From an uncultured Ignavibacteria bacterium (GTDB taxonomy: Bacteria; Bacteroidota; Ignavibacteria; Tepidaquicellales; OLB5), in NCBI GenBank assembly GCA_937873695.1, contig CALMYL010000018.1, positions 1 to 64,000 on the forward strand: a stretch of DNA of 64,000 nucleotides, written 5' to 3'. Shown here piece by piece: positions 1 to 64,000 of this stretch; the stretch's first letter is position 1, and each line of letters starts with the position of its first letter. The position numbers were made by a program, and so were the translations under genes. The notes below the pieces were generated by a model. It saw nothing but the letters and a program-made list of their open reading frames with translations. It was not told the origin of the DNA and did not search any database.

Positions 1-119
1 TATCTGCTATTTGTTATCTGCTATTTGTTATCTGCTATTTGTTATCTGCTATTTGCTATTTATTATTTGTTATCTGCTATTTGTTATCTGCTATTTGTTA
101 TTTTCTATTTGATATTTTC
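1..119. repeat. Heptanucleotide tandem array
   Basis: Seventeen consecutive 7-bp units follow the consensus TATYTGY (TATCTGC and TATTTGT alternating, decaying at the right end). The array starts at or before the window edge. The minus-strand Nudix gene ends inside it, so its last codons and stop come from the repeat. A related array lies at 41300-41416. Confidence 0.9.
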
Positions 120-643
120 TCTTTCACCAATGCCCAGCTTGCCAGTGTCATTCCGTCATAAATTTCATTTTTGCTTATCATTTTATCAATTTCATCAGTT
201 GTAAACTCATAAATGATGAATTCTTCTGAATTATCTTTTTTATACGCTGAACTTGGTTTTAAGTTCCGCGCAATATAAACTTTACAAATTTCATTTGTAA
301 CACCGTTATAAGGGTTGAACATACCGGCATAAGTCAGCTCGCCTGTAAAGCCGGTTTCTTCAATTAGCTCCTTTTCTGCCTGATTATCGTGGTCATTTTC
401 TGATTTCACTCCCCCGCCCGGGAATTCAATGCTGAAGCGGTCATTTAAGTACCGGTATTGTTTGACAAGCATTATTTTTCCTTCTGTTGTAACAGGGATT
501 ATGAATACTGAACCGTAGGTAAACGCATAATGATACTCACCTTCACTGCCATCAGGCAGTGTATATTTATCAACTTTATAGCTCCACCATCCGTTTGTGA
601 ATTTCAGTTCAGTTGATAATTTTTTCCATCTTTTTAATTCCAT
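98..643 (-). CDS. Nudix hydrolase, ADP-ribose pyrophosphatase-like
   Basis: The 181-aa protein has a Nudix fold with the FPGGG strand-turn and the helix KELIEETGF at about residues 75-99. It probably hydrolyses a nucleoside diphosphate linked to another moiety, ADP-ribose type being the nearest guess, in the cytoplasm. The Nudix box is imperfect. Lysine replaces the canonical arginine of REUxEE, and the glutamate upstream is one residue out of register. The catalytic EE pair is present. The final codons and stop lie within the heptad array, so the extreme C-terminus is repeat-derived. Substrate is not predictable from sequence alone. Confidence 0.85.
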   Translation of the reverse strand: MELKRWKKLSTELKFTNGWWSYKVDKYTLPDGSEGEYHYAFTYGSVFIIPVTTEGKIMLVKQYRYLNDRFSIEFPGGGVKSENDHDNQAEKELIEETGFTGELTYAGMFNPYNGVTNEICKVYIARNLKPSSAYKKDNSEEFIIYEFTTDEIDKMISKNEIYDGMTLASWALVKEKISNRK

Positions 644-690
644 ATTTTATAGTTGCTTATCATTTTCCTTAATTGAATATGCAGAAATTA

Positions 691-721
691 TTGAAAATAC
701 CTTAATAATTTAGTAAATTTG
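691..721 (+). promoter_or_regulatory. Bacteroidota-type promoter for the fatty acid hydroxylase gene
   Basis: TTG at 691-693 and TAAATTTG at 714-721 are separated by 20 bp, matching the TTG-N19-TANNTTTG consensus of the Bacteroidota primary sigma factor. The ATG lies 22 bp downstream of the -7 box. Assignment is by consensus only. Confidence 0.55.
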
Positions 722-742
722 TAAATAAACTATTCAAAATAA

Positions 743-1420
743 ATGGCAAAGTCTAAGTACGTTTCAAACAAGAACGAAACAATACCCCTGTTCAAGAATT
801 CATTCCTGGAGTATTTTTCACACATCCATCCTGTTACACCGGTAGTGGTTTACGTTCCGGTGATACTTATTTGCGCATACTTTGGCTTTCAAAGGGTACC
901 TGTGGTAAATGGAATTCTGGCTTACGCTGCGGGAATTCTTCTTTGGACACTGACTGAGTATGTAATTCACCGCTGGGCATTTCATTATGAACCCAAAACG
1001 GCTACAGGCAAAAAAGTGCACTTTCTTGTTCACGGCATACATCATGATTACCCCCGCGATGCCACAAGGCTTGTAATGCCTTTGCTGGTGAGCGTGCCCC
1101 TGGCAACATTTTTCTTCTATATTTTTATGGCTGCCTTCGGCAGTTATTACCTGGTTATTTTTTCAGGGTTTGTTCTTGGATATGTAAGTTATGATTCAAT
1201 TCACTACGCAACTCACCATATAAATTTAAAAGGCAAAGTTGGCGGATTTTTAAGATCTTATCACCTGCGCCATCATTACGAAGATGATCACACAGCTTAC
1301 GGTGTATCAACACCGCTATGGGATTACATTTTCCGTACTATCCCGAGCTATATGCTTGATCTTAAGAAAGTACCCGATATTGACCTGGATAAACAGGAAG
1401 AAAATAAAGCAAAGGCTTAA
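743..1420 (+). CDS. Fatty acid hydroxylase / sterol desaturase family membrane protein
   Basis: This 225-aa integral membrane di-iron protein has the full set of histidine clusters: HRWAFH (76-81), HGIHH (97-101), HYATHH (154-159) and HLRHH (174-178), followed by a conserved GVSTPLWDYIF segment. Four hydrophobic helices surround them. The arrangement matches the fatty acid 2-hydroxylase branch (Scs7/FA2H catalytic domain without cytochrome b5). It likely hydroxylates lipid acyl chains, for example in sphingolipids or ornithine lipids; the exact substrate is inferred. It has its own promoter and a terminator shared with the converging DUF1622 gene. Confidence 0.88.
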   Translation: MAKSKYVSNKNETIPLFKNSFLEYFSHIHPVTPVVVYVPVILICAYFGFQRVPVVNGILAYAAGILLWTLTEYVIHRWAFHYEPKTATGKKVHFLVHGIHHDYPRDATRLVMPLLVSVPLATFFFYIFMAAFGSYYLVIFSGFVLGYVSYDSIHYATHHINLKGKVGGFLRSYHLRHHYEDDHTAYGVSTPLWDYIFRTIPSYMLDLKKVPDIDLDKQEENKAKA

Positions 1421-1440
1421 AAATGATTTTTGAGCAAGTA

Positions 1441-1470
1441 AAAAAGGGGCATTTCATCTGCCTCTTTTTT
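1441..1470. terminator. Bidirectional terminator
   Basis: The hairpin pairs GGGGCA (1446-1451) with TGCCTC (1459-1464), allowing one G-U pair, and is flanked by A5 on the left and T6 on the right. It can terminate both the hydroxylase gene and the converging DUF1622 gene, whose stop codon overlaps its right edge. Confidence 0.75.
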
Positions 1471-1819
1471 ATTTTTCATTTACAGTCTCATTCTTGATAA
1501 TATCATCAATTTCACGGGTCAGGAAGTAGCTTAGCAGTATCCTGATAATTACAATTCCCCCCAATTCAATTAATTCTTCTACTTCAGGTTTCAATATTGT
1601 TTCTATGATATCAGCGGCAATTAAGAACTGAAGACCAAGAAGTATATAATTACCGAAGTCAATCCTTACTTTGCTCAGGATCTTAAAAGAAAACTTTCCC
1701 TTTATCCTGCTGAATTCATTTTTCAAAAACATAAGTACGGCAAGCAAAGCTCCGTAGATCATAATTGCAAAACTAACAGCCTCAACTGCCTGGGCTATCA
1801 TGTAAAAAAAATCATTCAT
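1469..1819 (-). CDS. DUF1622 family membrane protein
   Basis: The 116-aa protein has three hydrophobic helices (about 10-32, 52-72, 85-100) joined by a basic loop. It matches the DUF1622 family, recognisable from the LLGLQFLIAADIIETI core and the GGIVIIRILLSYFLTREI segment. It sits in the inner membrane and its function is unknown. It is transcribed alone and converges on the fatty acid hydroxylase gene. Confidence 0.8.
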   Translation of the reverse strand: MNDFFYMIAQAVEAVSFAIMIYGALLAVLMFLKNEFSRIKGKFSFKILSKVRIDFGNYILLGLQFLIAADIIETILKPEVEELIELGGIVIIRILLSYFLTREIDDIIKNETVNEK

Positions 1820-1873
1820 AATTTTCTGTTTGTTTTACAAAGTTAAATAAAAAACAGTTAATTACATATTAAC

Positions 1874-1905
1874 AAAAAAGGACTGTCCGGCAAAGCCCAG
1901 TCCTT
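1874..1905 (-). terminator. Terminator of the large T9SS protein gene
   Basis: The 8-bp stem AAGGACTG/CAGTCCTT has a 12-nt loop. Read on the minus strand it is followed by a T-run (A6 at 1874-1879 on the plus strand). Confidence 0.8.
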
Positions 1906-1943
1906 CTAACTGCATGAATGAAACATAAATAATTTTTTTAAGA

Positions 1944-3830
1944 CTATTTCAGTAAAACCATTTTTTTGATATCTGAAAAGCTGCCGGCGGCATTACCGGT
2001 TTGGGCAGCTTCTAACCTGCAAAAATATACTCCGCTTGCAAGAGATGACGCATCAAAATTTACTTCATAATTGCCTGAGCTGTATTCCGAATCAGCAAGC
2101 ACTGCAACTTCCCTTCCCTGAATATCGTAAACTTTCAGGTTAATGTGTGTTTTTAAAGGTACACTGAAAGTTATTTTTGTTGCAGGGTTAAATGGATTCG
2201 GGTAATTCTGCATCAAACGGAACTCAGATGGCACTTCGTTGTTCTGGTGGATCAAACCTATAGGCACACCTGTACATCCCGCAGATGATATCATGTTCTT
2301 CGGTCCCTCTTCAGAATATATCATCAAACAACTATCACCTGTTTGATACCTGAATACAGGCTTAGGAGCAATTTCCTGTGATCCGGAATAATAATTCATC
2401 CTGTAAACATGGTTCATTATACCTGCGGAGTTCATAGAAATATAATGTATACTGTCTTCAGCTGCATCTGTAAAAAACGATATGTAATGAGTGCTTCCGT
2501 TGCGCACACCGATAATTTCAGGGGAATAGTTAGTATTTAAAGTACTGCCTAATAACGGAGAATCGCTGAATCCGCTTTCAAAGTTGCCGAAGTTTGACGA
2601 TGAGAACCATTTTACATTCCATAAACCATCATTGAATTCACGGAAAGTACAAACTATACTCCCGTTATTGTTACCGTTTGAAGAAAGCTTCGCATGGGTT
2701 TTTACACTGTTCGGATTACTTCCACCGATATTACCTCCCGCACCAATTGAGCTTACAGGCGGGTTGCCCAGAATATCACTTTTGGCAAAGTACAGTTTTG
2801 TGCTGTCAGCCACACCGCAGAAGGACACTTCAACTGAATCTTCCCCGCCGCTGATGAAATATGCTATATCAGTATAAGATCTTCTTGGGACCGAACCAGC
2901 GTTATCGAACCAGTAAAAATTTGGTGACATGAATGAAAACACCGGGTTAACCAGGGAATACGGGCTAAGTATCCGTGCGAACTTCTGCGAATACACCCTG
3001 CTTCCGCTTGCATCAACTGAATCAAACGAACAGGCAATATATACATAGGGTGTTGCTGCATACTGCGCATTATCGGATGTCAGCCTGACATTGTAGTAAT
3101 TCTTTAATGAATCGGCCTCCGACCACTCCAGAATGTTAAAGAACGTACCATTCAGACTTGGCACCTGCAGTATAAATGCGCCAACGGCTTTCCTGCCTGA
3201 TACCTGTTTGAACCCAAAAGACACCCAAAGATATTTCTGACCGGTATTATTTTCAACCAGTTCCATATCAAGGTCATCGGGAGTTATAAAATCACCTGGC
3301 CTAATATTACCCGATACGTACATATTCCAGCTCACACCGTTGTTAAGTGAGTAGTAGACCTTCAATGTATCCGGGCTGAGGCTATCAGCGGAGTATACCA
3401 CAATTGACCATAACTTTCCGGCGGTAGAACCGCGCTGCTCAATTGCGGCGGCTATCCCTTTAATTTTTCCGTTCCCGTCTGTATATATTCTGGTATTCTG
3501 AATGTCATCTGTAAATCCCCCCATTGAAGGCTGATGAAAATTTATGAGCGTACCATAATTATTTCCATCCTGCAAACTCCCCGTTTCAGTATTACCTGTA
3601 CCGGTAATTCTTTCGAGCTGCCTGTTCAGTTCAATTATTTTACTCAGGTTTTCAATCTTATCCTGCTTTTTCAGGCGCTTCAATTCCTGTTCTATCTCAA
3701 CCTGCTTCTCTGATTTCCTGAATGTGACCTGTGTTTCAGAATTTCCCATTGTATTCTGGGCGAAAGGGACTGTTGCAGTAATGCAAAATAAATAGATCAC
3801 AGAAAAATGTACGTAAAATTTGAATACCAT
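1944..3830 (-). CDS. Large secreted protein with T9SS sorting domain
   Basis: The 628-aa exported protein has a signal peptide (about 1-25, ending in FAQ) and a charged coiled-coil-like stretch at about 35-70. A long beta-rich body follows, resembling a beta-propeller (phrases such as KLYFAKSDILG and ISFFTDAAEDSIHYIS). From about residue 540 it has a type A T9SS C-terminal domain (NYPNPFNP, LKVYDIQGREV, ASGVYFCRL, KKMVLLK). It is expected to be secreted by T9SS and anchored or released at the cell surface. No catalytic motif was recognised. Confidence 0.8.
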   Translation of the reverse strand: MVFKFYVHFSVIYLFCITATVPFAQNTMGNSETQVTFRKSEKQVEIEQELKRLKKQDKIENLSKIIELNRQLERITGTGNTETGSLQDGNNYGTLINFHQPSMGGFTDDIQNTRIYTDGNGKIKGIAAAIEQRGSTAGKLWSIVVYSADSLSPDTLKVYYSLNNGVSWNMYVSGNIRPGDFITPDDLDMELVENNTGQKYLWVSFGFKQVSGRKAVGAFILQVPSLNGTFFNILEWSEADSLKNYYNVRLTSDNAQYAATPYVYIACSFDSVDASGSRVYSQKFARILSPYSLVNPVFSFMSPNFYWFDNAGSVPRRSYTDIAYFISGGEDSVEVSFCGVADSTKLYFAKSDILGNPPVSSIGAGGNIGGSNPNSVKTHAKLSSNGNNNGSIVCTFREFNDGLWNVKWFSSSNFGNFESGFSDSPLLGSTLNTNYSPEIIGVRNGSTHYISFFTDAAEDSIHYISMNSAGIMNHVYRMNYYSGSQEIAPKPVFRYQTGDSCLMIYSEEGPKNMISSAGCTGVPIGLIHQNNEVPSEFRLMQNYPNPFNPATKITFSVPLKTHINLKVYDIQGREVAVLADSEYSSGNYEVNFDASSLASGVYFCRLEAAQTGNAAGSFSDIKKMVLLK

Positions 3831-3922
3831 AATAAATTTTCCTCCAATAATTAAATTTTACGAAGGGCAAAAAATAAGTTAATATATAACTGCTTATGCA
3901 TTGATCTAAAAAAAATCAGAAT

Positions 3923-4345
3923 TTATTCGCCAATTAAAGTAATTACAAGTTTTCGGCTGCCTCCGTGATTGCGGTGTTCACATAAGTAGATGCCCTGCCA
4001 TGTGCCAAGGTTTAATTTGCCGTTTGTAACGGGTATTGAAAGTGATGAACCAAGTATTGAAGTTTTTATGTGTGAGGTCATATCATCAGGACCTTCAAAG
4101 GTATGCCGGTAATAGTCAGCATCTTCCGGTACCATGATGTTGAAGTGGGTTTCCATATCAGTACGCACTGATGGATCGGCATTTTCGTTGATACTAAGCG
4201 AAGCAGAGGTGTGTTTGATGAAGATGTTCGCTATCCCCTGTTTAATTTGCTTAAGCTCGGGAATATGCTGAAGCACTTCATCAGTGATAACATGAAATCC
4301 CCGTGATCGGGGCTTAAGAGAAAACTCTTTTTGAAAGATACTCAT
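3923..4345 (-). CDS. yjbQ: YjbQ family (UPF0047) protein
   Basis: The 140-aa cytoplasmic protein spans the whole UPF0047/YjbQ family. It has the IFIKHTSASLSINENADPSV segment and the C-terminal GTWQGIYLCEHR...GSRKLVITLIGE block with conserved His residues. E. coli YjbQ has weak thiamine-phosphate synthase activity; its physiological role is unsettled. The start codon overlaps the stop of the upstream 57-aa membrane ORF in an ATGA arrangement, suggesting translational coupling. Confidence 0.9.
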   Translation of the reverse strand: MSIFQKEFSLKPRSRGFHVITDEVLQHIPELKQIKQGIANIFIKHTSASLSINENADPSVRTDMETHFNIMVPEDADYYRHTFEGPDDMTSHIKTSILGSSLSIPVTNGKLNLGTWQGIYLCEHRNHGGSRKLVITLIGE

Positions 4346-4515
4346 TTCTTACCATTGAGTTTCAGTTTTTCTTCCTCTTCAAGGCGGATGGCTTCTTCAA
4401 GTTTCTCTTTCTTTTTCTGTTTTTCATCATCGTATGAGGTTTTAATGATAAAATACATATAAGCAGCGAACATCAAAGTCCCTATAACAGCAAATATGAT
4501 TATGACTCTATCCAT
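4342..4515 (-). CDS. Small single-pass membrane protein (57 aa)
   Basis: The small ORF begins MDRVIIIFAVIGTLMF. One transmembrane helix (about 3-24) is followed by a highly charged Lys/Glu tail (DDEKQKKKEKLEEAIRLEEE) likely to form a cytoplasmic coiled coil. Its TGA overlaps the yjbQ ATG by four bases (ATGA), which supports it being a real coupled gene. The size and layout resemble small accessory subunits of membrane complexes (CcoQ/CcoS-like topology), but I cannot assign a family. Confidence 0.65.
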   Translation of the reverse strand: MDRVIIIFAVIGTLMFAAYMYFIIKTSYDDEKQKKKEKLEEAIRLEEEEKLKLNGKK

Positions 4516-4638
4516 GATTTAAATAGTGAAATTGAGAAATAGTGAAATAGTGACCCTTGTAACTATTTTCATCAAAAAGGTCACCAATACTTTCAAAAAT
4601 ATATACTAAAAACTAATTTTAAACCGCTAAAATTTATG

Positions 4639-5166
4639 TTATCTTTTCTGCCGGTATTTCTTAAAGATCTTCATCAAAGCATCATATTTCTGTTTATCAG
4701 TATTACCGGTAAAGGAGTATTCGTCAAATGCCGGCGAAAGAGCGCCGATTATACCACCTATGAGCGCAAATGGCACTGCGGTTAACGCACCTAGCGCAAA
4801 CCCCTGGTCAACATGGAAAGTTGGACTGTTATGAATATCCAGGAAGCCGCCAGCGATGAAGCCAAGAAAAAAGCCAACCGATCCTGCTATTCCTGCTATT
4901 TTCCATAACTGAGTACCGTTTCTCATTGATACAGATTCGATATCCTTAATATCTACTTTGTAAGTATATCTATTTGTATCGGGCAAAAGATGCGAGGGGG
5001 TTAATGTGAATATATTAAGACTGTTATCAAACATATAAGTTACCACTTTACCGCTTTCAAACTGTTTAATTTTCATTTCAGGCAATCCGAAAGTGCGGGA
5101 TGAATCGTTTTGAGCAAATATAGATGAAGCCAGTAATAAACCAAGAAGCAAGGTCAGTGTTTTCAT
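4639..5166 (-). CDS. Signal-peptide/glycine-zipper membrane protein, paralog 1 of 3
   Basis: The 175-aa protein has a signal peptide ending IFAQ, then a short soluble domain (FGLPEMKIKQFESGKVVTY..FDN) and the phrase IESVSMRNG. A pair of Gly/Ala-rich hydrophobic helices follows (about 90-150, with GGIIGALSPAFDEYS). It ends in a basic tail (ALMKIFKKYRQKR). It is clearly homologous to the proteins at 7865-8410 and 9340-9879. Location is probably periplasm or envelope. I do not recognise the family and propose no function. A DUF3592 gene lies 18 bp upstream, so co-transcription is likely. Confidence 0.75.
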   Translation of the reverse strand: MKTLTLLLGLLLASSIFAQNDSSRTFGLPEMKIKQFESGKVVTYMFDNSLNIFTLTPSHLLPDTNRYTYKVDIKDIESVSMRNGTQLWKIAGIAGSVGFFLGFIAGGFLDIHNSPTFHVDQGFALGALTAVPFALIGGIIGALSPAFDEYSFTGNTDKQKYDALMKIFKKYRQKR

Positions 5167-5184
5167 TTTACACAGTAAGTTAGT

Positions 5185-5628
5185 TTATAACAAAGGAACA
5201 AAAAGCATGATTATTACAAAAAACAACAGGATCCCTGAGAATAAAATTCCCAAACCTCCAAACAGCCATGCAATGAAAAAGAATTTCCACTTCTTCCCCC
5301 CGCGCCTTGCTTTTTGCGGGCGGGCAGGATCATATAAGACAATTACTTCATCGCCAATTTTATAATCAGGTCTGTTGCTGGACCAGTTTTCAGTGAATTC
5401 ATATTCTTTGCCCATTCTGTCTGTAAACCTGATTTGCGGGGAATACATACTACCGCTTCCGTCATCACCGAAGCCTTTGAAAACCGATTGCACAACAGTA
5501 CCGCGTGTTTCTATGGCAGATGCCAGGAATTTTTTCACCCGTACATATGAAATGATCCCTATTGTTAGCATGATAAATGATATCAGCCCGTTGACACCAA
5601 ATACCAGTATTAGTTCTGTCTGCGTCAT
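5185..5628 (-). CDS. DUF3592 domain membrane protein
   Basis: The 147-aa protein has an N-terminal transmembrane helix (8-28), a soluble beta domain (ETRGTVVQSVF..SPQIRFTDRMGKEYEF..IGDEVIVLYDPARPQKAR) and one or two C-terminal helices (about 112-145). This is the DUF3592 organisation; the function of the family is unknown. The start overlaps the stop of the DUF1801 gene by four bases (ATGA), and paralog 1 follows, making a three-gene minus-strand unit. Confidence 0.8.
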   Translation of the reverse strand: MTQTELILVFGVNGLISFIMLTIGIISYVRVKKFLASAIETRGTVVQSVFKGFGDDGSGSMYSPQIRFTDRMGKEYEFTENWSSNRPDYKIGDEVIVLYDPARPQKARRGGKKWKFFFIAWLFGGLGILFSGILLFFVIIMLFVPLL

Positions 5629-6059
5629 GCCCTGTGCGGGAATTGTTTATAACTTTTGATGTATTTTACTGATACTTTTATCAGTTCTTCAAGGATTTTT
5701 ATATCAATATCAGAAAGTCTTTTTACATACAGGCAAGCCTTTCCCATTTTATATTTACCAAGTTTCTTCATAAGTTCAGGCGACTTATCAGGGCCTGCAA
5801 GCAAATAGATAGAAAATGCAGCTTTGCGCGGCGAAAAGCCGGTTATGCACATTTCACCTCCGTGACCGCTTTCATATTTGTATTCATACTTCCCGAATCC
5901 GATAATTGAAGGACCCCACATTTTGGGTTCTTCCTTTGTTATCTTCTTCATCATATCAACAAGCACATAGCTATCCTGACGCTTTTGTTCATCTTCAACT
6001 GCATCAATAAACTTCTTCACACTTACTTTTGTAGCTTTTGTTTTTATTTCTGCCATCAT
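5625..6059 (-). CDS. DUF1801 domain protein
   Basis: The 144-aa soluble protein is recognised from the DUF1801 core: EEPKMWGPSIIGFGKYEYKY, GFSPRKAAFSIYL and KMGKACLYVKRLSDID. The family (YdhG-like) has a small alpha/beta fold. Its biochemical role is not established. It is first in the unit DUF1801-DUF3592-paralog 1 and is translationally coupled to DUF3592. Confidence 0.85.
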   Translation of the reverse strand: MMAEIKTKATKVSVKKFIDAVEDEQKRQDSYVLVDMMKKITKEEPKMWGPSIIGFGKYEYKYESGHGGEMCITGFSPRKAAFSIYLLAGPDKSPELMKKLGKYKMGKACLYVKRLSDIDIKILEELIKVSVKYIKSYKQFPHRA

Positions 6060-6248
6060 TAGAGGTGAAATGCTGAATTTGTGAAATAGTGAGAATGTTG
6101 TTTTTCATCAACTGCATTTTTGGAAATTCTGCCGATTGATTCCTAAAATAAGATAAATTCTGCAAACTAAAAATAACAAATTAGTTTTTTATGCGACCAT
6201 TTAGCTCACAATAGCGTCATTTTGATAAAACCAATAATACAATCTGAC

Positions 6249-7571
6249 ATGAATCTAAATTTGTTAATAAAAATCCTCCTTTTTGCTGTTTTTATGAATA
6301 ACATCTTTGCTGATGAATATGCTGATAAACTTGACAAGATAGTAAGTGGGTATAATGATCTTGGGTTGTTTTCAGGGAATGTGCTTGTGGCAAAGGACGG
6401 GAATATTATTTACGAAAAACAATTCGGCTATGCTGACTGGGAGAAGAAAACCCCTGTAACACCGGAAACATTGTTCCGTATCGGCTCGCTGAACAAGATG
6501 TTCACACATACTATGATCAAACAGCTTGAAAAAGAAAATAAGCTCGGTCTCGATGATCCATTAAGTAAGTATTTAGACCTGTACCCGAAGGAAACCGGCG
6601 ATAAGATCACAATAAGAATGCTGATTGAAATGAAAGCGGGACTTGGTGATTATTTAATGAACCCGGAATTCAATCAGAACAGGGATAAATTCAAAACTGT
6701 GAACGATTTCCTTGAAATAATTAAAAGTGAACCGCTGCTATTTGAACCAGGTACAGCACAGGAGTATTCAAATTCAGGTTACGTTGTGCTTGGAGGCATT
6801 ATAGAAAAAGTAACAGGCAAAAGTTATGTTGATAACCTTAAAGAACGACTGATAAATCCTTTAGGTATGAACAATACCCACTATCTGCTGATCGGCGAAA
6901 CTGTTCCTAATATGGCAAGCGGCACAAGAATTACTTTTTCAGGTAATAAAGTAAATTCACCGTTTTTGGAGCAGCCATCACCCGCAGGCGGGATGTTTTC
7001 AAATGCTCGCGACCTGCTGAAGCTTGACCAATATTTAAAGCAAACTGGTTTGCTTGGGCAAGCTATCCGTGCCGGCGGCACACAAGTATGGAATAGTGTA
7101 CTTGCGCAAATGAAAGATGGATACACAGTGATAATTAATTCCAATTTCGGGCAGGTTGCCGATGAGATTATCATGAGGTTCGAGGACGCTGTGAACGGAA
7201 AAGATTATCCAAAACCCGATGTTACCATGGAAATGAAAATGTATGCTATTTTGACAAATGACGGTATTGAAAAGCTTGAGAGTTCACTGAAACAGATCCT
7301 TGAAGCTAATGGTATGCTGTATAACGACCGTCATCTCAACTTCTTTGGTTATGAGTTAATGAAAGATAAACTGCTTGATAAAGCAATTGAAGTGTTTGAA
7401 CTGAATGCTAAATTATTTCCAGGTGTGCCAAATGTATGGGATTCACTTGCCGAAGCATATATGAACAAAGGCGAAAATAAACTGGCTATTGAGAATTACA
7501 AAAAAGTACTGGAGCTTGACACCGAAAATCAGAATGCCCGGAAGATGCTTGAGAAGCTGGAAAGCAAGTAA
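6249..7571 (+). CDS. Exported serine hydrolase (class C beta-lactamase-like) with C-terminal TPR
   Basis: I take the ATG at 6249 because it gives a clean signal peptide (MNLNLLIKILLFAVF...FA); a TTG 27 bp upstream is the alternative. The mature protein has the beta-lactamase/transpeptidase fold with SLNK (SxxK nucleophile, in RIGSLNKMF) and YSN (in EYSNSGYVVLG). The third motif is degenerate: where the family has HSGG or KTG this protein has RAGGTQVWNS. The linker before it is much shorter than usual, as if some 50 residues were deleted. The last 100 residues are TPR-like (NVWDSLAEAYMNKGENKLAI). It may be a peptidase/esterase relative or an inactive binding protein. Confidence 0.8.
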   Translation: MNLNLLIKILLFAVFMNNIFADEYADKLDKIVSGYNDLGLFSGNVLVAKDGNIIYEKQFGYADWEKKTPVTPETLFRIGSLNKMFTHTMIKQLEKENKLGLDDPLSKYLDLYPKETGDKITIRMLIEMKAGLGDYLMNPEFNQNRDKFKTVNDFLEIIKSEPLLFEPGTAQEYSNSGYVVLGGIIEKVTGKSYVDNLKERLINPLGMNNTHYLLIGETVPNMASGTRITFSGNKVNSPFLEQPSPAGGMFSNARDLLKLDQYLKQTGLLGQAIRAGGTQVWNSVLAQMKDGYTVIINSNFGQVADEIIMRFEDAVNGKDYPKPDVTMEMKMYAILTNDGIEKLESSLKQILEANGMLYNDRHLNFFGYELMKDKLLDKAIEVFELNAKLFPGVPNVWDSLAEAYMNKGENKLAIENYKKVLELDTENQNARKMLEKLESK

Positions 7572-7597
7572 AAAGTAATCCGTCAGAGCCGGATTTC

Positions 7598-7747
7598 AAT
7601 CAAGCTGCGCTTGATTTCAAAAAAGTGAAAAGGCAAAAAAAAAGTAAATTGTACATTGGCATATATCAGTTTTTCCAATGCTCCCCTCCTTTTTTAAGGA
7701 GGGGAAGCATTCCCTGTTTACCCATTAGGGGCTGAAAGCGGGAATGC
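7598..7747. repeat. Cluster of three hairpin repeats
   Basis: This region between the serine hydrolase and paralog 2 holds three inverted repeats. AATCAAGC/GCTTGATT is at 7598-7616. The second is CTCCCCTCCTT..AAGGAGGGG at 7681-7704. The third is GCATTCCC/GGGAATGC at 7707-7747. The first could terminate the serine hydrolase transcript. The C/G-rich one resembles dispersed repeats elsewhere in the window (23011-23035). Confidence 0.6.
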
Positions 7748-7864
7748 GGGGTGGTCAAATGTATTTCACTCAATCACATATCAACTCATGATTGGCTCCG
7801 CTCTCTAGAGTGGAGAAAAGAGTCACCCTCAAATAAATGGGATCTTTATCCCAAAAAGAAATTA

Positions 7865-8410
7865 TTATTTACCTGATTTATCGTACTTTTTCAGAATTCT
7901 CTTAAACTGCTCTCTTATAATATAAGGATCTTTGGAGAATTCATCATAATGGTCATAGTTAGGCACAAATGAGCCGATTATGAATCCCAAAAGTCCGCCT
8001 GATAATCCGCCTGTTAAAGTAAAGTAAGCAATGGTTTTCGCATTATCTTCAAACTGAATAGAATTAACAAATATCAATCCTGTTAACAAGCCTATAACAC
8101 TTCCTGCAATTCCATTAAACGTTGCAGCTTTTAATGACTGATTCCCATTCTGTATCACAAGGTATTTGATATACATAACCTGATAACTGGATTCATATCC
8201 ATCACGATCAGCAGAGAGAACACTACCTCTTAGCGATACCTGGTTGGTATCTTTTTTGAAATATGTTGTCTGAATACCGGAAAGACTTTCGTCGGTTATC
8301 GCCATGGGCGGAAGCCTGAATTTATAAATTGAGTCACGGTGATCAGCCTGATATTCCGTCTGCGGGTACAGGATGGATGAAGTAAAGAGAAACAATAGAA
8401 AGAATTTCAT
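7865..8410 (-). CDS. Signal-peptide/glycine-zipper membrane protein, paralog 2 of 3
   Basis: The 181-aa protein starts at the ATG encoding MKFFLLFLFTSSILYPQ; an upstream GTG would put the start inside a palindrome and before the signal peptide. It shares the family pattern: YKFRLPPMAI near the mature N-terminus, two Gly-rich helices (about 105-160, SGGLLGFIIGSFVPNYDHYDEFSKD) and the end FKRILKKYDKSGK. The central region diverges from the other two copies. It is transcribed on its own between hairpin-rich intergenic regions. Function unknown. Confidence 0.75.
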   Translation of the reverse strand: MKFFLLFLFTSSILYPQTEYQADHRDSIYKFRLPPMAITDESLSGIQTTYFKKDTNQVSLRGSVLSADRDGYESSYQVMYIKYLVIQNGNQSLKAATFNGIAGSVIGLLTGLIFVNSIQFEDNAKTIAYFTLTGGLSGGLLGFIIGSFVPNYDHYDEFSKDPYIIREQFKRILKKYDKSGK

Positions 8411-8425
8411 TTTATATTTATTTTT

Positions 8426-8491
8426 GACCACGTAGTGGTCACACCCTTATAGAAAATTTCACAGATAATAACACGACGACATAGGTGTCGC
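8426..8491. repeat. Two short palindromes upstream of paralog 2
   Basis: GACCACGTAGTGGTC at 8426-8440 is a perfect odd palindrome 16 bp upstream of the paralog 2 ATG. CGACA-TAGG-TGTCG at 8478-8491 follows. They resemble the CCACG..CGTGG hairpins at 9276 and 10901 and are probably one repeat family. An operator role for the first cannot be excluded. Confidence 0.55.
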
Positions 8492-8545
8492 ACATGAACC
8501 AACCTATATTAGCGTTGTATTTTTGATTGTTTTTCCGGCCAATTC

Positions 8546-9076
8546 TCACTTCTTCAAACCAGTTTCAATCTTTTCAAGAGTTGCGGCAATTCTCTTCAGC
8601 AGCTCGGTTTGCTCGTTACCCGCTGAATTGCCAGAAGCCATTCCCCGCTTTACCAGCTCACGCTGCTCGAGTACCGCAGCACGGAATACATGCGCATCAA
8701 CAACGCCAACAAGCTTCATGTGGTTGCCTGAGTGCTCAGCCTGTCCCGCTGTTTCAACACGCAGCATCGCAAGATTCAAATGACGCAGCACGGGTCCTTC
8801 GTAGAAAGTTAAGTCCTGGATGTTTTCCAGCGGAATGGTTTTATCAATAGTAAATAATATCCCCATCCTGAGCCGCAGGTGTTTTTCCGTCAGTACGCAA
8901 TACAGTTTATCGTAATAATGACGGCTGTACCACTGCCCCACACCGCATAGCCATATTATGGCTAACGGGATCCCCACAATTGTTACAAGCAGAATGCCGC
9001 ATATATACAGCAGTATATATGTCTTAACTATCGGGTTGAATTCTGCCTTAATTAATATTGGTTCATTTTCTGTCAT
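8546..9076 (-). CDS. bPH2 (DUF304, YdbS-like) PH-domain membrane protein
   Basis: The ATG at 9076 (MTENEPILIKAEFNP) gives a 176-aa protein. An upstream in-frame start would run through a palindromic repeat and is unlikely. Two hydrophobic helices (about 18-48) are followed by a bacterial PH domain with the typical YDKLYCVLTEKHLRLRMG..TIPLENIQDLTFYEGPVLRHLNLAMLRVET pattern. The C-terminus is helical (LLKRIAATLEKIETGLKK). It is an inner-membrane protein of unknown specific role. Related YdbS/YdbT proteins occur as pairs, but no partner is seen here. Confidence 0.82.
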   Translation of the reverse strand: MTENEPILIKAEFNPIVKTYILLYICGILLVTIVGIPLAIIWLCGVGQWYSRHYYDKLYCVLTEKHLRLRMGILFTIDKTIPLENIQDLTFYEGPVLRHLNLAMLRVETAGQAEHSGNHMKLVGVVDAHVFRAAVLEQRELVKRGMASGNSAGNEQTELLKRIAATLEKIETGLKK

Positions 9077-9083
9077 AATAATT

Positions 9084-9179
9084 AGTCTTTCCCGCGCAAG
9101 CGGGAATCTCCATCTTGAATTACAGATTAAAATCATAATTGTCACGACCTTCTTGGCTGATCTCTCAGTTAGGTCGTGG
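9084..9179. repeat. Hairpin repeats upstream of the PH-domain gene
   Basis: CCCGC-GCAA-GCGGG near 9090-9103 and the arms CACGACCT (9143-9150) / AGGTCGTG (9171-9178) flank the upstream region. The second belongs to the same sequence family as the CCACG..CGTGG hairpins. Confidence 0.6.
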
Positions 9180-9243
9180 TTTGAAAATATAACAAGTTAG
9201 GGCTTTATCCCCTAATAAATATTTCCTTGTAAAAATGAATTAG

Positions 9244-9299
9244 CGGCTAAAGCCGGGTTTTCTTCTAACTATTATCCACGACCTAAAGGTCGTGGCAAC
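9244..9299. repeat. Composite double-hairpin repeat, copy 1
   Basis: CGGCTAAAGCCG (9244-9255), a 20-bp pyrimidine-rich spacer, then CCACGACCTAAAGGTCGTGG (9276-9295) and CAAC. The same order and spacing recurs at 10867-10924. Confidence 0.75.
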
Positions 9300-9339
9300 A
9301 AAGTTCTGTTATCGAAAAATATATAAAATGACGCAACTA

Positions 9340-9879
9340 TTATTCGTTTCTTTTTTTATTCAGATCATGTTCATAAAGTATTTTCCGTAACTGTTTTTTC
9401 CGGACTTCAATGTCATTTGAAAAATCACTGTATCCATCGTATCTGGGCTTAAATGAACCTAAGAATCCCCCAATTATTGCCCCGCCAAGGAATCCGGCTG
9501 CTGCAAATCCCGGAATTACCAAAGCTATCTCAGCAAACTTTGGCCTGAAAACAACAGCATTCATGACTCCAAAAACGAATCCTATTCCGGCACCGATAAA
9601 TCCGCCATATTTAGCCCCACCAAAAGTTGAAAAACCGTTCCTTATCGAAAAGGAATTGATATCATCAAGCCTAACTGTATATTTATATTTATCGGGGTTT
9701 GCTTTCAATAGGCTATCGCTTAAGAGGAAAAGATTATCATCATTATCAAATCCGTATGTGACGAGTTTACCATTTTCATACTGCCTGATATTTATTTCAG
9801 GTATGTTAAATCTATAAACAGAATCACTTTGAGCAAAAAGGATGGATGAAGTTAAGAGTAATGCTATTAACAGTTTCAT
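9340..9879 (-). CDS. Signal-peptide/glycine-zipper membrane protein, paralog 3 of 3
   Basis: The 179-aa protein is closest to paralog 1: signal peptide ending LFAQ, YRFNIPEINIRQYENGKLVTYGFDN, INSFSIRNG, Gly-rich helices (about 88-150, GGAIIGGFLGSFKPRYDGYSDFSND) and a basic end (LRKILYEHDLNKKRNE). It is preceded by a 90-aa unknown gene 5 bp upstream, so the two form a unit. Function unknown. Conservation of the region after the second helix (xYDxYSxFSxD) in all three copies suggests a functional motif. Confidence 0.75.
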   Translation of the reverse strand: MKLLIALLLTSSILFAQSDSVYRFNIPEINIRQYENGKLVTYGFDNDDNLFLLSDSLLKANPDKYKYTVRLDDINSFSIRNGFSTFGGAKYGGFIGAGIGFVFGVMNAVVFRPKFAEIALVIPGFAAAGFLGGAIIGGFLGSFKPRYDGYSDFSNDIEVRKKQLRKILYEHDLNKKRNE

Positions 9880-9884
9880 ATAGT

Positions 9885-10157
9885 TCAGTTGTAATTTTCA
9901 AGGTAGTTTAAGTACATCGGGTAGTTTTCAGCTACCCAATCTTTAAGCTGTAATTCATCATTTATAACAACTTTGTTATTGGTTTCGGTTTCTTCGATTG
10001 TCAATACATGTTTCCTGCTGCAGGCTAACTGGTAAATTACAAAAAACTGCCGAGCACCGGAATCATGGAACAATCTTTTATCATTGTAATAATCCACCGG
10101 GTAAATTGCATCAAAGTATTTACCGTTAAACAGTATGTTGTATTTTGGTGTTAGCAA
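9885..10157 (-). CDS. Hypothetical protein (90 aa)
   Basis: The small soluble protein has an aromatic-rich sequence (NGKYFDAIYPVDYYNDKRLFHD) and no recognised domain. No in-frame ATG exists before an upstream TAA, so the start is probably the TTG at 10157. It lies 5 bp upstream of paralog 3 and is likely co-transcribed with it. I cannot assign a family. Confidence 0.5.
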   Translation of the reverse strand: MLTPKYNILFNGKYFDAIYPVDYYNDKRLFHDSGARQFFVIYQLACSRKHVLTIEETETNNKVVINDELQLKDWVAENYPMYLNYLENYN

Positions 10158-10240
10158 AATTATTAATTATCTTTTTTTGTATGCTTCAATTTAGTAACCA
10201 CAACCATGATTTCAAGTGGACTATATTTAACTTTGTATTG

Positions 10241-10326
10241 TCACCCTGAACTTGTTTCAGGGTCTATTTTCATACTCTCTCATTCTTGGGTATGCAGGCA
10301 GATGCTGAAACAAGTTCAGCATGACA
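10241..10326. repeat. Paired hairpin repeat (CTGAACTTGTTTCAG type)
   Basis: Two arms in inverted orientation, each itself a hairpin: CCCTGAACTTGTTTCAGGG (10244-10262) and TGCTGAAACAAGTTCAGCA (10303-10321), separated by about 40 bp. A single arm of the same family occurs at 34921-34946. Confidence 0.75.
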
Positions 10327-10438
10327 GGTTGAAAAGACACTAATCACTATCATCAGCGTCATATGGTTCCGCTTAACCTAAGGCTGTTGAATAACTTAAA
10401 AACAAGTCAGGCAAGACCAACAGCGGGGAATCGGATTT

Positions 10439-10828
10439 CTATATTCTTTCGTTTTCACCAATTACAACTACTTCTATACCATAAATTTTACAAATTGGGT
10501 TCAAGATTTCATCATCTTTTCCACATATTAAGACTGATTTTATACTTTTGGGCTTAAACTTCTTAAGTAACTCTGATGAAAATAATGCTTGGCCCATGAT
10601 GTACATTCCTAATCTGCTTTGTTTTGTTTGAATACAAATTACATCCCTATTTTCAATGTCAAAAAAGTTCTTATCATGAATTTTCGTTTCTTCATTAAGT
10701 ACTATTACCCCGTCTATTAATCTAGTTCCGTTATTTATTCCGCGAGTGACCGCACAGAACTCTTCGATCAATAGTCCTCCGGTCTTCTCCCAGAATTTTC
10801 TCGTACGCCAAGTTTCATGTCTGCTCAA
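10439..10828 (-). CDS. Putative PD-(D/E)xK-like nuclease-fold protein
   Basis: The 129-aa protein has WEKTGGLLIEEF, an LIDGVIVLNEE strand and DVICIQTKQSRLGMYIMGQALFS. The D...(Q)xK arrangement followed by a GQALF helix resembles the core of restriction-endonuclease-like folds, with Gln in the usual Glu position. This is a pattern-level guess. The only start is TTG (10828); the reading frame upstream is open for only ten codons to a TAA and contains no ATG. A composite hairpin repeat sits about 40 bp upstream, so a lost 5' end is possible. Confidence 0.45.
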   Translation of the reverse strand: MSRHETWRTRKFWEKTGGLLIEEFCAVTRGINNGTRLIDGVIVLNEETKIHDKNFFDIENRDVICIQTKQSRLGMYIMGQALFSSELLKKFKPKSIKSVLICGKDDEILNPICKIYGIEVVVIGENERI

Positions 10829-10866
10829 TATTTTATTCCATATTCCAGAAAAGTGTTGTTAGGTTT

Positions 10867-10924
10867 TGGGCTTAAGCCCATAATTTTCTTTCACTTTCTT
10901 CCACGGCCTGAAGGCCGTGGCAAC
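10867..10924. repeat. Composite double-hairpin repeat, copy 2
   Basis: TGGGCTTAAGCCCA (10867-10880), a 20-bp pyrimidine-rich spacer, then CCACGGCCTGAAGGCCGTGG (10901-10920) and CAAC. Organisation is the same as at 9244-9299. Confidence 0.75.
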
Positions 10925-11042
10925 TATGACAGGAGGATCCGTTCCAATCAGTCAAATCCGTGTAATCCCTTTCTTTGCTATAAGCACAGCAAGGCAGGTG
11001 TGTTCTGTTTTTTCTTTTCAATTCGTAGTTCGTAACTAAAAA

Positions 11043-12992
11043 TTACTCCTCATCTGTTCTCAAAGCTTCGAGTACTGAAAAATCCTCAAGTGTTGTGGTA
11101 TCTCCGCTTACTGAGCCTTGGGTTGCGATTTCGCGCAGCAGGCGGCGCATAATTTTGCCGCTGCGTGTTTTTGGCAGCGCTTCGGTGAAGCGGATCTCAT
11201 CGGGGCGAGCCAGCGCGCCGATCTGTTTGCTTACCCAAAGTTTCAGTTCGTTATTCAGTTCTTCACTGGGGTGATACTTCCCTTCAAGTGTAACAAACGC
11301 TGATATGGCTGAGCCCTTCATGTCATCAGGCTTGCCTACCACGGCGGCTTCCGCCACCTTGGGGTGCGCTACCAAGGCTGATTCAACCTCAGCAGTCCCT
11401 ATCCTGTGACCGCTGACATTTATTACATCATCCACCCTGCCCATTATCCAGAAGTAACCGTCTTTATCCCGTCTTGCGCCGTCACCTGTAAAATACAGAC
11501 CCGGGAATTCTGACCAGTACTGCTTTTTATACCGCTCATCATCTCCCCATATAGTACGCAGCATACTTGGCCACGGATGTTTTATGACATAATACCCGCC
11601 TTCATTCGCTTTGCATACCTTACCTTCCTTTGATACCACCTCAGGCATTATGCCAAAGAAAGGGAGCGTTGCTGTCCCCGGTTTTGTTGGCGTTGCGCCG
11701 GGAACGGGTGAAACCATAATAGCGCCAGTTTCAGTCTGCCACCATGTATCAACAATTGGACACTTGCCCTTGCCAATTACTTTATGGTACCACATCCACG
11801 CTTCAGGGTTAATAGGCTCGCCCACCGTGCCAAGCAGCCTTAATGAATCAAGCTTATGTTTCAGCGGCCACTCCTCACCCCATTTAATGAATGCTCGTAT
11901 AGCCGTTGGCGCGGTATAAAAAATGTTCACTTTGTATTTATCTATTATTTCCCAGAACCTATCGGGATTAGGGAAATTCGGCGCGCCTTCATACATCAGT
12001 GTAGTTGCGCCGTTCAATAACGGACCGTAAACCACGTATGAATGCCCCGTAACCCAGCCGGCATCGGCGGTACACCAGTAAATATCTTCAGGCTTAAGAT
12101 CAAATACATATTTGCTGGTCAAATACGTCTGCGCAGCATAGCCACCGGTTGTGTGCAGAATTCCTTTAGGCTTTCCCGTGGTTCCGCTTGTGTATAAAAT
12201 ATAAAGAGGATGTTCGCTATCTAATTGTTCAGCGGGGCATTCATCATCAACTCCCATCATAAGCTCGCTGTACCAGTGGTCGCGCCCTAAGTGGAAATCA
12301 ATATGGTGACCGGTGCGGTTTACGACAATTACATTTTCTATTGTGGGACATCCGGGCATCGCTTCATCTACGTTTGCTTTCAGGTTAACAATTTCACCGC
12401 GGCGGTAGCCGCCATCGGCTGTGATTACCATTTTAGCCTGCGCATCTTTAATTCTATCGATAAGTGCCGATGCTGAAAATCCACCGAACACTATTGAGTG
12501 TACCGCGCCTATCCTTGTACATGCAAGCATTGCTACTGCGATCTCAGGTACCATCGGCATATAGATGCAAACACGGTCGCCCTTTTCAATTCCCATTTTC
12601 TTAAGTACGTTCGCAAACTTGCAAACCTGCCTATGGAGCTCCTGGTAGGTCCATGTAGCGGTATCGCCGTTCTCGCCTTCCCAAATGATTGCCGCTTTGG
12701 TTCTGCGCCAGCTATCAAGATGTCTATCCAGGCAATTGTAGCTCATGTTAATTTTACCGCCAACAAACCATTTTGAGTGCGGCGCTTTCCATTGTAACAC
12801 TGTTTTCCATTTTTTGAACCAGTGGAGTTCCGAGGCAACTTTAGCCCAAAACTTCTGGGGAGCTTTTATAGATTCATTGTACATTTTTTTATACTGCGCC
12901 ATCGATTTAATGTGCGCCTTTTTGGAAAATTCAGGGTTAGGTTTAAAAACACGCTTTTCTTTTTCAAGTGAAGTGAACTTTGACTGATCCAT
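11043..12992 (-). CDS. acs: Acetyl-CoA synthetase (AMP-forming)
   Basis: The 649-aa cytoplasmic enzyme makes acetyl-CoA from acetate, ATP and CoA through acetyl-AMP. Length is typical. It shows the P-loop-like motif [19 protein letters not shown], the WWQTETGA motif, [20 protein letters not shown] with the hinge, and the C-terminal [13 protein letters not shown], whose lysine is the acetylation-regulated residue in the family. It is monocistronic, with hairpin-rich DNA on both sides. It would assimilate acetate and complements the thiolase-hbd-acyl-CoA dehydrogenase genes near 60-64 kb. Confidence 0.97.
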
Positions 12993-13110
12993 ATAGTTTA
13001 TATATTTATGATTATCAATTTATTATCTAATAGTAAGCAAAATAATTTTATTTTGTTTAAGTTGCAATTTATATAGAAGTTATAGGGTTAGTGAATACAG
13101 GGAATAATTT

Positions 13111-13268
13111 CACCCTTTCAGGGTTGATTTATTTGCTGTTTTTGTTTTACAATAATAACATCCCTTCGGGATTTTAAAAAAGCTCATATTTTTTTCAACA
13201 CTGAACTCCGAAGGAGTGATATTATTGTAACAAAGTTTCAAATGAATCCAGAAACCCTGAAAGGGTGG
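13111..13268. repeat. Nested inverted-repeat element A
   Basis: The 418-bp gap between acs and the BatA gene contains this element. Outer arms CACCCTTTCAGGGTTG (13111-13126) and AACCCTGAAAGGGTGG (13253-13268) are inverted. Inner arms TACAATAATAACATCCC.. (13148-13172) and ..GAGTGATATTATTGTAA (13206-13230) are also inverted. Each arm contains its own small hairpin. The rest of the gap shows no gene. Copies B and C lie at 18134-18333 and 29406-29555. Confidence 0.85.
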
Positions 13269-13397
13269 CATTAAATAAATTTAGTTAAGTATCTACCTGA
13301 TATTCCCTCTTTCCTGCCTTCTTCACGGATGGCACGGGAATATTAAAAATTTGGAACAAGGATAAATTTATCAAGTTCAATAAAGAGAATAAATTTT

Positions 13398-13405
13398 TAG
13401 TTTTG
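13398..13405 (+). promoter_or_regulatory. Possible -7 box of the BatA-type gene
   Basis: TAGTTTTG matches TANNTTTG and ends 5 bp before the ATG, which would give a nearly leaderless mRNA. No good TTG lies at the expected -33 distance, so support is weak. Confidence 0.3.
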
Positions 13406-13410
13406 CAGAT

Positions 13411-15543
13411 ATGACATTTTTAAATCCGTTATTATTATGGGGTTTGGCGGCTGTATCAATACCTATCTTGATACATATCTTTAATCTAAAAAAGACAAAA
13501 AAGATTGAATTTTCTACTCTAATGTTCCTTAAGGAAATTCAGCAGTCAAAATATAAAAAGATAAAGCTGAAGCAGCTGCTGATTCTGCTTTCCAGAGTAG
13601 CATTTATAATTTTCCTTGTGATGATGTTCGCAAAACCGTTTGAAAAGGGTTTCCTGGGTGCACCAGATTCAGGATCAAAAAGTTCAGCACTGATCATTTT
13701 TGATGATTCCTTCAGTATGCAGACAAGAGATAATAACGGCAGCGACCTTGAAAACGGTAAAAAAAAGATCCGCGAGCTGCTTGATGCGCTGGGTCCCGGC
13801 AGCGAAATTTTCTTCACTACCGTTTCCGCGATCAACAGGCCTTATTCATCAATACCGGTTAAGGATATTAACAGCCTGAAAGATTCACTCGAGTTGATAA
13901 AGACATCTCCGGTAAGCAGATCACTTGGCGAAGTATTGTATTACTCCGATGATATTCTTAATTCAGCTTCAAATACGCTTAGGGAAATTTACCTTGTTAC
14001 AGACGGCCAGTCAAGTTTTCTTGGAAAAGATGCCTCAGCAGTCCCGGTTTTTAAAGATAAAGAAAATCTGAACTTCTCGGTTATCCTGACCGGCTCTAGA
14101 AACGCTAATAATATTTCAGTTGATACGATAAATACAGTATCAAAAATATTTGAAAAGGATCACCCTGTTAAGATAAAAGCCGCGGTTAACAATCATAACA
14201 ATTTCAATTCTGCTAACAAAAGCGTGATACTGACCCTTGGTAATTACAAAGAAGAAAAAGTGATCGATCTTCCGGCAAACACAACTGTTGAAACTGATTT
14301 CATATTAAAACCGGAACATACCGGGTACGTATCCGGAAGCATTGAGATTGTTCAAAGTGATATTTCAGATGATGAAATATCAGCCGATAACAAACAGTAT
14401 TTCACATTCTACGTTCCTGAAATGGTAAATGTGCTCATAGCTTCACCGGGTCAGATGGATGCAGGTTACATAAAGCTTGCGCTTAATACATCAAAAGAAA
14501 TAACTGCCGTTACAAATTCCTCTTCATTCTTCAATATCAAAGAAGTGAATTCCATGGATATATCCGGGGAAGACCTTACTTCATTTAACAGCGTGGTAAT
14601 TGTTAACAAACAAAAATTTTCAACTGCTGAAGCGTCAAAACTCAGAAGTTACATTTCAGCAGGAGGCGGAGTGATTTTATACCCCGGTACTTTAACAGAT
14701 ATTGATAATTACAATGAGGAATTGTTCAAAGCGATGGATCTCCCCTACATTACCGGCAGGTTCAGCCAAAATGAGGCGATGAAATTCGATAAAATTGATC
14801 TTGACCATCCTGTATTTGAAGGAATTTTTAAGTCATCACAGGATAAGAGAAATCTGAATATTGAATCACCGTCTGTTCTAAGCGGAATAGTTGCGGGAAC
14901 AGGCAAAAATACTCAGAGCATTGTTTCGCTGACAGGTGGAATGAATTTTATGACGGAATTTTCTTTGGGCAAAGGCAAGCTTATTATGTTTTCATCGCCG
15001 CCGGATATGACAAGTTCCGATTTCCCCGGCAAAAACCTTTTTTCACCGGTTACGATCCGAAGTGTTTTATATACTGCAGATATAAACGGCATCAAACCGG
15101 CTATAACAGGCAGAGATTATTTTATTGATCTTACCGGGATCAATTTGGCGGGTGATTCGCTTACTCTGATTTCTTCATCAAAGGATAATCAACCCCGCAA
15201 ATTTACACTGAATGAAAATACCGAATTGATAAATATAGGTTCCGGTCTGATAACCGGTGATAACTACCTTATTATGAACGCAGGCAGGGATGTAATGACT
15301 GTCCCTGTTAATTTCAGCAGAACAGAATCTGTGCCGGGCAGAACCGGTTCTAACGATATCTCCGTAATATTCAAAGATACATACGGTATCAATATCAATG
15401 TTGCAGAGCATACAGAGCTGCTGCAATCATCTGTTTTAGATACCAGAAACGGCAGAGAATTATGGAAGTACTTTTTGGTGCTAGCACTTATATTCCTGAT
15501 TATAGAGTACTTACTCTCAAGATCAATAATGAAAAGTAAATAA
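13411..15543 (+). CDS. BatA/vWA-type membrane protein
   Basis: The 710-aa protein begins with the aerotolerance-regulator N-terminal (BatA) signature FLNPLLLWGLAAVSIPILIHIFNLKK. Two membrane helices (about 5-25 and 56-76) come next. A von Willebrand A domain follows with a MIDAS motif DDSFSMQT (DxSxS). A long periplasmic beta-rich region and a C-terminal helix (about 685-703) complete it. Proteins of this kind occur in Bacteroidota near MoxR/BatABD genes, but none is adjacent here. It probably acts in the envelope as a protein-interaction platform. Exact role unknown. Confidence 0.8.
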   Translation: MTFLNPLLLWGLAAVSIPILIHIFNLKKTKKIEFSTLMFLKEIQQSKYKKIKLKQLLILLSRVAFIIFLVMMFAKPFEKGFLGAPDSGSKSSALIIFDDSFSMQTRDNNGSDLENGKKKIRELLDALGPGSEIFFTTVSAINRPYSSIPVKDINSLKDSLELIKTSPVSRSLGEVLYYSDDILNSASNTLREIYLVTDGQSSFLGKDASAVPVFKDKENLNFSVILTGSRNANNISVDTINTVSKIFEKDHPVKIKAAVNNHNNFNSANKSVILTLGNYKEEKVIDLPANTTVETDFILKPEHTGYVSGSIEIVQSDISDDEISADNKQYFTFYVPEMVNVLIASPGQMDAGYIKLALNTSKEITAVTNSSSFFNIKEVNSMDISGEDLTSFNSVVIVNKQKFSTAEASKLRSYISAGGGVILYPGTLTDIDNYNEELFKAMDLPYITGRFSQNEAMKFDKIDLDHPVFEGIFKSSQDKRNLNIESPSVLSGIVAGTGKNTQSIVSLTGGMNFMTEFSLGKGKLIMFSSPPDMTSSDFPGKNLFSPVTIRSVLYTADINGIKPAITGRDYFIDLTGINLAGDSLTLISSSKDNQPRKFTLNENTELINIGSGLITGDNYLIMNAGRDVMTVPVNFSRTESVPGRTGSNDISVIFKDTYGININVAEHTELLQSSVLDTRNGRELWKYFLVLALIFLIIEYLLSRSIMKSK

Positions 15544-15643
15544 AAATTTTAACTTTTTAATAAGTTTTTTTTTGAGTATATTTAAGTCCTTAAAAATAAG
15601 GCGATTACAAGAAAATTATATAAATAAGAGGAGAATTCACCAA

Positions 15644-16513
15644 ATGAGGTCCGCAAAAGTTTTAACGGTATTTTTGGTCTTATCGGCAGTTGTATTTTAT
15701 TTTAGCGGCTGTACTTCCGCAGAGCAAACCACGGCAAAATTGGCTTACGCTCAGGGCGATTACAAGAAAGCTGAAGAAGAATTTTTGAAGGAAACAAATC
15801 AGAACCCCACAAATGAAGAAGCATGGTTTTACCTGGCAATGTCAAGAGCACAGTTAGGTAAAGCTGAAGGCGTAAAATCAGCAATGGATAAATACAGAAC
15901 GATCGGGAAAAATTCATTCAGAACCGAGCTTACAGAAGCATGGGGTACAATGTACGACAGAGGCTACAAACAATATGAAGACGGCGAGAAGACAGCAAAA
16001 ACCGGTAAAGATGATGAAGCTGTAAAAAAATTCCAGGAATCACTTAATAATTTCGAAATCGCATACGCATTGCTTCCGGACAGCGCTTTTGTAAAAGAAA
16101 ACATTGCGGCATTAAACGGAAGAATTAACACAATACTGGTAAAACCCACAATTGATAAAGGCGTTGAGCTTGAAAAGAACGGTGATTATGCGGGTGCAAT
16201 AAACGAATATACAAACGGTTTAAGTAAAGTGACAAAAGGTTCAGGGGCATATGAAGTTATCATTTATAATATTTCACTTGCTAACCTGAAATGGGGCGAA
16301 AAGATGAGAGAGACTAACTCAGATGATCCTTCATACAAGGATAAATACAAAGCTGCGCTTCCGTATTTAGAAGAACTTACTTCTTCAAATGATAAAGATA
16401 ATAAGCTGAATGCTTATGAATTGCTGATACAGGTCTATGCTAATTTAGGCGAGAACGATAAAGCTCAGGACGCAATAAAAATGCGCGACCAGCTTAAGAA
16501 CGAAAATAAATAA
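15644..16513 (+). CDS. TPR lipoprotein
   Basis: The 289-aa protein starts at the ATG preceded by GAGGAG (15628-15633), which is better than the longer reading from 15572. It has a lipoprotein signal peptide with lipobox FSGC, so it is lipid-anchored. At least four tetratricopeptide units follow (AKLAYAQGDYKKAEEEF, EAWFYLAMSRAQLGKAEG, GDYAGAINEYTNGL, LIQVYANLGENDKAQDAI). TPR proteins scaffold protein complexes; the partner is unknown. sppA starts 13 bp downstream, so the two are likely co-transcribed. Confidence 0.82.
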   Translation: MRSAKVLTVFLVLSAVVFYFSGCTSAEQTTAKLAYAQGDYKKAEEEFLKETNQNPTNEEAWFYLAMSRAQLGKAEGVKSAMDKYRTIGKNSFRTELTEAWGTMYDRGYKQYEDGEKTAKTGKDDEAVKKFQESLNNFEIAYALLPDSAFVKENIAALNGRINTILVKPTIDKGVELEKNGDYAGAINEYTNGLSKVTKGSGAYEVIIYNISLANLKWGEKMRETNSDDPSYKDKYKAALPYLEELTSSNDKDNKLNAYELLIQVYANLGENDKAQDAIKMRDQLKNENK

Positions 16514-16526
16514 ATTTAACAGATAA

Positions 16527-17498
16527 ATGCAGCAGGATCCGCAAATACAAAATTCGGTTACGCAGAATCAGCCGGTATATCCTCCCAAAAAGGATAATTC
16601 AGGCAGATGGTTCTGGGGTATATTCCTTAGTTTGTTTTTACTGGTGATGATCATTGTTGCAATCAGCTTTTTTGCGTTCGCTTCCGCCATAAAACGTGAC
16701 GGAGGCGAATTTGTTTCAGGCGGTTCAGGTGATAAAATTGCCATAGTTGAAATTAACGATGTAATTGTATCATCCGAAAAAACCGTAGAACAGATAAAAA
16801 AATTCAGGGAAGACAAATCAATTAAAGCCATAATTCTCCGCGTAAATACACCCGGCGGCGGCGTAGCCGCTTCACAGGAAATTTACGAGGAAGTGAAAAA
16901 GACCCGTGATAGCGGAAAGATCATTGTTGTATCAATGGGGTCTATTGCGGCATCGGGCGGGTACTACATTGCAGTTGGTTCAAGCCTGATTATAGCAAAC
17001 CCCGGAACACTTACAGGAAGTATCGGAGTCATCGCACAGTTCATAAGTATAAAAGATCTTGCAGAAAAGCTTGGTATCAACCAGACGACTATAAAAAGCG
17101 GAAGCCTGAAAGATGCGGGGAGTCCGTTCAAAACCATGAGTGACTCCGATAAGGCTTATTTCCAGGATGTCGTCGATAACAGCTTCGGGCAGTTCCTTGA
17201 TGTTGTAGCAAAAGAACGCAAGATGGATAAACAAACCTTGCTGCAGTACGCTAACGGCAGGGTCTTTACCGGTTTGCAGGCTATGGAGTACGGTTTAATT
17301 GATTCACTTGGTACATTCGAAGATGCAATAAGGATAACGGGGAAAATGGCTGGAATTGAAGGCGAACCGAGAATAGTAAGGGAAAAGAAAAAGTTTTCTT
17401 TCTTTGAAGAAGTAATGGGTTCTAAAATTGAAGATGTAACTGATATCAAAGGCAAGCTATTTGATGAGCCTATACTTCAGTATAAGTTTCAGCCGTAA
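16527..17498 (+). CDS. sppA: Signal peptide peptidase SppA (S49)
   Basis: The 323-aa short-form SppA is anchored by one N-terminal helix (about 30-52). The S49 core has NTPGGGVAASQEIYEEV, the nucleophile loop GSIAASGGYYIA and the downstream GSLKDAGSPFKTMSDSDK carrying the candidate catalytic lysine (Ser-Lys dyad). It degrades cleaved signal peptides in the membrane, fitting an organism that exports many proteins. It is probably in an operon with the upstream TPR lipoprotein and possibly the downstream HU gene (63 bp). Confidence 0.93.
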   Translation: MQQDPQIQNSVTQNQPVYPPKKDNSGRWFWGIFLSLFLLVMIIVAISFFAFASAIKRDGGEFVSGGSGDKIAIVEINDVIVSSEKTVEQIKKFREDKSIKAIILRVNTPGGGVAASQEIYEEVKKTRDSGKIIVVSMGSIAASGGYYIAVGSSLIIANPGTLTGSIGVIAQFISIKDLAEKLGINQTTIKSGSLKDAGSPFKTMSDSDKAYFQDVVDNSFGQFLDVVAKERKMDKQTLLQYANGRVFTGLQAMEYGLIDSLGTFEDAIRITGKMAGIEGEPRIVREKKKFSFFEEVMGSKIEDVTDIKGKLFDEPILQYKFQP

Positions 17499-17561
17499 TA
17501 TTTTTTTATATCCATTTTATTACAGAAAAAATAATATAAGTTAAATTATATATTTTAATTC

Positions 17562-17864
17562 ATGACAAGAGCAGATATAGCGAATAAAATTGCGAACGCA
17601 ACAGGATTAAGCAAAGTTGAAACTGAAACCGTTGTTGAAGGTTTCATTTTATGCGTTATTGACGCGCTGAAGGAACAAGAAAGCATCGAAATTAGGGGCT
17701 TTGGTACATTCAAAGTAAAAGAGCGCAAGCCGCGCATTGCGCGTAATCCCAAAACCGGCGCTAAGGTTGAGCTTGGCAGAAGATTTGTGCCAATGTTCAA
17801 AGTTTCAAAGGAGTTTAAAAAGACGGTTAATGATTCACTGCTTGAAAAGTATAATGAAAAGTAA
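17562..17864 (+). CDS. HU/IHF family DNA-binding protein
   Basis: The 100-aa protein has the complete HU fold: MTRADIANKIANATGLSKVE, the IEIRGFGTFKVKERKPRIARNPKTG beta-arm segment with the conserved RNPxTG, and the helix FKVSKEFKKTVND. It is a nucleoid-associated protein that bends DNA non-specifically. Length is close to the usual 90-100 aa. HU versus IHF subunit cannot be decided from sequence. Confidence 0.92.
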   Translation: MTRADIANKIANATGLSKVETETVVEGFILCVIDALKEQESIEIRGFGTFKVKERKPRIARNPKTGAKVELGRRFVPMFKVSKEFKKTVNDSLLEKYNEK

Positions 17865-17913
17865 TAAATATAAAGTAAAAATTTAATAATAATCATAAAG
17901 CAAGGAGCAATAA

Positions 17914-18009
17914 ATGCCAAGCGGTAAAAAGAGAAAACGCCATAAAATGGCTACTCACAAGAGGAAAAAAAGACTGAGAAAGAACAGACATAAAAAGAAG
18001 GTAAGGTAG
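17914..18009 (+). CDS. 31-aa very basic protein, AURKAIP1/COX24-like (bS22/mS38-type)
   Basis: The ORF encodes MPSGKKRKRHKMATHKRKKR and ends LRKNRHKKKVR; nearly two thirds of its residues are Lys, Arg or His. A strong Shine-Dalgarno AAGGAG (17902-17907) lies 6 bp before the ATG and an intrinsic terminator follows, so it is a real gene. From memory, Bacteroidota carry near-identical 30-aa proteins annotated with the AURKAIP1/COX24 domain, related to mitochondrial mS38 and the small-subunit protein bS22. I infer a ribosomal role. Confidence 0.75.
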   Translation: MPSGKKRKRHKMATHKRKKRLRKNRHKKKVR

Positions 18010-18044
18010 TTTTTTTATAGTTACTAAAATTTCAGTTTATATTA

Positions 18045-18073
18045 GGGCAGAGAGTTTTTCTCTGCCCTTTTTT
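18045..18073 (+). terminator. Intrinsic terminator after the 31-aa protein gene
   Basis: The stem GGGCAGAG/CTCTGCCC has a 7-nt loop and is followed by a T-run. It likely ends the transcript containing the HU and 31-aa genes. Confidence 0.9.
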
Positions 18074-18133
18074 ATGCGGCAAAAAATCAAAATCAAAATC
18101 CGAATGACAAATTCAATATCATTTAAGGGATTA

Positions 18134-18333
18134 ATGTCACCTCTTCGGGGTTCTAATAAAATTTAACTTCATTGTTCTACAATAATATCATCCCTTCGAT
18201 ATTCAATCAATATTCAATTTAGATTTTAGAGCCTTATTTGATATTCATACTATACTTAGCTTTCAACTCCGAAGGAGTGTCACTATTGCAGTACCCCAAT
18301 TGCCAATTGAGCCTAACCCCGAAGGGGTGACAT
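18134..18333. repeat. Nested inverted-repeat element B
   Basis: This lies in the 498-bp gap between the 31-aa gene and guaB. Outer arms are ATGTCACCTCTTCGGGGTT (18134-18152) and AACCCCGAAGGGGTGACAT (18315-18333), inverted with one mismatch in 19. Inner arms at about 18178-18204 and 18265-18292 (CTACAATAATATCATCCC.. and its divergent complement) are also inverted. The rest of the gap holds terminators and no gene. Confidence 0.85.
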
Positions 18334-18453
18334 TTTCCCGGGAAAAAAATATGCCACAACCTTCTGACATAACTAATTAAATATGAGATTTGTTTAAATC
18401 GGAAATAGAAATCCCCGCTGGAGTTTATCCCGTACTTGATGCGTGACGGGGAT

Positions 18454-18485
18454 AAAAAAAGCCCAAATGCTTTTGGCATTTGGGC
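18454..18485 (-). terminator. guaB terminator
   Basis: The perfect 10-bp stem GCCCAAATGC/GCATTTGGGC has a 5-nt loop and is followed on the minus strand by T7. Confidence 0.93.
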
Positions 18486-18507
18486 TTTGACATTTGAAAT
18501 TCTGCTT

Positions 18508-19977
18508 TTATCTTCTTACCTGGTAATTCGGTGCTTCTTTAGTTACAATTACATCATGCGGATGTGATTCTTTTAATCCCGCATTGGTTATTTCTATGAA
18601 CTTCGCGTTCTTCTGCAATTCAGCAATGGTACCGCAGCCGCAATACCCCATGGCGGCTCTTAAGCCGCCAACCATCTGGTATATAACATCGCTTAAGGGA
18701 CCTTTATAAGGAACCCTGCCTTCAATGCCTTCAGGTACAAGCTTGCTTAGCTCTGATTCCGGGTCCTGGAAGTATCTATCACCGCTGCCGGCTTTCATCG
18801 CTTCTAACGAGCCCATTCCGCGGTACATCTTAAATACACGTCCTTCGTAAAGCACTTTTTCGCCGGGTGATTCTTCGGTTCCTGCAAGCAGTCCGCCGAC
18901 CATAATACAATCAGCCCCGGCAGCGATTGCTTTGGGAATATCACCTGTTTGTTTTATGCCGCCATCGGAAATGATCGGTATTTTATATTTAGCAGCTGCT
19001 GATACAGCGTTAAACACAGCCGTAATCTGCGGCATGCCTACACCGGCAACAACACGAGTCGTACAGATCGAGCCTGCACCGATACCGACTTTCACTGCAT
19101 CAACTCCGGCTTTGATAAGATCAAGCGTTCCTTCAGCTGTAGCAACATTGCCGGCTATTACATCAATATCAAAATTCTTTTTAATTTCTTTTACTATATT
19201 AAGTACACCCTGTGAATGTCCGTGCGCTGTATCAACAACCACAACATCAACGCTTGCTTTAACAAGCGCGGCGACTCTATCAAGAGTATCAGAGGCAATA
19301 CCAACTGCAGCGCCGCAAATCAGCCTGCCGTGTGAATCCTTAGCTGCAAAGGGGTGTTTTTTGCGTTTAATGATATCCTTAAAAGTTATGAGTCCTTTTA
19401 TTTTTCCGTTCTTATCAACCACGGGCAGTTTCTCAACTTTATGTTTCTGCAGAATACGCTCTGCCTGTTCAAGTGTAGTACCAACGGGTGCTGTGACAAG
19501 GTTCTCCTTTGTCATCAGCTCAGAGACCTTGGTATTCTGGTTAGGTTCAAATCTAAGGTCGCGGTTTGTTAATACACCGATAAGTTCGTTCTCATCGTTA
19601 ATTATCGGGAAACCTGAAATTTTATAACGCTCCATTAAGCGGTTGGCATCGCCAACAGTCTGGTTAACCTTCAGTGTGATCGGGTCTAAGATCATACCGC
19701 TCTCACTTCGTTTTACCCTGTCAACTTCCGATGCCTGTTTTTCGATCGACATATTTTTGTGCAGTATACCTATACCGCCTTCGCGCGCCATTGCAATGGC
19801 AAGCTCAGATTCAGTAACAGTATCCATTGCAGCGGAAAGAATGGGAGTATTTAAAGTGATGTTTTTGGTTAATCTAGCGGAAATATTTACGTCCCTGGGT
19901 AAGACCTTTGATTTTGCGGGAACCAGCAGTATATCATCAAAGGTAATTGCTTTTTCGATTATTTTTGTGTGTGCCAT
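18508..19977 (-). CDS. guaB: IMP dehydrogenase
   Basis: The 489-aa enzyme oxidises IMP to XMP with NAD+, the committed step to GTP. The (beta/alpha)8 barrel is interrupted by a CBS-domain pair (about residues 95-205; [37 protein letters not shown]). The catalytic loop [15 protein letters not shown] contains the active-site Cys, and the phosphate-binding and flap segments [15 protein letters not shown] and [11 protein letters not shown] are intact. Length is typical. It is monocistronic with its own terminator. Confidence 0.97.
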
Positions 19978-20216
19978 AGCAAATATAGCAAAAAAATGTT
20001 TGAATTAAAAACCCACTGATTTAGTCACAATTCCGGTAACTTTGGGGTGCGCATTCCCAGCTATAAGAAACATCTGTTAATGATAATATGCAAGCCCTCA
20101 ATCTGAATCTCAGCGCTCTGTTTCCCCATTTGGTATAAATCATATCATTTATCGAATTTTGTTCGAACTATTAAGCAGGATATGTGATTTACAAAGTAAA
20201 GAAATAATACAATGAA

Positions 20217-20747
20217 ATGACGCACAATAGCGCGGTATTGCTTGAAAAACTGAAAGAAGGAGATAATAAAGCACTTTCTTTAATATATGATACATATTAC
20301 CCTTCAATCGAAAGGATGGTAATTAATAATTCAGGCAGCAGGGATGATGCCCAGGATATTTTTCAGGATTCAATGATTACATTAGTTGAAAAGGTCAAAG
20401 ATCCGTGTTTCGAGTTAACTTCTTCAGTAAATACATATTTATACTCAATTTCAAAAAATTTATGGTTAAAGAAATTACGAAGCCGCAAACCTGATATTTA
20501 TATAAGTGATGATGAACTGAAGAACATTAAAGCTGATGACGGAGAATTGGATGCTGAACAAAGTCCTGTTGCTTCATGGCTTGAAAAAATATCAACGCAC
20601 TGCAAATCACTGATCCAAAAAATGTTTTACGAAAATTCAACTCTTGATAAGATAATTGCAGCATTTGGTTATAAAAATAAGCATACAGCCGTTAACCAGA
20701 AATATAAATGCCTTGAACAGGTTCGCAAAGCTTCGAAAAAACAGTAA
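20217..20747 (+). CDS. ECF-type RNA polymerase sigma factor
   Basis: The 176-aa protein has sigma-70 region 2 (ALSLIYDTYYPSIERMV..DDAQDIFQDSMITLVEKV, VNTYLYSISKNLWLKKLR) and region 4 (about 125-172, a helix-turn-helix ending TAVNQKYKCLEQVRKA). Region 4 is somewhat divergent. No anti-sigma factor is adjacent. The next two genes on the same strand are a small Cys-containing membrane protein and a periplasmic thioredoxin-like protein, so a redox or envelope-stress regulon is possible but unproven. Confidence 0.85.
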   Translation: MTHNSAVLLEKLKEGDNKALSLIYDTYYPSIERMVINNSGSRDDAQDIFQDSMITLVEKVKDPCFELTSSVNTYLYSISKNLWLKKLRSRKPDIYISDDELKNIKADDGELDAEQSPVASWLEKISTHCKSLIQKMFYENSTLDKIIAAFGYKNKHTAVNQKYKCLEQVRKASKKQ

Positions 20748-20862
20748 CCTGCAATACGAAAGTCCCTTTTCACAAAATATTTCTTAAACATTGGGTGATA
20801 TTTCCTTCAATTGCGGTATTAAGGGTAAATGAAGTTACCTAGTAATACAAAATTTTATAAGC

Positions 20863-21045
20863 ATGGGTGAATCGATTGCCGCAGAGGGCAAGAACTGTCC
20901 CGTTCATATAGAAAAAGAACCGGTATGTAAAAAAATATTGTTGTTTTTTTTCAGGTTCGGCTTATGCCCGGCTTGTATGACTGCCAGCATTATTTACGGC
21001 ACAGTAACATTTTTCAGATCATTAAGAAAAAACAGAATTAAATAA
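20863..21045 (+). CDS. Small Cys-containing membrane protein (60 aa)
   Basis: The ORF has an N-terminal hydrophilic part with two Cys residues (GKNCPVHIEKEPVCKK), a hydrophobic stretch (about 25-50) with a CPAC motif (LCPACMTASIIYG) and a basic end. The four Cys suggest metal or thiol chemistry. It lies 27 bp before the thioredoxin-like gene on the same strand. I do not recognise the family, but size and context favour a real gene. Confidence 0.5.
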   Translation: MGESIAAEGKNCPVHIEKEPVCKKILLFFFRFGLCPACMTASIIYGTVTFFRSLRKNRIK

Positions 21046-21072
21046 TTTTCAAAAAACTAATAATATATCAAA

Positions 21073-21468
21073 ATGAAAACACTAAAAATCTTCATTGCTT
21101 TATTCTTTATTTTCGCCGGATTCACAGCATATTCACAACAAACTAACGTAATAGCCGTAATAAACAAAGCAAACTGGTGCAACGTGTGTAAAACCAATGG
21201 CGAAAAAGTAACGATGCTTACACAGGATTATATGGATAAGAATATTAAATTCTTAATGAATGATCTTACTGATGACGCAACAAAAAAGGAATCTCAAACT
21301 CTGCTTGAAACAAATGGTGTAAACGGGTTTCTTGTGGGAGTTGATATGACGGGTATAATTACAATTATTGATCTTAAACAAAACAAAATAATTGAAACAA
21401 TAAGCGTTAGTAAAGATACTGCAGAGTTGAAGAATGCGATCGATAACGCCATTTCCGGACATAACTAG
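21073..21468 (+). CDS. Periplasmic thioredoxin-like protein (WCNVC)
   Basis: The 131-aa protein has a signal peptide (1-21, ending AYSQ) and a thioredoxin fold with NKANWCNVCKTNGEKV. The CxxC has Asn-Val between the cysteines, unlike the CGPC of thioredoxin. The usual cis-Pro loop is not obvious (NGVNGFLVGVDMTG). It probably acts as a thiol reductase/isomerase or a metal carrier outside the cytoplasm. It follows the small Cys protein and precedes cydA. Confidence 0.75.
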   Translation: MKTLKIFIALFFIFAGFTAYSQQTNVIAVINKANWCNVCKTNGEKVTMLTQDYMDKNIKFLMNDLTDDATKKESQTLLETNGVNGFLVGVDMTGIITIIDLKQNKIIETISVSKDTAELKNAIDNAISGHN

Positions 21469-21626
21469 ATTGTGAAACCGGCTAGAGCAAGCTATTCATG
21501 CTGAGTCCACATTTTGTTTACAAATCACATGACAGGCAAAAAATAGATTTTTGCCTGTTTGTTTTATAGCTTACCTGCCTGTAATCAAGTCTTATTAATC
21601 TTACTTTTTTTGCATAAATTTTTACT

Positions 21627-21634
21627 TATTTTTG
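21627..21634 (+). promoter_or_regulatory. Possible -7 box of cydA
   Basis: TATTTTTG matches TANNTTTG and ends 6 bp before the preferred cydA ATG. No TTG lies at the correct -33 spacing. If real, the mRNA would be nearly leaderless. Confidence 0.3.
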
Positions 21635-21640
21635 TATAAT

Positions 21641-22987
21641 ATGGATGCATTCTTAATTCATAGATTACAGTTTGCGTTTACGATAATGTTCCATTATCTT
21701 TTTCCCCAGCTTACAATGGGGCTTGCCCTGCTAATTGTTGTACTCAAATATAATGCGCTGCGCACAGGTGATGAAACGTTTAACAAGTCAGCAAGATTCT
21801 GGGCGAAGATTTTCGCTCTGAACTTTGCAATGGGTGTTGTAACAGGCATTCCTATGGAATTCCAATTCGGCACCAACTGGGCAAGATTCTCAGCTTTCGC
21901 CGGAGGCGTAATAGGCCAGACTCTTGCCATGGAAGGATTATATGCTTTCTTCCTTGAATCAACTTTCCTTGGACTCTTTCTATTCGGTGAAAAAAAGCTG
22001 GGTCCTAAACTTCATTTTCTATCGGCGGTGCTTGTCTTTCTCGGTTCGTGGATCTCAGGCTTGTTTATAATAGCAACCAATGCATGGATGCAGAATCCGG
22101 TTGGATTTCATCAATTGCCGGACGGCACTTTCCAGCTTGCGAGCTTTGGCGAGCTATTCACTAACCCATGGCTATTCTGGCAGTATGTGCATACCATGAG
22201 CGGTTCCGTAGTCACCGCGGCTTTTGTAATGTGCGCCGTAGGAGCATATTATGTACTATCAGATAAAAATGCCGAGTACGGTAAAAAATTTCTTAAAACG
22301 GGATTGATTGCCGGAGTGATTGTCTCCATCTTCCAGGCATTCCCAAGCGGTGACGGCCAGGGTAAAAATGTCGCTCTCTATCAGCCTGTAACTCTTGCCG
22401 CAATGGAGGGCTTATTTGAAACCGAGCATGGGGCGGGTCTTACAATAATAGGTCAGCCTGATGTGGAGAATATGAAGCTTGATAACCCGATAATCGTCCC
22501 GAACATGCTTAGCTTTTTAACATACAACAGGTGGAAAGCAGAAGTTAAAGGTCTGAAAGAGTATCCCCGAGAGCTTTGGCCGGATAATATTCCATTGTTG
22601 TATTACAGTTATCATATAATGGTCGGACTTGGTACAATATTCATAGCAATTACGATGCTGGGTATTTTTCTGCTATGGCGTAAAAAAGTATTTACCGCAA
22701 GATGGTATCTGTGGATATTGATGCTTGCATTCCCTTTCCCATACATAGCAAACACAACAGGCTGGATGACTGCTGAGCTTGGAAGGCAGCCCTGGCTGAT
22801 ATACGGTCTGCTGAAAACCGCTGATGGATTTTCAAGCAATGTAAGCTCAGGTAACGCATTATTCACAACACTTGGTTTTGCAGGAATTTATCTGATGGTA
22901 GGGTTACTGTTTATTATTTTGGTACTCAAAGAAATTATCGAAGGACCTGATCATGTGAAGAAAAAGACCCCGCCTATCGCACCATAG
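21641..22987 (+). CDS. cydA: Cytochrome bd ubiquinol oxidase subunit I
   Basis: The ATG at 21641 gives a 448-aa protein; a TTG 9 bp upstream is the alternative. This is the haem-bearing subunit of the bd quinol oxidase, which reduces O2 to water with high affinity. Visible ligands are His18 (QFAFTIMFHYLF), the His of QYVHTMSGSVV and the Met of HIMVGLG; the GRQPW signature is intact. The Q-loop is the short type. The position matching quinol-binding Lys252 of the E. coli protein appears to be Thr (PVTLAAMEG), while the following Glu is kept. The last codons lie in a hairpin repeat. Confidence 0.95.
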   Translation: MDAFLIHRLQFAFTIMFHYLFPQLTMGLALLIVVLKYNALRTGDETFNKSARFWAKIFALNFAMGVVTGIPMEFQFGTNWARFSAFAGGVIGQTLAMEGLYAFFLESTFLGLFLFGEKKLGPKLHFLSAVLVFLGSWISGLFIIATNAWMQNPVGFHQLPDGTFQLASFGELFTNPWLFWQYVHTMSGSVVTAAFVMCAVGAYYVLSDKNAEYGKKFLKTGLIAGVIVSIFQAFPSGDGQGKNVALYQPVTLAAMEGLFETEHGAGLTIIGQPDVENMKLDNPIIVPNMLSFLTYNRWKAEVKGLKEYPRELWPDNIPLLYYSYHIMVGLGTIFIAITMLGIFLLWRKKVFTARWYLWILMLAFPFPYIANTTGWMTAELGRQPWLIYGLLKTADGFSSNVSSGNALFTTLGFAGIYLMVGLLFIILVLKEIIEGPDHVKKKTPPIAP

Positions 22988-23108
22988 GCGAGATATCGCG
23001 CCATAGGTGCGATTTCTCTCCCAAAAGGGGAGGGTTGAAGGATCATTAATTCTGGGATTCTGTTAAAATAATTCAATAATTGTAAACAGAGATGCCCGCG
23101 TTCGCGGG
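22976..23108. repeat. Hairpin repeats between cydA and cydB
   Basis: ATCGCACCATAGG (22976-22988) is nearly inverted at 23000-23012 (CCATAGGTGCGAT), and the left arm includes the cydA stop codon. CTCTCCC..GGGGAGGG and CCCGCGTTCGCGGG (23095-23108) follow. cydA and cydB are usually close; here 133 bp of repeat separates them. Confidence 0.65.
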
Positions 23109-23120
23109 TACTAAAACTAA

Positions 23121-24167
23121 ATGGAAACATTCTGGTTCATAGCGCTGGCATTTATGATAATCATGTACGTGATACTTGACGGATTTGATCTCGGCACGGG
23201 TATGTTCTATCTGGGCACAGCAAAAAACGATAATGAACGCAGAACCCTGCTCAACTCAATTGGTCCCGTGTGGGATGGCAACGAAGTATGGCTCATTGCC
23301 GCAGGCGGCTCACTGTTTTTCGCATTCCCGAAACTCTACGCTTCAAGCTTCAGCGGATTTTACCTTCCCTTAACTATTGTACTCTGGTTATTGATTGGCA
23401 GGGCATTGGGTATTGAGCTTCGCAAGCATGTTGATAATAGACTGTGGAAATCATTCTGGGATGTAGTATTCTCAATTTCAAGTATACTGCTTGTTGTATT
23501 CTTTGGTGCGGCACTTGGCAACATAATACGCGGCGTTTCGCTTGAGGCAGACGGGTATTTTTTTGAGGCCCTGTGGACTACGTTCACAGTGGTACCGCGA
23601 TCCGGAATACTTGATTGGTTCACGGTATTAATGTCTTTTGTTGCAGTTGCAACACTCATGGGTCACGGCGCTAATTTCATTTCAGTTAAGACTGCTGGTG
23701 AGCTTCAGATGAGGGCGAGAAATGTTTCAAAGAAAATAAATCCACTTGTATTACTGCTTTCACTTCTTATGTTTGCCGCAACAACATATATCAGACCCGA
23801 GCTGTGGAATAACTATTTTACTCATGTCTGGGGATTCATTTTTCCAGTAACGGGTATGGCTGGACTGGCCGGCATGTTCTATTTCAGAAGCAAAGATTCC
23901 GACGGGAAAGCTTTTCTGTCTTCAGCGGTATTTATTCTTGGAATGATGTCCGGGACTGCTTTCGGGCTCTACCCCACGCTGCTTCATTCTACATTAGACC
24001 CGTCTTACAGCCTGACAGTCACAAATTCAAGCGCGGGAAGTTACGGTCTCGGGGTCGGCCTGATCTGGTGGGTGATAGGAATGATACTTGCTATGGGATA
24101 CTTCGGGTACTTATTCTATACTTTCAGGGGAAAAGTTGTAATGACTGAAGATTCAGAAGGATACTAA
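23121..24167 (+). CDS. cydB: Cytochrome bd ubiquinol oxidase subunit II
   Basis: The 348-aa membrane protein pairs with CydA in the bd oxidase. It has about eight transmembrane helices, the N-terminal ILDGFDLGTGM signature and the conserved GPVWDGNEVWLIAAGGSLFFAFP block. Length is within the family range. No cydX-like ORF or cydCD genes are seen nearby. Confidence 0.94.
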   Translation: METFWFIALAFMIIMYVILDGFDLGTGMFYLGTAKNDNERRTLLNSIGPVWDGNEVWLIAAGGSLFFAFPKLYASSFSGFYLPLTIVLWLLIGRALGIELRKHVDNRLWKSFWDVVFSISSILLVVFFGAALGNIIRGVSLEADGYFFEALWTTFTVVPRSGILDWFTVLMSFVAVATLMGHGANFISVKTAGELQMRARNVSKKINPLVLLLSLLMFAATTYIRPELWNNYFTHVWGFIFPVTGMAGLAGMFYFRSKDSDGKAFLSSAVFILGMMSGTAFGLYPTLLHSTLDPSYSLTVTNSSAGSYGLGVGLIWWVIGMILAMGYFGYLFYTFRGKVVMTEDSEGY

Positions 24168-24255
24168 GGGCAATTAGCAATTAGCAAAAAAGAAGCACAA
24201 AGTAATTTTAAAAAATTCATGAGCCTTTGCAGCACTTTAAGAGAATAGATTATAT

Positions 24256-27200
24256 CTAAACGGGATTTTCAATGGCTTTTTCGATTGCCTTATATTCCTT
24301 CTCAGGATTTTTAGCCTTGTGACGCGAGAAATATGTATATATTGCAGGCACAATAAACAGAGTTAAGAATGTCGAGAAAATAAGTCCCCCAACAATGGCA
24401 ATACCAAGCGATACACGGCTTCCTGCTCCGATACCAACAGCGATAGGGAGCGCGCCAAGCGCAGAAGCTATACTGGTCATCATAATCGGTCTGAACCTTT
24501 GGACTGCGGCCTGGTCAACGGCTTCAATGATATTCAGTCCCTCTTCTTTTTTCTGATTCGCGAATTCAACAATAAGTATAGCATTTTTGGTAACAAGCCC
24601 AATCAGCATGATTATACCGATCTGGCTGAAGATATTAAGCGTCATACCGAAGACCCACAGCGAAAGCAGCGCGCCGAATAATGCAAGCGGAACGGTAAGA
24701 AGGATTATGAACGGGTCAATGAAACTTTCGAACTGTGCGGCAAGCACAAGATAAATTATGATCAGAGCAAAGACGAAAGTAAACAGCAGGCTGGATGAAC
24801 TTTCTTCAAAATCTTTTGACTGCCCTGCAAGCGCTGTGTTAAAATCCTCGGGTAAAACATCTTTTGCAACGCGCCGCATAGCGGCAATACCATCACCTAA
24901 AGTGTAGCCCGGTGTTAACCCCGCGGTAATTGTTGCAGCTGAATACCTGTTATACCTGTATCTGGTTGTAGGCGCAGCCTGCTCGGTTAACGTAACAAGA
25001 TTATCAAGCTGTATAAGTTCACCGTTTTTATTTCTTACGTACAGGTATTTAAGGTCATACGGGTTATCCCGTTTATCTCTTGTAACCTGCCCTAAAACCT
25101 GGTACTGTTTGCCTTCCTTAATGAAGTATCCAAATCTCTGGCTGCCGAATGCGATCTGCAGTGTTGATGCAACATCGCTGAAAGATACCCCAAGATCAGA
25201 AGCTTTTTGCCTGTCAATCGAAAGATTAATTTCAGGCTTATTTATCTTCAAATTTGCGTCAACAAACTGCAGTTCAGGCTGCTTTTTCGCTTCCTCCAGA
25301 AACCTTGGAAGTATTTCAAAGAACCTGTCAAATTCAGGTGACTGTAAAACAAATTGCACCGGCTGCCCGCCGAACCTTGACCCGATAGTAGGGGGTTGTG
25401 ACGGAAATGCGCGAATACCGGTAATTGAATTAATTTCCTTTGTCAGTTTGTCATAAATCTGCTGCTGAGTACGTTCACGCTGATCAGGAGGAAGAAGATA
25501 CAGATTCATAAACCCGTTATTTGCCTGGCCCCCGGATCCTGTAAAAGTAATCGGAGTCTGCACCTCCGGGGTTGCGGATAAAACAACGTCGGTCAGTTCT
25601 TCCATATATTTCTGCATGTACTCAAAAGTTGCCCCTTCAGGCGCAGAAGCCTGGATCCTTAAATTTGAACGGTCTTCCAAAGGGGCAAGTTCGCTCTTAA
25701 GCGCAGAACCTGAATAATAGATAAGAACACCAATAACCCCTATTATGATAAATGCCAGCCATCTTACTTTCATAAAACCAACAAGCATTCTTCTGTAAAC
25801 ATCTATCATTTTAACAAAGAACGGCTCTGTGGCATTGTAAAACCTGTTATGTTTAGCATGAGCCTTCAAAAGCCTGGAGCTCATCATGGGAGTGAGAGTC
25901 AATGCTACAAATGCAGATACCAGAACTGAACCCGCTATTACGATCGCAAATTCTTTGAATAATTTACCAGTAGTACCTTCAATGAACATTATAGGCAGAA
26001 ATACGGCAACAAGCGCAATAGTTATTGATATAACCGCAAAGTATATTTCCTTAGAGCCCTTATACGCGGCTTCAATGGGATTCATCCCCTCTTCTATCTT
26101 TGAATAAATATTTTCCAGTACCACTATTGCATCATCTACAACCAAACCGATGGCAAGTATCATTCCCACAAGCGTAAGCACATTGATAGAGTACCCCATT
26201 ATGTACATAATGAAGAATGCTGAAATTATTGAAGTGGGGATAGCAACAATAGGTATTATGGTTGAGCGCCAGTCTCGCAGGAACAGAAATATGATAAGTA
26301 TAACCAGTCCGAAAGCTATAAAAATTGTTTCTTCCACTTCGCTTATGGTAGTTCTGATATACTCAGAAAAATCAAAACCTACTTCAATGTTGTAATCGGA
26401 AGGTATCTCTTTTTTGAGCTGTTCAAATCTTCTTTTGAATTCATCCGATATTTCAATGGCATTACCTCCGGGCTGCATTGTTACTGCAACACCCACACCC
26501 AGCAGACCCGCCCGTTTTAAAGATTGTCTTTCGTTTTCCGGTCCCAGGACAGCGTAGCCAATATCTTTAAACCTTATTACCGTACCGTTATTTTCCTTAA
26601 CTATCAGATCATTGAATTCTTCGGCGCTTTTCAAACGGCCCAGTGTCCTTATAGTCAGCTCGGTGTTATCACCTTCAATTCTGCCTGATGGCAGTTCAAC
26701 ATTTTCCTTTTCAAGAGCAGTTCTTACATCAAGAGGAGTAAGCTTATAAGCCGCAAGTTTTTCCGGGTCCAGCCACATTCTCATGGCATACCGGCGTTCA
26801 CCGAATATTCTCACATAACTGACACCGGGGATAGTCTGGACCCTTTCTTTAATTACATTAGTGGCAAAAGCGTTTACATCAAGAATATCTTTTGTATTGC
26901 TCTGCACATACATAAAAATTATCGGGGTATCATCAGCATCAGATTTTTGCACTACGGGGGGGTCAACGTCTCTTGGCAGGTTATTCAAAGCCCTGGAAAC
27001 GCGGTCGCGAACATCGTTTGAAGCATCTTCAAGGTTTCTTGCCAGAGAAAACTCTATGGTGATCTGGCTTTGCCCTTCACGGCTCTGCGAGGTTAAGCTT
27101 TTTATACCATCAATACCGTTCAATGATTCCTCAAGAGGTTCGGTTATCTGGGTTTCAATTACTTCTGAATTGGCGCCGGGGTAGCCTGTTGTTACAGTTA

Positions 27201-27333
27201 CTATGGGAGGATCCACACTGGGGTATTCGCGCACTTCAAGAAATGTGAACGCAACAATTCCAAAAATTATTATTATCAGAGAAAATACAATAGATAGAAC
27301 CGGTCTGCGTATAGAAGTTGCGCTTAGACTCAT
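24256..27333 (-). CDS. RND efflux transporter, HAE1 family (AcrB-like)
   Basis: The 1025-aa inner-membrane proton/drug antiporter has 12 transmembrane helices in two homologous halves. The N-terminus ATSIRRPVLSIVFSLIIIIFG is typical, as is TM4 with the proton-relay Asp pair (GLVVDDAIVVLENI). The porter segments and the C-terminal FRPIMMTSIASALGALPIA motif are also present. It extrudes toxic compounds or metabolites; the substrate cannot be predicted. The adaptor gene lies 3 bp upstream in the same operon. No TolC-type outer-membrane gene or repressor is in the window. Confidence 0.95.
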   Translation of the reverse strand: MSLSATSIRRPVLSIVFSLIIIIFGIVAFTFLEVREYPSVDPPIVTVTTGYPGANSEVIETQITEPLEESLNGIDGIKSLTSQSREGQSQITIEFSLARNLEDASNDVRDRVSRALNNLPRDVDPPVVQKSDADDTPIIFMYVQSNTKDILDVNAFATNVIKERVQTIPGVSYVRIFGERRYAMRMWLDPEKLAAYKLTPLDVRTALEKENVELPSGRIEGDNTELTIRTLGRLKSAEEFNDLIVKENNGTVIRFKDIGYAVLGPENERQSLKRAGLLGVGVAVTMQPGGNAIEISDEFKRRFEQLKKEIPSDYNIEVGFDFSEYIRTTISEVEETIFIAFGLVILIIFLFLRDWRSTIIPIVAIPTSIISAFFIMYIMGYSINVLTLVGMILAIGLVVDDAIVVLENIYSKIEEGMNPIEAAYKGSKEIYFAVISITIALVAVFLPIMFIEGTTGKLFKEFAIVIAGSVLVSAFVALTLTPMMSSRLLKAHAKHNRFYNATEPFFVKMIDVYRRMLVGFMKVRWLAFIIIGVIGVLIYYSGSALKSELAPLEDRSNLRIQASAPEGATFEYMQKYMEELTDVVLSATPEVQTPITFTGSGGQANNGFMNLYLLPPDQRERTQQQIYDKLTKEINSITGIRAFPSQPPTIGSRFGGQPVQFVLQSPEFDRFFEILPRFLEEAKKQPELQFVDANLKINKPEINLSIDRQKASDLGVSFSDVASTLQIAFGSQRFGYFIKEGKQYQVLGQVTRDKRDNPYDLKYLYVRNKNGELIQLDNLVTLTEQAAPTTRYRYNRYSAATITAGLTPGYTLGDGIAAMRRVAKDVLPEDFNTALAGQSKDFEESSSSLLFTFVFALIIIYLVLAAQFESFIDPFIILLTVPLALFGALLSLWVFGMTLNIFSQIGIIMLIGLVTKNAILIVEFANQKKEEGLNIIEAVDQAAVQRFRPIMMTSIASALGALPIAVGIGAGSRVSLGIAIVGGLIFSTFLTLFIVPAIYTYFSRHKAKNPEKEYKAIEKAIENPV

Positions 27334-27336
27334 GGG

Positions 27337-28413
27337 CTAATTCACCTTCTCCACTTTCACAGGTGAATTTTCTTTAAGTCTGAGTATATTTGTTGTTACA
27401 ATTGTATCGCCCGGCTTTACTAGGTCTGACTTTATTTCGATAAGGGTCTCGGTTCTTGAGCCAATTTCAACATCAACTAATTTTGCTTTTCCGTCTTTCA
27501 CTACATAAACACTCTGACCCTTCAGCTTTGGTATCAATGCCTCTGTTGGTATCATTATGGCATCTTTATTCTCACTTATCAGGAACGTTACATTGGCAAA
27601 TGTGCCGGGCATAAGTTTTTTGCCGGGATTATCAGTGACTGCCCTCAGAACCAAGGAACGGGTATTGTTCTCTACTTTTGGCTCTGATGCGTATACTTCC
27701 GCTTCAAACTCTCCATCAATTCCTTCAACTCTAAAACTGATCTTCTGCCCTTTCTGAAAAAGGTAAATATATTTTTCAGGAATGGAAAAATCGATCTTGA
27801 CCCTGCCGATATCCTGCATAGTTGTTAATACAGTCTGCGGAGTAACATAAGCTCCGCTGCTGACATTTCTAAGTCCAATTATACCTGAAAAGGGAGCCCT
27901 GACATATGTTTTGGAAATATCAATCCTTGTAATGGTAATTTCTGCGCGAATCTGCTCCAGGGTTGTTTCAAGCACGTCATACTCGGCCTGTGAGGTAAGT
28001 CCCTTATCAAGAAGCTGTTTTTCGCGCTCAAGTTTTGTTACGGCTAAACGTTCATCAACCTGCTGCCGCCTCAATTTTGCGGTTAGGTCATCTGAATCCA
28101 GCTTAAACAATGTTTTTCCTCTGCCTACATATGTGCCTTCTTTAAAATAGATCCCTCTAATCTTCCGGGAAACTTCGCTCCTTATTTCGGCTTCTTCATT
28201 AGCCCTGATATTGCCGATAGCTTTTATATCATTATCCAGTACTTCTGTTTTCAGGATGAAGCCGTCAACGGAAATTTGTTGTGACTGCTGGTTACCGGGT
28301 TTTTTATTAGCATCCGGTTTATCTGTTTTGGCAATAAACTTTGGAACAAAGATCAAACCCAGAATTACAAGCAATGCAAGGGGTATCGCAACATATAGTA
28401 TGGTCTTTTTCAA
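27337..28413 (-). CDS. RND efflux periplasmic adaptor (MFP/HlyD family)
   Basis: The 358-aa protein has an N-terminal membrane anchor (about 5-26) and a lipoyl-like half (IKAIGNIRANEEAEIRSEVS). A coiled-coil hairpin follows (LRRQQVDERLAVTKLEREKQLLDKG, LETTLEQIRAEI), then the second lipoyl half TYVRAPFSGIIGLRNVSSGAYV and a beta-barrel/membrane-proximal domain. It links the RND pump to an outer-membrane channel. It is first in a two-gene operon with the pump. A sequence matching TANNTTTG on the minus strand (28436-28443) may be its -7 box. Confidence 0.93.
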   Translation of the reverse strand: MKKTILYVAIPLALLVILGLIFVPKFIAKTDKPDANKKPGNQQSQQISVDGFILKTEVLDNDIKAIGNIRANEEAEIRSEVSRKIRGIYFKEGTYVGRGKTLFKLDSDDLTAKLRRQQVDERLAVTKLEREKQLLDKGLTSQAEYDVLETTLEQIRAEITITRIDISKTYVRAPFSGIIGLRNVSSGAYVTPQTVLTTMQDIGRVKIDFSIPEKYIYLFQKGQKISFRVEGIDGEFEAEVYASEPKVENNTRSLVLRAVTDNPGKKLMPGTFANVTFLISENKDAIMIPTEALIPKLKGQSVYVVKDGKAKLVDVEIGSRTETLIEIKSDLVKPGDTIVTTNILRLKENSPVKVEKVN

Positions 28414-28619
28414 TATAGAATTAGTAAATATTTATCAAAAATACATAAAATTGGTATTTAAAGAAATAGGAATTGGTTAACTACCATTAAATAATAGCAG
28501 ATATGGGTATTTAGTTCCTTTTGTTACAAGTATTTACATTCTTAAAGTATTATTAACAATGTATTTCAATATTGCACTTAATGTATTAATTTGAATCCTA
28601 AACTAATTCTGATAGATAT

Positions 28620-29351
28620 ATGAAATTAACGGGCAGAACCGCCATAATTACAGGCGGAGCGGGCGGAATAGGACTTGAGACCGCAAAATTATTCATTAGT
28701 GAAGGTGCGAATGTTCTGTTAGCCGATGTCAACGAGACATCAGGGAAGGAAGCTGCAGATAAGCTTGGAAGCAAATGCAGATTTGTGAAAACTGACGTTT
28801 CGGATAAGTCATCAGCTTACTTTTGCGTGATTGAAGCCCTGAAAAAATTCGGCAGCTTAGATATACTGGTAAACAACGCAGGAATAACAGCCGATGCCTC
28901 GCTGCTTAAAATGTCATCCGAGCAGTTTGAAAAGGTTATTGATATAAATCTAAAGGGTGTTTTTTTTATGACAAAATACGCGGCAGCTCATATGGCTGAA
29001 AATAATTACGGAAGAATAATCAACACTTCATCAATTGTCGGGATATACGGCAACTTCGGGCAGACCAATTATGCGGCATCAAAAAGCGGAGTAATAGGAA
29101 TGACAAAAACATGGGCAAGAGAGCTTGGAAGAAAAGGCATCACCGTAAATGCTGTTGCGCCCGGATTTATAGCAACTGATATGATAAGAACAGTACCTGA
29201 GAAGATACTGAATTCTATTAAAGATAGAACTCCGCTTGGAAGACTTGGAACACCTGCTGATATTGCCCGGGCATACTTATTTCTCGCATCTGATGATGCT
29301 GAATTCATTACCGGAATTACTCTGAGCGTTGATGGCGGGTTAGTTTGGTGA
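28620..29351 (+). CDS. fabG: SDR family oxidoreductase, FabG/PhaB-like
   Basis: The 243-aa NAD(P)-dependent short-chain dehydrogenase has [12 protein letters not shown] (cofactor-binding TGxxxGxG), NNAG, the catalytic Ser of [13 protein letters not shown] (YxxxK), and the C-terminal [29 protein letters not shown] typical of 3-oxoacyl-ACP reductase. It could serve fatty acid synthesis or reduce acetoacetyl-CoA; isolation from other fab genes leaves this open. Transcribed alone. Confidence 0.88.
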
Positions 29352-29405
29352 TGATGTTTACGGGTTGCTTGTTCCAGGTAACAGGATAACTAACATCACT
29401 TTCAT

Positions 29406-29555
29406 AATATCACCTGTTCCGGGTTTATTTATTTATGGCAATGCAAATTACAATAGTTTCACCGCTTCGCGGTTAAGGAACAAAAACTTCTAACCCTAAG
29501 GGGTGATATAATTGTAGAGTTTAGTTTTTTTTAATAACCCCGAAGGGGTGACATT
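29406..29555. repeat. Nested inverted-repeat element C
   Basis: Outer arms lie near 29406-29427 (AATATCACCTGTTCCGGGTT) and 29533-29555 (AACCCCGAAGGGGTGACATT), inverted. Inner arms are at 29448-29475 (TTACAATAGTTTCACCGC..) and 29491-29517 (..AAGGGGTGATATAATTGTAG). Architecture is the same as elements A and B. It separates the SDR gene from the converging T9SS Kelch gene. Confidence 0.8.
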
Positions 29556-29602
29556 ATTTTACATCAGTAAATTCTTTCTTGCCGGTTTGATTAGTTAATG
29601 AT

Positions 29603-30928
29603 TTACTTTATTAGCAGCATCTTAATCGTATTTGAGTACATTCCGGATACCAGCTTCGCAAAATATGTACCGCTTGGCTTATTTTCTGCGTTCCATTGAA
29701 GTGAGTAATCACCACTCCCCAATTCACCTGCAAATATATCATCAACTTTTCTTCCCATGATATCATAGACTATCAAAGACGTATATACTTTATTTAGATT
29801 GCCAGATGCAATTGAAAAATTAATTGTTGTTACCGGATTAAACGGATTAGGATAATTCTGTTTGATTGAAAATCCATCAGGAATATTATTGCCTGTCTGT
29901 ACAATTCCGGTAATGCCGGTCATTGTATCTGTAAGTATATTCACTGTGTTTGAATTGGCGCTGCGGTTTGATGTTCCCGTAGCACTTACAAACTTCCATA
30001 TGTTTCCGATGTGCACACTTGCCGCTCCGTGATCGGTCTTAGGCGCAAGCAGTGTTGGCTGCGGGGTCCATGTATTCGCTCCCGGTGAATAAACATAACA
30101 CTGGTTTGTGACAGATGACACCTGGTATCCGCCACTTACAATCACGCCTTTGTTTCCCCATGTTGCGCCGTAAATTGAATTCCTGACACCTGCCGGGTAA
30201 ACTGCCCCGCTGGAATCCCATGTAATAACGCTGCGGTCACTTTGGCTGATAACACCGCGGAAAACTGAGTTAGTTGCTGCAGGATTTGTCCAGTTTGGAC
30301 CACCGCAAACATAAACCAGCGTATCACCGGCAGCGGCAAGAACACCGCCGCACCTTGGAGCAGGCATACTGCTTGCAGGACGCCATGTGTTGCTGTTTGA
30401 GTTATACAGGTAAACATCGTTATATACTGTACCGCTAGGGAAACCCCAGCCTCCTGCACAGTAAAGCAGGCTATCCTGGTAAACAGTCACAGAATGGAAC
30501 ACTCTGCCGTAAGGCATATTTGCGCCATCTGACCATGTATTGGTCGCTAAATTATATATTTTAACCCTTGGTGTGCATTCATTTAAAGCAAGCGTATATG
30601 TACCGCCAAGACTGTATAGCTTATTGCCCATTACGGCAGCTGCGCTTATCCAGTAATTCCCGTCAGGAAAGTTGGTTAAAGTACTCCATGAATCAGCCAA
30701 AACGTTATACCTGTAAACAGTATTTGTGATGGCGTTTCCATCCTGCAGGCCGCCCAATACATAAACCCAGGCTGAATCATTTGCGGAATATCCCGCTGCA
30801 CCGGGGTATCTTACCCCAGTTGTTATCGGTGTACCTGATGTCATTAATGGAATGTATGGCGAGTAGTTCTGAGTAAAAAGACTTCCAGAAAGTATCGCAA
30901 GCAGTATCAATAAGTATAATTTTTTCAT
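29603..30928 (-). CDS. Secreted Kelch-repeat protein with T9SS sorting domain
   Basis: The 441-aa protein has a signal peptide (1-19) and at least five Kelch-type blades recognisable by the double glycine after aromatic/hydrophobic residues: YVLGGLQDGN, YSLGGTYT, YCAGGWGFP, YVCGGPNW, IVSGGYQV. They form a beta-propeller. From about residue 358 there is a T9SS C-terminal domain (NYPNPFNP..LIVYDIMGRKV..SGTYFAKL..KMLLIK). It is expected at the cell surface or in the medium; ligand unknown. Confidence 0.88.
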   Translation of the reverse strand: MKKLYLLILLAILSGSLFTQNYSPYIPLMTSGTPITTGVRYPGAAGYSANDSAWVYVLGGLQDGNAITNTVYRYNVLADSWSTLTNFPDGNYWISAAAVMGNKLYSLGGTYTLALNECTPRVKIYNLATNTWSDGANMPYGRVFHSVTVYQDSLLYCAGGWGFPSGTVYNDVYLYNSNSNTWRPASSMPAPRCGGVLAAAGDTLVYVCGGPNWTNPAATNSVFRGVISQSDRSVITWDSSGAVYPAGVRNSIYGATWGNKGVIVSGGYQVSSVTNQCYVYSPGANTWTPQPTLLAPKTDHGAASVHIGNIWKFVSATGTSNRSANSNTVNILTDTMTGITGIVQTGNNIPDGFSIKQNYPNPFNPVTTINFSIASGNLNKVYTSLIVYDIMGRKVDDIFAGELGSGDYSLQWNAENKPSGTYFAKLVSGMYSNTIKMLLIK

Positions 30929-30963
30929 TATTTTGTGCGATTTGTTAATTTAAATTTAAATAA

Positions 30964-31536
<573 letters not shown>

Positions 31537-31590
31537 TTCGCTTTTTTTCTTTCTCCGGAAATTTTGAAGACTTCTGAGGTTTTATACATA

Positions 31591-31626
31591 AAAAAAACTT
31601 CAAAAGTCATTTAGACTTTTGAAGTT
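31591..31626 (-). terminator. Multicopper oxidase gene terminator
   Basis: The 13-bp perfect stem AACTTCAAAAGTC/GACTTTTGAAGTT has a 5-nt loop and is followed on the minus strand by a T-run. Confidence 0.92.
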
Positions 31627-31652
31627 AAGTAAGCTTAATCTCAAAGATAAAC

Positions 31653-33395
31653 CTATTTAGTCAATACCAGTTTTACAGTTTTAGTAAAATTACCCGCAGT
31701 CAATTTTGCGAAGTAAGTACCGCTGGGCATAAAACCGGGATTCCATTCCGCTTCATATGAACCGGCTGAAATACTGCCTTTAAAGAGCTCTGCAACCTGC
31801 CTGCCGCGAATATCAAATATTTTCAGCGAAGCATTATCAGCAACACGCTCGGGGATATCAAACTTGATCTTTGTAGAAGGATTGAACGGATTCGGGTAGT
31901 TTTGATGCAATTCAAAACTGCGCGGCACTTCAGCGCCAATCTGCTGAATGCCTATAGGATCAATGATCTCAAAATTCAGCATCATTCCGTCATCTTCATG
32001 CTCAAGATTATGGCAATGGAAAAGATATAGTCCTTTATGATCAGTGAACTTCACCAGAACTTCAACTATTTCACCCGGACTTAAATTAACCGTATCTTTC
32101 CATCCTTTATCTGATGGCGGGAGATTCGTGCTGTTATTACGTGAAAGTACCTGCCACTGCGCCTCATGTGTATGCATCGGGTGGTAATCGGCCGTTTGGT
32201 TTGTTATCTTCCATTTTTCAAGTGAATGCAACGGAGTTTCCCAGTCAATTCTGTTTATATCAAAGGTCAGACCGTTAATTTTATGCATCGGGTGAGAGCC
32301 GCCCATGGTGAGAGTAAATGTTCTGGATGTTACAACTTCCGAAGGATCATAATAGCTGATTGGATCGAATGCCGAAGGCACAGTACCGCCCGAGGTGCTG
32401 TTATTGGTAATATCAAACCTGATGATATCAAGAGCTATACCCTGTTTGTAAGGAAGGGTGCCGCCGAAAGTGAATGCCAGAGATCTTAAAGTAACATCGG
32501 TACCTATTGTATCAGCTGAAAAATCTACAAGAATTTCAACTCTTTCACCCGGTGCAAGATTGAACTGAGTTGCCGTAACCGGTGCATCTTTTAAGCCGCC
32601 ATCAGTCGCAATAATACTGAATGATCTGTTATCTGAAAAAGCAATCCTGTATACTCGCGCGTTTGACCCGTTAAGAAGCCTGAATCTGTAAAGCGTTCTT
32701 CCTACTTCAAAATAAGCATCGGGAGTGCCGTTTACAAGTACAGTATCACCAAGATATCCCCAGGTCTGCTCTGGAGAGCCGGGATTATATGTAAAATTGG
32801 GAATATCTGCGGTCCTTCTATCCTGGATACACAACGGTACATCATATGCCCCTGATGGCAGATTATAATTTTCAGCCGGGTCACGGACGATAAAAAATCC
32901 TGCAAATCCACGGTACACCTGTTTAGCCGTAAGCATATCAGCGTGCGCATGGTAGAAATATGTTCCTCCCCTGTTTATTACGGGGAAAGTATATGTGAAA
33001 GAGGAACCGGGGTTTATTGCATCCCTTGGGTGACCATCCATGTTAGCAGGTGCGCTTACACCGTGCCAGTGAGTAGTTATAACTTCATTTAGATTATTAA
33101 TTACATTAGCAGTAAAGGTCTGGCCCTTATCAATTACAACACTAGGACCCGGGTATGAACCATTGATTGTTACAAGCTGTGTATCTTGTCCCGGCCAAAC
33201 CTGCTCGGTAGTTTCTGCAAGCGTCATATTCCCGCCATTGGTAAATACCGGAGGAAACCTTAGCGGGTTCCCCGCGCCCAGAACTTCGGTCAAAACAGCG
33301 TTCTTTTTCTCATTTGCAAATATTTGCAAAGGTTTTGGAATTGTTAATAACGCTCCTGCTGCAAGCGTCTTTATCAACATATCTCTTCTTTTCAT
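31653..33395 (-). CDS. Multicopper oxidase with Tat-like signal and T9SS sorting domain
   Basis: The 580-aa protein begins MKRRDMLIKTLAAGALL, a twin-arginine-type signal. The body has three cupredoxin domains with all copper motifs: THWHG (about 110), FYHAHAD, HPMHTHEAQW and LYLFHCHNLEHEDDGMM, whose Met would be the axial type 1 ligand. It couples oxidation of a metal, phenol or other substrate to reduction of O2 to water. From about residue 499 there is a T9SS C-terminal domain (NYPNPFNPSTKIKF..SGTYFAKL). It would therefore cross the inner membrane folded and the outer membrane by T9SS. CotA/CueO-like specificity is not resolvable. Confidence 0.92.
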   Translation of the reverse strand: MKRRDMLIKTLAAGALLTIPKPLQIFANEKKNAVLTEVLGAGNPLRFPPVFTNGGNMTLAETTEQVWPGQDTQLVTINGSYPGPSVVIDKGQTFTANVINNLNEVITTHWHGVSAPANMDGHPRDAINPGSSFTYTFPVINRGGTYFYHAHADMLTAKQVYRGFAGFFIVRDPAENYNLPSGAYDVPLCIQDRRTADIPNFTYNPGSPEQTWGYLGDTVLVNGTPDAYFEVGRTLYRFRLLNGSNARVYRIAFSDNRSFSIIATDGGLKDAPVTATQFNLAPGERVEILVDFSADTIGTDVTLRSLAFTFGGTLPYKQGIALDIIRFDITNNSTSGGTVPSAFDPISYYDPSEVVTSRTFTLTMGGSHPMHKINGLTFDINRIDWETPLHSLEKWKITNQTADYHPMHTHEAQWQVLSRNNSTNLPPSDKGWKDTVNLSPGEIVEVLVKFTDHKGLYLFHCHNLEHEDDGMMLNFEIIDPIGIQQIGAEVPRSFELHQNYPNPFNPSTKIKFDIPERVADNASLKIFDIRGRQVAELFKGSISAGSYEAEWNPGFMPSGTYFAKLTAGNFTKTVKLVLTK

Positions 33396-33578
33396 GAATT
33401 ACCTGAATGAATTTTATAATTGCTGCAAAGTTAGGGATTTTTGTTGATAGTTAAAATGGTTTAGAATCAAATAATAATTCCGCATATTCCTCTTGTGAAG
33501 TGGGTCTGCGGAAACGGGAAAGTAATATTATAAAGTTTTTAAAGTCATTATATTACAGCAAGTAATTGTAATATTGAT

Positions 33579-34790
33579 ATGAAATCCTTCAAAAGCTGCA
33601 GTATTATTATTTGTTTTACTTTACATCTGATTTCTGGTAACGTTAAATCTGATTGGATACAAGTATCTAATGGAATTACACAGTTAAATATTAATGATCT
33701 AACAGTTACGGGAAATTATATTTTTGCTGCAACAAATGTAACTGTATCGGGTGGTGGTGTCTTTAGATCTTCAAATAACGGAAATAGTTGGGAACAAGTA
33801 TACTTTACTACTACTTTGTCTTTGGCTTCTTTTGATAGTTTTGTATATCGGGGTTATCAGAATGGTTTTAGTTATTCGTCAAATTATGGTACGAACTGGA
33901 TAACTCCCGGCGGAGCCAGCAGGTGGATTACAGCTTTATTGGCTGATGGAAATTATGTTTATTCTGGATGTTATACACCAACAATTACAACTAATAGAGG
34001 AGTTTGGATTTCATCAAATAATGGCTCGAATTGGCAACAAACATCTTTAAATAATGCCAATATTTATTCGTTAACTAAAAGCAATAATTTTTTATTTGCT
34101 GGAGGAAATGGACTGTTTGTCTCGACAGATAATGGGATTTATTGGAATCTATCATTGTCAACTTCTGTTTGGGCTTTGAGCTCAAATGAGAGTAAGATTT
34201 TTGCCGGCATAGATGGCTCGCCATATGGAGTCTATAAATCTACAAATTATGGAAATAATTGGGTTTTGACATCTTTGAATGTCGGTACTCATGCATTACT
34301 ATCAAATTCAAATTACATAATTGCTGGTACAGGGAATGGAATTTATGTTTCAAATGATGATGGAAGTAATTGGATTTATCGTAATGAAGGAATGGGACCT
34401 TATTGGTTTACTTCTTTATCAATCATTAATAATTATTTGATTGCTGGAACAGATGGAAATGGTGTCTGGCGTAGACCTTTAAGTGAAGTAGTAAGTATAA
34501 AAACAATTTCAACAAATATTCCATTAAAATATGAACTCTACCAAAATTATCCTAACCCCTTTAATCCAATAACAAAAGTAAAGTTCAAAGTTCCGCTAAG
34601 AAGTTTTATACAGATCATAATTTATGATATTCTTGGCAGGGAAAAAGAAAAATTAGTTAATCAAGAATTAAGTGCTTCAGAATACGAAACCACCTTTGAT
34701 GGTTCAGATTATTCAAGCGGGGTTTACTTTTATCAATTAATTTCAAATGGTAAAAAAATTGACACTAAAAAGTTTATGATTTCAAAATAA
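33579..34790 (+). CDS. Secreted BNR/Ycf48-like beta-propeller protein with T9SS sorting domain
   Basis: The 403-aa protein has a signal peptide (about 1-24) and repeated propeller signatures of the form S(T)(N/D)NGxxW: SSNNGNSWEQV, SSNYGTNWIT, SSNNGSNWQQT, STDNGIYWNL, STNYGNNWVL, SNDDGSNWIY. The T9SS C-terminal domain starts near residue 324 (NYPNPFNPITKVKF..SGVYFYQL). The gene is visibly richer in A+T than its neighbours (many AAT, TTA and ATT codons), hinting at a different history. Function unknown. Confidence 0.85.
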   Translation: MKSFKSCSIIICFTLHLISGNVKSDWIQVSNGITQLNINDLTVTGNYIFAATNVTVSGGGVFRSSNNGNSWEQVYFTTTLSLASFDSFVYRGYQNGFSYSSNYGTNWITPGGASRWITALLADGNYVYSGCYTPTITTNRGVWISSNNGSNWQQTSLNNANIYSLTKSNNFLFAGGNGLFVSTDNGIYWNLSLSTSVWALSSNESKIFAGIDGSPYGVYKSTNYGNNWVLTSLNVGTHALLSNSNYIIAGTGNGIYVSNDDGSNWIYRNEGMGPYWFTSLSIINNYLIAGTDGNGVWRRPLSEVVSIKTISTNIPLKYELYQNYPNPFNPITKVKFKVPLRSFIQIIIYDILGREKEKLVNQELSASEYETTFDGSDYSSGVYFYQLISNGKKIDTKKFMISK

Positions 34791-34798
34791 GATTTAAA

Positions 34799-34946
34799 CA
34801 CACAATCGGGACTACTTCCTGTACTTAGTCCAGTAAGTCAGGAAAGTCCCCGGTTGTGTGGAGCGATTGAATCCCCGCTCTGAAGAGCGGGGCTAATCAA
34901 AAAATCAGATTTATTTTCTTGTCATGCTGAACTCGTTTCAGCATCT
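34799..34946. repeat. Composite hairpin mosaic, copy 1 (left of the antiporter gene)
   Basis: In order: a long imperfect hairpin (34799-34860, CACACAATCGGGACT.. to ..CCCCGGTTGTGTG), CCCCGCTCTGAAGAGCGGGG (34873-34892), then TGCTGAACTCGTTTCAGCA (34925-34943). The remaining 34947-35114 of this 324-bp gap shows no gene. The first hairpin may terminate the preceding T9SS gene. Confidence 0.8.
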
Positions 34947-35114
34947 GCTTTCATACCCGTGAATTATCGGCTAAAAGCTAAGTCGACACAACCTTCAACA
35001 TGCGCAGCACACTCTCCTTCCAAGTCGATACACCCAGCCACCGTTTTTTGCGGTGCCACTAATGTCAAAAGGGGAATTAACTAAGGCGGCATATTAAACT
35101 TTCAGAATAAATAA

Positions 35115-36629
35115 TCATATCTTCTTAATATTCACAGTTCGTTTGGCAGGATTTACAATCTTATCAGTACTTTTCAGCTGGGTAAATATCTTCCTAACAA
35201 TTTCGATATTATCTTTGTTTACAAGCACCAGAATTGTATCACCTTCTTCAAGTATTGAGCCGCCGCTTGGCACGACGTAGTCGTTATCCCTGTAAATTAC
35301 AGTTATCAGGCTTTCAGGGGGCAGGCTCAATTCCGCAAGTGACTTGCCCGCAACCGCTGAATGCTGCGGAATTATAAGGTCGAGCAGATCATTATTTGTC
35401 TTCTCAGCATCGGTCATTTCAATAGGAATGTGTGTCTTCAGTTCCTTGCCGCCTCTTACACCAAATAATTTCGCCATCAGCGGAATAGACCATCCCTGTA
35501 CAAGCGCTGAGGTCAATGTGATAAAGAAAATCAGATTGAAAATATAAGGACCAATTTCGAGTCCTGCGGTTAATGGAAAAGTCGCAAGTATTACCGGTAC
35601 TGCTCCCCTTAATCCAACCCAGCTTATGAACATCTTCTCATTCAGTTTGAATTTTGAGAACATCATTGAAATGAATACACCAATGGGTCTTGCGAAAAAT
35701 ATTAACACGGCTGAAAGTACCAAACCGGGACCTATAACCGCGTATAACTGCGTTGGATATACCAGCAAACCAAGAGTAAGGAACATAACAATCTGACCAA
35801 GAAGCGCAAGCCCGTCAAAAAATCTGATAAGAGATTTCTTCTGGATGAATTCACTGTTCCCCAGAATAACTGCTGCTATATAAACCGCAAGTATACCGCT
35901 TGCGCCAAGCGAAGCTGCGACTGCATAAACAAAAATCGCCGAAGCAATTGCAAAAACCGGGTAAAGACTTGGATATGAGAACTTAAACTTATTGAAAGCA
36001 ATTGAAAGAAGTTTGCCTGCACCGAAGCCAATTGCCGCTCCGAGTATAAGCTGCTGCAACAGGAAAAATATGATCTTAAAGACCGTCACTTCTTCAGCCT
36101 GGAGTAATTGAATTAGTATAATGGTAAGAATTATAGCCGCCGGATCATTGCTGCCGGATTCAAGCTCCAGCAATGGTTTGATCTTGCCTTTTAACCGGGT
36201 ACCCTTTGCGCGCAAAACAGAAAAAACCGCAGCAGCATCAGTTGATGAAATTATTGCGCCAATAAGCAGACTTTCAAGCACGGGCAGCCCGAAGAAATAA
36301 TGTACAAATACACCCAATGCCGCTGTAGTTAAAACTACTCCTAATGTTGAAAGAGTAAATGCTGTCCACATAACGGGCTTTACATCCCGCCACCGGGTTT
36401 CAAGTCCGCCTGAAAATAAAATAAATATGAGTGCCACTATACCTACATACTGAGCTATGTACACATTATCAAAATGTATCTTCCCGGGACCGTCAGAGCC
36501 GGCAAGCATTCCAACTACCAGAAACAAAATAAGCGCAGGAAGTCCGAGATTTTCAGAAATTTTAGTTAAAGTAATGCTTATCAGTATAAGGACTGAGAGC
36601 ACAAGCAGTATGTATTCAAATGGAAGCAT
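35115..36629 (-). CDS. nhaP2: K+/H+ or Na+/H+ antiporter, NhaP2/CvrA-like (CPA1)
   Basis: The 504-aa protein has a Na+/H+ exchanger domain of about 12-13 helices (about 1-390) with the ion-site segments IISSTDAAAVFSVLR and LELESGSNDPAAI. A cytoplasmic TrkA-C/RCK-C domain follows (HSAVAGKSLAELSLPPESLITVIYRD..EEGDTILVLVNKDN). This organisation matches the potassium/proton antiporters NhaP2/CvrA, which protect against high internal K+. The gene is monocistronic and bracketed by two copies of a composite hairpin repeat. Confidence 0.9.
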   Translation of the reverse strand: MLPFEYILLVLSVLILISITLTKISENLGLPALILFLVVGMLAGSDGPGKIHFDNVYIAQYVGIVALIFILFSGGLETRWRDVKPVMWTAFTLSTLGVVLTTAALGVFVHYFFGLPVLESLLIGAIISSTDAAAVFSVLRAKGTRLKGKIKPLLELESGSNDPAAIILTIILIQLLQAEEVTVFKIIFFLLQQLILGAAIGFGAGKLLSIAFNKFKFSYPSLYPVFAIASAIFVYAVAASLGASGILAVYIAAVILGNSEFIQKKSLIRFFDGLALLGQIVMFLTLGLLVYPTQLYAVIGPGLVLSAVLIFFARPIGVFISMMFSKFKLNEKMFISWVGLRGAVPVILATFPLTAGLEIGPYIFNLIFFITLTSALVQGWSIPLMAKLFGVRGGKELKTHIPIEMTDAEKTNNDLLDLIIPQHSAVAGKSLAELSLPPESLITVIYRDNDYVVPSGGSILEEGDTILVLVNKDNIEIVRKIFTQLKSTDKIVNPAKRTVNIKKI

Positions 36630-36800
36630 GGAGAGAATTTAGCAGTAAGTGTTGAAAGAATAAATGTAAATAGAACAGGAATTAAAAGATTGCTGAGCAG
36701 GTAATTAATTTGGGTTATGACTGTTCCACTAGTTACGTGTCCTATGGGTTTATTTGTGACAAAGAACCTTCAGATCTATGGACTTGATGGAAGCGAAAGC

Positions 36801-36915
36801 AATCGGGACTAAAGTCCCGGCCTGGTGGCTGGAATTGCATCCCCGCCCTGAAGGGCGGGGTTATTCAGAAATAATCATTTTTATATTCTATTCACGCTGA
36901 ACTCCTGCGTGAACT
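36801..36915. repeat. Composite hairpin mosaic, copy 2 (right of the antiporter gene)
   Basis: In the same order as copy 1: CGGGACTAAAGTCCCG (36804-36819), CCCCGCCCTGAAGGGCGGGG (36841-36860), TTCACGCTGAACTCCTGCGTG (36891-36911). The rest of the 475-bp gap (36630-37104) holds further short palindromes such as ACACTTGCGAAGTGT near 36953 and no gene. Confidence 0.8.
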
Positions 36916-37049
36916 GCCGTTATAACAGACCGGTGATTCAAAATCTGTTCTCACACTTGCGAAGTGTAGATTGCAAACGAATGAATAAACACGTCAATTC
37001 TGTAAACTAGTAACGCCAGGCTTGTAACTGATGAAATGCGTTGAGAACA

Positions 37050-37084
37050 ATTCTTAAGGCGTTCAAGCTGAACGCCTTAAGAAT
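37050..37084. repeat. Perfect 15-bp inverted repeat after secA
   Basis: ATTCTTAAGGCGTTC and GAACGCCTTAAGAAT are perfectly complementary around a 5-nt loop, 20 bp beyond the secA stop. No T-run follows on the minus strand, so it is an atypical terminator, a 3'-end stabiliser or a repeat. Confidence 0.8.
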
Positions 37085-37104
37085 AATAAAAAAATCAATT
37101 ATTC

Positions 37105-40100
37105 TTATGCTTCTTTGCCGTGGCAATTTTTGTACTTCTTGCCGCTGCCGCATGGACAGGGGTCGTTTCTGCCGACCTTGGGTCCGACCTTAATCGGTAT
37201 TTTCTTCGTATCATTCGGCTGACCCTGCATATTATCTGACTGTTCCGGGGTCATTTTCATACCTACACCTTCAGCGCTTTGTTTTATTGTAGTCATTCTC
37301 TGCGGCAAACGCTGCCTTTGTACAGGCGCTTCTACCTTCTGTTCCTGTGTAGTGAACTTAAACACAAAGTTTATCACATCCTTGCTGATATCTTCAAGCA
37401 TTTGAACAAATAAACCAAAGCCATCCTTCTTGTATTCAATCAACGGATCTTTCTGACCATATGCACGGAAATTGATACCTTCTTTGAGGTCATCCATTTC
37501 ACGCAAATGCTCTTTCCATTTATCGTCAATTACTGTGAGCATTGCAAATCTTTCGATCTGTGCTATCAGATCAACACCGTATTTTTCTTCTTTGCGCGAA
37601 TAGTTTTCATGAACGAGCTTCATTATATAATCTTCAACACCCTTTTCACCAAGTCTCTGGAATTCATCAGGGCTGACTTCCATCAGGACGGTAAATGTCC
37701 TCTGTATCTCATCCCTTAAGCCTTCATAATCAGCTTCAGGGTAATATTTTTTCACTGTATTTTCGACATATGAACCGGCCATATCAAAAATTTCATCTTT
37801 GATACGCTCACCCATTAATGCCTGGCGGCGCCTGTCGTAAATAACTTCGCGCTGCTGGTTCATAACGTTATCGTACTCAAGCAGCCTTTTACGTATACCG
37901 AAGTTATTTTCTTCAACTTTCTTCTGCGCGCGCTCAACAGAGCTTGTTATCATTGAGTGCTCAATAGCTTCGCCTTCTTCAATTCCAAGCTTTTCCATAA
38001 CCCGCGAAATTCTCTCGCTGCCAAAGAGCCTCATAAGGTCATCTTCGAGTGATAAAAAGAATTTCGATGAACCGGGGTCACCCTGTCTGCCTGCACGTCC
38101 CCTAAGCTGTCTATCAATACGCCTTGCTTCGTGACGTTCTGTACCAATTATGTGCAGGCCGCCCAGGTCAGCAACGCCGGGTCCGAGTTTTATATCAGTT
38201 CCTCTGCCCGCCATGTTGGTTGCAATTGTTACAGCGCTTTTTAAACCCGCATTCTGAACAATTGATGCTTCGCGCTGATGCTGCTTTGCGTTGAGCACTT
38301 CATGGGCAACCTGCTTGCGTTTAAGCATTCTGCTTAAGGTTTCAGATACTTCAACAGAAGTTGTACCAACAAGTACGGGTCTGCCGATCTTCTTCATCTG
38401 CTCAATTTCGGCAATTACAGCATTATATTTTTCACGTTTGGTTTTGTAAACAACATCGTTCATATCATCGCGAATGCAGTCGCGGTTTGTTGGTATTACA
38501 ACAACATCAAGTTTATAAATATCCAGGAACTCACCCGCTTCAGTTTCAGCGGTACCTGTCATACCTGCAAGCTTTTTGTATAGCCTGAAGTAATTTTGAA
38601 GTGTAATGGTTGCAAGAGTTTGTGTATCTTTTTCAACGTGAACGCCTTCTTTAGCTTCAATAGCCTGGTGAAGCCCTTCGGAGTATCTTCTTCCGGGCAG
38701 TACACGGCCGGTGAATTCATCTACAATCATGATCTTGTTATCCTGTATAACATACTCAACATCATTTTCGTACAGCGAATATGCTCTTAGCAGCTGCTGT
38801 ACAGTGTGAATTCTATCACTTCTTAATGAATATAATTCACCTAATGCGTCTTTTTTAGCAACTTTTTCAGCTTCGCTCATTGTATCATCATTTTCTAGAT
38901 GCGCGATTTCTGTGCCCATATCAGGCAGAACAAAGAAATCCTTGTCTTCCTGGGCTGATGTCAGAAACTCCCGCCCTTTTTCTGTGAGATCAATAGAATG
39001 CGCCTTTTCATCAATAGCAAAATACATTACATCATCAATTTCGGGCATTCGTTTGGCGTTATCCCGTAAAAACTCAATTTCCGTCTGCTGCATCAAAGTT
39101 TTGTTTGAAGGCTCTGAAAATAATTTCAGCAGTTTTTTATTTTTCGGGAAGCCGCGGTTAGCTCTTAAAAGAGCAACACCGGCTTCGTGAACTTCTTCCT
39201 TAGAAGCAGCTGAGCCTTTATTGATAATTGTTTCCGCTTCGCCAACAAATTTAGCAATCAGACTTTTCTGAGCATCAACAAGACGTTTAACGCGCGGATT
39301 CATTTCATCGAACTTATGTTCGCTCATTTCTACCGCACCTGAAATAATAAGCGGGGTTCTGGCTTCATCAATAAGCACTGAATCAACTTCATCCACAATT
39401 GCATAATTGTGCCCGCGCTGAACCATGAATTTTTTGTCGACAACCATATTATCTCTAAGGTAATCAAACCCGAATTCATTATTTGTACCGTAAACAATAT
39501 CACAAGCGTAAGCATCGCGGCGTTTATCATTATCCATATCATTAAGTATAACACCAACTGTTAAACCATGAAACTTGAATATCTCGCCCATCCATTCACT
39601 GTCACGTTTAGCTAGGTAATCGTTAACGGTAATAATGTGAACACCTTTGCCCGGCAGCGCATTCAGAAACTGCGGCAGTGTACCCACAAGTGTTTTACCT
39701 TCGCCTGTTGCCATCTCAGCAATTTTACCCTGGTGAAGCACCATACCGCCAATGAGCTGTACATCAAACGGTATCATATCCCACTGCACTCTTTGTCCGG
39801 CAGCAAGCCACTCTTTACCGCATAGCCTGCGGCATGTATCCTTAACTACTGCAAAAGCCTGCGGCAGTATTTCATTCAGAGTATCTTCAATGATATCATC
39901 ACGTTCATTCTCTGTCTTTTCCAGTTCGTCATATATTTCTTTTCTTTCATCGTGAGAAATATCATTGGTAAGCTTTGAGCGCAATTCAACAATTTTATCT
40001 TCATGCTCCTGAGTATTTTTGCGGATGAGTTCTTTGAACTCTGCGGTTTTACCTCTTAATTCATCATCACTCAAAGACGCAAGCTCTTTGTAGTGCTCAT

Positions 40101-40182
40101 TTATTTCTTCGACAACGGGAAGAAGTTCTTTTACGTCTTTTTCATGCTTAGACGGGAATATTTTCTTTAAAAAATTGAACAT
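37105..40182 (-). CDS. secA: Preprotein translocase ATPase SecA
   Basis: The 1025-aa motor drives Sec-dependent export through SecYEG. Walker A ([14 protein letters not shown]), the DEAD-type box ([19 protein letters not shown]), preprotein cross-linking and helical domains, the [12 protein letters not shown] motif and the C-terminal zinc-binding [13 protein letters not shown] are all intact. It is about 120 residues longer than E. coli SecA because of an insertion in the first nucleotide-binding domain (roughly 275-430), as is usual in Bacteroidota. The start lies only 12 bp from a dispersed repeat. Confidence 0.97.
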
Positions 40183-40193
40183 ATGTTTTTTAT

Positions 40194-40266
40194 CCTGAGC
40201 GCAGCGAAGGATCTCATCCGGCGCGCGATTTTTTTCATCCTGAACGAAGTGATGAATCCCATGTGG
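40194..40266. repeat. Two direct copies of a 28-bp repeat upstream of secA
   Basis: CCTGAGCGCAGCGAAGGATC.. (40194-40221) and CCTGAACGAAGTGATGAATC.. (40239-40266) are related 28-mers ending in TCATCCGG or CCATGTGG. A third copy in inverted orientation lies at 40631-40658, beyond the GIY-YIG gene. Confidence 0.8.
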
Positions 40267-40315
40267 ATACCATCTATTTATTCGCTCTGCGGGTTTAATA
40301 TTTATAAAAATTGTT

Positions 40316-40618
40316 TTAAGTTTTTGTTTCTATCTGAAAAACTTTATATGTCAAATCAACCCAATCAGGGTTAATACTATTTATAAGATCTATTTTCTTC
40401 TTTCTTATCCAGCCTTTAATCTGTTTCTCTCTTGCAATAGCTTCTGAGCCGTTAAGAAATTCCTCATAGTAAACCAATTTATCTGCATTATAGTGTTTAG
40501 TAAAGCCATTGTATTTCTTTGTTTTGTGTTCCAAAGTTCTTTTAGCAATATTATCAGTAGCACCGGTATACAGGACCTTATGGTGCTTATTGGTCAATAT
40601 GTAAACGTAAAACTTCAT
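40316..40618 (-). CDS. GIY-YIG nuclease domain protein
   Basis: The 100-aa single-domain protein has the GIY-YIG core: [30 protein letters not shown] (the YVYIL..LYTGAT strands and catalytic Arg), [12 protein letters not shown] and [21 protein letters not shown] with the metal-binding Glu. The small UPF0213-like family has no fixed role; members may cleave DNA. The gene is bracketed by copies of a 28-bp dispersed repeat and separates secA from a thioredoxin-family gene, which suggests it arrived as a unit. Confidence 0.88.
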
Positions 40619-40630
40619 ACTAATAGCCTA

Positions 40631-40658
40631 CCGAATGAGACCCTTCACTTCGTTCAGG
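40631..40658. repeat. Inverted copy of the 28-bp repeat beyond the GIY-YIG gene
   Basis: The reverse complement reads CCTGAACGAAGTGAAGGGTC.. and ends TCATTCGG. It overlaps the 3' end of the thioredoxin-family gene and supplies that gene's TGA stop. Confidence 0.8.
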
Positions 40659-41205
40659 GATTAATCCACTTAATACTGCAGCCCATCGAAGGTACCATCT
40701 CAAAATCAATACCTTTTCCTGCAAGCAGCAGATCAATTGCGCGTTCAAGATCCCTGTTTTTCACTGCTGATTCATCTTTCCAGTTATCGTCAATTCTGCC
40801 CCTGTATCTTAATATCCTGTCTTTATCATACAGGTAAATATCAGGCGTGCAAACTGCATCATACGCCAATGCTGCGTTTTGCGATTCATCCCTTAGATAC
40901 GGGAAAACAAATCCCTTTTCTGCAGCACGCTTTTTCATCTCTTCGAATGAATCCTCAGGATATACACTTTCATCATTGGAATTAATACATAATAAGACGA
41001 ATGACGAGTCAGAATATTTTTTCGCAATGCTGTTTATCCTGTCTTCAACTGCCTTAACATAGGGACAGTGGTTGCAGCTGAAAATGATACAAAGAACATC
41101 TTTATCATCAAAATCCCGCAATGAATAAACATTGCCGTCAGTTCCCGGAAGCGAGAAAGCATGTGCTTTTGAGCCGATATGTAATTCTTGTGGAGATACT
41201 GGCAT
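40654..41205 (-). CDS. Thioredoxin-family (AhpC/TSA-like) protein
   Basis: The 183-aa protein has a thioredoxin fold with an unusual active site, FSCNHCPYVKAVEDR (CNHC), and the cis-Pro loop AVCTPDIYLYD. This matches a well-known group of cytoplasmic thioredoxin-like proteins of the redoxin superfamily. Its exact substrate is unknown; thiol oxidoreductase or peroxidase-like activity is likely. There is no signal peptide. The C-terminal codon and stop lie in a dispersed repeat. Confidence 0.85.
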   Translation of the reverse strand: MPVSPQELHIGSKAHAFSLPGTDGNVYSLRDFDDKDVLCIIFSCNHCPYVKAVEDRINSIAKKYSDSSFVLLCINSNDESVYPEDSFEEMKKRAAEKGFVFPYLRDESQNAALAYDAVCTPDIYLYDKDRILRYRGRIDDNWKDESAVKNRDLERAIDLLLAGKGIDFEMVPSMGCSIKWINP

Positions 41206-41299
41206 TTTATTTCAATTAACAATTATCAATTAACAATCCCGCCAAGGCGGGACTTCGAAAATTACTTTGTAATTTTCTAGTGAGCAATGAACAATTACC

Positions 41300-41416
41300 A
41301 AATAACAAATAACAAATAACAGATAACAAATATCAAATATCAAATAACAGAAATCAGATACAAACTATCAACTATCAACTATCAACTATCAACTATCAAC
41401 TGTAAACTGTCAACTA
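41300..41416. repeat. Second heptanucleotide array
   Basis: About seventeen 7-bp units: first AAATAAC/AGATAAC/AAATATC, then six or more AACTATC. The first half is the same heptad as the array at 1-119 in complementary orientation. It abuts the HAD gene and contributes its stop codon. Confidence 0.85.
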
Positions 41417-42051
41417 TCAAACATTTTCTGAAACATCTTTTCAAATCCCGCGTGATCATTCTTATCGTAGCAAATGGTTTTAATACCGAACTCTTCGGCA
41501 GCGTCACAGTTTTCCTGCAGGTCATCTATGAAAACGGATTCCTCGGGTAAAATTCCCAGATGCGAGATCGTTCTTTCGTAAATTACTGCCTCCGGTTTTA
41601 AAGATTTAAGTTCATACGATAGTGCGTACTTTTCAAGCAGATTGACATAATCATATTTCTGCTTTATATATTCAAAATGCAGCGGACTTGTATTTGAAAG
41701 AAGAAAAAGCCTGTAATTATTTTGCGATTTCAATTTCCTTACCAATGCTCTCATTGGTTCAATTTCGCTGAACATATCATTGAACGCGTTTGCATAGTCA
41801 TTGCGTTCCATATCCAGGTTAAGTCCGGTCAGACATTTTGTTACAAATTCATCTGTTGATATTTCGCCTGATTCGTAACCCAGCAGGCGGTAATTACCGC
41901 CTTTGAAAAAATTCATGTAAGCTTCTTTGCTTACTCCGCTGGCTGTAAGTTTATCTATGAATCTTTCATACTCAACATTTACAAGCACGTTACCAAGATC
42001 AAAAATAATATTTCGTATCAAACTATTGGCTGTTCTTTCTTTCCATTTCAA
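41410..42051 (-). CDS. HAD family hydrolase (phosphatase)
   Basis: The 213-aa protein has HAD motif I FDLGNVLVN (Asp nucleophile; the second acidic residue is replaced by Gly-Asn as in many YihX-like members), motif II FLLSNTS and motif III VFIDDLQENCDAA. It probably dephosphorylates a small sugar phosphate or nucleotide. The ATG start overlaps ogt by 29 bp; a TTG at 42021, just after the ogt stop, is an alternative. The stop lies in a heptad array. Confidence 0.88.
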   Translation of the reverse strand: MKWKERTANSLIRNIIFDLGNVLVNVEYERFIDKLTASGVSKEAYMNFFKGGNYRLLGYESGEISTDEFVTKCLTGLNLDMERNDYANAFNDMFSEIEPMRALVRKLKSQNNYRLFLLSNTSPLHFEYIKQKYDYVNLLEKYALSYELKSLKPEAVIYERTISHLGILPEESVFIDDLQENCDAAEEFGIKTICYDKNDHAGFEKMFQKMFDS

Positions 42052-42526
42052 GCATGAATTTTTTCATATCTACCCCGCCTCCAAATCCGCCTATTGTACC
42101 ATCTTTTGCAATTACCCTGTGACACGGTATAATGATCGGTACAGGATTTATCGCGCAGCATGTTGCAGCAGCACGAAAAGCTTTATTGTTACCTGCTCTT
42201 TTTGCAAGCTCTGAGTAAGACACAGTTTCACCATAATTTGTACCGGCAAGTGCCTGCCACACAGAGGTTTGAAATCCTGTGCCTTTCAAATAGATCTTCA
42301 TATCAAAATCAGATCGTCTGCCTGCAAAGTAGTCCTTTAACTGAGAGATCTCATAACTTAATTCAGATGGCCTGAAAACTGTTTCATCTTTAATATATTT
42401 TTTCAGCCTTCCCAGAAATTTCCTTTCACTGCCGCTGAGATCAATGTAACAGATGCCGTTTTCATTTTTGGCGATATAAAATGAACGCTTAAGCTGACTA
42501 ACGTAAAATTTTGAGTAAAAAATCAT
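42023..42526 (-). CDS. ogt: Methylated-DNA--protein-cysteine methyltransferase
   Basis: The 167-aa suicide DNA repair protein transfers O6-alkyl groups from guanine to its own Cys. It has the active site IIPCHRVIAKDGTIGGFGGG and the recognition helix region YSELAKRAGNNKAFRAAATCC. Only the Ogt-type catalytic domain is present, with no Ada regulatory domain. It is the first gene of a two-gene unit with the HAD phosphatase. A TAAATTTG box on the minus strand (42547-42554) is a candidate promoter element. Confidence 0.94.
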   Translation of the reverse strand: MIFYSKFYVSQLKRSFYIAKNENGICYIDLSGSERKFLGRLKKYIKDETVFRPSELSYEISQLKDYFAGRRSDFDMKIYLKGTGFQTSVWQALAGTNYGETVSYSELAKRAGNNKAFRAAATCCAINPVPIIIPCHRVIAKDGTIGGFGGGVDMKKFMLEMERKNSQ

Positions 42527-42617
42527 ATTTTTTGTGATAAAACTAACAAATTTACTAAAAAAATAGGATAAGTAATATTCATAAAAATAACCCTGTAATT
42601 ATAAAATCCGGGGCATT

Positions 42618-42650
42618 AAAAAACCACCCCTGTATAACAGGGGTGGTTTA
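42618..42650 (-). terminator. Terminator of the first SBBP-repeat T9SS gene
   Basis: The stem AAACCACCCCTG/CAGGGGTGGTTT has a 5-nt loop and is followed on the minus strand by a T-run. Confidence 0.92.
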
Positions 42651-42672
42651 ATATAAAACTAAAGCTGTTATA

Positions 42673-44328
42673 CTATTTTGTGAGTATCATTTTCTTCGTT
42701 GACCTGAATCCATCTGCAGTTATACTGTAGAAGTATATGCCGCTTGAAAACCTGATGGCATCCCATTTAACCATATACTCACCCGCCTTCAGCTGTTCTT
42801 TAACAAGATTTTCTATCTCTCTTCCCATAACATCATAAACAGTAACCTGAACAAAGGAAGCTTTAGGAATATCAAACCTGATAGAAGTAATCGGGTTGAA
42901 AGGATTGGGATAATTCTGGCTTAAAGTGAATTTGGACGGAATGTTAGATGATATCGGGTCAATAGCCGATATCTTTGAATATCTCAGAGTATAGAAGGCG
43001 ATCCCTGTACCGGAGAAATTGGCAGATCCGGTTACGAAGATCCTGTCAGTATCCTGAACTGCGATACCGGAAGCATAGTCATTACCGCTTGATGAACTAT
43101 TCTCTCTTTTTTCCCAGTTGAACGCTCCTGATGATGTATATGAAATTGTGAGATAATCATAGCCTGTACCAGAGCCAAAACTTGAGCCTGTTACAAACAC
43201 AAATCCTGATGCATTATCAACTGTAATGAAAAACGGGAAATCACTCCCTGAGTTGGAAGTTCTTTGCAGCCACTGCTGCGATAAGTTTGAATTGTATTTT
43301 ATGGTCGCGTAATCATAACCGGTCGATACCGCCGCGCTGTAACCGGTAACATAAACATTATTGCTGTTATCAATAGCCATTGCGGTAAGCTGGTCAGTAC
43401 TTCCAAGCGGACCGTTATAAGATGCGGCAGCAAGACTATCGCCGGTAGAAGCATTGTATTTAATTGTCATATAATCCTGCACAGCACCGGTACGGAAACT
43501 GTATCCGCCAACATAAACATTGTTTGCGCCGTTATCAAGTACAAGAGCAAGAGCATTATCTTCAGAGTTCTGAGTGCCGTTATATTTTTTAGCCCATGCA
43601 ACTGTACCATCGTTATTAATTTTCATTGTAAGGAAGTTCTCTGTTCCCGCCGTGCCTGATTTACCCGTAACATAGGCGTTACCGGATGCATCAAGTTTGA
43701 TAGCCTGCGCCTGGTCAAATGCAGATGACAGCGGGCCGATATATACGCTGGGCCACCCTGCAACAACATTACCGGAGGCGTCATATTTTATTGTCGTATA
43801 TTTCTGTCCCATTCCGCCGCCCGCGTCACTTCTTCCGGTAACATAAACTTCGCCGGCAGCATTTACTGCAATTGCGAAACCATAATCTCCGCCATTACCC
43901 GCACCGTTGAATTTTTTTACCCAAAGCCTGCTGCCTGTAGCAGCATCATATTTTATTGTGAGTATATCCCTGTTAGGATCAACCGACCAGCCTGTTACAT
44001 AAACAGCGTTATTATCGCATGTTATAGCGCTCACTTTTTCTTCAAGATTGGAAGCACCGTTATACCTGTTTACCCAAATGGTATCTCCGGTTTCAGGATC
44101 ATATCGCAGTGTTACAATATCAGCTGCGGTGCCTGAACCAAGGCTCCAGCCTGTTACAAATACATTTCCTGCTGAGTTAAGACAAACTCCAACAGCCGAA
44201 TCCTGCTGATTTACAGGCCCGTTATATATCTTAGCCCAAATTGTATTAGGCTGAGAAAACAACTCAGAACTATTTGCTAATAAAAATGAAATCGAGATGA
44301 AAAACAAAATTGAATAGGATTTTTTCAT
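42673..44328 (-). CDS. Secreted SBBP-type beta-propeller protein with T9SS sorting domain (copy 1)
   Basis: The 551-aa protein has a signal peptide (1-25) and about eight 50-residue repeats with the pattern DxxGNVYVTGxSxGxGTxxDYxTIKYxxxxGxxxW..xYNGP. This is an SBBP/beta-propeller repeat. The T9SS C-terminal domain begins near 473 (NYPNPFNPITSIRF..SGIYFYSI..KKMILTK). It is homologous to the next gene, so the pair is a tandem duplication. Surface or extracellular; ligand unknown. Confidence 0.88.
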   Translation of the reverse strand: MKKSYSILFFISISFLLANSSELFSQPNTIWAKIYNGPVNQQDSAVGVCLNSAGNVFVTGWSLGSGTAADIVTLRYDPETGDTIWVNRYNGASNLEEKVSAITCDNNAVYVTGWSVDPNRDILTIKYDAATGSRLWVKKFNGAGNGGDYGFAIAVNAAGEVYVTGRSDAGGGMGQKYTTIKYDASGNVVAGWPSVYIGPLSSAFDQAQAIKLDASGNAYVTGKSGTAGTENFLTMKINNDGTVAWAKKYNGTQNSEDNALALVLDNGANNVYVGGYSFRTGAVQDYMTIKYNASTGDSLAAASYNGPLGSTDQLTAMAIDNSNNVYVTGYSAAVSTGYDYATIKYNSNLSQQWLQRTSNSGSDFPFFITVDNASGFVFVTGSSFGSGTGYDYLTISYTSSGAFNWEKRENSSSSGNDYASGIAVQDTDRIFVTGSANFSGTGIAFYTLRYSKISAIDPISSNIPSKFTLSQNYPNPFNPITSIRFDIPKASFVQVTVYDVMGREIENLVKEQLKAGEYMVKWDAIRFSSGIYFYSITADGFRSTKKMILTK

Positions 44329-44533
44329 ATATTTACGTATTTAAAAATTACAAACTTATTAATACAAATTACTCGTTACACGGTATCATAACAATACCGT
44401 AATGAAGTTAGATGCCTCAACAAATCTGCAAAAATTCAATTTATTTATGAAATCTGAACTAAATATATAAAATTAAAACCTGATTTACAATATATCTTTT
44501 TAATTTTAAATATTAGTTTTCACAATATACTAA

Positions 44534-44564
44534 CAAAAAAGCCGGGTAAAAAATTACCCGGCTT
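44534..44564 (-). terminator. Terminator of the second SBBP-repeat T9SS gene
   Basis: The stem AAGCCGGGTAA/TTACCCGGCTT has a 4-nt loop and is followed on the minus strand by T-rich sequence (A6 at 44535-44540 on plus). Confidence 0.92.
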
Positions 44565-44621
44565 GTAAAAATATTTCAATTAACTATTACTGTATAAGAA
44601 CTGAAAGAACATGTGAGCATT

Positions 44622-46259
44622 TTATTTAACAAGAACCATTTTCCTGGTATCTGCAAACTGTTCCGTGACAATTCTATAGAAATAGATCCCGCTTGTGAAT
44701 GATGAAGCATTCAGATCGTATTTGTAAGTCCCGGCGCCAATGTTTCCAAGAGCAACTGAACTCAGTTCTCTTCCGAGAGCGTCAAACACTTTCAGTGTCA
44801 CATTCTGCTGAAGAGGCAGAGAGAATTTGATTGTAGTAGACGGGTTAAACGGGTTAGGATAGTTTTGCGATAATGAGAACTCATTGGGGATCTCATTGTT
44901 CACCGGTTCAATACCAACCATATTACCGTACTTAATTGTTGCGTAATCATAATCAGAGCCGCTTCCGTAACTTCTTCCGGTAACATAGGCATTGCCGGCA
45001 TTATCTGAAACTATTGAAGAACTATAGTCATTTGAGTTCCCGGGGCCGTTATAAGCCATAACCCACTGCTGGACACCGGCGGGTGAATATTTGATTGTAG
45101 CGTAATCATCAGAACCTACGCCTTTGCTGCTGCCGCTGATGTACACATTCATGTTTATATCAACAAATATCGATCTTGATACATCTACCGAGTTATTTGG
45201 TCCGTCGTAATACGCAAACCACTGCAGGTTCCCGCTGGGGTCATACTTGATCGTACCATAGTTTGAATCAAGTCTCGTTCCGAAAAGCTGAGTTGTGAGA
45301 CCGGTAAGATAAATATTATTCGAAGCATCAACGGTCATCGCAGTTGCCAGGTCAGTTGAATTTGAAGAACCGTTGTATTGTTTTTCCCAAATAACATTCC
45401 CTGAAGGATCATATTTCAGTGTCAGGAAGTTCAGTCTTTGACCGGCACCCATATCTGTATAACCGCCGGCAATAATATTGCCTGCGCCGTCAACTTTTAG
45501 GCCAACTACGGCATCTCCGCCATTTCCGGCGCCGTTATAACTCTTCAGCCATTGCTGTACACCGCTGCTGCTGTATTTGATCAGGATTATATCCTGTCCT
45601 GAACCGGCGCCGATACTGTTACCGGCCGAATAAACATTACCGGAATTGTCAATATCAATTGATGTTACATAATCTTCATTGTTTCCCAAACCGTTATATG
45701 TCCTTGACCATGCTTCTGTGCCATCAGGATTATATTTTATTGTCACAAAATCCAGACCGGAACCGGTCAAAGTAGTTTTACCTCCCACAATAACGCTGCC
45801 GTCATCTGTAAGATGGATAGTTTTACCTTCATCCAATCCGTTTGCTGCTCCATTATAGCGTGCCATCCATTGCTGAGTGCCGTTCACATCGTACTTAATG
45901 GTCACAATATCTGAACCTGTAGTACCGTAATCAACTCTGCCTGTAACATAAATGTTACCGTTGTTATCAATAGCTAGTGCGTTTGAATAATCGCCGCCGT
46001 TTATGGGACCGTTAAAGACCGCTTCCCATAAAATTGTACCGGCGGTATTGTACTTAATTGTCCTGTAATCCTTTCCCGTGCCGGAACCCGTGCTGTAACC
46101 GGTTACTATTACATTGCCTAAAGGATCCATCGCAATTGCGTACGACCAATCGAGTGAATTACCGGGTCCGTTGTACCTGGATGCCCATTCCTGTCCGATT
46201 GCAAAAGATTGAGTTACATAAACCAGAATAATGATTAATGCTGTTATTAATTTATTCAT
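44622..46259 (-). CDS. Secreted SBBP-type beta-propeller protein with T9SS sorting domain (copy 2)
   Basis: The ATG at 46259 is preferred: it is preceded by a GGGGGAAAAG ribosome-binding stretch and gives the signal peptide MNKLITALIIILVYVTQSFA. An ATG 12 bp upstream is the alternative. The 545-aa protein has the same roughly 50-residue repeat as copy 1 (NIYVTGRVDYGTTGSDIVTI, VYSAGNSIGAGSGQDIILIK and others). A T9SS C-terminal domain begins near 467 (NYPNPFNPSTTIKF..SGIYFYRI). Repeat number and order differ from copy 1. Confidence 0.88.
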   Translation of the reverse strand: MNKLITALIIILVYVTQSFAIGQEWASRYNGPGNSLDWSYAIAMDPLGNVIVTGYSTGSGTGKDYRTIKYNTAGTILWEAVFNGPINGGDYSNALAIDNNGNIYVTGRVDYGTTGSDIVTIKYDVNGTQQWMARYNGAANGLDEGKTIHLTDDGSVIVGGKTTLTGSGLDFVTIKYNPDGTEAWSRTYNGLGNNEDYVTSIDIDNSGNVYSAGNSIGAGSGQDIILIKYSSSGVQQWLKSYNGAGNGGDAVVGLKVDGAGNIIAGGYTDMGAGQRLNFLTLKYDPSGNVIWEKQYNGSSNSTDLATAMTVDASNNIYLTGLTTQLFGTRLDSNYGTIKYDPSGNLQWFAYYDGPNNSVDVSRSIFVDINMNVYISGSSKGVGSDDYATIKYSPAGVQQWVMAYNGPGNSNDYSSSIVSDNAGNAYVTGRSYGSGSDYDYATIKYGNMVGIEPVNNEIPNEFSLSQNYPNPFNPSTTIKFSLPLQQNVTLKVFDALGRELSSVALGNIGAGTYKYDLNASSFTSGIYFYRIVTEQFADTRKMVLVK

Positions 46260-46428
46260 CTTTTCCCCCATCCGTTTCTAAACGGAATTTAATTGATGAA
46301 ATCTCTATTTGTGAGTGATCATAAATTAGTTAACGTAAAACGTTATGTCAATAATTATATTGGTTAGCTGATATAGCTATATTGACTTAATTTAATTTGA
46401 ATTATTTCGTTTTTTCAGGGGAAAATTG

Positions 46429-46436
46429 TAAATTTG
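46429..46436 (+). promoter_or_regulatory. Possible -7 box of the GH3 gene
   Basis: TAAATTTG matches TANNTTTG and lies 17 bp before the ATG, in the divergent region between the T9SS gene and the GH3 gene. No matching -33 TTG is at the right spacing. Confidence 0.35.
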
Positions 46437-46453
46437 TATTATATTGTATTTGA

Positions 46454-48241
46454 ATGAAAAATTTAAAATACTTAAAAATGAAAATTTTAGGCGCTTTAGT
46501 CTTGCTTGCAATGGGTACCTTTACCATAATTACATTTAATAAAGCCGAAAAAACCGGAACTGAAAATTCCGGAATGGACAAACAGGTTAACTGGAAAAAG
46601 CATTCTGATGAGTTTGTTATGAAGAAATTATCGGAAATGACATTAAGAGAAAAAATTGCGCAAATGGTAATTGCGAACTGCGTGCCCGAAAATTTTTCGG
46701 AAGGATCAGCTGATTTTAAAAAGTGGAAAAGACTATGTACGGAAACCAAGGTCGGAGGGTTTATTTTCTTCAAAGGAAGTTCAACTGATTATGCAGCTCT
46801 TTCAAACAGGCTTCAGGGATTAAGTGAGACACCTTTGCTGATCAGCTCAGATTTTGAGCGCGGCACCAGAATGCGTGTGACAGATGGCGCTCTTTTCCCG
46901 ACCAACATGGCAATTGGCGCGGCCGATAATAAAGAGCTGTGTTATAAAATGGGACTCGAAATAGCCCGCGAAACCAGGCTGCTTGGAATTCATCAGAATT
47001 ATTCACCCGTTTGCGATGTGAACAATAACCCTAACAATCCTATAATTAATGTTCGCTCGTTCGGAGAAGATCCCCAGCTGGTTTCAAGAATGTCTGAGGC
47101 AATGATAAAGGGTTTACAGGATGGCAAAGTAATTGCAACAGCAAAACACTTTCCCGGTCATGGAGATACTGATATTGACTCGCACAATGACCTGCCGCAG
47201 CTGAATTTCACTATGGATAGAATGAATTCAGTGGAACTGGTTCCGTTCAAAAATGCAATAGATAATGGTGTAATGTCAGTCATGATCGCGCACCTTGCTT
47301 TCCCTGAGCTGGAAAGCACTCCAAATATTCCGGCATCACTCTCCCCCTCGATTGTACAGGGGCTGCTGATAGATAAAATGGGTTTTGGCGGTCTGGTTGT
47401 TACCGACGCGCTGAATATGAAGGGTATCACAAAATACTTTTCCACTTCTGAAGTAGCCGTAATGTGCGTAAACGCAGGGATCGACCTGATACTGATGCCT
47501 CTTGATGAAGTGAAAACAGTTGATGCAATTGAAGCAGCAGTAAACAGCGGTAAGATATCTGAAGAAAGGATTAACCGTTCCGCTGAAAAAATTCTAAAAG
47601 CCAAACAGTGGCTTGGGTTATATGAAAAAAGGGAAGTTCAGGAAGCCGACGTTTACAAGAACATAAATACTATGGAAGCCAATGAACTTGCACAGCAAAT
47701 TGCTGATGAATCAATTACACTGGTAAAAGATGATAAAAATGCGCTTCCATTTAAGAATAACATTGAAGGCAAAACTGCGATTGTGATAATAAGCGAAGGC
47801 GGAGATCTGGATAACACAAATTATCTGCGATCACTTGCGCCGGATTATTTTAAAGGCTGTGCATTTTTTACTTCAACAAGCTCCGCCATGGATAGTGAAT
47901 TGAAAAGCTCTTTAAGCAGCTTATCTGGATATGATAACATAGTTGTAGCAATTTACGCTAAAGTGCGTTATGGCACGGGGAAGATATCAATATCTGCTGC
48001 AAACATTGATCTTGTAAACAAGCTTAAGGAGACCGGTAAAGATCTGGCTATTATTTCGTTTGGAAATCCGTACTTACTTAAAGAATTCCCGGCAGCGCCA
48101 TCCTACATCTGTGCCTATGGTGACTCTGATTATTCCATAAAAGCGGCATTAAAAGCTATTACCGGCCAAGTGAAATTCAAAGGAAAGCTCCCGGTAACTA
48201 TTACTGAAAATTATAAATTTGGATCAGGAATAAATAAATAA
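46454..48241 (+). CDS. Exported glycoside hydrolase family 3 (NagZ-like beta-N-acetylhexosaminidase)
   Basis: The 595-aa protein has an N-terminal membrane/signal segment (about 9-28) and a GH3 barrel. The hallmark is KHFPGHGDTDIDSHNDLP (His/Asp acid-base loop of the NagZ type), and the candidate nucleophile is the Asp in VVTDALNMKGI. A GH3 C-terminal alpha/beta sandwich (about 420-590) is present, unlike the short cytoplasmic NagZ. It likely removes N-acetylglucosamine from peptidoglycan or chitin-like glycans in the envelope. Transcribed alone. Confidence 0.9.
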   Translation: MKNLKYLKMKILGALVLLAMGTFTIITFNKAEKTGTENSGMDKQVNWKKHSDEFVMKKLSEMTLREKIAQMVIANCVPENFSEGSADFKKWKRLCTETKVGGFIFFKGSSTDYAALSNRLQGLSETPLLISSDFERGTRMRVTDGALFPTNMAIGAADNKELCYKMGLEIARETRLLGIHQNYSPVCDVNNNPNNPIINVRSFGEDPQLVSRMSEAMIKGLQDGKVIATAKHFPGHGDTDIDSHNDLPQLNFTMDRMNSVELVPFKNAIDNGVMSVMIAHLAFPELESTPNIPASLSPSIVQGLLIDKMGFGGLVVTDALNMKGITKYFSTSEVAVMCVNAGIDLILMPLDEVKTVDAIEAAVNSGKISEERINRSAEKILKAKQWLGLYEKREVQEADVYKNINTMEANELAQQIADESITLVKDDKNALPFKNNIEGKTAIVIISEGGDLDNTNYLRSLAPDYFKGCAFFTSTSSAMDSELKSSLSSLSGYDNIVVAIYAKVRYGTGKISISAANIDLVNKLKETGKDLAIISFGNPYLLKEFPAAPSYICAYGDSDYSIKAALKAITGQVKFKGKLPVTITENYKFGSGINK

Positions 48242-48515
48242 ACTGTACTTTAAATACAAAATTTAGGGTAGTATTGCATAGCTACTAACATAATATATAT
48301 GTTTTATGCGGTTCAAATGAGCATATAATGCTATATATTTGTTCAGCAAATATAAACTTGACAGGATTTATTCATGAACTTCAATTCATTTAATTCCGGT
48401 CAATCCACTTCATCCAATCCATATTTTTTTTCATATAAGTTAACTGTAAATATTTTAACCCCTTTCAACCAAAATTTTTGGAAGATCTATAACAACAATT
48501 AAGTAAGTTAATAAG

Positions 48516-49760
48516 ATGAAAACAAAATACATATTTTTTTCAATCATCCTTTTTAACCTTTCGTTATTATCACAATCCGGTTGGCAGGTTTTAAGTACAT
48601 TTACTTCAAACGATCTATCCCATGTTTGCTTTGTAAACCAAAATACTGGAATTATTACTGCATATTCACCCAATATCTACAGAACTAGTAATGGAGGATT
48701 AAATTGGATTCAATATGTTCATACCAATCCTAATGTTTGGTTTTGGGGAATACATTTTGCTAATGAATCAACTGGCTGGGTAATTGGTTATAATTTGAAC
48801 AGTCCTTACAATAATGTAATTTTATCAACCACAAATAGCGGGATCAATTGGGCAGAACAATATTCCGGTACAGGACAAATGAGAGAAATATATTTTATAA
48901 ATTCACAGACCGGATTTGTTTCAGGTGATTCTTTTTATAAAACAACCAATGCAGGAAACAACTGGATTTTATCTAATCCACAGGGATACGGCAGTGGTTT
49001 AGGTATTTTTTTCTGGGACCAATTAACTGGATGGGTGGGAGGTAATTCTAATAACAATAATTCAGTTATAAAAACTACGAATGGCGGAATAAACTGGGCT
49101 ACCCAATTTTCAGATATATCCGCAATATATTCAATCAAATTCACATCATTAATGACCGGATATTGTGCAGGTTTGAATGGCATCAGAAAAACCACCAACA
49201 ACGGAACAAACTGGACATTATGTTATTCCTGTAATCATGCAATATCATTAAGTTTTCCGAGTGTAGAAACAGGCTGGGCTGTTATACATAATTCAAATCC
49301 AAATTCAAGAAAAATAATCAAAACAACAGATTCGGGGATTTCTTGGCAATTGCAGGATATCAACGATTCAAGATTATTAAATTATATTTACATGCTAAAC
49401 GTAAATACAGGCTGGGTTGTTGGTGATGAAGGAGTAATATATAAAACTACAAATGGAGGGGTAACAGGAATTCAGCTTGTTAATTCTGAAATTCCATCTG
49501 TATTTTCACTTTCACAAAACTATCCAAACCCGTTCAATCCGGTTACAAAAATACGTTTTGATATTCACTCAGCCGGGAATGTAATATTTGCTATTTATGA
49601 TATACTTGGAAAAGAAATTCAAAGTATAAATGAAAATAGTTTATCCCCGGGGACTTATGAATATAATTTTGACGGCTCAAATTGCCCTTCAGGCATATAT
49701 TTTTACCGACTAAGCTGCGGCAGTTTTTCTGAAACAAGAAAAATGGTATTGATTAAATAA
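48516..49760 (+). CDS. Secreted Ycf48/BNR-like beta-propeller protein with T9SS sorting domain
   Basis: The 414-aa protein has a signal peptide (1-19) and propeller repeats with the xTxxGxxW signature (RTSNGGLNWIQ, TTNSGINWAEQ, TTNAGNNWILS, TTNGGINWATQ, TTNNGTNWTL, TTDSGISWQL). GW/VG blades such as TGWVIGYN and TGWVGGN interleave. The T9SS C-terminal domain starts near 335 (NYPNPFNPVTKIRF..SGIYFYRL..KMVLIK). The gene is A+T-rich, like the protein at 33579. Function unknown. Confidence 0.86.
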   Translation: MKTKYIFFSIILFNLSLLSQSGWQVLSTFTSNDLSHVCFVNQNTGIITAYSPNIYRTSNGGLNWIQYVHTNPNVWFWGIHFANESTGWVIGYNLNSPYNNVILSTTNSGINWAEQYSGTGQMREIYFINSQTGFVSGDSFYKTTNAGNNWILSNPQGYGSGLGIFFWDQLTGWVGGNSNNNNSVIKTTNGGINWATQFSDISAIYSIKFTSLMTGYCAGLNGIRKTTNNGTNWTLCYSCNHAISLSFPSVETGWAVIHNSNPNSRKIIKTTDSGISWQLQDINDSRLLNYIYMLNVNTGWVVGDEGVIYKTTNGGVTGIQLVNSEIPSVFSLSQNYPNPFNPVTKIRFDIHSAGNVIFAIYDILGKEIQSINENSLSPGTYEYNFDGSNCPSGIYFYRLSCGSFSETRKMVLIK

Positions 49761-49794
49761 CTGTTATTGCCGATAATTTCTTAATTTTATTTAT

Positions 49795-49802
49795 TATATT
49801 TG
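49795..49802 (+). promoter_or_regulatory. Possible -7 box of the lipoprotein gene
   Basis: TATATTTG lies 32 bp before the ATG; the nearest TTG (49767-49769) is 25 bp upstream, longer than ideal. An AGGAAGGA ribosome-binding sequence (49820-49827) lies in the leader. Confidence 0.35.
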
Positions 49803-49834
49803 TGAACCAATAATTATACAGGAAGGAAATAATA

Positions 49835-50506
49835 ATGAATAACAGGTTCAAATTAATGTCTGTTTTAACAGCATTTATTTTTGCCGTTTCAATATATCTG
49901 GTGGGCTGCGTTAACTATGACCAGAAGACCACATTAAAAGAAGACGGTTCAGGTTCAATGAAGATACACTACTGGAGCAGCATGAAGAATTTTTCGATGG
50001 GTACAACACTTGGCAAATTTGAGTTTGACGAAACAAAAGCAAAGGATAAATACAAAAGCAGCAACACAGATGTGACAAGCATCAAAGTTGAAGAAAAACT
50101 TGATGACTCAACAAAACATGTTAATATTGATCTGACTTTTAAAGATATAAACAAATTAAGCGATGCAAAAGGATTTGAAAGCGCTAAGGTAACCTGGAAA
50201 GAACATAAAGACGGAATGGAATTAAAATACATCCTTCTGCAGGATACTTCAGCTGCTAAACAGATGAGTGCAAGCGATTACAAAGTTACCTATGAATTCA
50301 CTATGCCTTCTGAAATTGTTTCAACAAACGGAACAAAAGACGGGCAGACAGTAAAATATTCATATACACTTGCTGATCTTGGAAAAGATATTGAAATGAC
50401 AACTGTAGTGAAGAAAGCCGGCGGCAAACTGTGCGGACTTATTGGAATGATAATGGGCACAATGCTTATTGGTTTTGCTTATTACTCACAGAGAAAGAAA
50501 AAATAG
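49835..50506 (+). CDS. Lipoprotein with C-terminal transmembrane helix
   Basis: The 223-aa protein has a lipoprotein signal peptide (lipobox LVGC) followed by a beta-rich domain (YDQKTTLKEDGSGSMKIHYWSS..VKVEEKLDDSTKHVNIDLTF). A C-terminal helix (about 198-218) ends in RKKK. The layout suggests a domain tethered at both ends in the envelope. The family is not recognised. It has a good Shine-Dalgarno and its own terminator. Confidence 0.65.
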   Translation: MNNRFKLMSVLTAFIFAVSIYLVGCVNYDQKTTLKEDGSGSMKIHYWSSMKNFSMGTTLGKFEFDETKAKDKYKSSNTDVTSIKVEEKLDDSTKHVNIDLTFKDINKLSDAKGFESAKVTWKEHKDGMELKYILLQDTSAAKQMSASDYKVTYEFTMPSEIVSTNGTKDGQTVKYSYTLADLGKDIEMTTVVKKAGGKLCGLIGMIMGTMLIGFAYYSQRKKK

Positions 50507-50530
50507 AATTTTTATCCAATTAACTCAAAT

Positions 50531-50555
50531 CCCGTTTAAACGACGGGATTTTTTA
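50531..50555 (+). terminator. Terminator of the lipoprotein gene
   Basis: CCCGT/ACGGG stem with a 7-nt loop followed by ATTTTTTA. Confidence 0.75.
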
Positions 50556-50575
50556 TAAAATTAATCTCAACAGCC

Positions 50576-51151
50576 ATGAAGAAAACAATTTTAATTTTCA
50601 TTGCTCTTTTTACTGTGATAGTTTTTACCGGCAGCACAAAAGCCCAGGATGATAACATGAAAAAATGGATGGACTATATGACACCGGGCGATATGCAGAA
50701 AATGCTTTCAAAAGGAGTTGGAACCTGGACCATGAAAACAAGCTGGTGGATGGCACCGGGGACTGAGCCAACAGTTTCTGAAGCGACTGCAGTATCTGAA
50801 ATGATCCTGGGCGGCAGGTATCTTTCTACAAAAGTATCAGGCTCAATGATGGGAATGCCTTTTGACGGCGTTTCACTGGAAGGATACGATAACGCTGCGA
50901 AGCTATTTATGACAACATGGATAGATAATATGGGTACCGGCATTATGTATATGACCGGTAAATGGGATGATGCAGCCAAACAGATCAACTATACCGGCAA
51001 AACCATAGATCCAATGAGCGGAAACTGGATTGATGTAAGACAGGTTGTAACATATAACAGTGATGGAACTGTAAAGATGGAAATGTACGGTCCGGGTGCT
51101 GACGGAAAAGAATTCAAGACAATGGAAATTATCAATATGAAGAAGGATTAA
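50576..51151 (+). CDS. DUF1579 family exported protein
   Basis: The 191-aa protein has a signal peptide (1-23) and the DUF1579 domain: GTWTMKTSWWMAPGTEPTVSEATAVSEMILGGRYL, FDGVSLEGYDNAAKLFMTTWIDNMGTGIMYMTG and the GNWIDVRQVVTYNSDGTVKMEMY end. The fold is a lipocalin-like beta-barrel by analogy; function is unknown. It sits alone, with terminators on both sides. Confidence 0.85.
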   Translation: MKKTILIFIALFTVIVFTGSTKAQDDNMKKWMDYMTPGDMQKMLSKGVGTWTMKTSWWMAPGTEPTVSEATAVSEMILGGRYLSTKVSGSMMGMPFDGVSLEGYDNAAKLFMTTWIDNMGTGIMYMTGKWDDAAKQINYTGKTIDPMSGNWIDVRQVVTYNSDGTVKMEMYGPGADGKEFKTMEIINMKKD

Positions 51152-51173
51152 CTCAGCAACTTTCTTTCAGTTT

Positions 51174-51209
51174 AAAGCTTCACGGCAGCAAAGCCGGGAA
51201 GCTTTTTTT
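51174..51209 (+). terminator. Terminator of the DUF1579 gene
   Basis: AAAGCTT pairs with AAGCTTT, with an inner GGC/GCC pairing, followed by T7. Confidence 0.85.
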
Positions 51210-51250
51210 ATGGCTGTATGCCTGAATGATGTAATATACTGTATATTTCA

Positions 51251-51281
51251 TTGAGACTTAAATGCTTAATAGGTATATTTG
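51251..51281 (+). promoter_or_regulatory. Strong Bacteroidota-type promoter
   Basis: TTG at 51251-51253 and TATATTTG at 51274-51281 are separated by 20 bp. The serine hydrolase ATG is 20 bp further on. It may drive the serine hydrolase and possibly the long downstream run. Confidence 0.6.
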
Positions 51282-51300
51282 TAAACAATTATAATTCCAA

Positions 51301-52545
51301 ATGAATAAGCTAAAATGTCATAAATATATACCTATTTGGGGAAAATTTATGCCGTTAAGTTACTTTTCTTTTGCAGTTTTAGTTATTGTTCTTTCTAATT
51401 TTTCAGGCAGCTTATTTGCTTCATCTTCACAGGGAGATTTTTCGCAGGTTGACAGGCTGATAGAAGACGGAATACGTTCACAGGCCTTCCCTTCTGCCGT
51501 ACTTGTTGTTGGGAACTCAAAGGGGATAATTTACCAGAATGCATATGGCAGGTTAACATACGATGAAGGATCAGAAGTCACAACTATGAGAACAATTTAC
51601 GACCTGGCATCTGTAACAAAAGTAATTGCCACAACGGCAGCAATTATGCTGCTGTACGACCAGGGTAAAATTGACCTGAATTCGCCTGTTTATAATTATA
51701 TCCCTGAGTTTGCAAATAACGGCAAGAATGATATCACTGTATATAATCTGCTGGTGCATAATTCCGGGTTAACGGCGTGGACCCCATTCTACCAGGACCC
51801 GAATATGGATTCACCCCAGGCGGTGAAGAATGCAATTTTTAACTGTACTAAAGAGTATGAAACAGGTTCCCGCACATTATACAGTGACTACAATGCTTTT
51901 TTGCTTGGTGAAATTGTTGAGCGCATAAGCGGTACCAGACTTGATAGTTACTGCAAGGAAAATATATTCAACAAGCTCAATATGTCTGATACATATTTCC
52001 TGGTACCGATGAGCGAGGATTACAGAATAGCGCCGACAGAGAACGACACATACTGGCGCAACCAGCTGCTGATAGGTTACGTACACGATGAATTAGCCGC
52101 GATCCTGGAGGGTGTATCAGGGAATGCAGGGCTCTTTTCTACAGGACCTGATCTTTTCAAATTCATGCAGATGATGCTTAACAACGGCAGGTTTACTGAT
52201 GAACGCAGAATGTCTCCGCTGCCGCTGCAGGATACGATGTTCACAAACTCTACTGTTGAGCTCTTCACTTCAAAGGCAACCGGACTTGGCTATGCAAATA
52301 CAAGAGCTTTGGGATGGGAAACCAAACCTGAACCAACAAAATATCCGCCTGCCTGCGGCAACAGGTTTTCCGCAAATTGTTTCGGGCACACCGGCTACAC
52401 AGGCACGTCAGTTTGGTGCGATAGAGAAAAGGATCTGGTCGTAATATTCTTAACCAACAGAGTTTATCCAACACGCTCAAGCGAAGAAGTAAGGAGTATC
52501 AGGCCGAAACTGCACGATGAGATTTGCAGGATACTCGGGTTTTGA
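51301..52545 (+). CDS. Exported serine hydrolase (class C beta-lactamase/esterase family)
   Basis: The 414-aa protein has a signal/anchor segment (about 18-40) and an intact class C-type active site. SVTK (SxxK, in DLASVTKVIATT), YSDYN (tyrosine motif, in LYSDYNAFLLGEIVERISG) and HTG (in FGHTGYTGTSVW) are present. It is likely a periplasmic esterase, D-alanyl peptidase or amidase rather than a true beta-lactamase. The start is M1 after the promoter; M17 would also give a signal peptide. Contrast the degenerate homolog at 6249-7571. Confidence 0.9.
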   Translation: MNKLKCHKYIPIWGKFMPLSYFSFAVLVIVLSNFSGSLFASSSQGDFSQVDRLIEDGIRSQAFPSAVLVVGNSKGIIYQNAYGRLTYDEGSEVTTMRTIYDLASVTKVIATTAAIMLLYDQGKIDLNSPVYNYIPEFANNGKNDITVYNLLVHNSGLTAWTPFYQDPNMDSPQAVKNAIFNCTKEYETGSRTLYSDYNAFLLGEIVERISGTRLDSYCKENIFNKLNMSDTYFLVPMSEDYRIAPTENDTYWRNQLLIGYVHDELAAILEGVSGNAGLFSTGPDLFKFMQMMLNNGRFTDERRMSPLPLQDTMFTNSTVELFTSKATGLGYANTRALGWETKPEPTKYPPACGNRFSANCFGHTGYTGTSVWCDREKDLVVIFLTNRVYPTRSSEEVRSIRPKLHDEICRILGF

Positions 52546-52608
52546 TATTTTAAACAAAAAAAATAAATTTTCAGTTTTTAATAAATATTAAAGGTATATA
52601 ATAAATAT

Positions 52609-54162
52609 ATGAAGGCTTTTAGAAACGAACCGTTTACAGATTTTACAAACCCAAAGAATGCTGACAAATTTCGTGAAGCGCTTGCCAAAGTAAAAAGCGA
52701 GCTTAACAATGAATACCCGCTGGTTATTGGCGGCGAAAAGATCTTCACGGAAGAAAAGATTACATCAATTAATCCATCAAATATAAATGAAGTAATTGGC
52801 AGAGCTTCCAAAGCTTCGCCTGAACTTGCAAACCGCGCTATTGAAACTGCTTACGCGAAGTTTGATGAATGGAAAAGAGTGCCTGCAAAGAAGCGTGCTG
52901 CTTTCCTGTTTAAGGCTGCCAAAATTATGCGCAAAAGGAAATTTGAGTTTGCCGCATGGATGGTTTATGAAGTAGGAAAAAACTGGGCTGAAGCAGATGG
53001 CGATGTTGCCGAAGCAATTGATTTTATGGAATTCTACGCAAGAGAAATGCTGCGATATGATAAAAGCATTAAGCTTGTAAAGATAAAAGGCGAAGATAAC
53101 CGCCAGCATTACATTCCGCTTGGCGTTGGTGTGGTAATTCCGCCATGGAATTTCCCGCTGGCTATACTGGTTGGTATGACCACAGCCGCTTTTGTTACCG
53201 GCAACACTGTTGTGCTAAAGCCATCAAGTGATTCGCCCGTGATTGCATGGAAGTTCATGGAACTGCTTGAAGAGATAAAATTACCCGCAGGCGTTGTAAA
53301 CTTCCTGCCGGGTTCAGGCGGCTTAATTGGTGATATGATAGTAGAGCACCCGCTGACAAGATTCATTTCATTTACCGGTTCACGCGAAGTAGGCCTTCAT
53401 ATTAACCAGTTGGCAGCAAAACCGCAGCCGGGCCAGAAATGGATAAAACGCGTGACCGCTGAAATGGGAGGAAAAGATTCAATTGTAGTTGATGGTGAGT
53501 TAAAATCCATTGATGAAGCCGCCGCAGGTGTTATTTCTTCAGCGTTCGGTTTCCAGGGTCAGAAGTGTTCGGCATGTTCAAGGGTAATTGTACACGAAAA
53601 GATATACGATAAATTCATAGACCTTCTGGTTGATAAAGCAGCAGGCATAAAAGTAGGACCCGCAGATGAAAACCCCGGTATGGCAGCAGTCATAAATAAG
53701 AAATCAGAAGACAGCATATTAGGATATATAAGCAAAGGTGTTGAAGAAGGCGGCCGGATTGTGTTTGGCGGAGCGAAAGCAAACGAGAGCGGATATTTCA
53801 TCCAGCCAACAATAATTGCTGATGTAAAACCTTCCGATACAATTGCCCAGGAAGAGATTTTCGGTCCTGTGCTTGCTGTGATTAAAGCTAAGGATTTTGA
53901 TGAAGGTATACAGATAGCTAATAATACCGAGTACGGCTTGACAGGCGCAGCATACTCCAAAGATAAGAAGAAGATCAAGAAGGCCGCACAGGAAATATTT
54001 GTCGGTAATTTATATCTCAACAGAAAATGCACAGGTGCGCTTGTTGGTGTTCACCCGTTTGGCGGGTACAACATGAGCGGAACCTGCTCTAAAGCGGGCG
54101 GTTTTGATTACCTGCTGCTTTTCATGCAGACCAAGATAGTTGCTGAGAAGATATATAAATAG
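52609..54162 (+). CDS. pruA: L-glutamate gamma-semialdehyde (P5C) dehydrogenase
   Basis: The 517-aa aldehyde dehydrogenase is of the PruA/RocA type, oxidising glutamate semialdehyde to glutamate with NAD+ in proline and arginine breakdown. Visible are PPWNFPLAI, the catalytic Glu of AEMGGKDSIVV, the catalytic Cys of FGFQGQKCSACSRV and the EEIFGPVLAVI motif. Length is typical of the monofunctional enzyme. No proline dehydrogenase gene is adjacent. lhgO begins 5 bp downstream. Confidence 0.95.
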   Translation: MKAFRNEPFTDFTNPKNADKFREALAKVKSELNNEYPLVIGGEKIFTEEKITSINPSNINEVIGRASKASPELANRAIETAYAKFDEWKRVPAKKRAAFLFKAAKIMRKRKFEFAAWMVYEVGKNWAEADGDVAEAIDFMEFYAREMLRYDKSIKLVKIKGEDNRQHYIPLGVGVVIPPWNFPLAILVGMTTAAFVTGNTVVLKPSSDSPVIAWKFMELLEEIKLPAGVVNFLPGSGGLIGDMIVEHPLTRFISFTGSREVGLHINQLAAKPQPGQKWIKRVTAEMGGKDSIVVDGELKSIDEAAAGVISSAFGFQGQKCSACSRVIVHEKIYDKFIDLLVDKAAGIKVGPADENPGMAAVINKKSEDSILGYISKGVEEGGRIVFGGAKANESGYFIQPTIIADVKPSDTIAQEEIFGPVLAVIKAKDFDEGIQIANNTEYGLTGAAYSKDKKKIKKAAQEIFVGNLYLNRKCTGALVGVHPFGGYNMSGTCSKAGGFDYLLLFMQTKIVAEKIYK

Positions 54163-54167
54163 ATAAA

Positions 54168-55367
54168 GTGAGCCAAAGCGATGTTATCATTGCGGGTGCA
54201 GGTATAGTTGGGCTTGCCACTGCACTTAAGATTCTTGAATCAAAACCGGGTACAAAGATTCTGATTCTGGAAAAGGAATCCGGTGAAGCCAGGCATCAGA
54301 CAGGCAACAACAGCGGCGTAATTCATTCAGGCATATATTACAGACCGGGGAGCTTAAAGGCGCAGAACTGTAAAACAGGCTACAATCAGCTCCTTGATTT
54401 TTGTAACAGGCACGATATTAAGTTTGATATCTGCGGTAAGGTGATAGTTGCCACCAGTGGAACGGAACTGCCAAGGCTGGCAAATATTTATGAGCGCGGA
54501 ATTGCAAACGGACTTGTAAATATAAGATTCATTGAGAAAGATGAACTGAAGGAACTGGAGCCGCATGCATTTGGCATTAAAGCGATACACGTTCCGTACA
54601 CGGGCATAATTGATTACAAAGAAGTTTCACGAAAATATGCTTATCTTATCCGCGAAGCCGGCGGAGAGATCAGATTCAACGAAAAAGTTGTAAAGATAAA
54701 TAATTCAGGAAGCAGCATTGAAGTTTCTACGCAAAACAGTTCTTTTAATTCAAAAATATTTATTAATTGCTGCGGCCTGCAATCTGATGAAGTTGCAGGT
54801 TTAAGCGAAAAGAGACTGGATACAAGAATTATTCCTTTCAGGGGCGAGTACTACAAGATCAAACCCGAAAGAAGATATCTTGTAAGAAACCTTATATATC
54901 CTGTGCCTGATCCGGCATTCCCGTTTTTGGGAGTGCATTTTACAAGAATGACAAACGGCGAAGTGGAAGCAGGCCCGAACGCAGTGCTTTCATTTAAGAA
55001 AGAAGGCTATAAAAAGACAAGCTTAAGCGTGAAGGATAGTTTCAGAACTTTCACCTGGAAAGGATTTTACAGTATCGCATCAAAGTACTACAAAACCGGG
55101 TTTGGTGAATTCAGAAGGTCGTTCAGCAAAAAGGCGTTTGTAAAGGCACTGCAGAAACTGATGCCCGAAATCACAGCGCAGGACCTTGTACCCGGCGGAG
55201 CCGGAGTGCGTGCACAGGCAATTAGTATTGAAGGTAAACTAATCGATGATTTTTTGATACACGATTCCGGGCGCATTGTAAATGTACTTAATGCCCCCTC
55301 CCCTGCTGCTACATCAAGCCTTGCCATAGGGCAGGCAATAGCCGAAAAGATTGTAAACAAATTATAA
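54168..55367 (+). CDS. lhgO: L-2-hydroxyglutarate oxidase/dehydrogenase
   Basis: The 399-aa flavoprotein oxidises L-2-hydroxyglutarate to 2-oxoglutarate. It has the FAD-binding dinucleotide fold (IIAGAGIVGLATALKIL) and the family hallmark HQTGNNSGVIHSGIYYRPGS. The GEYYKIKPE and PDPAFPFLGVHFTRM segments and the GGAGVRAQAIS end are also present. It probably starts at GTG, 5 bp after pruA. In E. coli it belongs with glutarate/lysine breakdown; here it sits with pruA, linking glutamate-derived carbon to the TCA cycle. Confidence 0.93.
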   Translation: MSQSDVIIAGAGIVGLATALKILESKPGTKILILEKESGEARHQTGNNSGVIHSGIYYRPGSLKAQNCKTGYNQLLDFCNRHDIKFDICGKVIVATSGTELPRLANIYERGIANGLVNIRFIEKDELKELEPHAFGIKAIHVPYTGIIDYKEVSRKYAYLIREAGGEIRFNEKVVKINNSGSSIEVSTQNSSFNSKIFINCCGLQSDEVAGLSEKRLDTRIIPFRGEYYKIKPERRYLVRNLIYPVPDPAFPFLGVHFTRMTNGEVEAGPNAVLSFKKEGYKKTSLSVKDSFRTFTWKGFYSIASKYYKTGFGEFRRSFSKKAFVKALQKLMPEITAQDLVPGGAGVRAQAISIEGKLIDDFLIHDSGRIVNVLNAPSPAATSSLAIGQAIAEKIVNKL

Positions 55368-55372
55368 GTAAT

Positions 55373-55627
55373 ATGAAAATAGTAAAATATTTATCAGCTT
55401 TGCTGGTTTTGGGACTTGTACTGAATTGCAGCAGGATAACGGAGAAGGTTGAAGAAAAAGTTAACGAGAAGGTTAATGAAAAAATTGATGAGAACCTGAA
55501 AAAGATCGATTCAAGCTTAGACAGGAAATCGATAGATTCATTAATGAAACAACTTGATACGCTGAAAACAAAAGCTGATTCATTGTTACAGGAAGAAACC
55601 GATAAGAGATCTAAAAAATCCAAATAA
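55373..55627 (+). CDS. Small coiled-coil lipoprotein 1
   Basis: The 84-aa lipoprotein has a signal peptide with lipobox LVLNC followed by a strongly heptad-patterned helix (TEKVEEKVNEKVNEKIDENL, then LMKQLDTLKTKADSLLQEE). It is 5 bp from lhgO and 9 bp from a second lipoprotein of similar design, so the two may interact. No family recognised. Confidence 0.65.
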   Translation: MKIVKYLSALLVLGLVLNCSRITEKVEEKVNEKVNEKIDENLKKIDSSLDRKSIDSLMKQLDTLKTKADSLLQEETDKRSKKSK

Positions 55628-55636
55628 GAATCTTAA

Positions 55637-55930
55637 ATGAAAAAGCCAATTTTGATTTTTGCCCTGATGATCTGTACTGCCGGCTTTTTCACAGGATGCG
55701 GAGTGTTCGGCAAAAAGAAGTTTGAAGATACAGATACTTACAGAGAAATGATGCGGGCACAGGAAGAAACTGATAAAAAGCTGGATTCTATAAGACGGGA
55801 AAATTATAAACAACTGAATGATTCCGTTAACAACGGCTTTAAGAGGAAACTGGATTCACTTAAACGCAGCACTGATTCACTTGAAAAAGAACTTGAAAAA
55901 AGCATACAGAACCTTAAGAACAGCAGATAA
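55637..55930 (+). CDS. Small coiled-coil lipoprotein 2
   Basis: The 97-aa lipoprotein has signal peptide MKKPILIFALMICTAGFF and lipobox FTGC. A charged helical region with heptads follows (EETDKKLDSIRRENYKQL, FKRKLDSLKRSTDSLEKELE). It shares the SLDR/SLKR-DS-L repeat style with lipoprotein 1. It is probably a periplasm-facing coiled coil; function unknown. Confidence 0.65.
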   Translation: MKKPILIFALMICTAGFFTGCGVFGKKKFEDTDTYREMMRAQEETDKKLDSIRRENYKQLNDSVNNGFKRKLDSLKRSTDSLEKELEKSIQNLKNSR

Positions 55931-55970
55931 CAGAAACAGGAATAATTAATAATATTAAATTAATTTTAAG

Positions 55971-57185
55971 ATGAAAATACACGAATACCAGGCAAAACAG
56001 ATCTTGTTAAAATACGGGGTGCCCGTACAAAACGGAATACCCATAAAGGATATGTCGGAATTTGACGGCGCTCTAAGCACACTTCAGTCACACGGAATAA
56101 ACCAGTTTGTAGTTAAATCACAAATACATGCCGGCGGCAGAGGAAAAGGAAAAGTATATAATCCTGCTAACCGCGAAGAACTGATTCTTGATGGCGGCGT
56201 AAAATTCACCACAGATGCTGTTAAAGCTAAAGAATATGCTGAAAAGATACTTGGCAACTTGCTTGTTACTCACCAAACCGGTGAAGAAGGCAAGCTGGTT
56301 CAAACACTATTTATTACCGAAGGACTTGATTATACGCATGAATTCTACATCGGTATTCTGCTTGATAGAACCGTTGGCAAAAATGTCATAATGGCTTCTA
56401 CAGAAGGAGGCGTGGAAATTGAAAAAGTTGCGGCTGAAACACCTGAGAAGATAATTAAAGAATGGGTTGACCCCAATATCGGCTTGCAGCCTTTCCAGAT
56501 AAGAAGACTTGCTTTCGGGCTTGGTCTTGAAGGCGAAGTATTCAAGAATTTCGTTCCTTTCATTAAGACACTTTACAAAGCATATGAAGAAAGCGACGCA
56601 TCACTGATCGAGATCAATCCGATGGCCATACTAAACGATAAGAAGATAGTTGCGCTTGATGCAAAAATGACACTTGATGATAATGCAATGTTCAGGCATA
56701 AAGATTACCCGGAGCTTAGGGATACAAATGAAGAAGACCCCCTTGAAGTTGAAGCATCAAAATACAACCTGAACTACGTTAAGCTTGATGGCAACGTAGG
56801 GTGTATGGTTAACGGCGCCGGACTCGCTATGGCAACAATGGATATCATTAAACTAGCCGGCGGAGACCCTGCTAACTTTCTGGATGTTGGCGGCGGAGCT
56901 TCAAAAGAAACCGTTGAAAACGGTTTCAAAATAATTCTGACCGATCCCAATGTTAAAGCCATATTGGTTAATATCTTCGGGGGTATAGTAAGATGTGACA
57001 GGGTTGCAGGCGGTATCATTGAGGCTGCAAAAAATATTCATATTACCGTGCCTGTTGTGGTAAGACTTGCAGGTACAAACGCAGATATCGCTAAAAAGAT
57101 GCTTGATGAATCAGGGTTGAATATTATCAGCGCAGATGGATTTAAAGATGCAGCCGAAAAAATAACCCAGGTTTTAAACAATTAA
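55971..57185 (+). CDS. sucC: Succinate--CoA ligase, beta subunit
   Basis: The 404-aa subunit has the ATP-grasp domain (MKIHEYQAKQILLKYGVPV; KSQIHAGGRGKGK; EINPMAIL) and the C-terminal CoA-ligase domain (DVGGGASKETVENGFKIIL, VNIFGGIVRCDRVAGGI). With SucD it converts succinyl-CoA to succinate with substrate-level phosphorylation in the TCA cycle. It is somewhat longer than the usual 388 aa. No sucD is adjacent; the partner must lie elsewhere. A toxin-antitoxin pair follows. Confidence 0.95.
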   Translation: MKIHEYQAKQILLKYGVPVQNGIPIKDMSEFDGALSTLQSHGINQFVVKSQIHAGGRGKGKVYNPANREELILDGGVKFTTDAVKAKEYAEKILGNLLVTHQTGEEGKLVQTLFITEGLDYTHEFYIGILLDRTVGKNVIMASTEGGVEIEKVAAETPEKIIKEWVDPNIGLQPFQIRRLAFGLGLEGEVFKNFVPFIKTLYKAYEESDASLIEINPMAILNDKKIVALDAKMTLDDNAMFRHKDYPELRDTNEEDPLEVEASKYNLNYVKLDGNVGCMVNGAGLAMATMDIIKLAGGDPANFLDVGGGASKETVENGFKIILTDPNVKAILVNIFGGIVRCDRVAGGIIEAAKNIHITVPVVVRLAGTNADIAKKMLDESGLNIISADGFKDAAEKITQVLNN

Positions 57186-57195
57186 TTATTTATAT

Positions 57196-57402
57196 ATGCT
57201 TAAAACAATTGAGGCTTCAATTGATAAAGATGGCAATGTCCATCTTAAGGAATCAGTTAAACTTAAAAATTCCCGCAAAGCATTAGTAACCATTTTAGAT
57301 GAAGATGACTCCGTAAACGAGATCACTCTTGTCAGTCAGGATGCTTTAAGTAAAGACTGGAATAATCCGGATGAGGATAAAGCATGGGCTCATTTGCAGT
57401 AG
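57196..57402 (+). CDS. Antitoxin of a MazF-type pair
   Basis: The 68-aa protein begins with a short beta-strand region (TIEASIDKDGNVHLKESVKL) and ends with the tail SQDALSKDWNNPDEDKAWAHL, a motif characteristic of antitoxins encoded ahead of PemK/MazF or RelE toxins. It neutralises the toxin and probably represses the operon by analogy. Its end overlaps the toxin gene by 19 bp, indicating coupled translation. It lies 10 bp after sucC. Confidence 0.8.
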   Translation: MLKTIEASIDKDGNVHLKESVKLKNSRKALVTILDEDDSVNEITLVSQDALSKDWNNPDEDKAWAHLQ

Positions 57403-57728
57403 GCGATGTAATATTAGTAAAATTCCCATTTTCAGATCTTTCAGGCTATAAATTGAGACCTGCAGTTGTGATTATTGATGATTTGAATAATGATCATATT
57501 CTTTGTCAAATCACCAGCAAGGAATATTCAGATATGAATGCAATAAAAATAAATCCTTCAGACTGTCTAGATGGTTCTTTGGAGATGATAAGTTATATCA
57601 GACCGTTAAAATTATTTACAGCAAATGAATCGATTTTCCTGCGCAAAATTTGCAGTGTTAAATTGGGTATTCTGAAGACTGTAAATAAAAAATTGATTGA
57701 TTTGATCAATACTCAAGAGACAACTTAA
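57384..57728 (+). CDS. MazF/PemK-family mRNA interferase toxin
   Basis: The 114-aa protein has the MazF fold: VGDVILVKFPFSDLSGYKLRPAVVI at the N-terminus, QITSKEYSDMNAIKI and SYIRPLKLFTANESI. Such toxins cleave RNA at short sites; the sequence preference is not predictable. It ends directly at the gatB start codon, so the pair sits inside a housekeeping gene run. Confidence 0.87.
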   Translation: MGSFAVGDVILVKFPFSDLSGYKLRPAVVIIDDLNNDHILCQITSKEYSDMNAIKINPSDCLDGSLEMISYIRPLKLFTANESIFLRKICSVKLGILKTVNKKLIDLINTQETT

Positions 57729-59189
57729 GTGGAAAACATATTTTCAAAATACGAACCGGTAATAGGGCTTGAAGTTCACGCGCAGCTTAAAACAAAAAGC
57801 AAAGCTTTTTGTTCATGCTCAACGGAATTCAATGCTCCGCCAAATACAAATGTTTGCCCTGTTTGCCTGGGACATCCCGGCACATTGCCCGTTCTGAACA
57901 GGAATCTGGTGGAGTTTATTTTAAGACTTGGCACAGCAACAAACTGCAGCATCAGGACAAGATCAATTTTTGCCCGCAAGAATTACTTCTACCCTGATCT
58001 GCCTAAAGGTTACCAGATATCGCAGTTCGATCAGCCAATATGTGAACACGGTAAGGTTGCGATTGGTGATAAGACGATAGGCATTACACGTATCCACATG
58101 GAAGAGGATGCAGGCAAATCTATACATGATATGTCCACAGATGAATCGCTGGTTGATCTTAACCGCTGCGGAGTTCCGTTGATAGAAATAGTAAGCGAGC
58201 CTGATATTCGCGATTCAAAGGAAGCGTACGATTACCTTACCATGCTAAAGCAATTAGTGATATACCTGGATATTTGTGACGGCAATATGGAAGAAGGCAG
58301 CCTGAGGTGTGACGCGAATGTTTCAGTCAGGCTTAAAGGAGCTGAAAAGTTCGGCACTAAATGCGAAGTGAAGAACCTGAATTCATTCCGAAATGTTGCT
58401 GATGCGCTGGATTATGAAATTAAACGCCAGATTGAACTTATCGAAAAGGGCGGCGAGGTAACTCACCAAACCATGACATTTGACGCGAGGAATAAAGCTA
58501 CTATTCCGATGCGCTCAAAAGAAGAGGCCCATGATTACCGCTACTTCCCGGAACCGGATCTTGTTACAGTTTATGTAGATGAAAAATGGAAGCAGGAGAT
58601 CTCCTCATCTTTGCCTGAGCTGCCGCATATCAAAACAAAACGCTTTATAATTGAATACAATCTGCCCGAATATGATGCTGAAGTATTGACCCAATCACGG
58701 GAACTGGCGGATTATTTTGAAAGCGTCTGCAAATTAATTGATAAGCAGAGTTATAAGACCGCAAGCAATTGGGTAATGGGTGAAGTGATGAGGGTACTTA
58801 ACGAAAAGAAGATAACCATTTCCGGGTTCAATATCAGCGGTCAGAATCTTGCTGCACTTGTTAAATTGATTGCAGATGGCAGGATTTCTAACAATATTGC
58901 AAGAGAAGTATACTCTGAAATGCTGATGACAGATGGCCCTGAAGATACTAAGCAGGACCCGGAAAAAATTGTAAAAGATAAGAACCTGCTTCTGGTAACA
59001 GATACCACTGAAATTGAAGAGATAGTAAAGAAGATTATCGCAGATAACCCCAAAGAAGCTGAGCGCTTCCGCGCAGGCGAAACAAAACTGCTGGGATTAT
59101 TTGTAGGAAAAGTCATGAAAGAATCAAAAGGGAAAGCTAATCCCAAAACAGTAAATGAACTTATAACAAAGAATTTAGGCAATAACTGA
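57729..59189 (+). CDS. gatB: Asp/Glu-tRNA amidotransferase subunit B
   Basis: The 486-aa subunit of GatCAB amidates mischarged Glu-tRNA(Gln) and/or Asp-tRNA(Asn). It has the N-terminal signature YEPVIGLEVHAQLKT, the zinc-type Cys (CSCSTEF, VCPVCLGHPGTLPVLN), SLRCDANVSVR, HDYRYFPEPDL and the C-terminal YqeY-like helical tail. The GTG start directly abuts the toxin stop. gatA and gatC are not nearby. Confidence 0.96.
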   Translation: MENIFSKYEPVIGLEVHAQLKTKSKAFCSCSTEFNAPPNTNVCPVCLGHPGTLPVLNRNLVEFILRLGTATNCSIRTRSIFARKNYFYPDLPKGYQISQFDQPICEHGKVAIGDKTIGITRIHMEEDAGKSIHDMSTDESLVDLNRCGVPLIEIVSEPDIRDSKEAYDYLTMLKQLVIYLDICDGNMEEGSLRCDANVSVRLKGAEKFGTKCEVKNLNSFRNVADALDYEIKRQIELIEKGGEVTHQTMTFDARNKATIPMRSKEEAHDYRYFPEPDLVTVYVDEKWKQEISSSLPELPHIKTKRFIIEYNLPEYDAEVLTQSRELADYFESVCKLIDKQSYKTASNWVMGEVMRVLNEKKITISGFNISGQNLAALVKLIADGRISNNIAREVYSEMLMTDGPEDTKQDPEKIVKDKNLLLVTDTTEIEEIVKKIIADNPKEAERFRAGETKLLGLFVGKVMKESKGKANPKTVNELITKNLGNN

Positions 59190-59226
59190 TACGGCAATAA
59201 AACCGTAAGTGAACGGAGAACAACCT

Positions 59227-60006
59227 ATGCCACACAAGAAACTGATAGTTGCAAACTGGAAAATGAACAAAGGACTTGTTCAGTCACAGCAATTTGCGGA
59301 TGAACTGAAACTGTTTTCAGATAAACATAAATTAACTGATACAGAGGTAGTGCTTTGCCCCCCCTTCACATCACTTGACGCCGTAAATAAAAAAATTAAC
59401 GGCACCCAGCTTAAACTTGGGGCGCAAAATATGTACTTTGAAAGCATTGGTGCTTTCACAGGCGAGATATCAGCCGGTATGCTTAAATCCTGCGGCTGCG
59501 AGTATGTAATACTGGGGCACTCAGAACGCAGGCAGTACTTTAATGAAACAAACTCAATAATTAACAAAAAAGTACTTAAAGCGCTGGATGAAGGCCTGAA
59601 ACCCATTGTATGCCTTGGCGAAAATCTGCAGGAACACGAAGATAAGCTTACCGAATCAGTGATAGAAGAACAGCTCTCGGCATGCTTAACTCATGTAAGT
59701 GAAGAAGGCGTTGTAAACGTAACCATAGCTTATGAACCTGTATGGGCGATAGGGACAGGAAAGAACGCAACACCGCACCAGGTTGAAAGCGCGCATAATT
59801 TCCTTAGAAAAAAGCTGAAAAAAATGTATAACGAAGAGGTCTCGAAAAACACAAGGATCATTTATGGAGGAAGCGTTACCCCCGAAAATGCAAAAGAGCT
59901 TTTTGCTTCCCAGACTGTTAACGGCGGCCTGATAGGCGGAGCATCACTTGAAGCTGAAAAGTTCATTAAGATAATTAATTCATCAAACTCAAATATCAAC
60001 AAATAA
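59227..60006 (+). CDS. tpiA: Triosephosphate isomerase
   Basis: I prefer the ATG at 59227 (MPHKKLIVANWKMN) with a GGAG ribosome-binding site nine bases upstream, over a GTG six codons earlier. The 259-aa TIM barrel has ANWKMN (substrate Lys), LGHSERR (His electrophile), AYEPVWAIGTG (catalytic Glu) and the phosphate loop YGGSVTPENA. It interconverts DHAP and glyceraldehyde-3-phosphate in glycolysis. Confidence 0.96.
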   Translation: MPHKKLIVANWKMNKGLVQSQQFADELKLFSDKHKLTDTEVVLCPPFTSLDAVNKKINGTQLKLGAQNMYFESIGAFTGEISAGMLKSCGCEYVILGHSERRQYFNETNSIINKKVLKALDEGLKPIVCLGENLQEHEDKLTESVIEEQLSACLTHVSEEGVVNVTIAYEPVWAIGTGKNATPHQVESAHNFLRKKLKKMYNEEVSKNTRIIYGGSVTPENAKELFASQTVNGGLIGGASLEAEKFIKIINSSNSNINK

Positions 60007-60027
60007 ATCATATAAGGTAAATATAAA

Positions 60028-61206
60028 ATGAAGGAAGTAGTAATAGTATCAGCAGCCCGCACTGCTGTTGGAGCGTTTAACGGAAGCTTAAGCGGATTTT
60101 CAGCTCCTCAGATAGGTTCATTCGCGATAAAGGAAGCAGTTAAAAGAGCCGGAATTAAACCCGAAGAAATTGATGAAGTATTAATGGGTAACGTATTGCA
60201 GGGCGGACTTGGCCAGGCACCTGCCAGGCAGGCTTCTATTGCAGCCGGAGTTCCGAATACAGTATCTGCAACAACAATAAACAAGGTATGCGGTTCCGGG
60301 TTAAAATCAGTGATGCTGGGCGAGCAGGCAATTAAGTCAGGTGATGCTGAAATAGTTGTGGCCGGCGGAATGGAATCAATGACTAATGCGCCATATATTC
60401 TAAAAAAGGCCCGCAACGGCTACAGGATGGGTAATGGCGAGATCTTTGATCTTATGATACACGATGGTCTTTGGGACCCCTATGGCAATAAACATATGGG
60501 TATGCTTGGTGAGCTTTGCGCTGCAGAACATAAAGTTACCCGCCAGATGCAGGATGAATTCGCAAAGGGCTCCTACGAAAAAGCGCTTGATGCGATAAAG
60601 AATGGTTACTTTAAAGATGCAATTGTTCCGGTAGAGCTGAAAGACAAAAAAGGAAATGTGACCCTGTTTGATACTGATGAAGACCCCGGAAAAGTGAATT
60701 TCGAAAAGGCATTTTCGCTTAAACCCGTATTCACAAAAGAAGGAACCATAACTGCATTCAATGCTTCAAATATCAATGACGGCGCGGGAGCAGTTGTTCT
60801 TATGTCTAAAGAACAGGCCGCAAAAAGCGGAGCAAAACCAATGGCAAGGATCTTAACACAGACAACATTTTCACATCACCCGGACTGGTTTACAACCGCC
60901 CCCGGTTATGTTATCGATAAAGCCTGCAAAAAAGCGGGCCTTACCAAAGATGATATTGACCTGTTTGAAATCAACGAAGCATTCGCAGTTGTAAGCTGCG
61001 CGGTAAATCAGATAGCAGGTATTGATCCCGCAAAAGTGAACGTTACCGGCGGAGCGATCGCTATCGGCCACCCAATTGGAGCATCGGGAGCCAGGCTGCT
61101 CATTACGTTGATGTACAATCTTCACAGGCTCAACAAACGCTACGGCCTTGTAACATTGTGTAATGGTGGTGGTGAGGCTACGGCTATGATCATTGAAAAG
61201 ATATGA
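60028..61206 (+). CDS. thlA: Acetyl-CoA C-acetyltransferase (thiolase)
   Basis: The 392-aa thiolase has the nucleophilic Cys ([14 protein letters not shown]), [16 protein letters not shown], the His of [13 protein letters not shown] and the second Cys of [13 protein letters not shown]. It condenses two acetyl-CoA to acetoacetyl-CoA or runs in reverse in beta-oxidation. It heads a four-gene unit with hbd and an acyl-CoA dehydrogenase. The stop overlaps the next start by four bases (ATGA). Confidence 0.94.
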
Positions 61207-61793
61207 GGTATTTTGCATTCATACTTATCCTTTTTTTACTTTCTTCACACCGGGTATACTCTCAGGTTGATACGAACATATGGAATGATATGAAAAAAGT
61301 AGAAAGTGATAATTATTCATTTTTCGTTCCTAATAAGTGGCGGGATATGGATATGAGTATGTTTGGCATGCTTCACTATTATGAAGCCAGCGGTCTTGCT
61401 TTCCCTTTAATGCATAACGGGTCGAATCCGGTTATAGTAATATTGTGCCTAGTTAAAACCAATGAAAAGTCTTTGGAAGTACTGAAAACAGATATAGAAA
61501 ATGGCTACGCAAAAAATAAGGACAGGGTTTTTAAGGATAACTTCTATTTCGAAAGTGAAGAATTCACTTTGGCGTCATCTCAGAAAGCATATTTGATCAA
61601 CACTCGTTTTTTCAGGAAGTCGAAAGATCTTGAGCAAAGCAGATTTGACCTGGCAGTTTTTTCAGATAAAGCAAACCAGGGTTATATGTTTACAATCTCG
61701 ATCCAATACGCTGATGAAACATACCAGTTTGAAAAGGATTTCAAGCTGAAAGAATTTGCAAGAAAATTCTTCAGTTATTTTTCTCTAAACTAA
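61203..61793 (+). CDS. Exported hypothetical protein within the acyl-CoA cluster
   Basis: The 196-aa protein has a signal peptide (1-20, ending VYSQ) and a compact domain resembling bacterial PsbP/DUF1795-like secreted domains (VESDNYSFFVPNKWRDMDM.., EFTLASSQKAYLINTRFF, FTISIQYADETYQFEKDFKL). I base that resemblance on the pattern 'YSFxxPxxW' only. It overlaps the thiolase stop (ATGA) and hbd starts 15 bp later, so it is co-transcribed with enzymes of acyl-CoA metabolism, a puzzling partner for an exported protein. Confidence 0.6.
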   Translation: MRYFAFILILFLLSSHRVYSQVDTNIWNDMKKVESDNYSFFVPNKWRDMDMSMFGMLHYYEASGLAFPLMHNGSNPVIVILCLVKTNEKSLEVLKTDIENGYAKNKDRVFKDNFYFESEEFTLASSQKAYLINTRFFRKSKDLEQSRFDLAVFSDKANQGYMFTISIQYADETYQFEKDFKLKEFARKFFSYFSLN

Positions 61794-61808
61794 AAATAAA
61801 TTACATTA

Positions 61809-62666
61809 ATGAATATTCAGAATATTTCAGTAATAGGTTCAGGCACTATGGGCAATGGAATTGCCCATGTATTTGCCTTATACGGCTATAAGGTAACATT
61901 GATAGATATTAAGGAAGAATTCCTTGAAAGATCAATTAAGACAATTACAGGAAATCTTGAACGCCAGCTTAAGAAAGAAGCAATTACCAAAGAGAAAATG
62001 GAAACCGCACTGGCGAATATCAAGACTTCAGTAAATTTAACAGACGCAAAGGATTCAGAGCTGGTTATCGAAGCGGCGACTGAGAACTTTGAGATCAAGA
62101 AAAGCATTTTTAAAACGCTTGATGAAAACTGCAAAGCTGATGCAATACTTGCAAGCAACACTTCATCAATATCTATCACCGAAATTGCCGCATTTACAAA
62201 GAGACCTGATAAGGTTATCGGAATGCATTTTATGAACCCCGTGCCGGTTATGAAACTTATCGAGGTCATACGCGGACTTGCCACAAGCAATGAAACTTAT
62301 GGTATAATAAAAGAGCTTTCAGAAAAGATAGATAAAGTACCTGTTGAAGTGAACGATTACCCCGGCTTTATTTCAAACAGGATACTGCTTCCAATGCTGA
62401 ATGAAGCAATGTACTGCGTAATGGAAGGGGTTGCTGAACCCGAAGCAATTGATAATGTAATGAAACTGGGTATGGCTCACCCCATGGGTCCGCTTACGCT
62501 TGCTGATTTTATCGGGTTGGATGTTTGCCTGTCCATAATGGAAGTGCTTCATGGCGGACTGGGAGACTCAAAGTACCGCCCCTGTCCCCTGCTTAAAAAA
62601 ATGGTAGCAGCCGGGTATTTAGGCAGAAAATCGGGTAAAGGTTTTTACGATTATACAAAGAAATAA
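61809..62666 (+). CDS. hbd: 3-hydroxybutyryl-CoA dehydrogenase
   Basis: The 285-aa NAD(P)-dependent enzyme interconverts acetoacetyl-CoA and 3-hydroxybutyryl-CoA. It has the nucleotide-binding [17 protein letters not shown], the catalytic segment [19 protein letters not shown] (His-Asn), [17 protein letters not shown] and the C-terminal [12 protein letters not shown] domain. It follows thiolase and precedes the acyl-CoA dehydrogenase; a crotonase gene is missing from the cluster. Confidence 0.95.
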
Positions 62667-62687
62667 ATCAATTAAATAAAAACTACA

Positions 62688-63830
62688 ATGGATTTCAATT
62701 TTACAGAAGAACAAATAGCAATAAAAGATACTGCCAGAGATTTCGCTCAGAACGAGATAGCACCTTCATCAATTGAAAGGGATATTAAGGCTGAGTTTCC
62801 TTTTGAAATTGTAAAAAAACTTGGCGAGTTTGGGTTTATGGGCATGATGGTTCCGCCGGAATGGGGCGGCGCGGGTTTTGACGCAGTAAGTTATGTACTT
62901 GCAATGGAAGAAATATCCAAGGTAGATGCGTCAGTTGGTGTGATAATGTCTGTAAACAACTCGCTGGTTTGCTTTGGCATTAATCACTGGGGTACAGATG
63001 AACAGAAGGAGCGTTTTTTGAAGCCGCTGGCTTCAGGGCAGAAGCTGGGTTGTTTCTGCTTAAGCGAGCCTGAAGCAGGAAGTGATGCAACGCAGCAAAA
63101 GACCGAAGCCGTTAAGGACGGAGACTACTATATACTGAACGGTATTAAAAACTGGATAACCAACGGGAAAAATGCCGATGTGTATTTTGTAATGGCAATG
63201 ACCGATAAAGAAAAGGGCCATAAGGGAATTTCAACATTCCTGGTGGAAAAAGGAACAGAAGGACTTGATACCGGGATAAAGGAAGATAAGCTTGGAATCA
63301 GAAGCAGTGATACATGCACAGTCAGCTTCAACAATTGCCGAGTTCATAAAGATCAGTTGCTCGGGGGTGAGGGCTTGGGGTTCAGAATAGCCATGGAAAC
63401 ACTCAATGGCGGCAGGATAGGCATAGCCGCCCAGGCGCTTGGCATAGCCCAGGCATCACTTGAAGCTGCAACCAAATACGCTAAAACCAGAAAGGCATTC
63501 GGAAAGCCTATTTCAGATCTTCAGGCAATACAGTTCAAACTGGCTGATATGGCTACCAATGTTGAAGCAGCAAGGAATCTTGTACTTCATGCAGCATGGA
63601 ATAAAGACCAGAACTTACCTTATGCCAAAGAAGCCGCAATGGGTAAACTGCTTGCAAGTAAGGTTGCGGTTAACAATGCGCTTGAAGCAATACAGGTTCA
63701 CGGCGGTTACGGCTATGTGAGAGAATATCTTGTGGAAAGATACTTAAGGGACGCGAAAATAACTGAAATATACGAAGGAACATCAGAAATTCAGAAGGTC
63801 GTTATTTCAAGATCAATGCTTAAAGATTAA
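62688..63830 (+). CDS. Acyl-CoA dehydrogenase (short-chain/butyryl-CoA type)
   Basis: The 380-aa flavoprotein has CLSEPEAGSDA, the ITNGKNADVYFVMAMT and RKAFGKPISDLQAIQFKLADMA segments and the catalytic Glu in IYEGTSEIQKVVISR, as in short-chain enzymes. It introduces the 2,3 double bond in acyl-CoA with electrons to ETF, or the reverse in butyrate formation. No etfAB genes are adjacent. Last gene of the long plus-strand run. Confidence 0.93.
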   Translation: MDFNFTEEQIAIKDTARDFAQNEIAPSSIERDIKAEFPFEIVKKLGEFGFMGMMVPPEWGGAGFDAVSYVLAMEEISKVDASVGVIMSVNNSLVCFGINHWGTDEQKERFLKPLASGQKLGCFCLSEPEAGSDATQQKTEAVKDGDYYILNGIKNWITNGKNADVYFVMAMTDKEKGHKGISTFLVEKGTEGLDTGIKEDKLGIRSSDTCTVSFNNCRVHKDQLLGGEGLGFRIAMETLNGGRIGIAAQALGIAQASLEAATKYAKTRKAFGKPISDLQAIQFKLADMATNVEAARNLVLHAAWNKDQNLPYAKEAAMGKLLASKVAVNNALEAIQVHGGYGYVREYLVERYLRDAKITEIYEGTSEIQKVVISRSMLKD

Positions 63831-63854
63831 AATTTTCTGAAAAATTTGAAAACA

Positions 63855-63881
63855 AAAAGGGAGCAATTGCTCCCTTTTTTT
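63855..63881. terminator. Strong bidirectional terminator
   Basis: The perfect palindrome GGGAGCAATTGCTCCC (63859-63874) is flanked by A5 and T7. It ends the long plus-strand run and can also stop the T9SS gene converging from the right. Confidence 0.95.
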
Positions 63882-63900
63882 GTTCTGACTGTAAGTCAAT

Positions 63901-64000
63901 TTACTTTATCACAATCATTTTGCGGCTCTCGGAATAGTTATCGGTTTTAAGTACATAAAAGTATATCCCTGAATTGTATTTCTCTGCATTCCATTCAACA
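63901..64000 (-). CDS. T9SS-exported protein, C-terminal fragment
   Basis: Only the last 32 codons are inside the window. They read VEWNAEKYNSGIYFYVLKTD and end ESRKMIVIK, the end of a type A T9SS sorting domain (SGIYFYxL..SRKMxxxK), then TAA. The gene enters from the right edge on the minus strand; its body is not visible. Confidence 0.88.
   Translation of the reverse strand, partial: VEWNAEKYNSGIYFYVLKTDNYSESRKMIVIK

What the first reader, a model, noticed from the sequence alone, without database searches (positions are those of the whole stretch)
4639..9879. Three paralogs of an unrecognised signal-peptide/glycine-zipper family in 5 kb
All three share a signal peptide, a (F/Y)xLPxMxI or IPEINI segment, two Gly-rich helices, a conserved xYDxYSxFSxD stretch and a basic tail, but none is adjacent to another. 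Unrelated small genes and hairpins separate them. This looks like local expansion followed by shuffling. The conserved stretch after the helices may be the functional site.
Basis: seen in the sequence. Interest (0 to 1): 0.6.

Follow-up and report, generated by a model that had tools for sequence, protein, structure and literature searches.

The report
Unnamed exported glycine-zipper beta-barrel paralogs
Three related, unnamed small secreted membrane proteins sit close together in an Ignavibacteria genome; they belong to a much wider unnamed Bacteroidota family that joins a small Sm/Hfq-like beta-barrel to a glycine-rich membrane hairpin, and they probably form oligomers in the cell envelope.

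Summary
Three minus-strand genes (4639-5166, 7865-8410, 9340-9879) are real paralogs: 34-41% identity, E 1e-21 to 1e-28 in the genome. The similarity lies mainly outside the Gly-rich helices, and the orthologs that could be compared are under purifying selection (dN/dS 0.06-0.14). No Pfam, NCBIfam, PHROG or PADLOC model covers them. Expansion is local, but gene order is conserved across the genus: copy birth and death, not shuffling. AlphaFold2 (pLDDT 92.7) shows signal peptide, beta domain, two-helix Gly-zipper hairpin, one more beta strand and a basic helix. The 'YDxYS' stretch is that extra strand, so probably structural rather than an active site. The genus-level family is one branch of a Bacteroidota-wide unnamed superfamily. 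A model of a distant member (pLDDT 90.4) puts an Sm/Hfq-like small barrel before the hairpin. Conserved cleavage before Gln, marginal hydrophobicity, a non-basic inter-helix loop, and relatives that are lipoprotein-like or fused to probable outer-membrane barrels favour an oligomeric outer-membrane protein that works like SlyB. This mechanism is inferred, not shown.

The parts
4639..5166 (-). P1, family member at the yjbQ site (175 aa); starts 19 bases after the DUF3592 gene, so probably its co-transcribed partner
7865..8410 (-). P2, family member at the bPH_2 site (181 aa from the ATG at 8410); fast-evolving branch found so far only here and in one sister species
9340..9879 (-). P3, family member at the acs site (179 aa); starts 6 bases after a 90-aa ORF
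9832..9879 (-). P3 residues 1-16: type I signal peptide, predicted cut before Gln17
   Evidence: Gln at this column in 38 of 40 members; Q-rule PMC5837995
9631..9816 (-). P3 residues 22-83: beta domain (seven strands)
   Evidence: AlphaFold2 model
9457..9627 (-). P3 residues 85-141: glycine-zipper two-helix hairpin
   Evidence: model; GxxxG positions and hydrophobicity
9430..9447 (-).
   Evidence: model; conservation
9370..9411 (-). P3 residues 157-170: basic C-terminal helix
   Evidence: model; charge
5185..5628 (-). DUF3592 membrane protein upstream of P1 (context, not part of the family)
8546..9145 (-). bPH_2 membrane protein between P3 and P2 (context, not part of the family)

Best explanation
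The three genes are paralogs of a genus-level, birth-and-death family within an unnamed Bacteroidota-wide superfamily of exported membrane proteins. Each protein leaves the cytoplasm by a type I signal peptide (strongly indicated). It has a small beta domain, probably derived from an Sm/Hfq-like barrel, then a glycine-zipper two-helix hairpin, then one further strand (the YDxYS stretch, probably closing the beta domain) and a basic helix (two confident predicted models). Inferred: the barrel sits in the periplasm, the hairpin spans the outer membrane, and Gly-zipper packing makes a homo- or hetero-oligomeric, possibly ring-shaped, complex that scaffolds or guards outer-membrane proteins or lipids much as SlyB does; extra copies would supply variant subunits. 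My estimates by step: fold anatomy 0.9, export 0.95, Sm ancestry 0.65, outer rather than inner membrane 0.6, oligomer by zipper 0.65, SlyB-like guarding role 0.3.
For: Paralogy and selection. Model of P3, pLDDT 92.7. Model of the distant member L079, pLDDT 90.4, same order of elements; its barrel matches Hfq (Foldseek probability 1.0, about 1 A over 44-47 residues) and YaeO/Rof Z 7.7; relative L069 has Pfam Hfq_1 at E 0.0028. Genus family tied to the phylum set by profiles (E 2e-22; tail alone 2e-6; beta alone 4e-4). Gln after the cut in 38 of 40, and the Q-rule with Ignavibacterium album at 77% (PMC5837995). Marginal hydrophobicity of the hairpin, between inner-membrane neighbours and SlyB. 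Non-basic inter-helix loop. Relatives with lipobox-like signals or C-terminal barrel-like regions. SlyB forms ring-shaped transmembrane complexes around outer-membrane proteins (PMC13067283).
Against: Sm match is at fold level only (E 0.02-0.15, Z below 8) and comes from a distant member; P3's own beta domain gives weak, mixed matches. No oligomer prediction could be run. Hydrophobicity overlaps that of a helix in a neighbouring inner-membrane protein (fatty acid hydroxylase, +2.8). Only one fused C-terminal region reaches even a weak OMP match (E 0.005, below the curated cut-off). SlyB itself is only a weak profile match (E 0.44).
Confidence: 0.45

Rival explanations
1. Inner-membrane protein: the hairpin stays in the inner membrane and the periplasmic beta domain works with the inner-membrane proteins encoded beside it (bPH_2, DUF3592), for example as an envelope-stress or transporter accessory.
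For: P1 lies 19 bases downstream of DUF3592 and P2/P3 flank bPH_2; these neighbours are kept in most sister species. The hairpins are hydrophobic enough to be possible inner-membrane helices.
Against: The loop that would face the cytoplasm is not basic while the exported tail is (+4.9), against the positive-inside rule. The neighbour genes persist where the family copy is missing (G002 and G009 keep bPH_2 without an acs-site copy; G012 keeps two copies beside DUF1801 without DUF3592).
Confidence: 0.3
2. The beta domain of the genus family is a PH-like fold rather than an Sm-derived barrel, related in role to the neighbouring bPH_2 protein.
For: Foldseek and VIA lists for P3 contain many PH-superfold chains (RanBP1, FERM, Exo84, APPL1) with the C-terminal helix aligned; a bPH_2 gene is adjacent.
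Against: All scores are weak (E 0.47 or worse, Z 3-4). The simpler distant members give a clean Sm/Hfq match. Pfam finds no PH domain in the family.
Confidence: 0.12
3. Secreted contact-dependent glycine-zipper bacteriocins, as in Caulobacter (PMC5380434), with copy-number variation driven by competition.
For: Glycine zippers, small size and copy-number variation between sister species.
Against: Signal-peptidase I export with a folded beta domain, strong purifying selection, a stable site beside yjbQ, no PADLOC match and no obvious immunity gene beside them. The Caulobacter proteins were named from title and abstract only; no sequence comparison was made.
Confidence: 0.05

Closest known systems
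SlyB and glycine zipper 2TM proteins (Pfam Rick_17kDa_Anti, Gly-zipper_Omp, Gly-zipper_YMGG)
   Same: Exported envelope protein with a Gly-zipper two-helix hairpin of marginal hydrophobicity and a small extramembrane domain.
   Different: No lipobox in the window proteins; the beta domain comes before the hairpin; no match above a Pfam cut-off; SlyB only weakly matched (E 0.44).
Sm/Hfq fold (Hfq, YaeO/Rof)
   Same: The barrel of a canonical distant member superposes on Hfq at about 1 A over 44-47 residues.
   Different: Exported and membrane-bound, with a hairpin and a further strand after strand 5; sequence match below any cut-off. RNA binding is unlikely outside the cytoplasm (inference). 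FlgV is a published warning: a membrane protein once misnamed Hfq (PMC11607428).
MscS-type channels (from my own knowledge)
   Same: An Sm-like barrel coupled to Gly/Ala-rich packed transmembrane helices in a ring.
   Different: MscS is an inner-membrane channel with the barrel on the cytoplasmic side; no sequence relation was found or tested here.

Membership tests
Pfam glycine-zipper families (Gly-zipper_Omp, Gly-zipper_YMGG, Rick_17kDa_Anti) | Score at or above the curated Pfam cut-off | tested here: not met
   Best 10.4 bits against 25 for Gly-zipper_Omp; no distant relative that was scanned reaches it either
Pfam glycine-zipper families (Gly-zipper_Omp, Gly-zipper_YMGG, Rick_17kDa_Anti) | Two helices with repeated GxxxG | tested here: met
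   Strict GxxxG at several positions in both helices of all three; hairpin in the model
SlyB | Lipoprotein signal (lipobox Cys) | tested here: not met
   Window proteins have a signal peptide with Gln after the cut and no Cys
SlyB | Ring-shaped oligomer in the outer membrane | not testable with these tools
   Only single-chain prediction was available
Sm/Hfq fold | Five-strand small barrel with a short turn before strand 5 | tested here: inconclusive
   Clear at fold level for the distant member L079; P3's own domain gives weak, mixed matches
Sm/Hfq family as RNA chaperones | RNA binding and hexameric or heptameric ring | not testable with these tools
   Export by the signal peptide makes RNA binding unlikely (inference)
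Bacterial PH domain (bPH_2) | Score at or above the curated Pfam cut-off | tested here: not met
   No bPH match in P1-P3; the neighbour at 8546-9145 does match

The most novel reading that the evidence does not exclude
A Bacteroidota-wide, undescribed class of outer-membrane proteins in which an exported Sm/Hfq-fold barrel with a glycine-zipper hairpin placed before its last strand forms ring complexes that organise outer-membrane proteins, with lineage-specific paralogs as interchangeable subunits.
Probability: 0.25. Interest if true: 0.7.

Novelty: new variant of a known kind. Interest (0 to 1): 0.42.

Why it matters
The superfamily recurs across Bacteroidota yet has no library model, and it joins two oligomerising modules: an Sm-type barrel outside the cytoplasm and a glycine-zipper hairpin. 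If it works like SlyB, it would be a Bacteroidota counterpart of an outer-membrane guard system described in E. coli, and it would put an Sm-like fold in the envelope. The genus-level family is also a clean case of paralog birth and death at fixed chromosomal sites.

Tried and rejected
Single-sequence search of P3 against the PDB gave only chance-level matches. Profile searches of the PDB gave matches from Gly/Ala-rich composition (membrane helices, the palindromic region of prion protein), dismissed as compositional. Viral fold library: nothing below E 0.001, best an uncharacterised phage protein at E 0.003. Phage records by tblastn: none. PADLOC and PHROG: only weak chance matches. Rfam: no RNA family in the window. 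Shuffling of gene order was rejected by synteny. The phylum-level tally (57 of 296 genomes) is an upper figure, because some hits cover only the signal peptide. The idea of an active site in the YDxYS stretch was set aside on the model. The scan of named genome contigs found only two relatives, both Ignavibacteria MAGs.

Full report
OBSERVATION. Three minus-strand ORFs at 4639-5166 (P1), 7865-8410 (P2, the ATG being preferable to the GTG at 8431) and 9340-9879 (P3) encode 175, 181 and 179 residues. P3 retrieves P1 at 6.5e-28 and P2 at 5.6e-21 from its own 3.78-Mb genome. Region-preserving shuffles show that the beta region is far above chance (z 29, 12 and 8), while the Gly-rich hairpin alone is only modestly above composition (z 2-6). 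Against sister-species orthologs dN/dS is 0.06-0.14, like the neighbouring genes; P3 has no clear one-to-one ortholog and was not tested.

FAMILY. Neither Pfam nor NCBIfam reaches a cut-off; the best glycine-zipper match is Gly-zipper_Omp at 10.4 bits against 25. PHROG and PADLOC give only weak matches, and no phage record encodes a relative of P3. Strong matches are confined to the window's genus among the genomes searched, with weaker relatives elsewhere in the family and order. The two named hits are Ignavibacteria MAGs. An alignment of 40 members then reaches 81 of 197 genomes of the class and 57 of 296 sampled from the phylum at E 0.001 or better. Some of these hits cover only the signal peptide, so the numbers are upper figures. 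The window's own genome holds at least three more superfamily members, one on contig C16 and two side by side on C4.

GENE ORDER AND HISTORY. In sister genomes the same block recurs: acs, a 90-aa ORF, [family], bPH_2, [family], (a 400-aa TPR gene), beta-lactamase on the other strand, DUF1801, DUF3592, [family], YjbQ (neighbours named). Local differences exist (for example bPH_2 lies on the other side of the beta-lactamase gene in G012), but the order is largely kept. Where that stretch of contig is held, the yjbQ site has one or two copies; the acs/bPH_2 site has none to three. Two genomes in few contigs (G002, G009) have only the yjbQ-site copy. In the tree the acs-site copies group together (92/87), most yjbQ-site copies form a second group (97/98), and three copies from G008 and G012 fall outside it. 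P2 is a long branch shared with one sister species only. This is expansion by birth and death at fixed sites; tandem copies occur in G011, G012 and G008. Shuffling is not needed.

STRUCTURE. AlphaFold2 on P3 with 40 homologs gives pLDDT 92.7: N-terminal helix (signal peptide), strands 22-26, 29-35, 38-44, 49-53, 57-60, 68-70 and 74-83, helices 85-111 and 115-141, strand 145-150 and helix 157-170. A distant, simpler member (L079) models with pLDDT 90.4 as five strands, hairpin, strand, helix. Its barrel superposes on Hfq at about 1 A over 44-47 residues with Foldseek probability 1.0, and VIA gives YaeO/Rof Z 7.7 and Hfq Z 6-7. E-values are 0.02-0.15 and Z is below 8, so this is fold-level resemblance and not proof of descent. 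One relative adds a sub-threshold Pfam Hfq_1 hit. For P3 itself the matches of the beta domain are weak and mixed between Sm-like and PH-like. Profile comparison ties the genus family to the phylum set (E 2e-22 overall; tail alone 2e-6; beta alone 4e-4); these members had been collected with a related profile, so the E-values are somewhat flattering.

EXPORT AND LOCATION. The predicted cleavage site is followed by Gln in 38 of 40 members. That is the Bacteroidetes Q-rule for signal peptidase I substrates, and Ignavibacterium album is reported with a 77% Q-value (PMC5837995). The hairpins are marginally hydrophobic (biological-scale sums +1.3 to +2.3), between inner-membrane neighbours (down to -4.8) and E. 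coli SlyB (+4.4, +8.4), though they overlap helices of the neighbouring fatty acid hydroxylase (scale values from memory). With an exported N terminus the inter-helix loop would face the cytoplasm if the hairpin stayed in the inner membrane; it is not basic (net -0.25; -1.1 across the superfamily) while the tail is (+4.9). A few relatives carry lipobox-like signals. Five long relatives (L069, L071, L072, L078, L083) end in strands that look like those of outer-membrane barrels, one with a weak OMP_b-brl match. Together these favour the outer membrane without proving it.

MECHANISM. [quoted passage not shown] Shown: paralogy, selection, conserved synteny. Strongly indicated: export signal and the predicted folds. 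Inferred: location, oligomer, role. The inner-membrane alternative with bPH_2/DUF3592 partners is the main rival.

NOVELTY. The hairpin is of a known kind. The arrangement of an exported Sm-like barrel, hairpin, strand and helix, recurrent in Bacteroidota, has no library model, and I found no paper on it in the searched library. I rate it a new variant of a known kind.

Noticed in passing
window 7572-7864: Sister genomes carry a 400-aa signal-peptide, membrane-helix and TPR gene next to the beta-lactamase gene (L037 9137-10339, L039, L042, L043); it is missing from the window, where a non-coding stretch with a short inverted repeat lies instead.
   Followed up: partly
window 9885-10157: A 90-aa ORF with no Pfam match ends 6 bases before P3 and is kept in sister genomes even where the family copy is missing (G002).
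   Followed up: partly
window 10239-10326 and 9277-9294: A 37-base imperfect inverted repeat and a near-perfect 18-base palindrome (CACGACCTAAAGGTCGTG) lie in intergenic DNA; only one diverged copy of the latter is elsewhere in the window (10902-10919).
   Followed up: partly
L047 6920-8399 (own genome contig C4): Two adjacent longer superfamily members have two small barrel-like segments before the Gly-zipper hairpin.
   Followed up: no
L069, L071, L072, L078, L083: Relatives from other families of the class continue after the Gly-zipper hairpin into a C-terminal region that looks like an outer-membrane beta barrel ending in an aromatic or aliphatic residue.
   Followed up: partly
window 1944-3830: A 628-aa protein with a type IX secretion C-terminal sorting domain (Por_Secre_tail) lies next to the block and is conserved beside it in most sister species.
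   Followed up: no

Follow-up and report, generated by a model that had tools for sequence, protein, structure and literature searches.

A conserved pairing of a twin-arginine signal and a T9SS sorting domain in an Ignavibacteria-type multicopper oxidase

The 64,000-nucleotide stretch of DNA analysed here (the window) encodes a multicopper oxidase with a signal at each end, a twin-arginine signal at the N-terminus and a T9SS sorting domain at the C-terminus. The sequence-only reading of this DNA had named both, down to the motif RRDMLIK, and both are there: the motif spans residues 3-9, and the domain scores above the TIGR04183 and Pfam cut-offs. The two signals are conserved jointly in a well-supported clade of relatives, and the machineries for both are encoded in the same genome. 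Because the arginine pair is conserved, the hydrophobic core of the signal is weak, the sorting domain is conserved and both machineries are encoded, we regard Tat followed by T9SS as the best-supported reading of how the oxidase is exported, and probably the right one. See Table 1 for the coordinates of all features.

Table 1. Features of the oxidase locus, in window positions
Feature	Positions	Strand	Basis
Multicopper oxidase gene, 580 aa	31653..33395	-	ORF, Pfam, NCBIfam; best solved relative 8z59 by sequence and fold
N-terminal signal peptide, residues 1-27	33315..33395	-	Sequence read by eye; model low-confidence at residues 14-40
Twin-arginine codons R3 R4 (AGA AGA)	33384..33389	-	Invariant in 25/25 relatives; 14 codon pairs
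First cupredoxin domain, Cu-oxidase_3, residues 69-174, with H109, H111, H149, H151	32874..33191	-	Pfam, alignment
Second cupredoxin domain, Cu-oxidase, residues 212-294	32514..32762	-	Pfam
Third cupredoxin domain, Cu-oxidase_2, residues 360-477, with H405, H408, H410, H460, C461, H462, H466	31965..32318	-	Pfam, alignment
T9SS type-A sorting domain, residues 500-577	31665..31898	-	TIGR04183, Por_Secre_tail; beta strands 496-578 in model
Terminator-like inverted repeat, CTTCAAAAGTC TAAAT GACTTTTGAAG, then T8, directly past the stop codon	31590..31624	-	Sequence read by eye

The enzyme and its N-terminal signal

The open reading frame is intact and starts with ATG. Its product resembles laccase and CueO: a multicopper oxidase with three domains, from an Ignavibacteria-type bacterium, in which PF07732, PF00394 and PF07731 all score above their cut-offs. 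The ten histidines and one cysteine listed in Table 1 are invariant in 25/25 aligned rows. We take these residues to be the copper ligands known for the family, and judged from the alignment the oxidase carries the full set. An AlphaFold2 model built from 20 sequences has a mean pLDDT of 81.9, with low confidence in the signal (residues 14-40) and in a linker (residues 482-492), beyond which the C-terminus forms an all-beta unit. The best Foldseek matches of the model in the PDB are multicopper oxidases, headed by the Sulfurimonas oxidase 8z59 (TM 0.93 by target length), which is the closest solved chain by both sequence and fold. CueO structures are also among the best matches. The oxidase shares its three cupredoxin domains and full ligand set with CueO and CutO, which are Tat-exported and periplasmic, and its N-terminus aligns with the CueO model NF008205 from model residue 1, at 305.1 bits against a cut-off of 525 that it does not reach. 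The sorting domain sets it apart from CueO and CutO.

The N-terminus reads MKRRDMLIKTLAAGALLTIPKPLQIFA, followed by NE past the putative cleavage point, which the motif places after A27. R3 and R4 are kept by every aligned relative, at 39-92% identity to the window oxidase, and the codons that encode them make use of all six arginine codons. The pair stays constant while its codons change; therefore, conservation acts at the level of the protein. This bears on the alternative that the oxidase is an ordinary T9SS cargo entering by Sec, with the arginines doing no more than supplying the positive charge of the n-region in a Sec signal that is somewhat weak. For Sec, charge suffices and exchange of lysine and arginine would be expected, yet the pair is retained throughout, and we consider this alternative unlikely. 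Chance occurrence of the pair was rejected, as RR falls within the first 20 residues in 3/149 T9SS-domain proteins of the same genome as against 25/25 oxidase relatives. A wrong start codon was also rejected, as the ATG lies immediately 5' of KRR and relatives begin at the same site, with TTG or GTG at that position in L034, L035 and L112. Orthologues in other assemblies, 88% and 92% identical, bear both signals, and an assembly artefact was rejected on this ground.

We compared the signal with those of the other T9SS cargoes of the genome, using the 149 readable N-termini among 150 TIGR04183 matches listed (one was dropped). Only one of them matches RRx[FLMIV][ILVMFA], and it has a strongly hydrophobic Sec-like stretch. 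The best 11-residue Kyte-Doolittle mean is 1.76 +- 0.21 in the clade with both signals (n=25) and 1.55-2.17 in six further Tat signals from this genome, as against 2.84 +- 0.40 in the 149 cargoes, whose start codons were chosen so as to favour hydrophobic stretches. The window signal, at 1.83, lies at the low end of the cargoes, only 3/149 being as low, which also speaks against a Sec signal. The hydrophobic core is thus weak, resembling the Tat signals of the genome and not its other T9SS cargoes, and it occurs together with RRx and two hydrophobic residues near the N-terminus. That the other examined cargoes look Sec-like is, on the other hand, a point in favour of the Sec alternative.

General Tat models fail to recognise the window signal, which favours Sec as well. 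It was not listed even at E 10 in a TIGR01409 search of the genome, and when TIGR01409 and PF10518 were run on N-terminal 45-mers, each matched 5/25 clade rows and neither matched the window's own. The NCBIfam Tat profile matched 0/8 N-termini of Sec oxidases. A matrix was also trained on Tat signals, 17 in all, from the genome and its class. Taking the 95th percentile of the cargoes (n=149) as threshold, 25/26 group rows and 0/8 Sec oxidases exceed it, and only 14/26 rows pass when the RR columns are removed. The window scores 4.48, above 146/149 cargoes (3/149 score as high), and left-out true Tat signals all score above it, at 16.9-54.0. The matrix tells clade members and Sec oxidases apart, without placing the former among strong Tat signals. 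Such an intermediate score would suit a precursor that takes Tat or Sec, whichever is available, a possibility that we hold to be very remote, as the constancy of RR speaks for a need for Tat. Most Tat signals have phenylalanine at +3, and most of the core clade has methionine in its place. The window signal appears, in short, to be Tat-like and conserved, yet not a textbook Tat signal.

Sorting domain, export machineries and relatives

TIGR04183 matches the window oxidase at 41.4 bits against a cut-off of 23, and Por_Secre_tail (PF18962) matches residues 500-577 at 32.1 bits against 27. TIGR04183 also matches 23/25 aligned relatives, and the motifs YPNPFN and SGxY are retained in most of the core clade. 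The window assembly (G000) spans 3.78 Mb in 30 contigs. Its one TatC lies on contig C5 and its one TatA-type protein on C17, and the window lies on C18, in agreement with the earlier remark that the window holds no tat genes. SprA and PorU are likewise encoded in G000 outside the window. Of the genomes with an oxidase of this family, 20 were tested, and all 20 encode both TatC and PorU. Furthermore, the window's genome relies heavily on the T9SS, since it yields at least 150 TIGR04183 matches, with 150 of 330 candidates scored.

These observations weigh on a further alternative, in which the oxidase leaves the cytoplasm by Tat and then goes no further than the periplasm or the outer membrane's inner face, its C-terminal domain a passive beta-sandwich or unused. 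Weak, divergent tails in three proteins outside the core clade (L037, L039 and L119) and two near rows with a Tat signal and no sorting domain (L114 and L116) would be in keeping with it. We think it quite improbable, given the score of the domain in the window oxidase, its presence and motifs in the relatives, and the presence of PorU and SprA in the genome.

A search for relatives in 296 genomes of the phylum yielded 47 oxidases (E <= 1e-60) from 39 of them, and we inspected the ends of all 47. In seven, a twin-arginine signal is combined with a tail like the sorting domain (L032, which is the window itself, L033, L034, L035, L037, L039 and L040), though this tail is weak in L037 and L039. 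Nine have a Sec-like signal and a sorting domain (L061, L074, L075, L077, L080, L081, L084, L085 and L086; L084 runs off its stretch). Two have a sorting domain and no readable signal (L036/L093 and L038/L092). The remaining 29/47 have no sorting domain, and in most of them a lipobox cysteine comes after RR or RK. Named genome contigs were also scanned, and 80 loci were kept; of these, 20 (L094-L112 and L115), nearly all from Ignavibacteria, encode an oxidase of the window's type with a sorting domain. RR is present in every readable N-terminus among them (19 of the 20 loci, 20 proteins, L108 having two).

Some of these genes are unusual in themselves. L108 (2297-6084) is a tandem pair of oxidases, each bearing RR as well as a sorting domain, and the first has ~90 extra residues ahead of its sorting domain. 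The oxidase of L036/L093 (G062:C107) is broken, its frame lost, with three TGA and one TAA within the matched stretch. That of L038/L092 (5747-6958, G236:C1) is truncated, with neither first domain nor signal and with an N-terminus like a heavy-metal-associated domain; it adjoins genes that look like RND efflux genes, and its genome consists of one contig.

An unrooted tree of 63 rows was built from 436 columns that cover only the catalytic core. All 26 of the 26 rows with a Tat signal and a sorting domain fall in one group, interrupted only by L118, a verrucomicrobial oxidase that lacks the domain. Within it, 22 of these rows, the window included, form the core clade with support of 100/100. 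Nine Sec-type oxidases with a sorting domain, all from this phylum (L061, L074, L075, L077, L080, L081, L085, L086 and L155), form a separate clade, also at 100/100; they share the enzyme family and the kind of C-terminal domain with the window oxidase, unlike it in their Sec-like signal, and their existence is a point for the Sec alternative. RR is also present in the near rows L114 and L116, which lack the domain, and three changes in possession of the domain are required on the tree. The simplest story would be that the oxidase was first exported by Tat and later gained its sorting domain, an order that rests on an unrooted tree.

Among 24 lipobox relatives without a sorting domain that were chosen for the tree, RR is retained in just 12; the rest have RK, RN, RQ, RI or none of these. 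Such replacements are frequent in the lipobox oxidases of Bacteroidota (L043, L046, L079, L134, L156, L157 and others), which may be exported by Tat or by Sec. One of the genomes concerned, G089, with the RK oxidase L043, does encode TatC.

The proposed route and other exported proteins

PhoX and PhoD are families known for Tat export, and we examined both in the same class. In PhoX, 10/28 rows have a Tat signal, 15/28 a sorting domain and 0/28 both. In PhoD, for which we used 30 out of some 110 matches, 1/30 have a Tat signal, 18/30 a sorting domain and 0/30 both, so that the two signals coincide in 0/58 rows. The sorting-domain model used for these counts was rebuilt from first-pass tails and is therefore permissive; the rows leave out L270 and L289, for which a wrong reading frame had been picked, count L286 and L290 from one gene, and in a few cases run off the locus edge. 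One PhoD protein, L317, was flagged by regular expression as having both signals and was rejected, as its RR sits past a typical Sec signal; counted by regular expression alone, PhoD would have two Tat signals and one protein with both. The PhoX proteins of the class are of two kinds, one Sec-like with the domain (L273, L274, L277, L278 and L288) and one with a Tat signal and no domain (L261-L269 and L271). One PhoX that combines a Sec-like signal with a sorting domain (L273, G000:C7:189457-190737) comes from the genome of the window itself. That genome has eight TIGR01409 matches, none of them with a sorting domain; L066 was examined together with its downstream neighbour, a separate ORF.

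Since PhoX and PhoD never have both signals, other proteins that acquired the domain bear Sec-like signals, and it is the oxidase clade that retained RR. On this comparison of sequences the pairing looks unusual. The same result counts against Tat followed by T9SS, as does the failure of general Tat profiles to find the window signal: one could argue from PhoX and PhoD that the two machineries do not combine, and the uniformly Sec-like signals of the PhoX and PhoD proteins with sorting domains lend weight to the Sec alternative.

In the Tat-then-T9SS reading that we prefer, the precursor would fold in the cytoplasm and cross the inner membrane by Tat, as its signal suggests. Copper would probably be put in within the periplasm, by analogy with CueO and CutO as treated in portions of PMC8456105 and PMC6708511. 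The T9SS would then recognise the sorting domain and pass the folded enzyme through SprA to the surface or the outside, as the domain and the homology of the machinery indicate, and PorU, again by homology, would cleave the domain off.

The sequence-only reading had proposed this two-step route for a folded, copper-loaded enzyme. The route is supported by the conserved RR, the weak core, the sorting domain and the machineries, but the copper loading is probably wrong, because E. coli CueO can cross Tat without its copper according to the relevant passages of PMC8456105 and PMC6708511, which describe Stolle et al. 2016. The same passages report a signal-less cytoplasmic variant of CueO that lacks copper and into which copper can be inserted afterwards.

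Sec is given as the inner-membrane step of T9SS cargo in the reviews PMC9127263, PMC9251779 and PMC5449463, and a figure legend in the last has the Tat route "for T2SS only". Excerpts from PMC9251779 describe T9SS transport of folded cargo via SprA, and an excerpt from PMC4804311 describes how GFP was secreted once fused to the final 22 residues of a sorting domain. The window oxidase has in common with T9SS type-A cargoes (gingipains, RgpB CTD) a C-terminal sorting domain above the curated cut-off and T9SS genes in its genome, but the described type-A cargoes reach the periplasm by Sec (PMC9127263 and PMC9251779, in part), in contrast to its Tat-type signal. Tat followed by T2SS, as outlined in part of PMC5449463, is also a two-step route in which Tat hands a folded protein to an outer-membrane machine; the second machine is the T2SS, where we propose the T9SS for the window oxidase. 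We found no report of a Tat-dependent T9SS cargo in open-licence PMC papers, which is weak evidence of absence. Each signal is already known, and their conserved pairing is not described in the open-licence literature searched.

With somewhat less assurance, we favour a broader claim, that the Ignavibacteria-type oxidase clade would be obligately exported by Tat and then T9SS. Such a relay would lie outside the described entry routes of the T9SS, form an exception to the either-or rule of PhoX and PhoD, and mean that cargo folded before it reaches the periplasm is accepted. If a Tat-delivered protein is secreted, the T9SS needs no Sec-coupled step. Uptake of pre-folded cargo is hard to probe with Sec cargo, which arrives unfolded, and a natural Tat-type cargo makes it testable. 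The pairing could also serve as a natural part for the display of cytoplasm-folding enzymes on Bacteroidota-type bacteria, and it indicates which Ignavibacteria oxidases may act outside the cell.

Gene neighbourhood

The neighbourhood of the oxidase gene hints at metals, with protein families named by eye. An RND membrane-fusion-like protein is encoded nearby in 10/20 loci, an RND-pump-like protein in 6/20 and a P-type-ATPase-like protein in two (L107 and L110). In L104, a CxxC metal-binding-like lipoprotein is encoded immediately upstream of the oxidase.

In the window, two further sorting-domain proteins flank the oxidase, one with Sortilin/Vps10-like repeats (33579-34790, +) and one with Kelch repeats (29603-30928, -); proteins similar to the latter occur near the oxidase in 4/20 loci. 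A few kb away, an ORF (37108-37998, -) ends in what we take to be a likeness of the C-terminal zinc motif of SecA.
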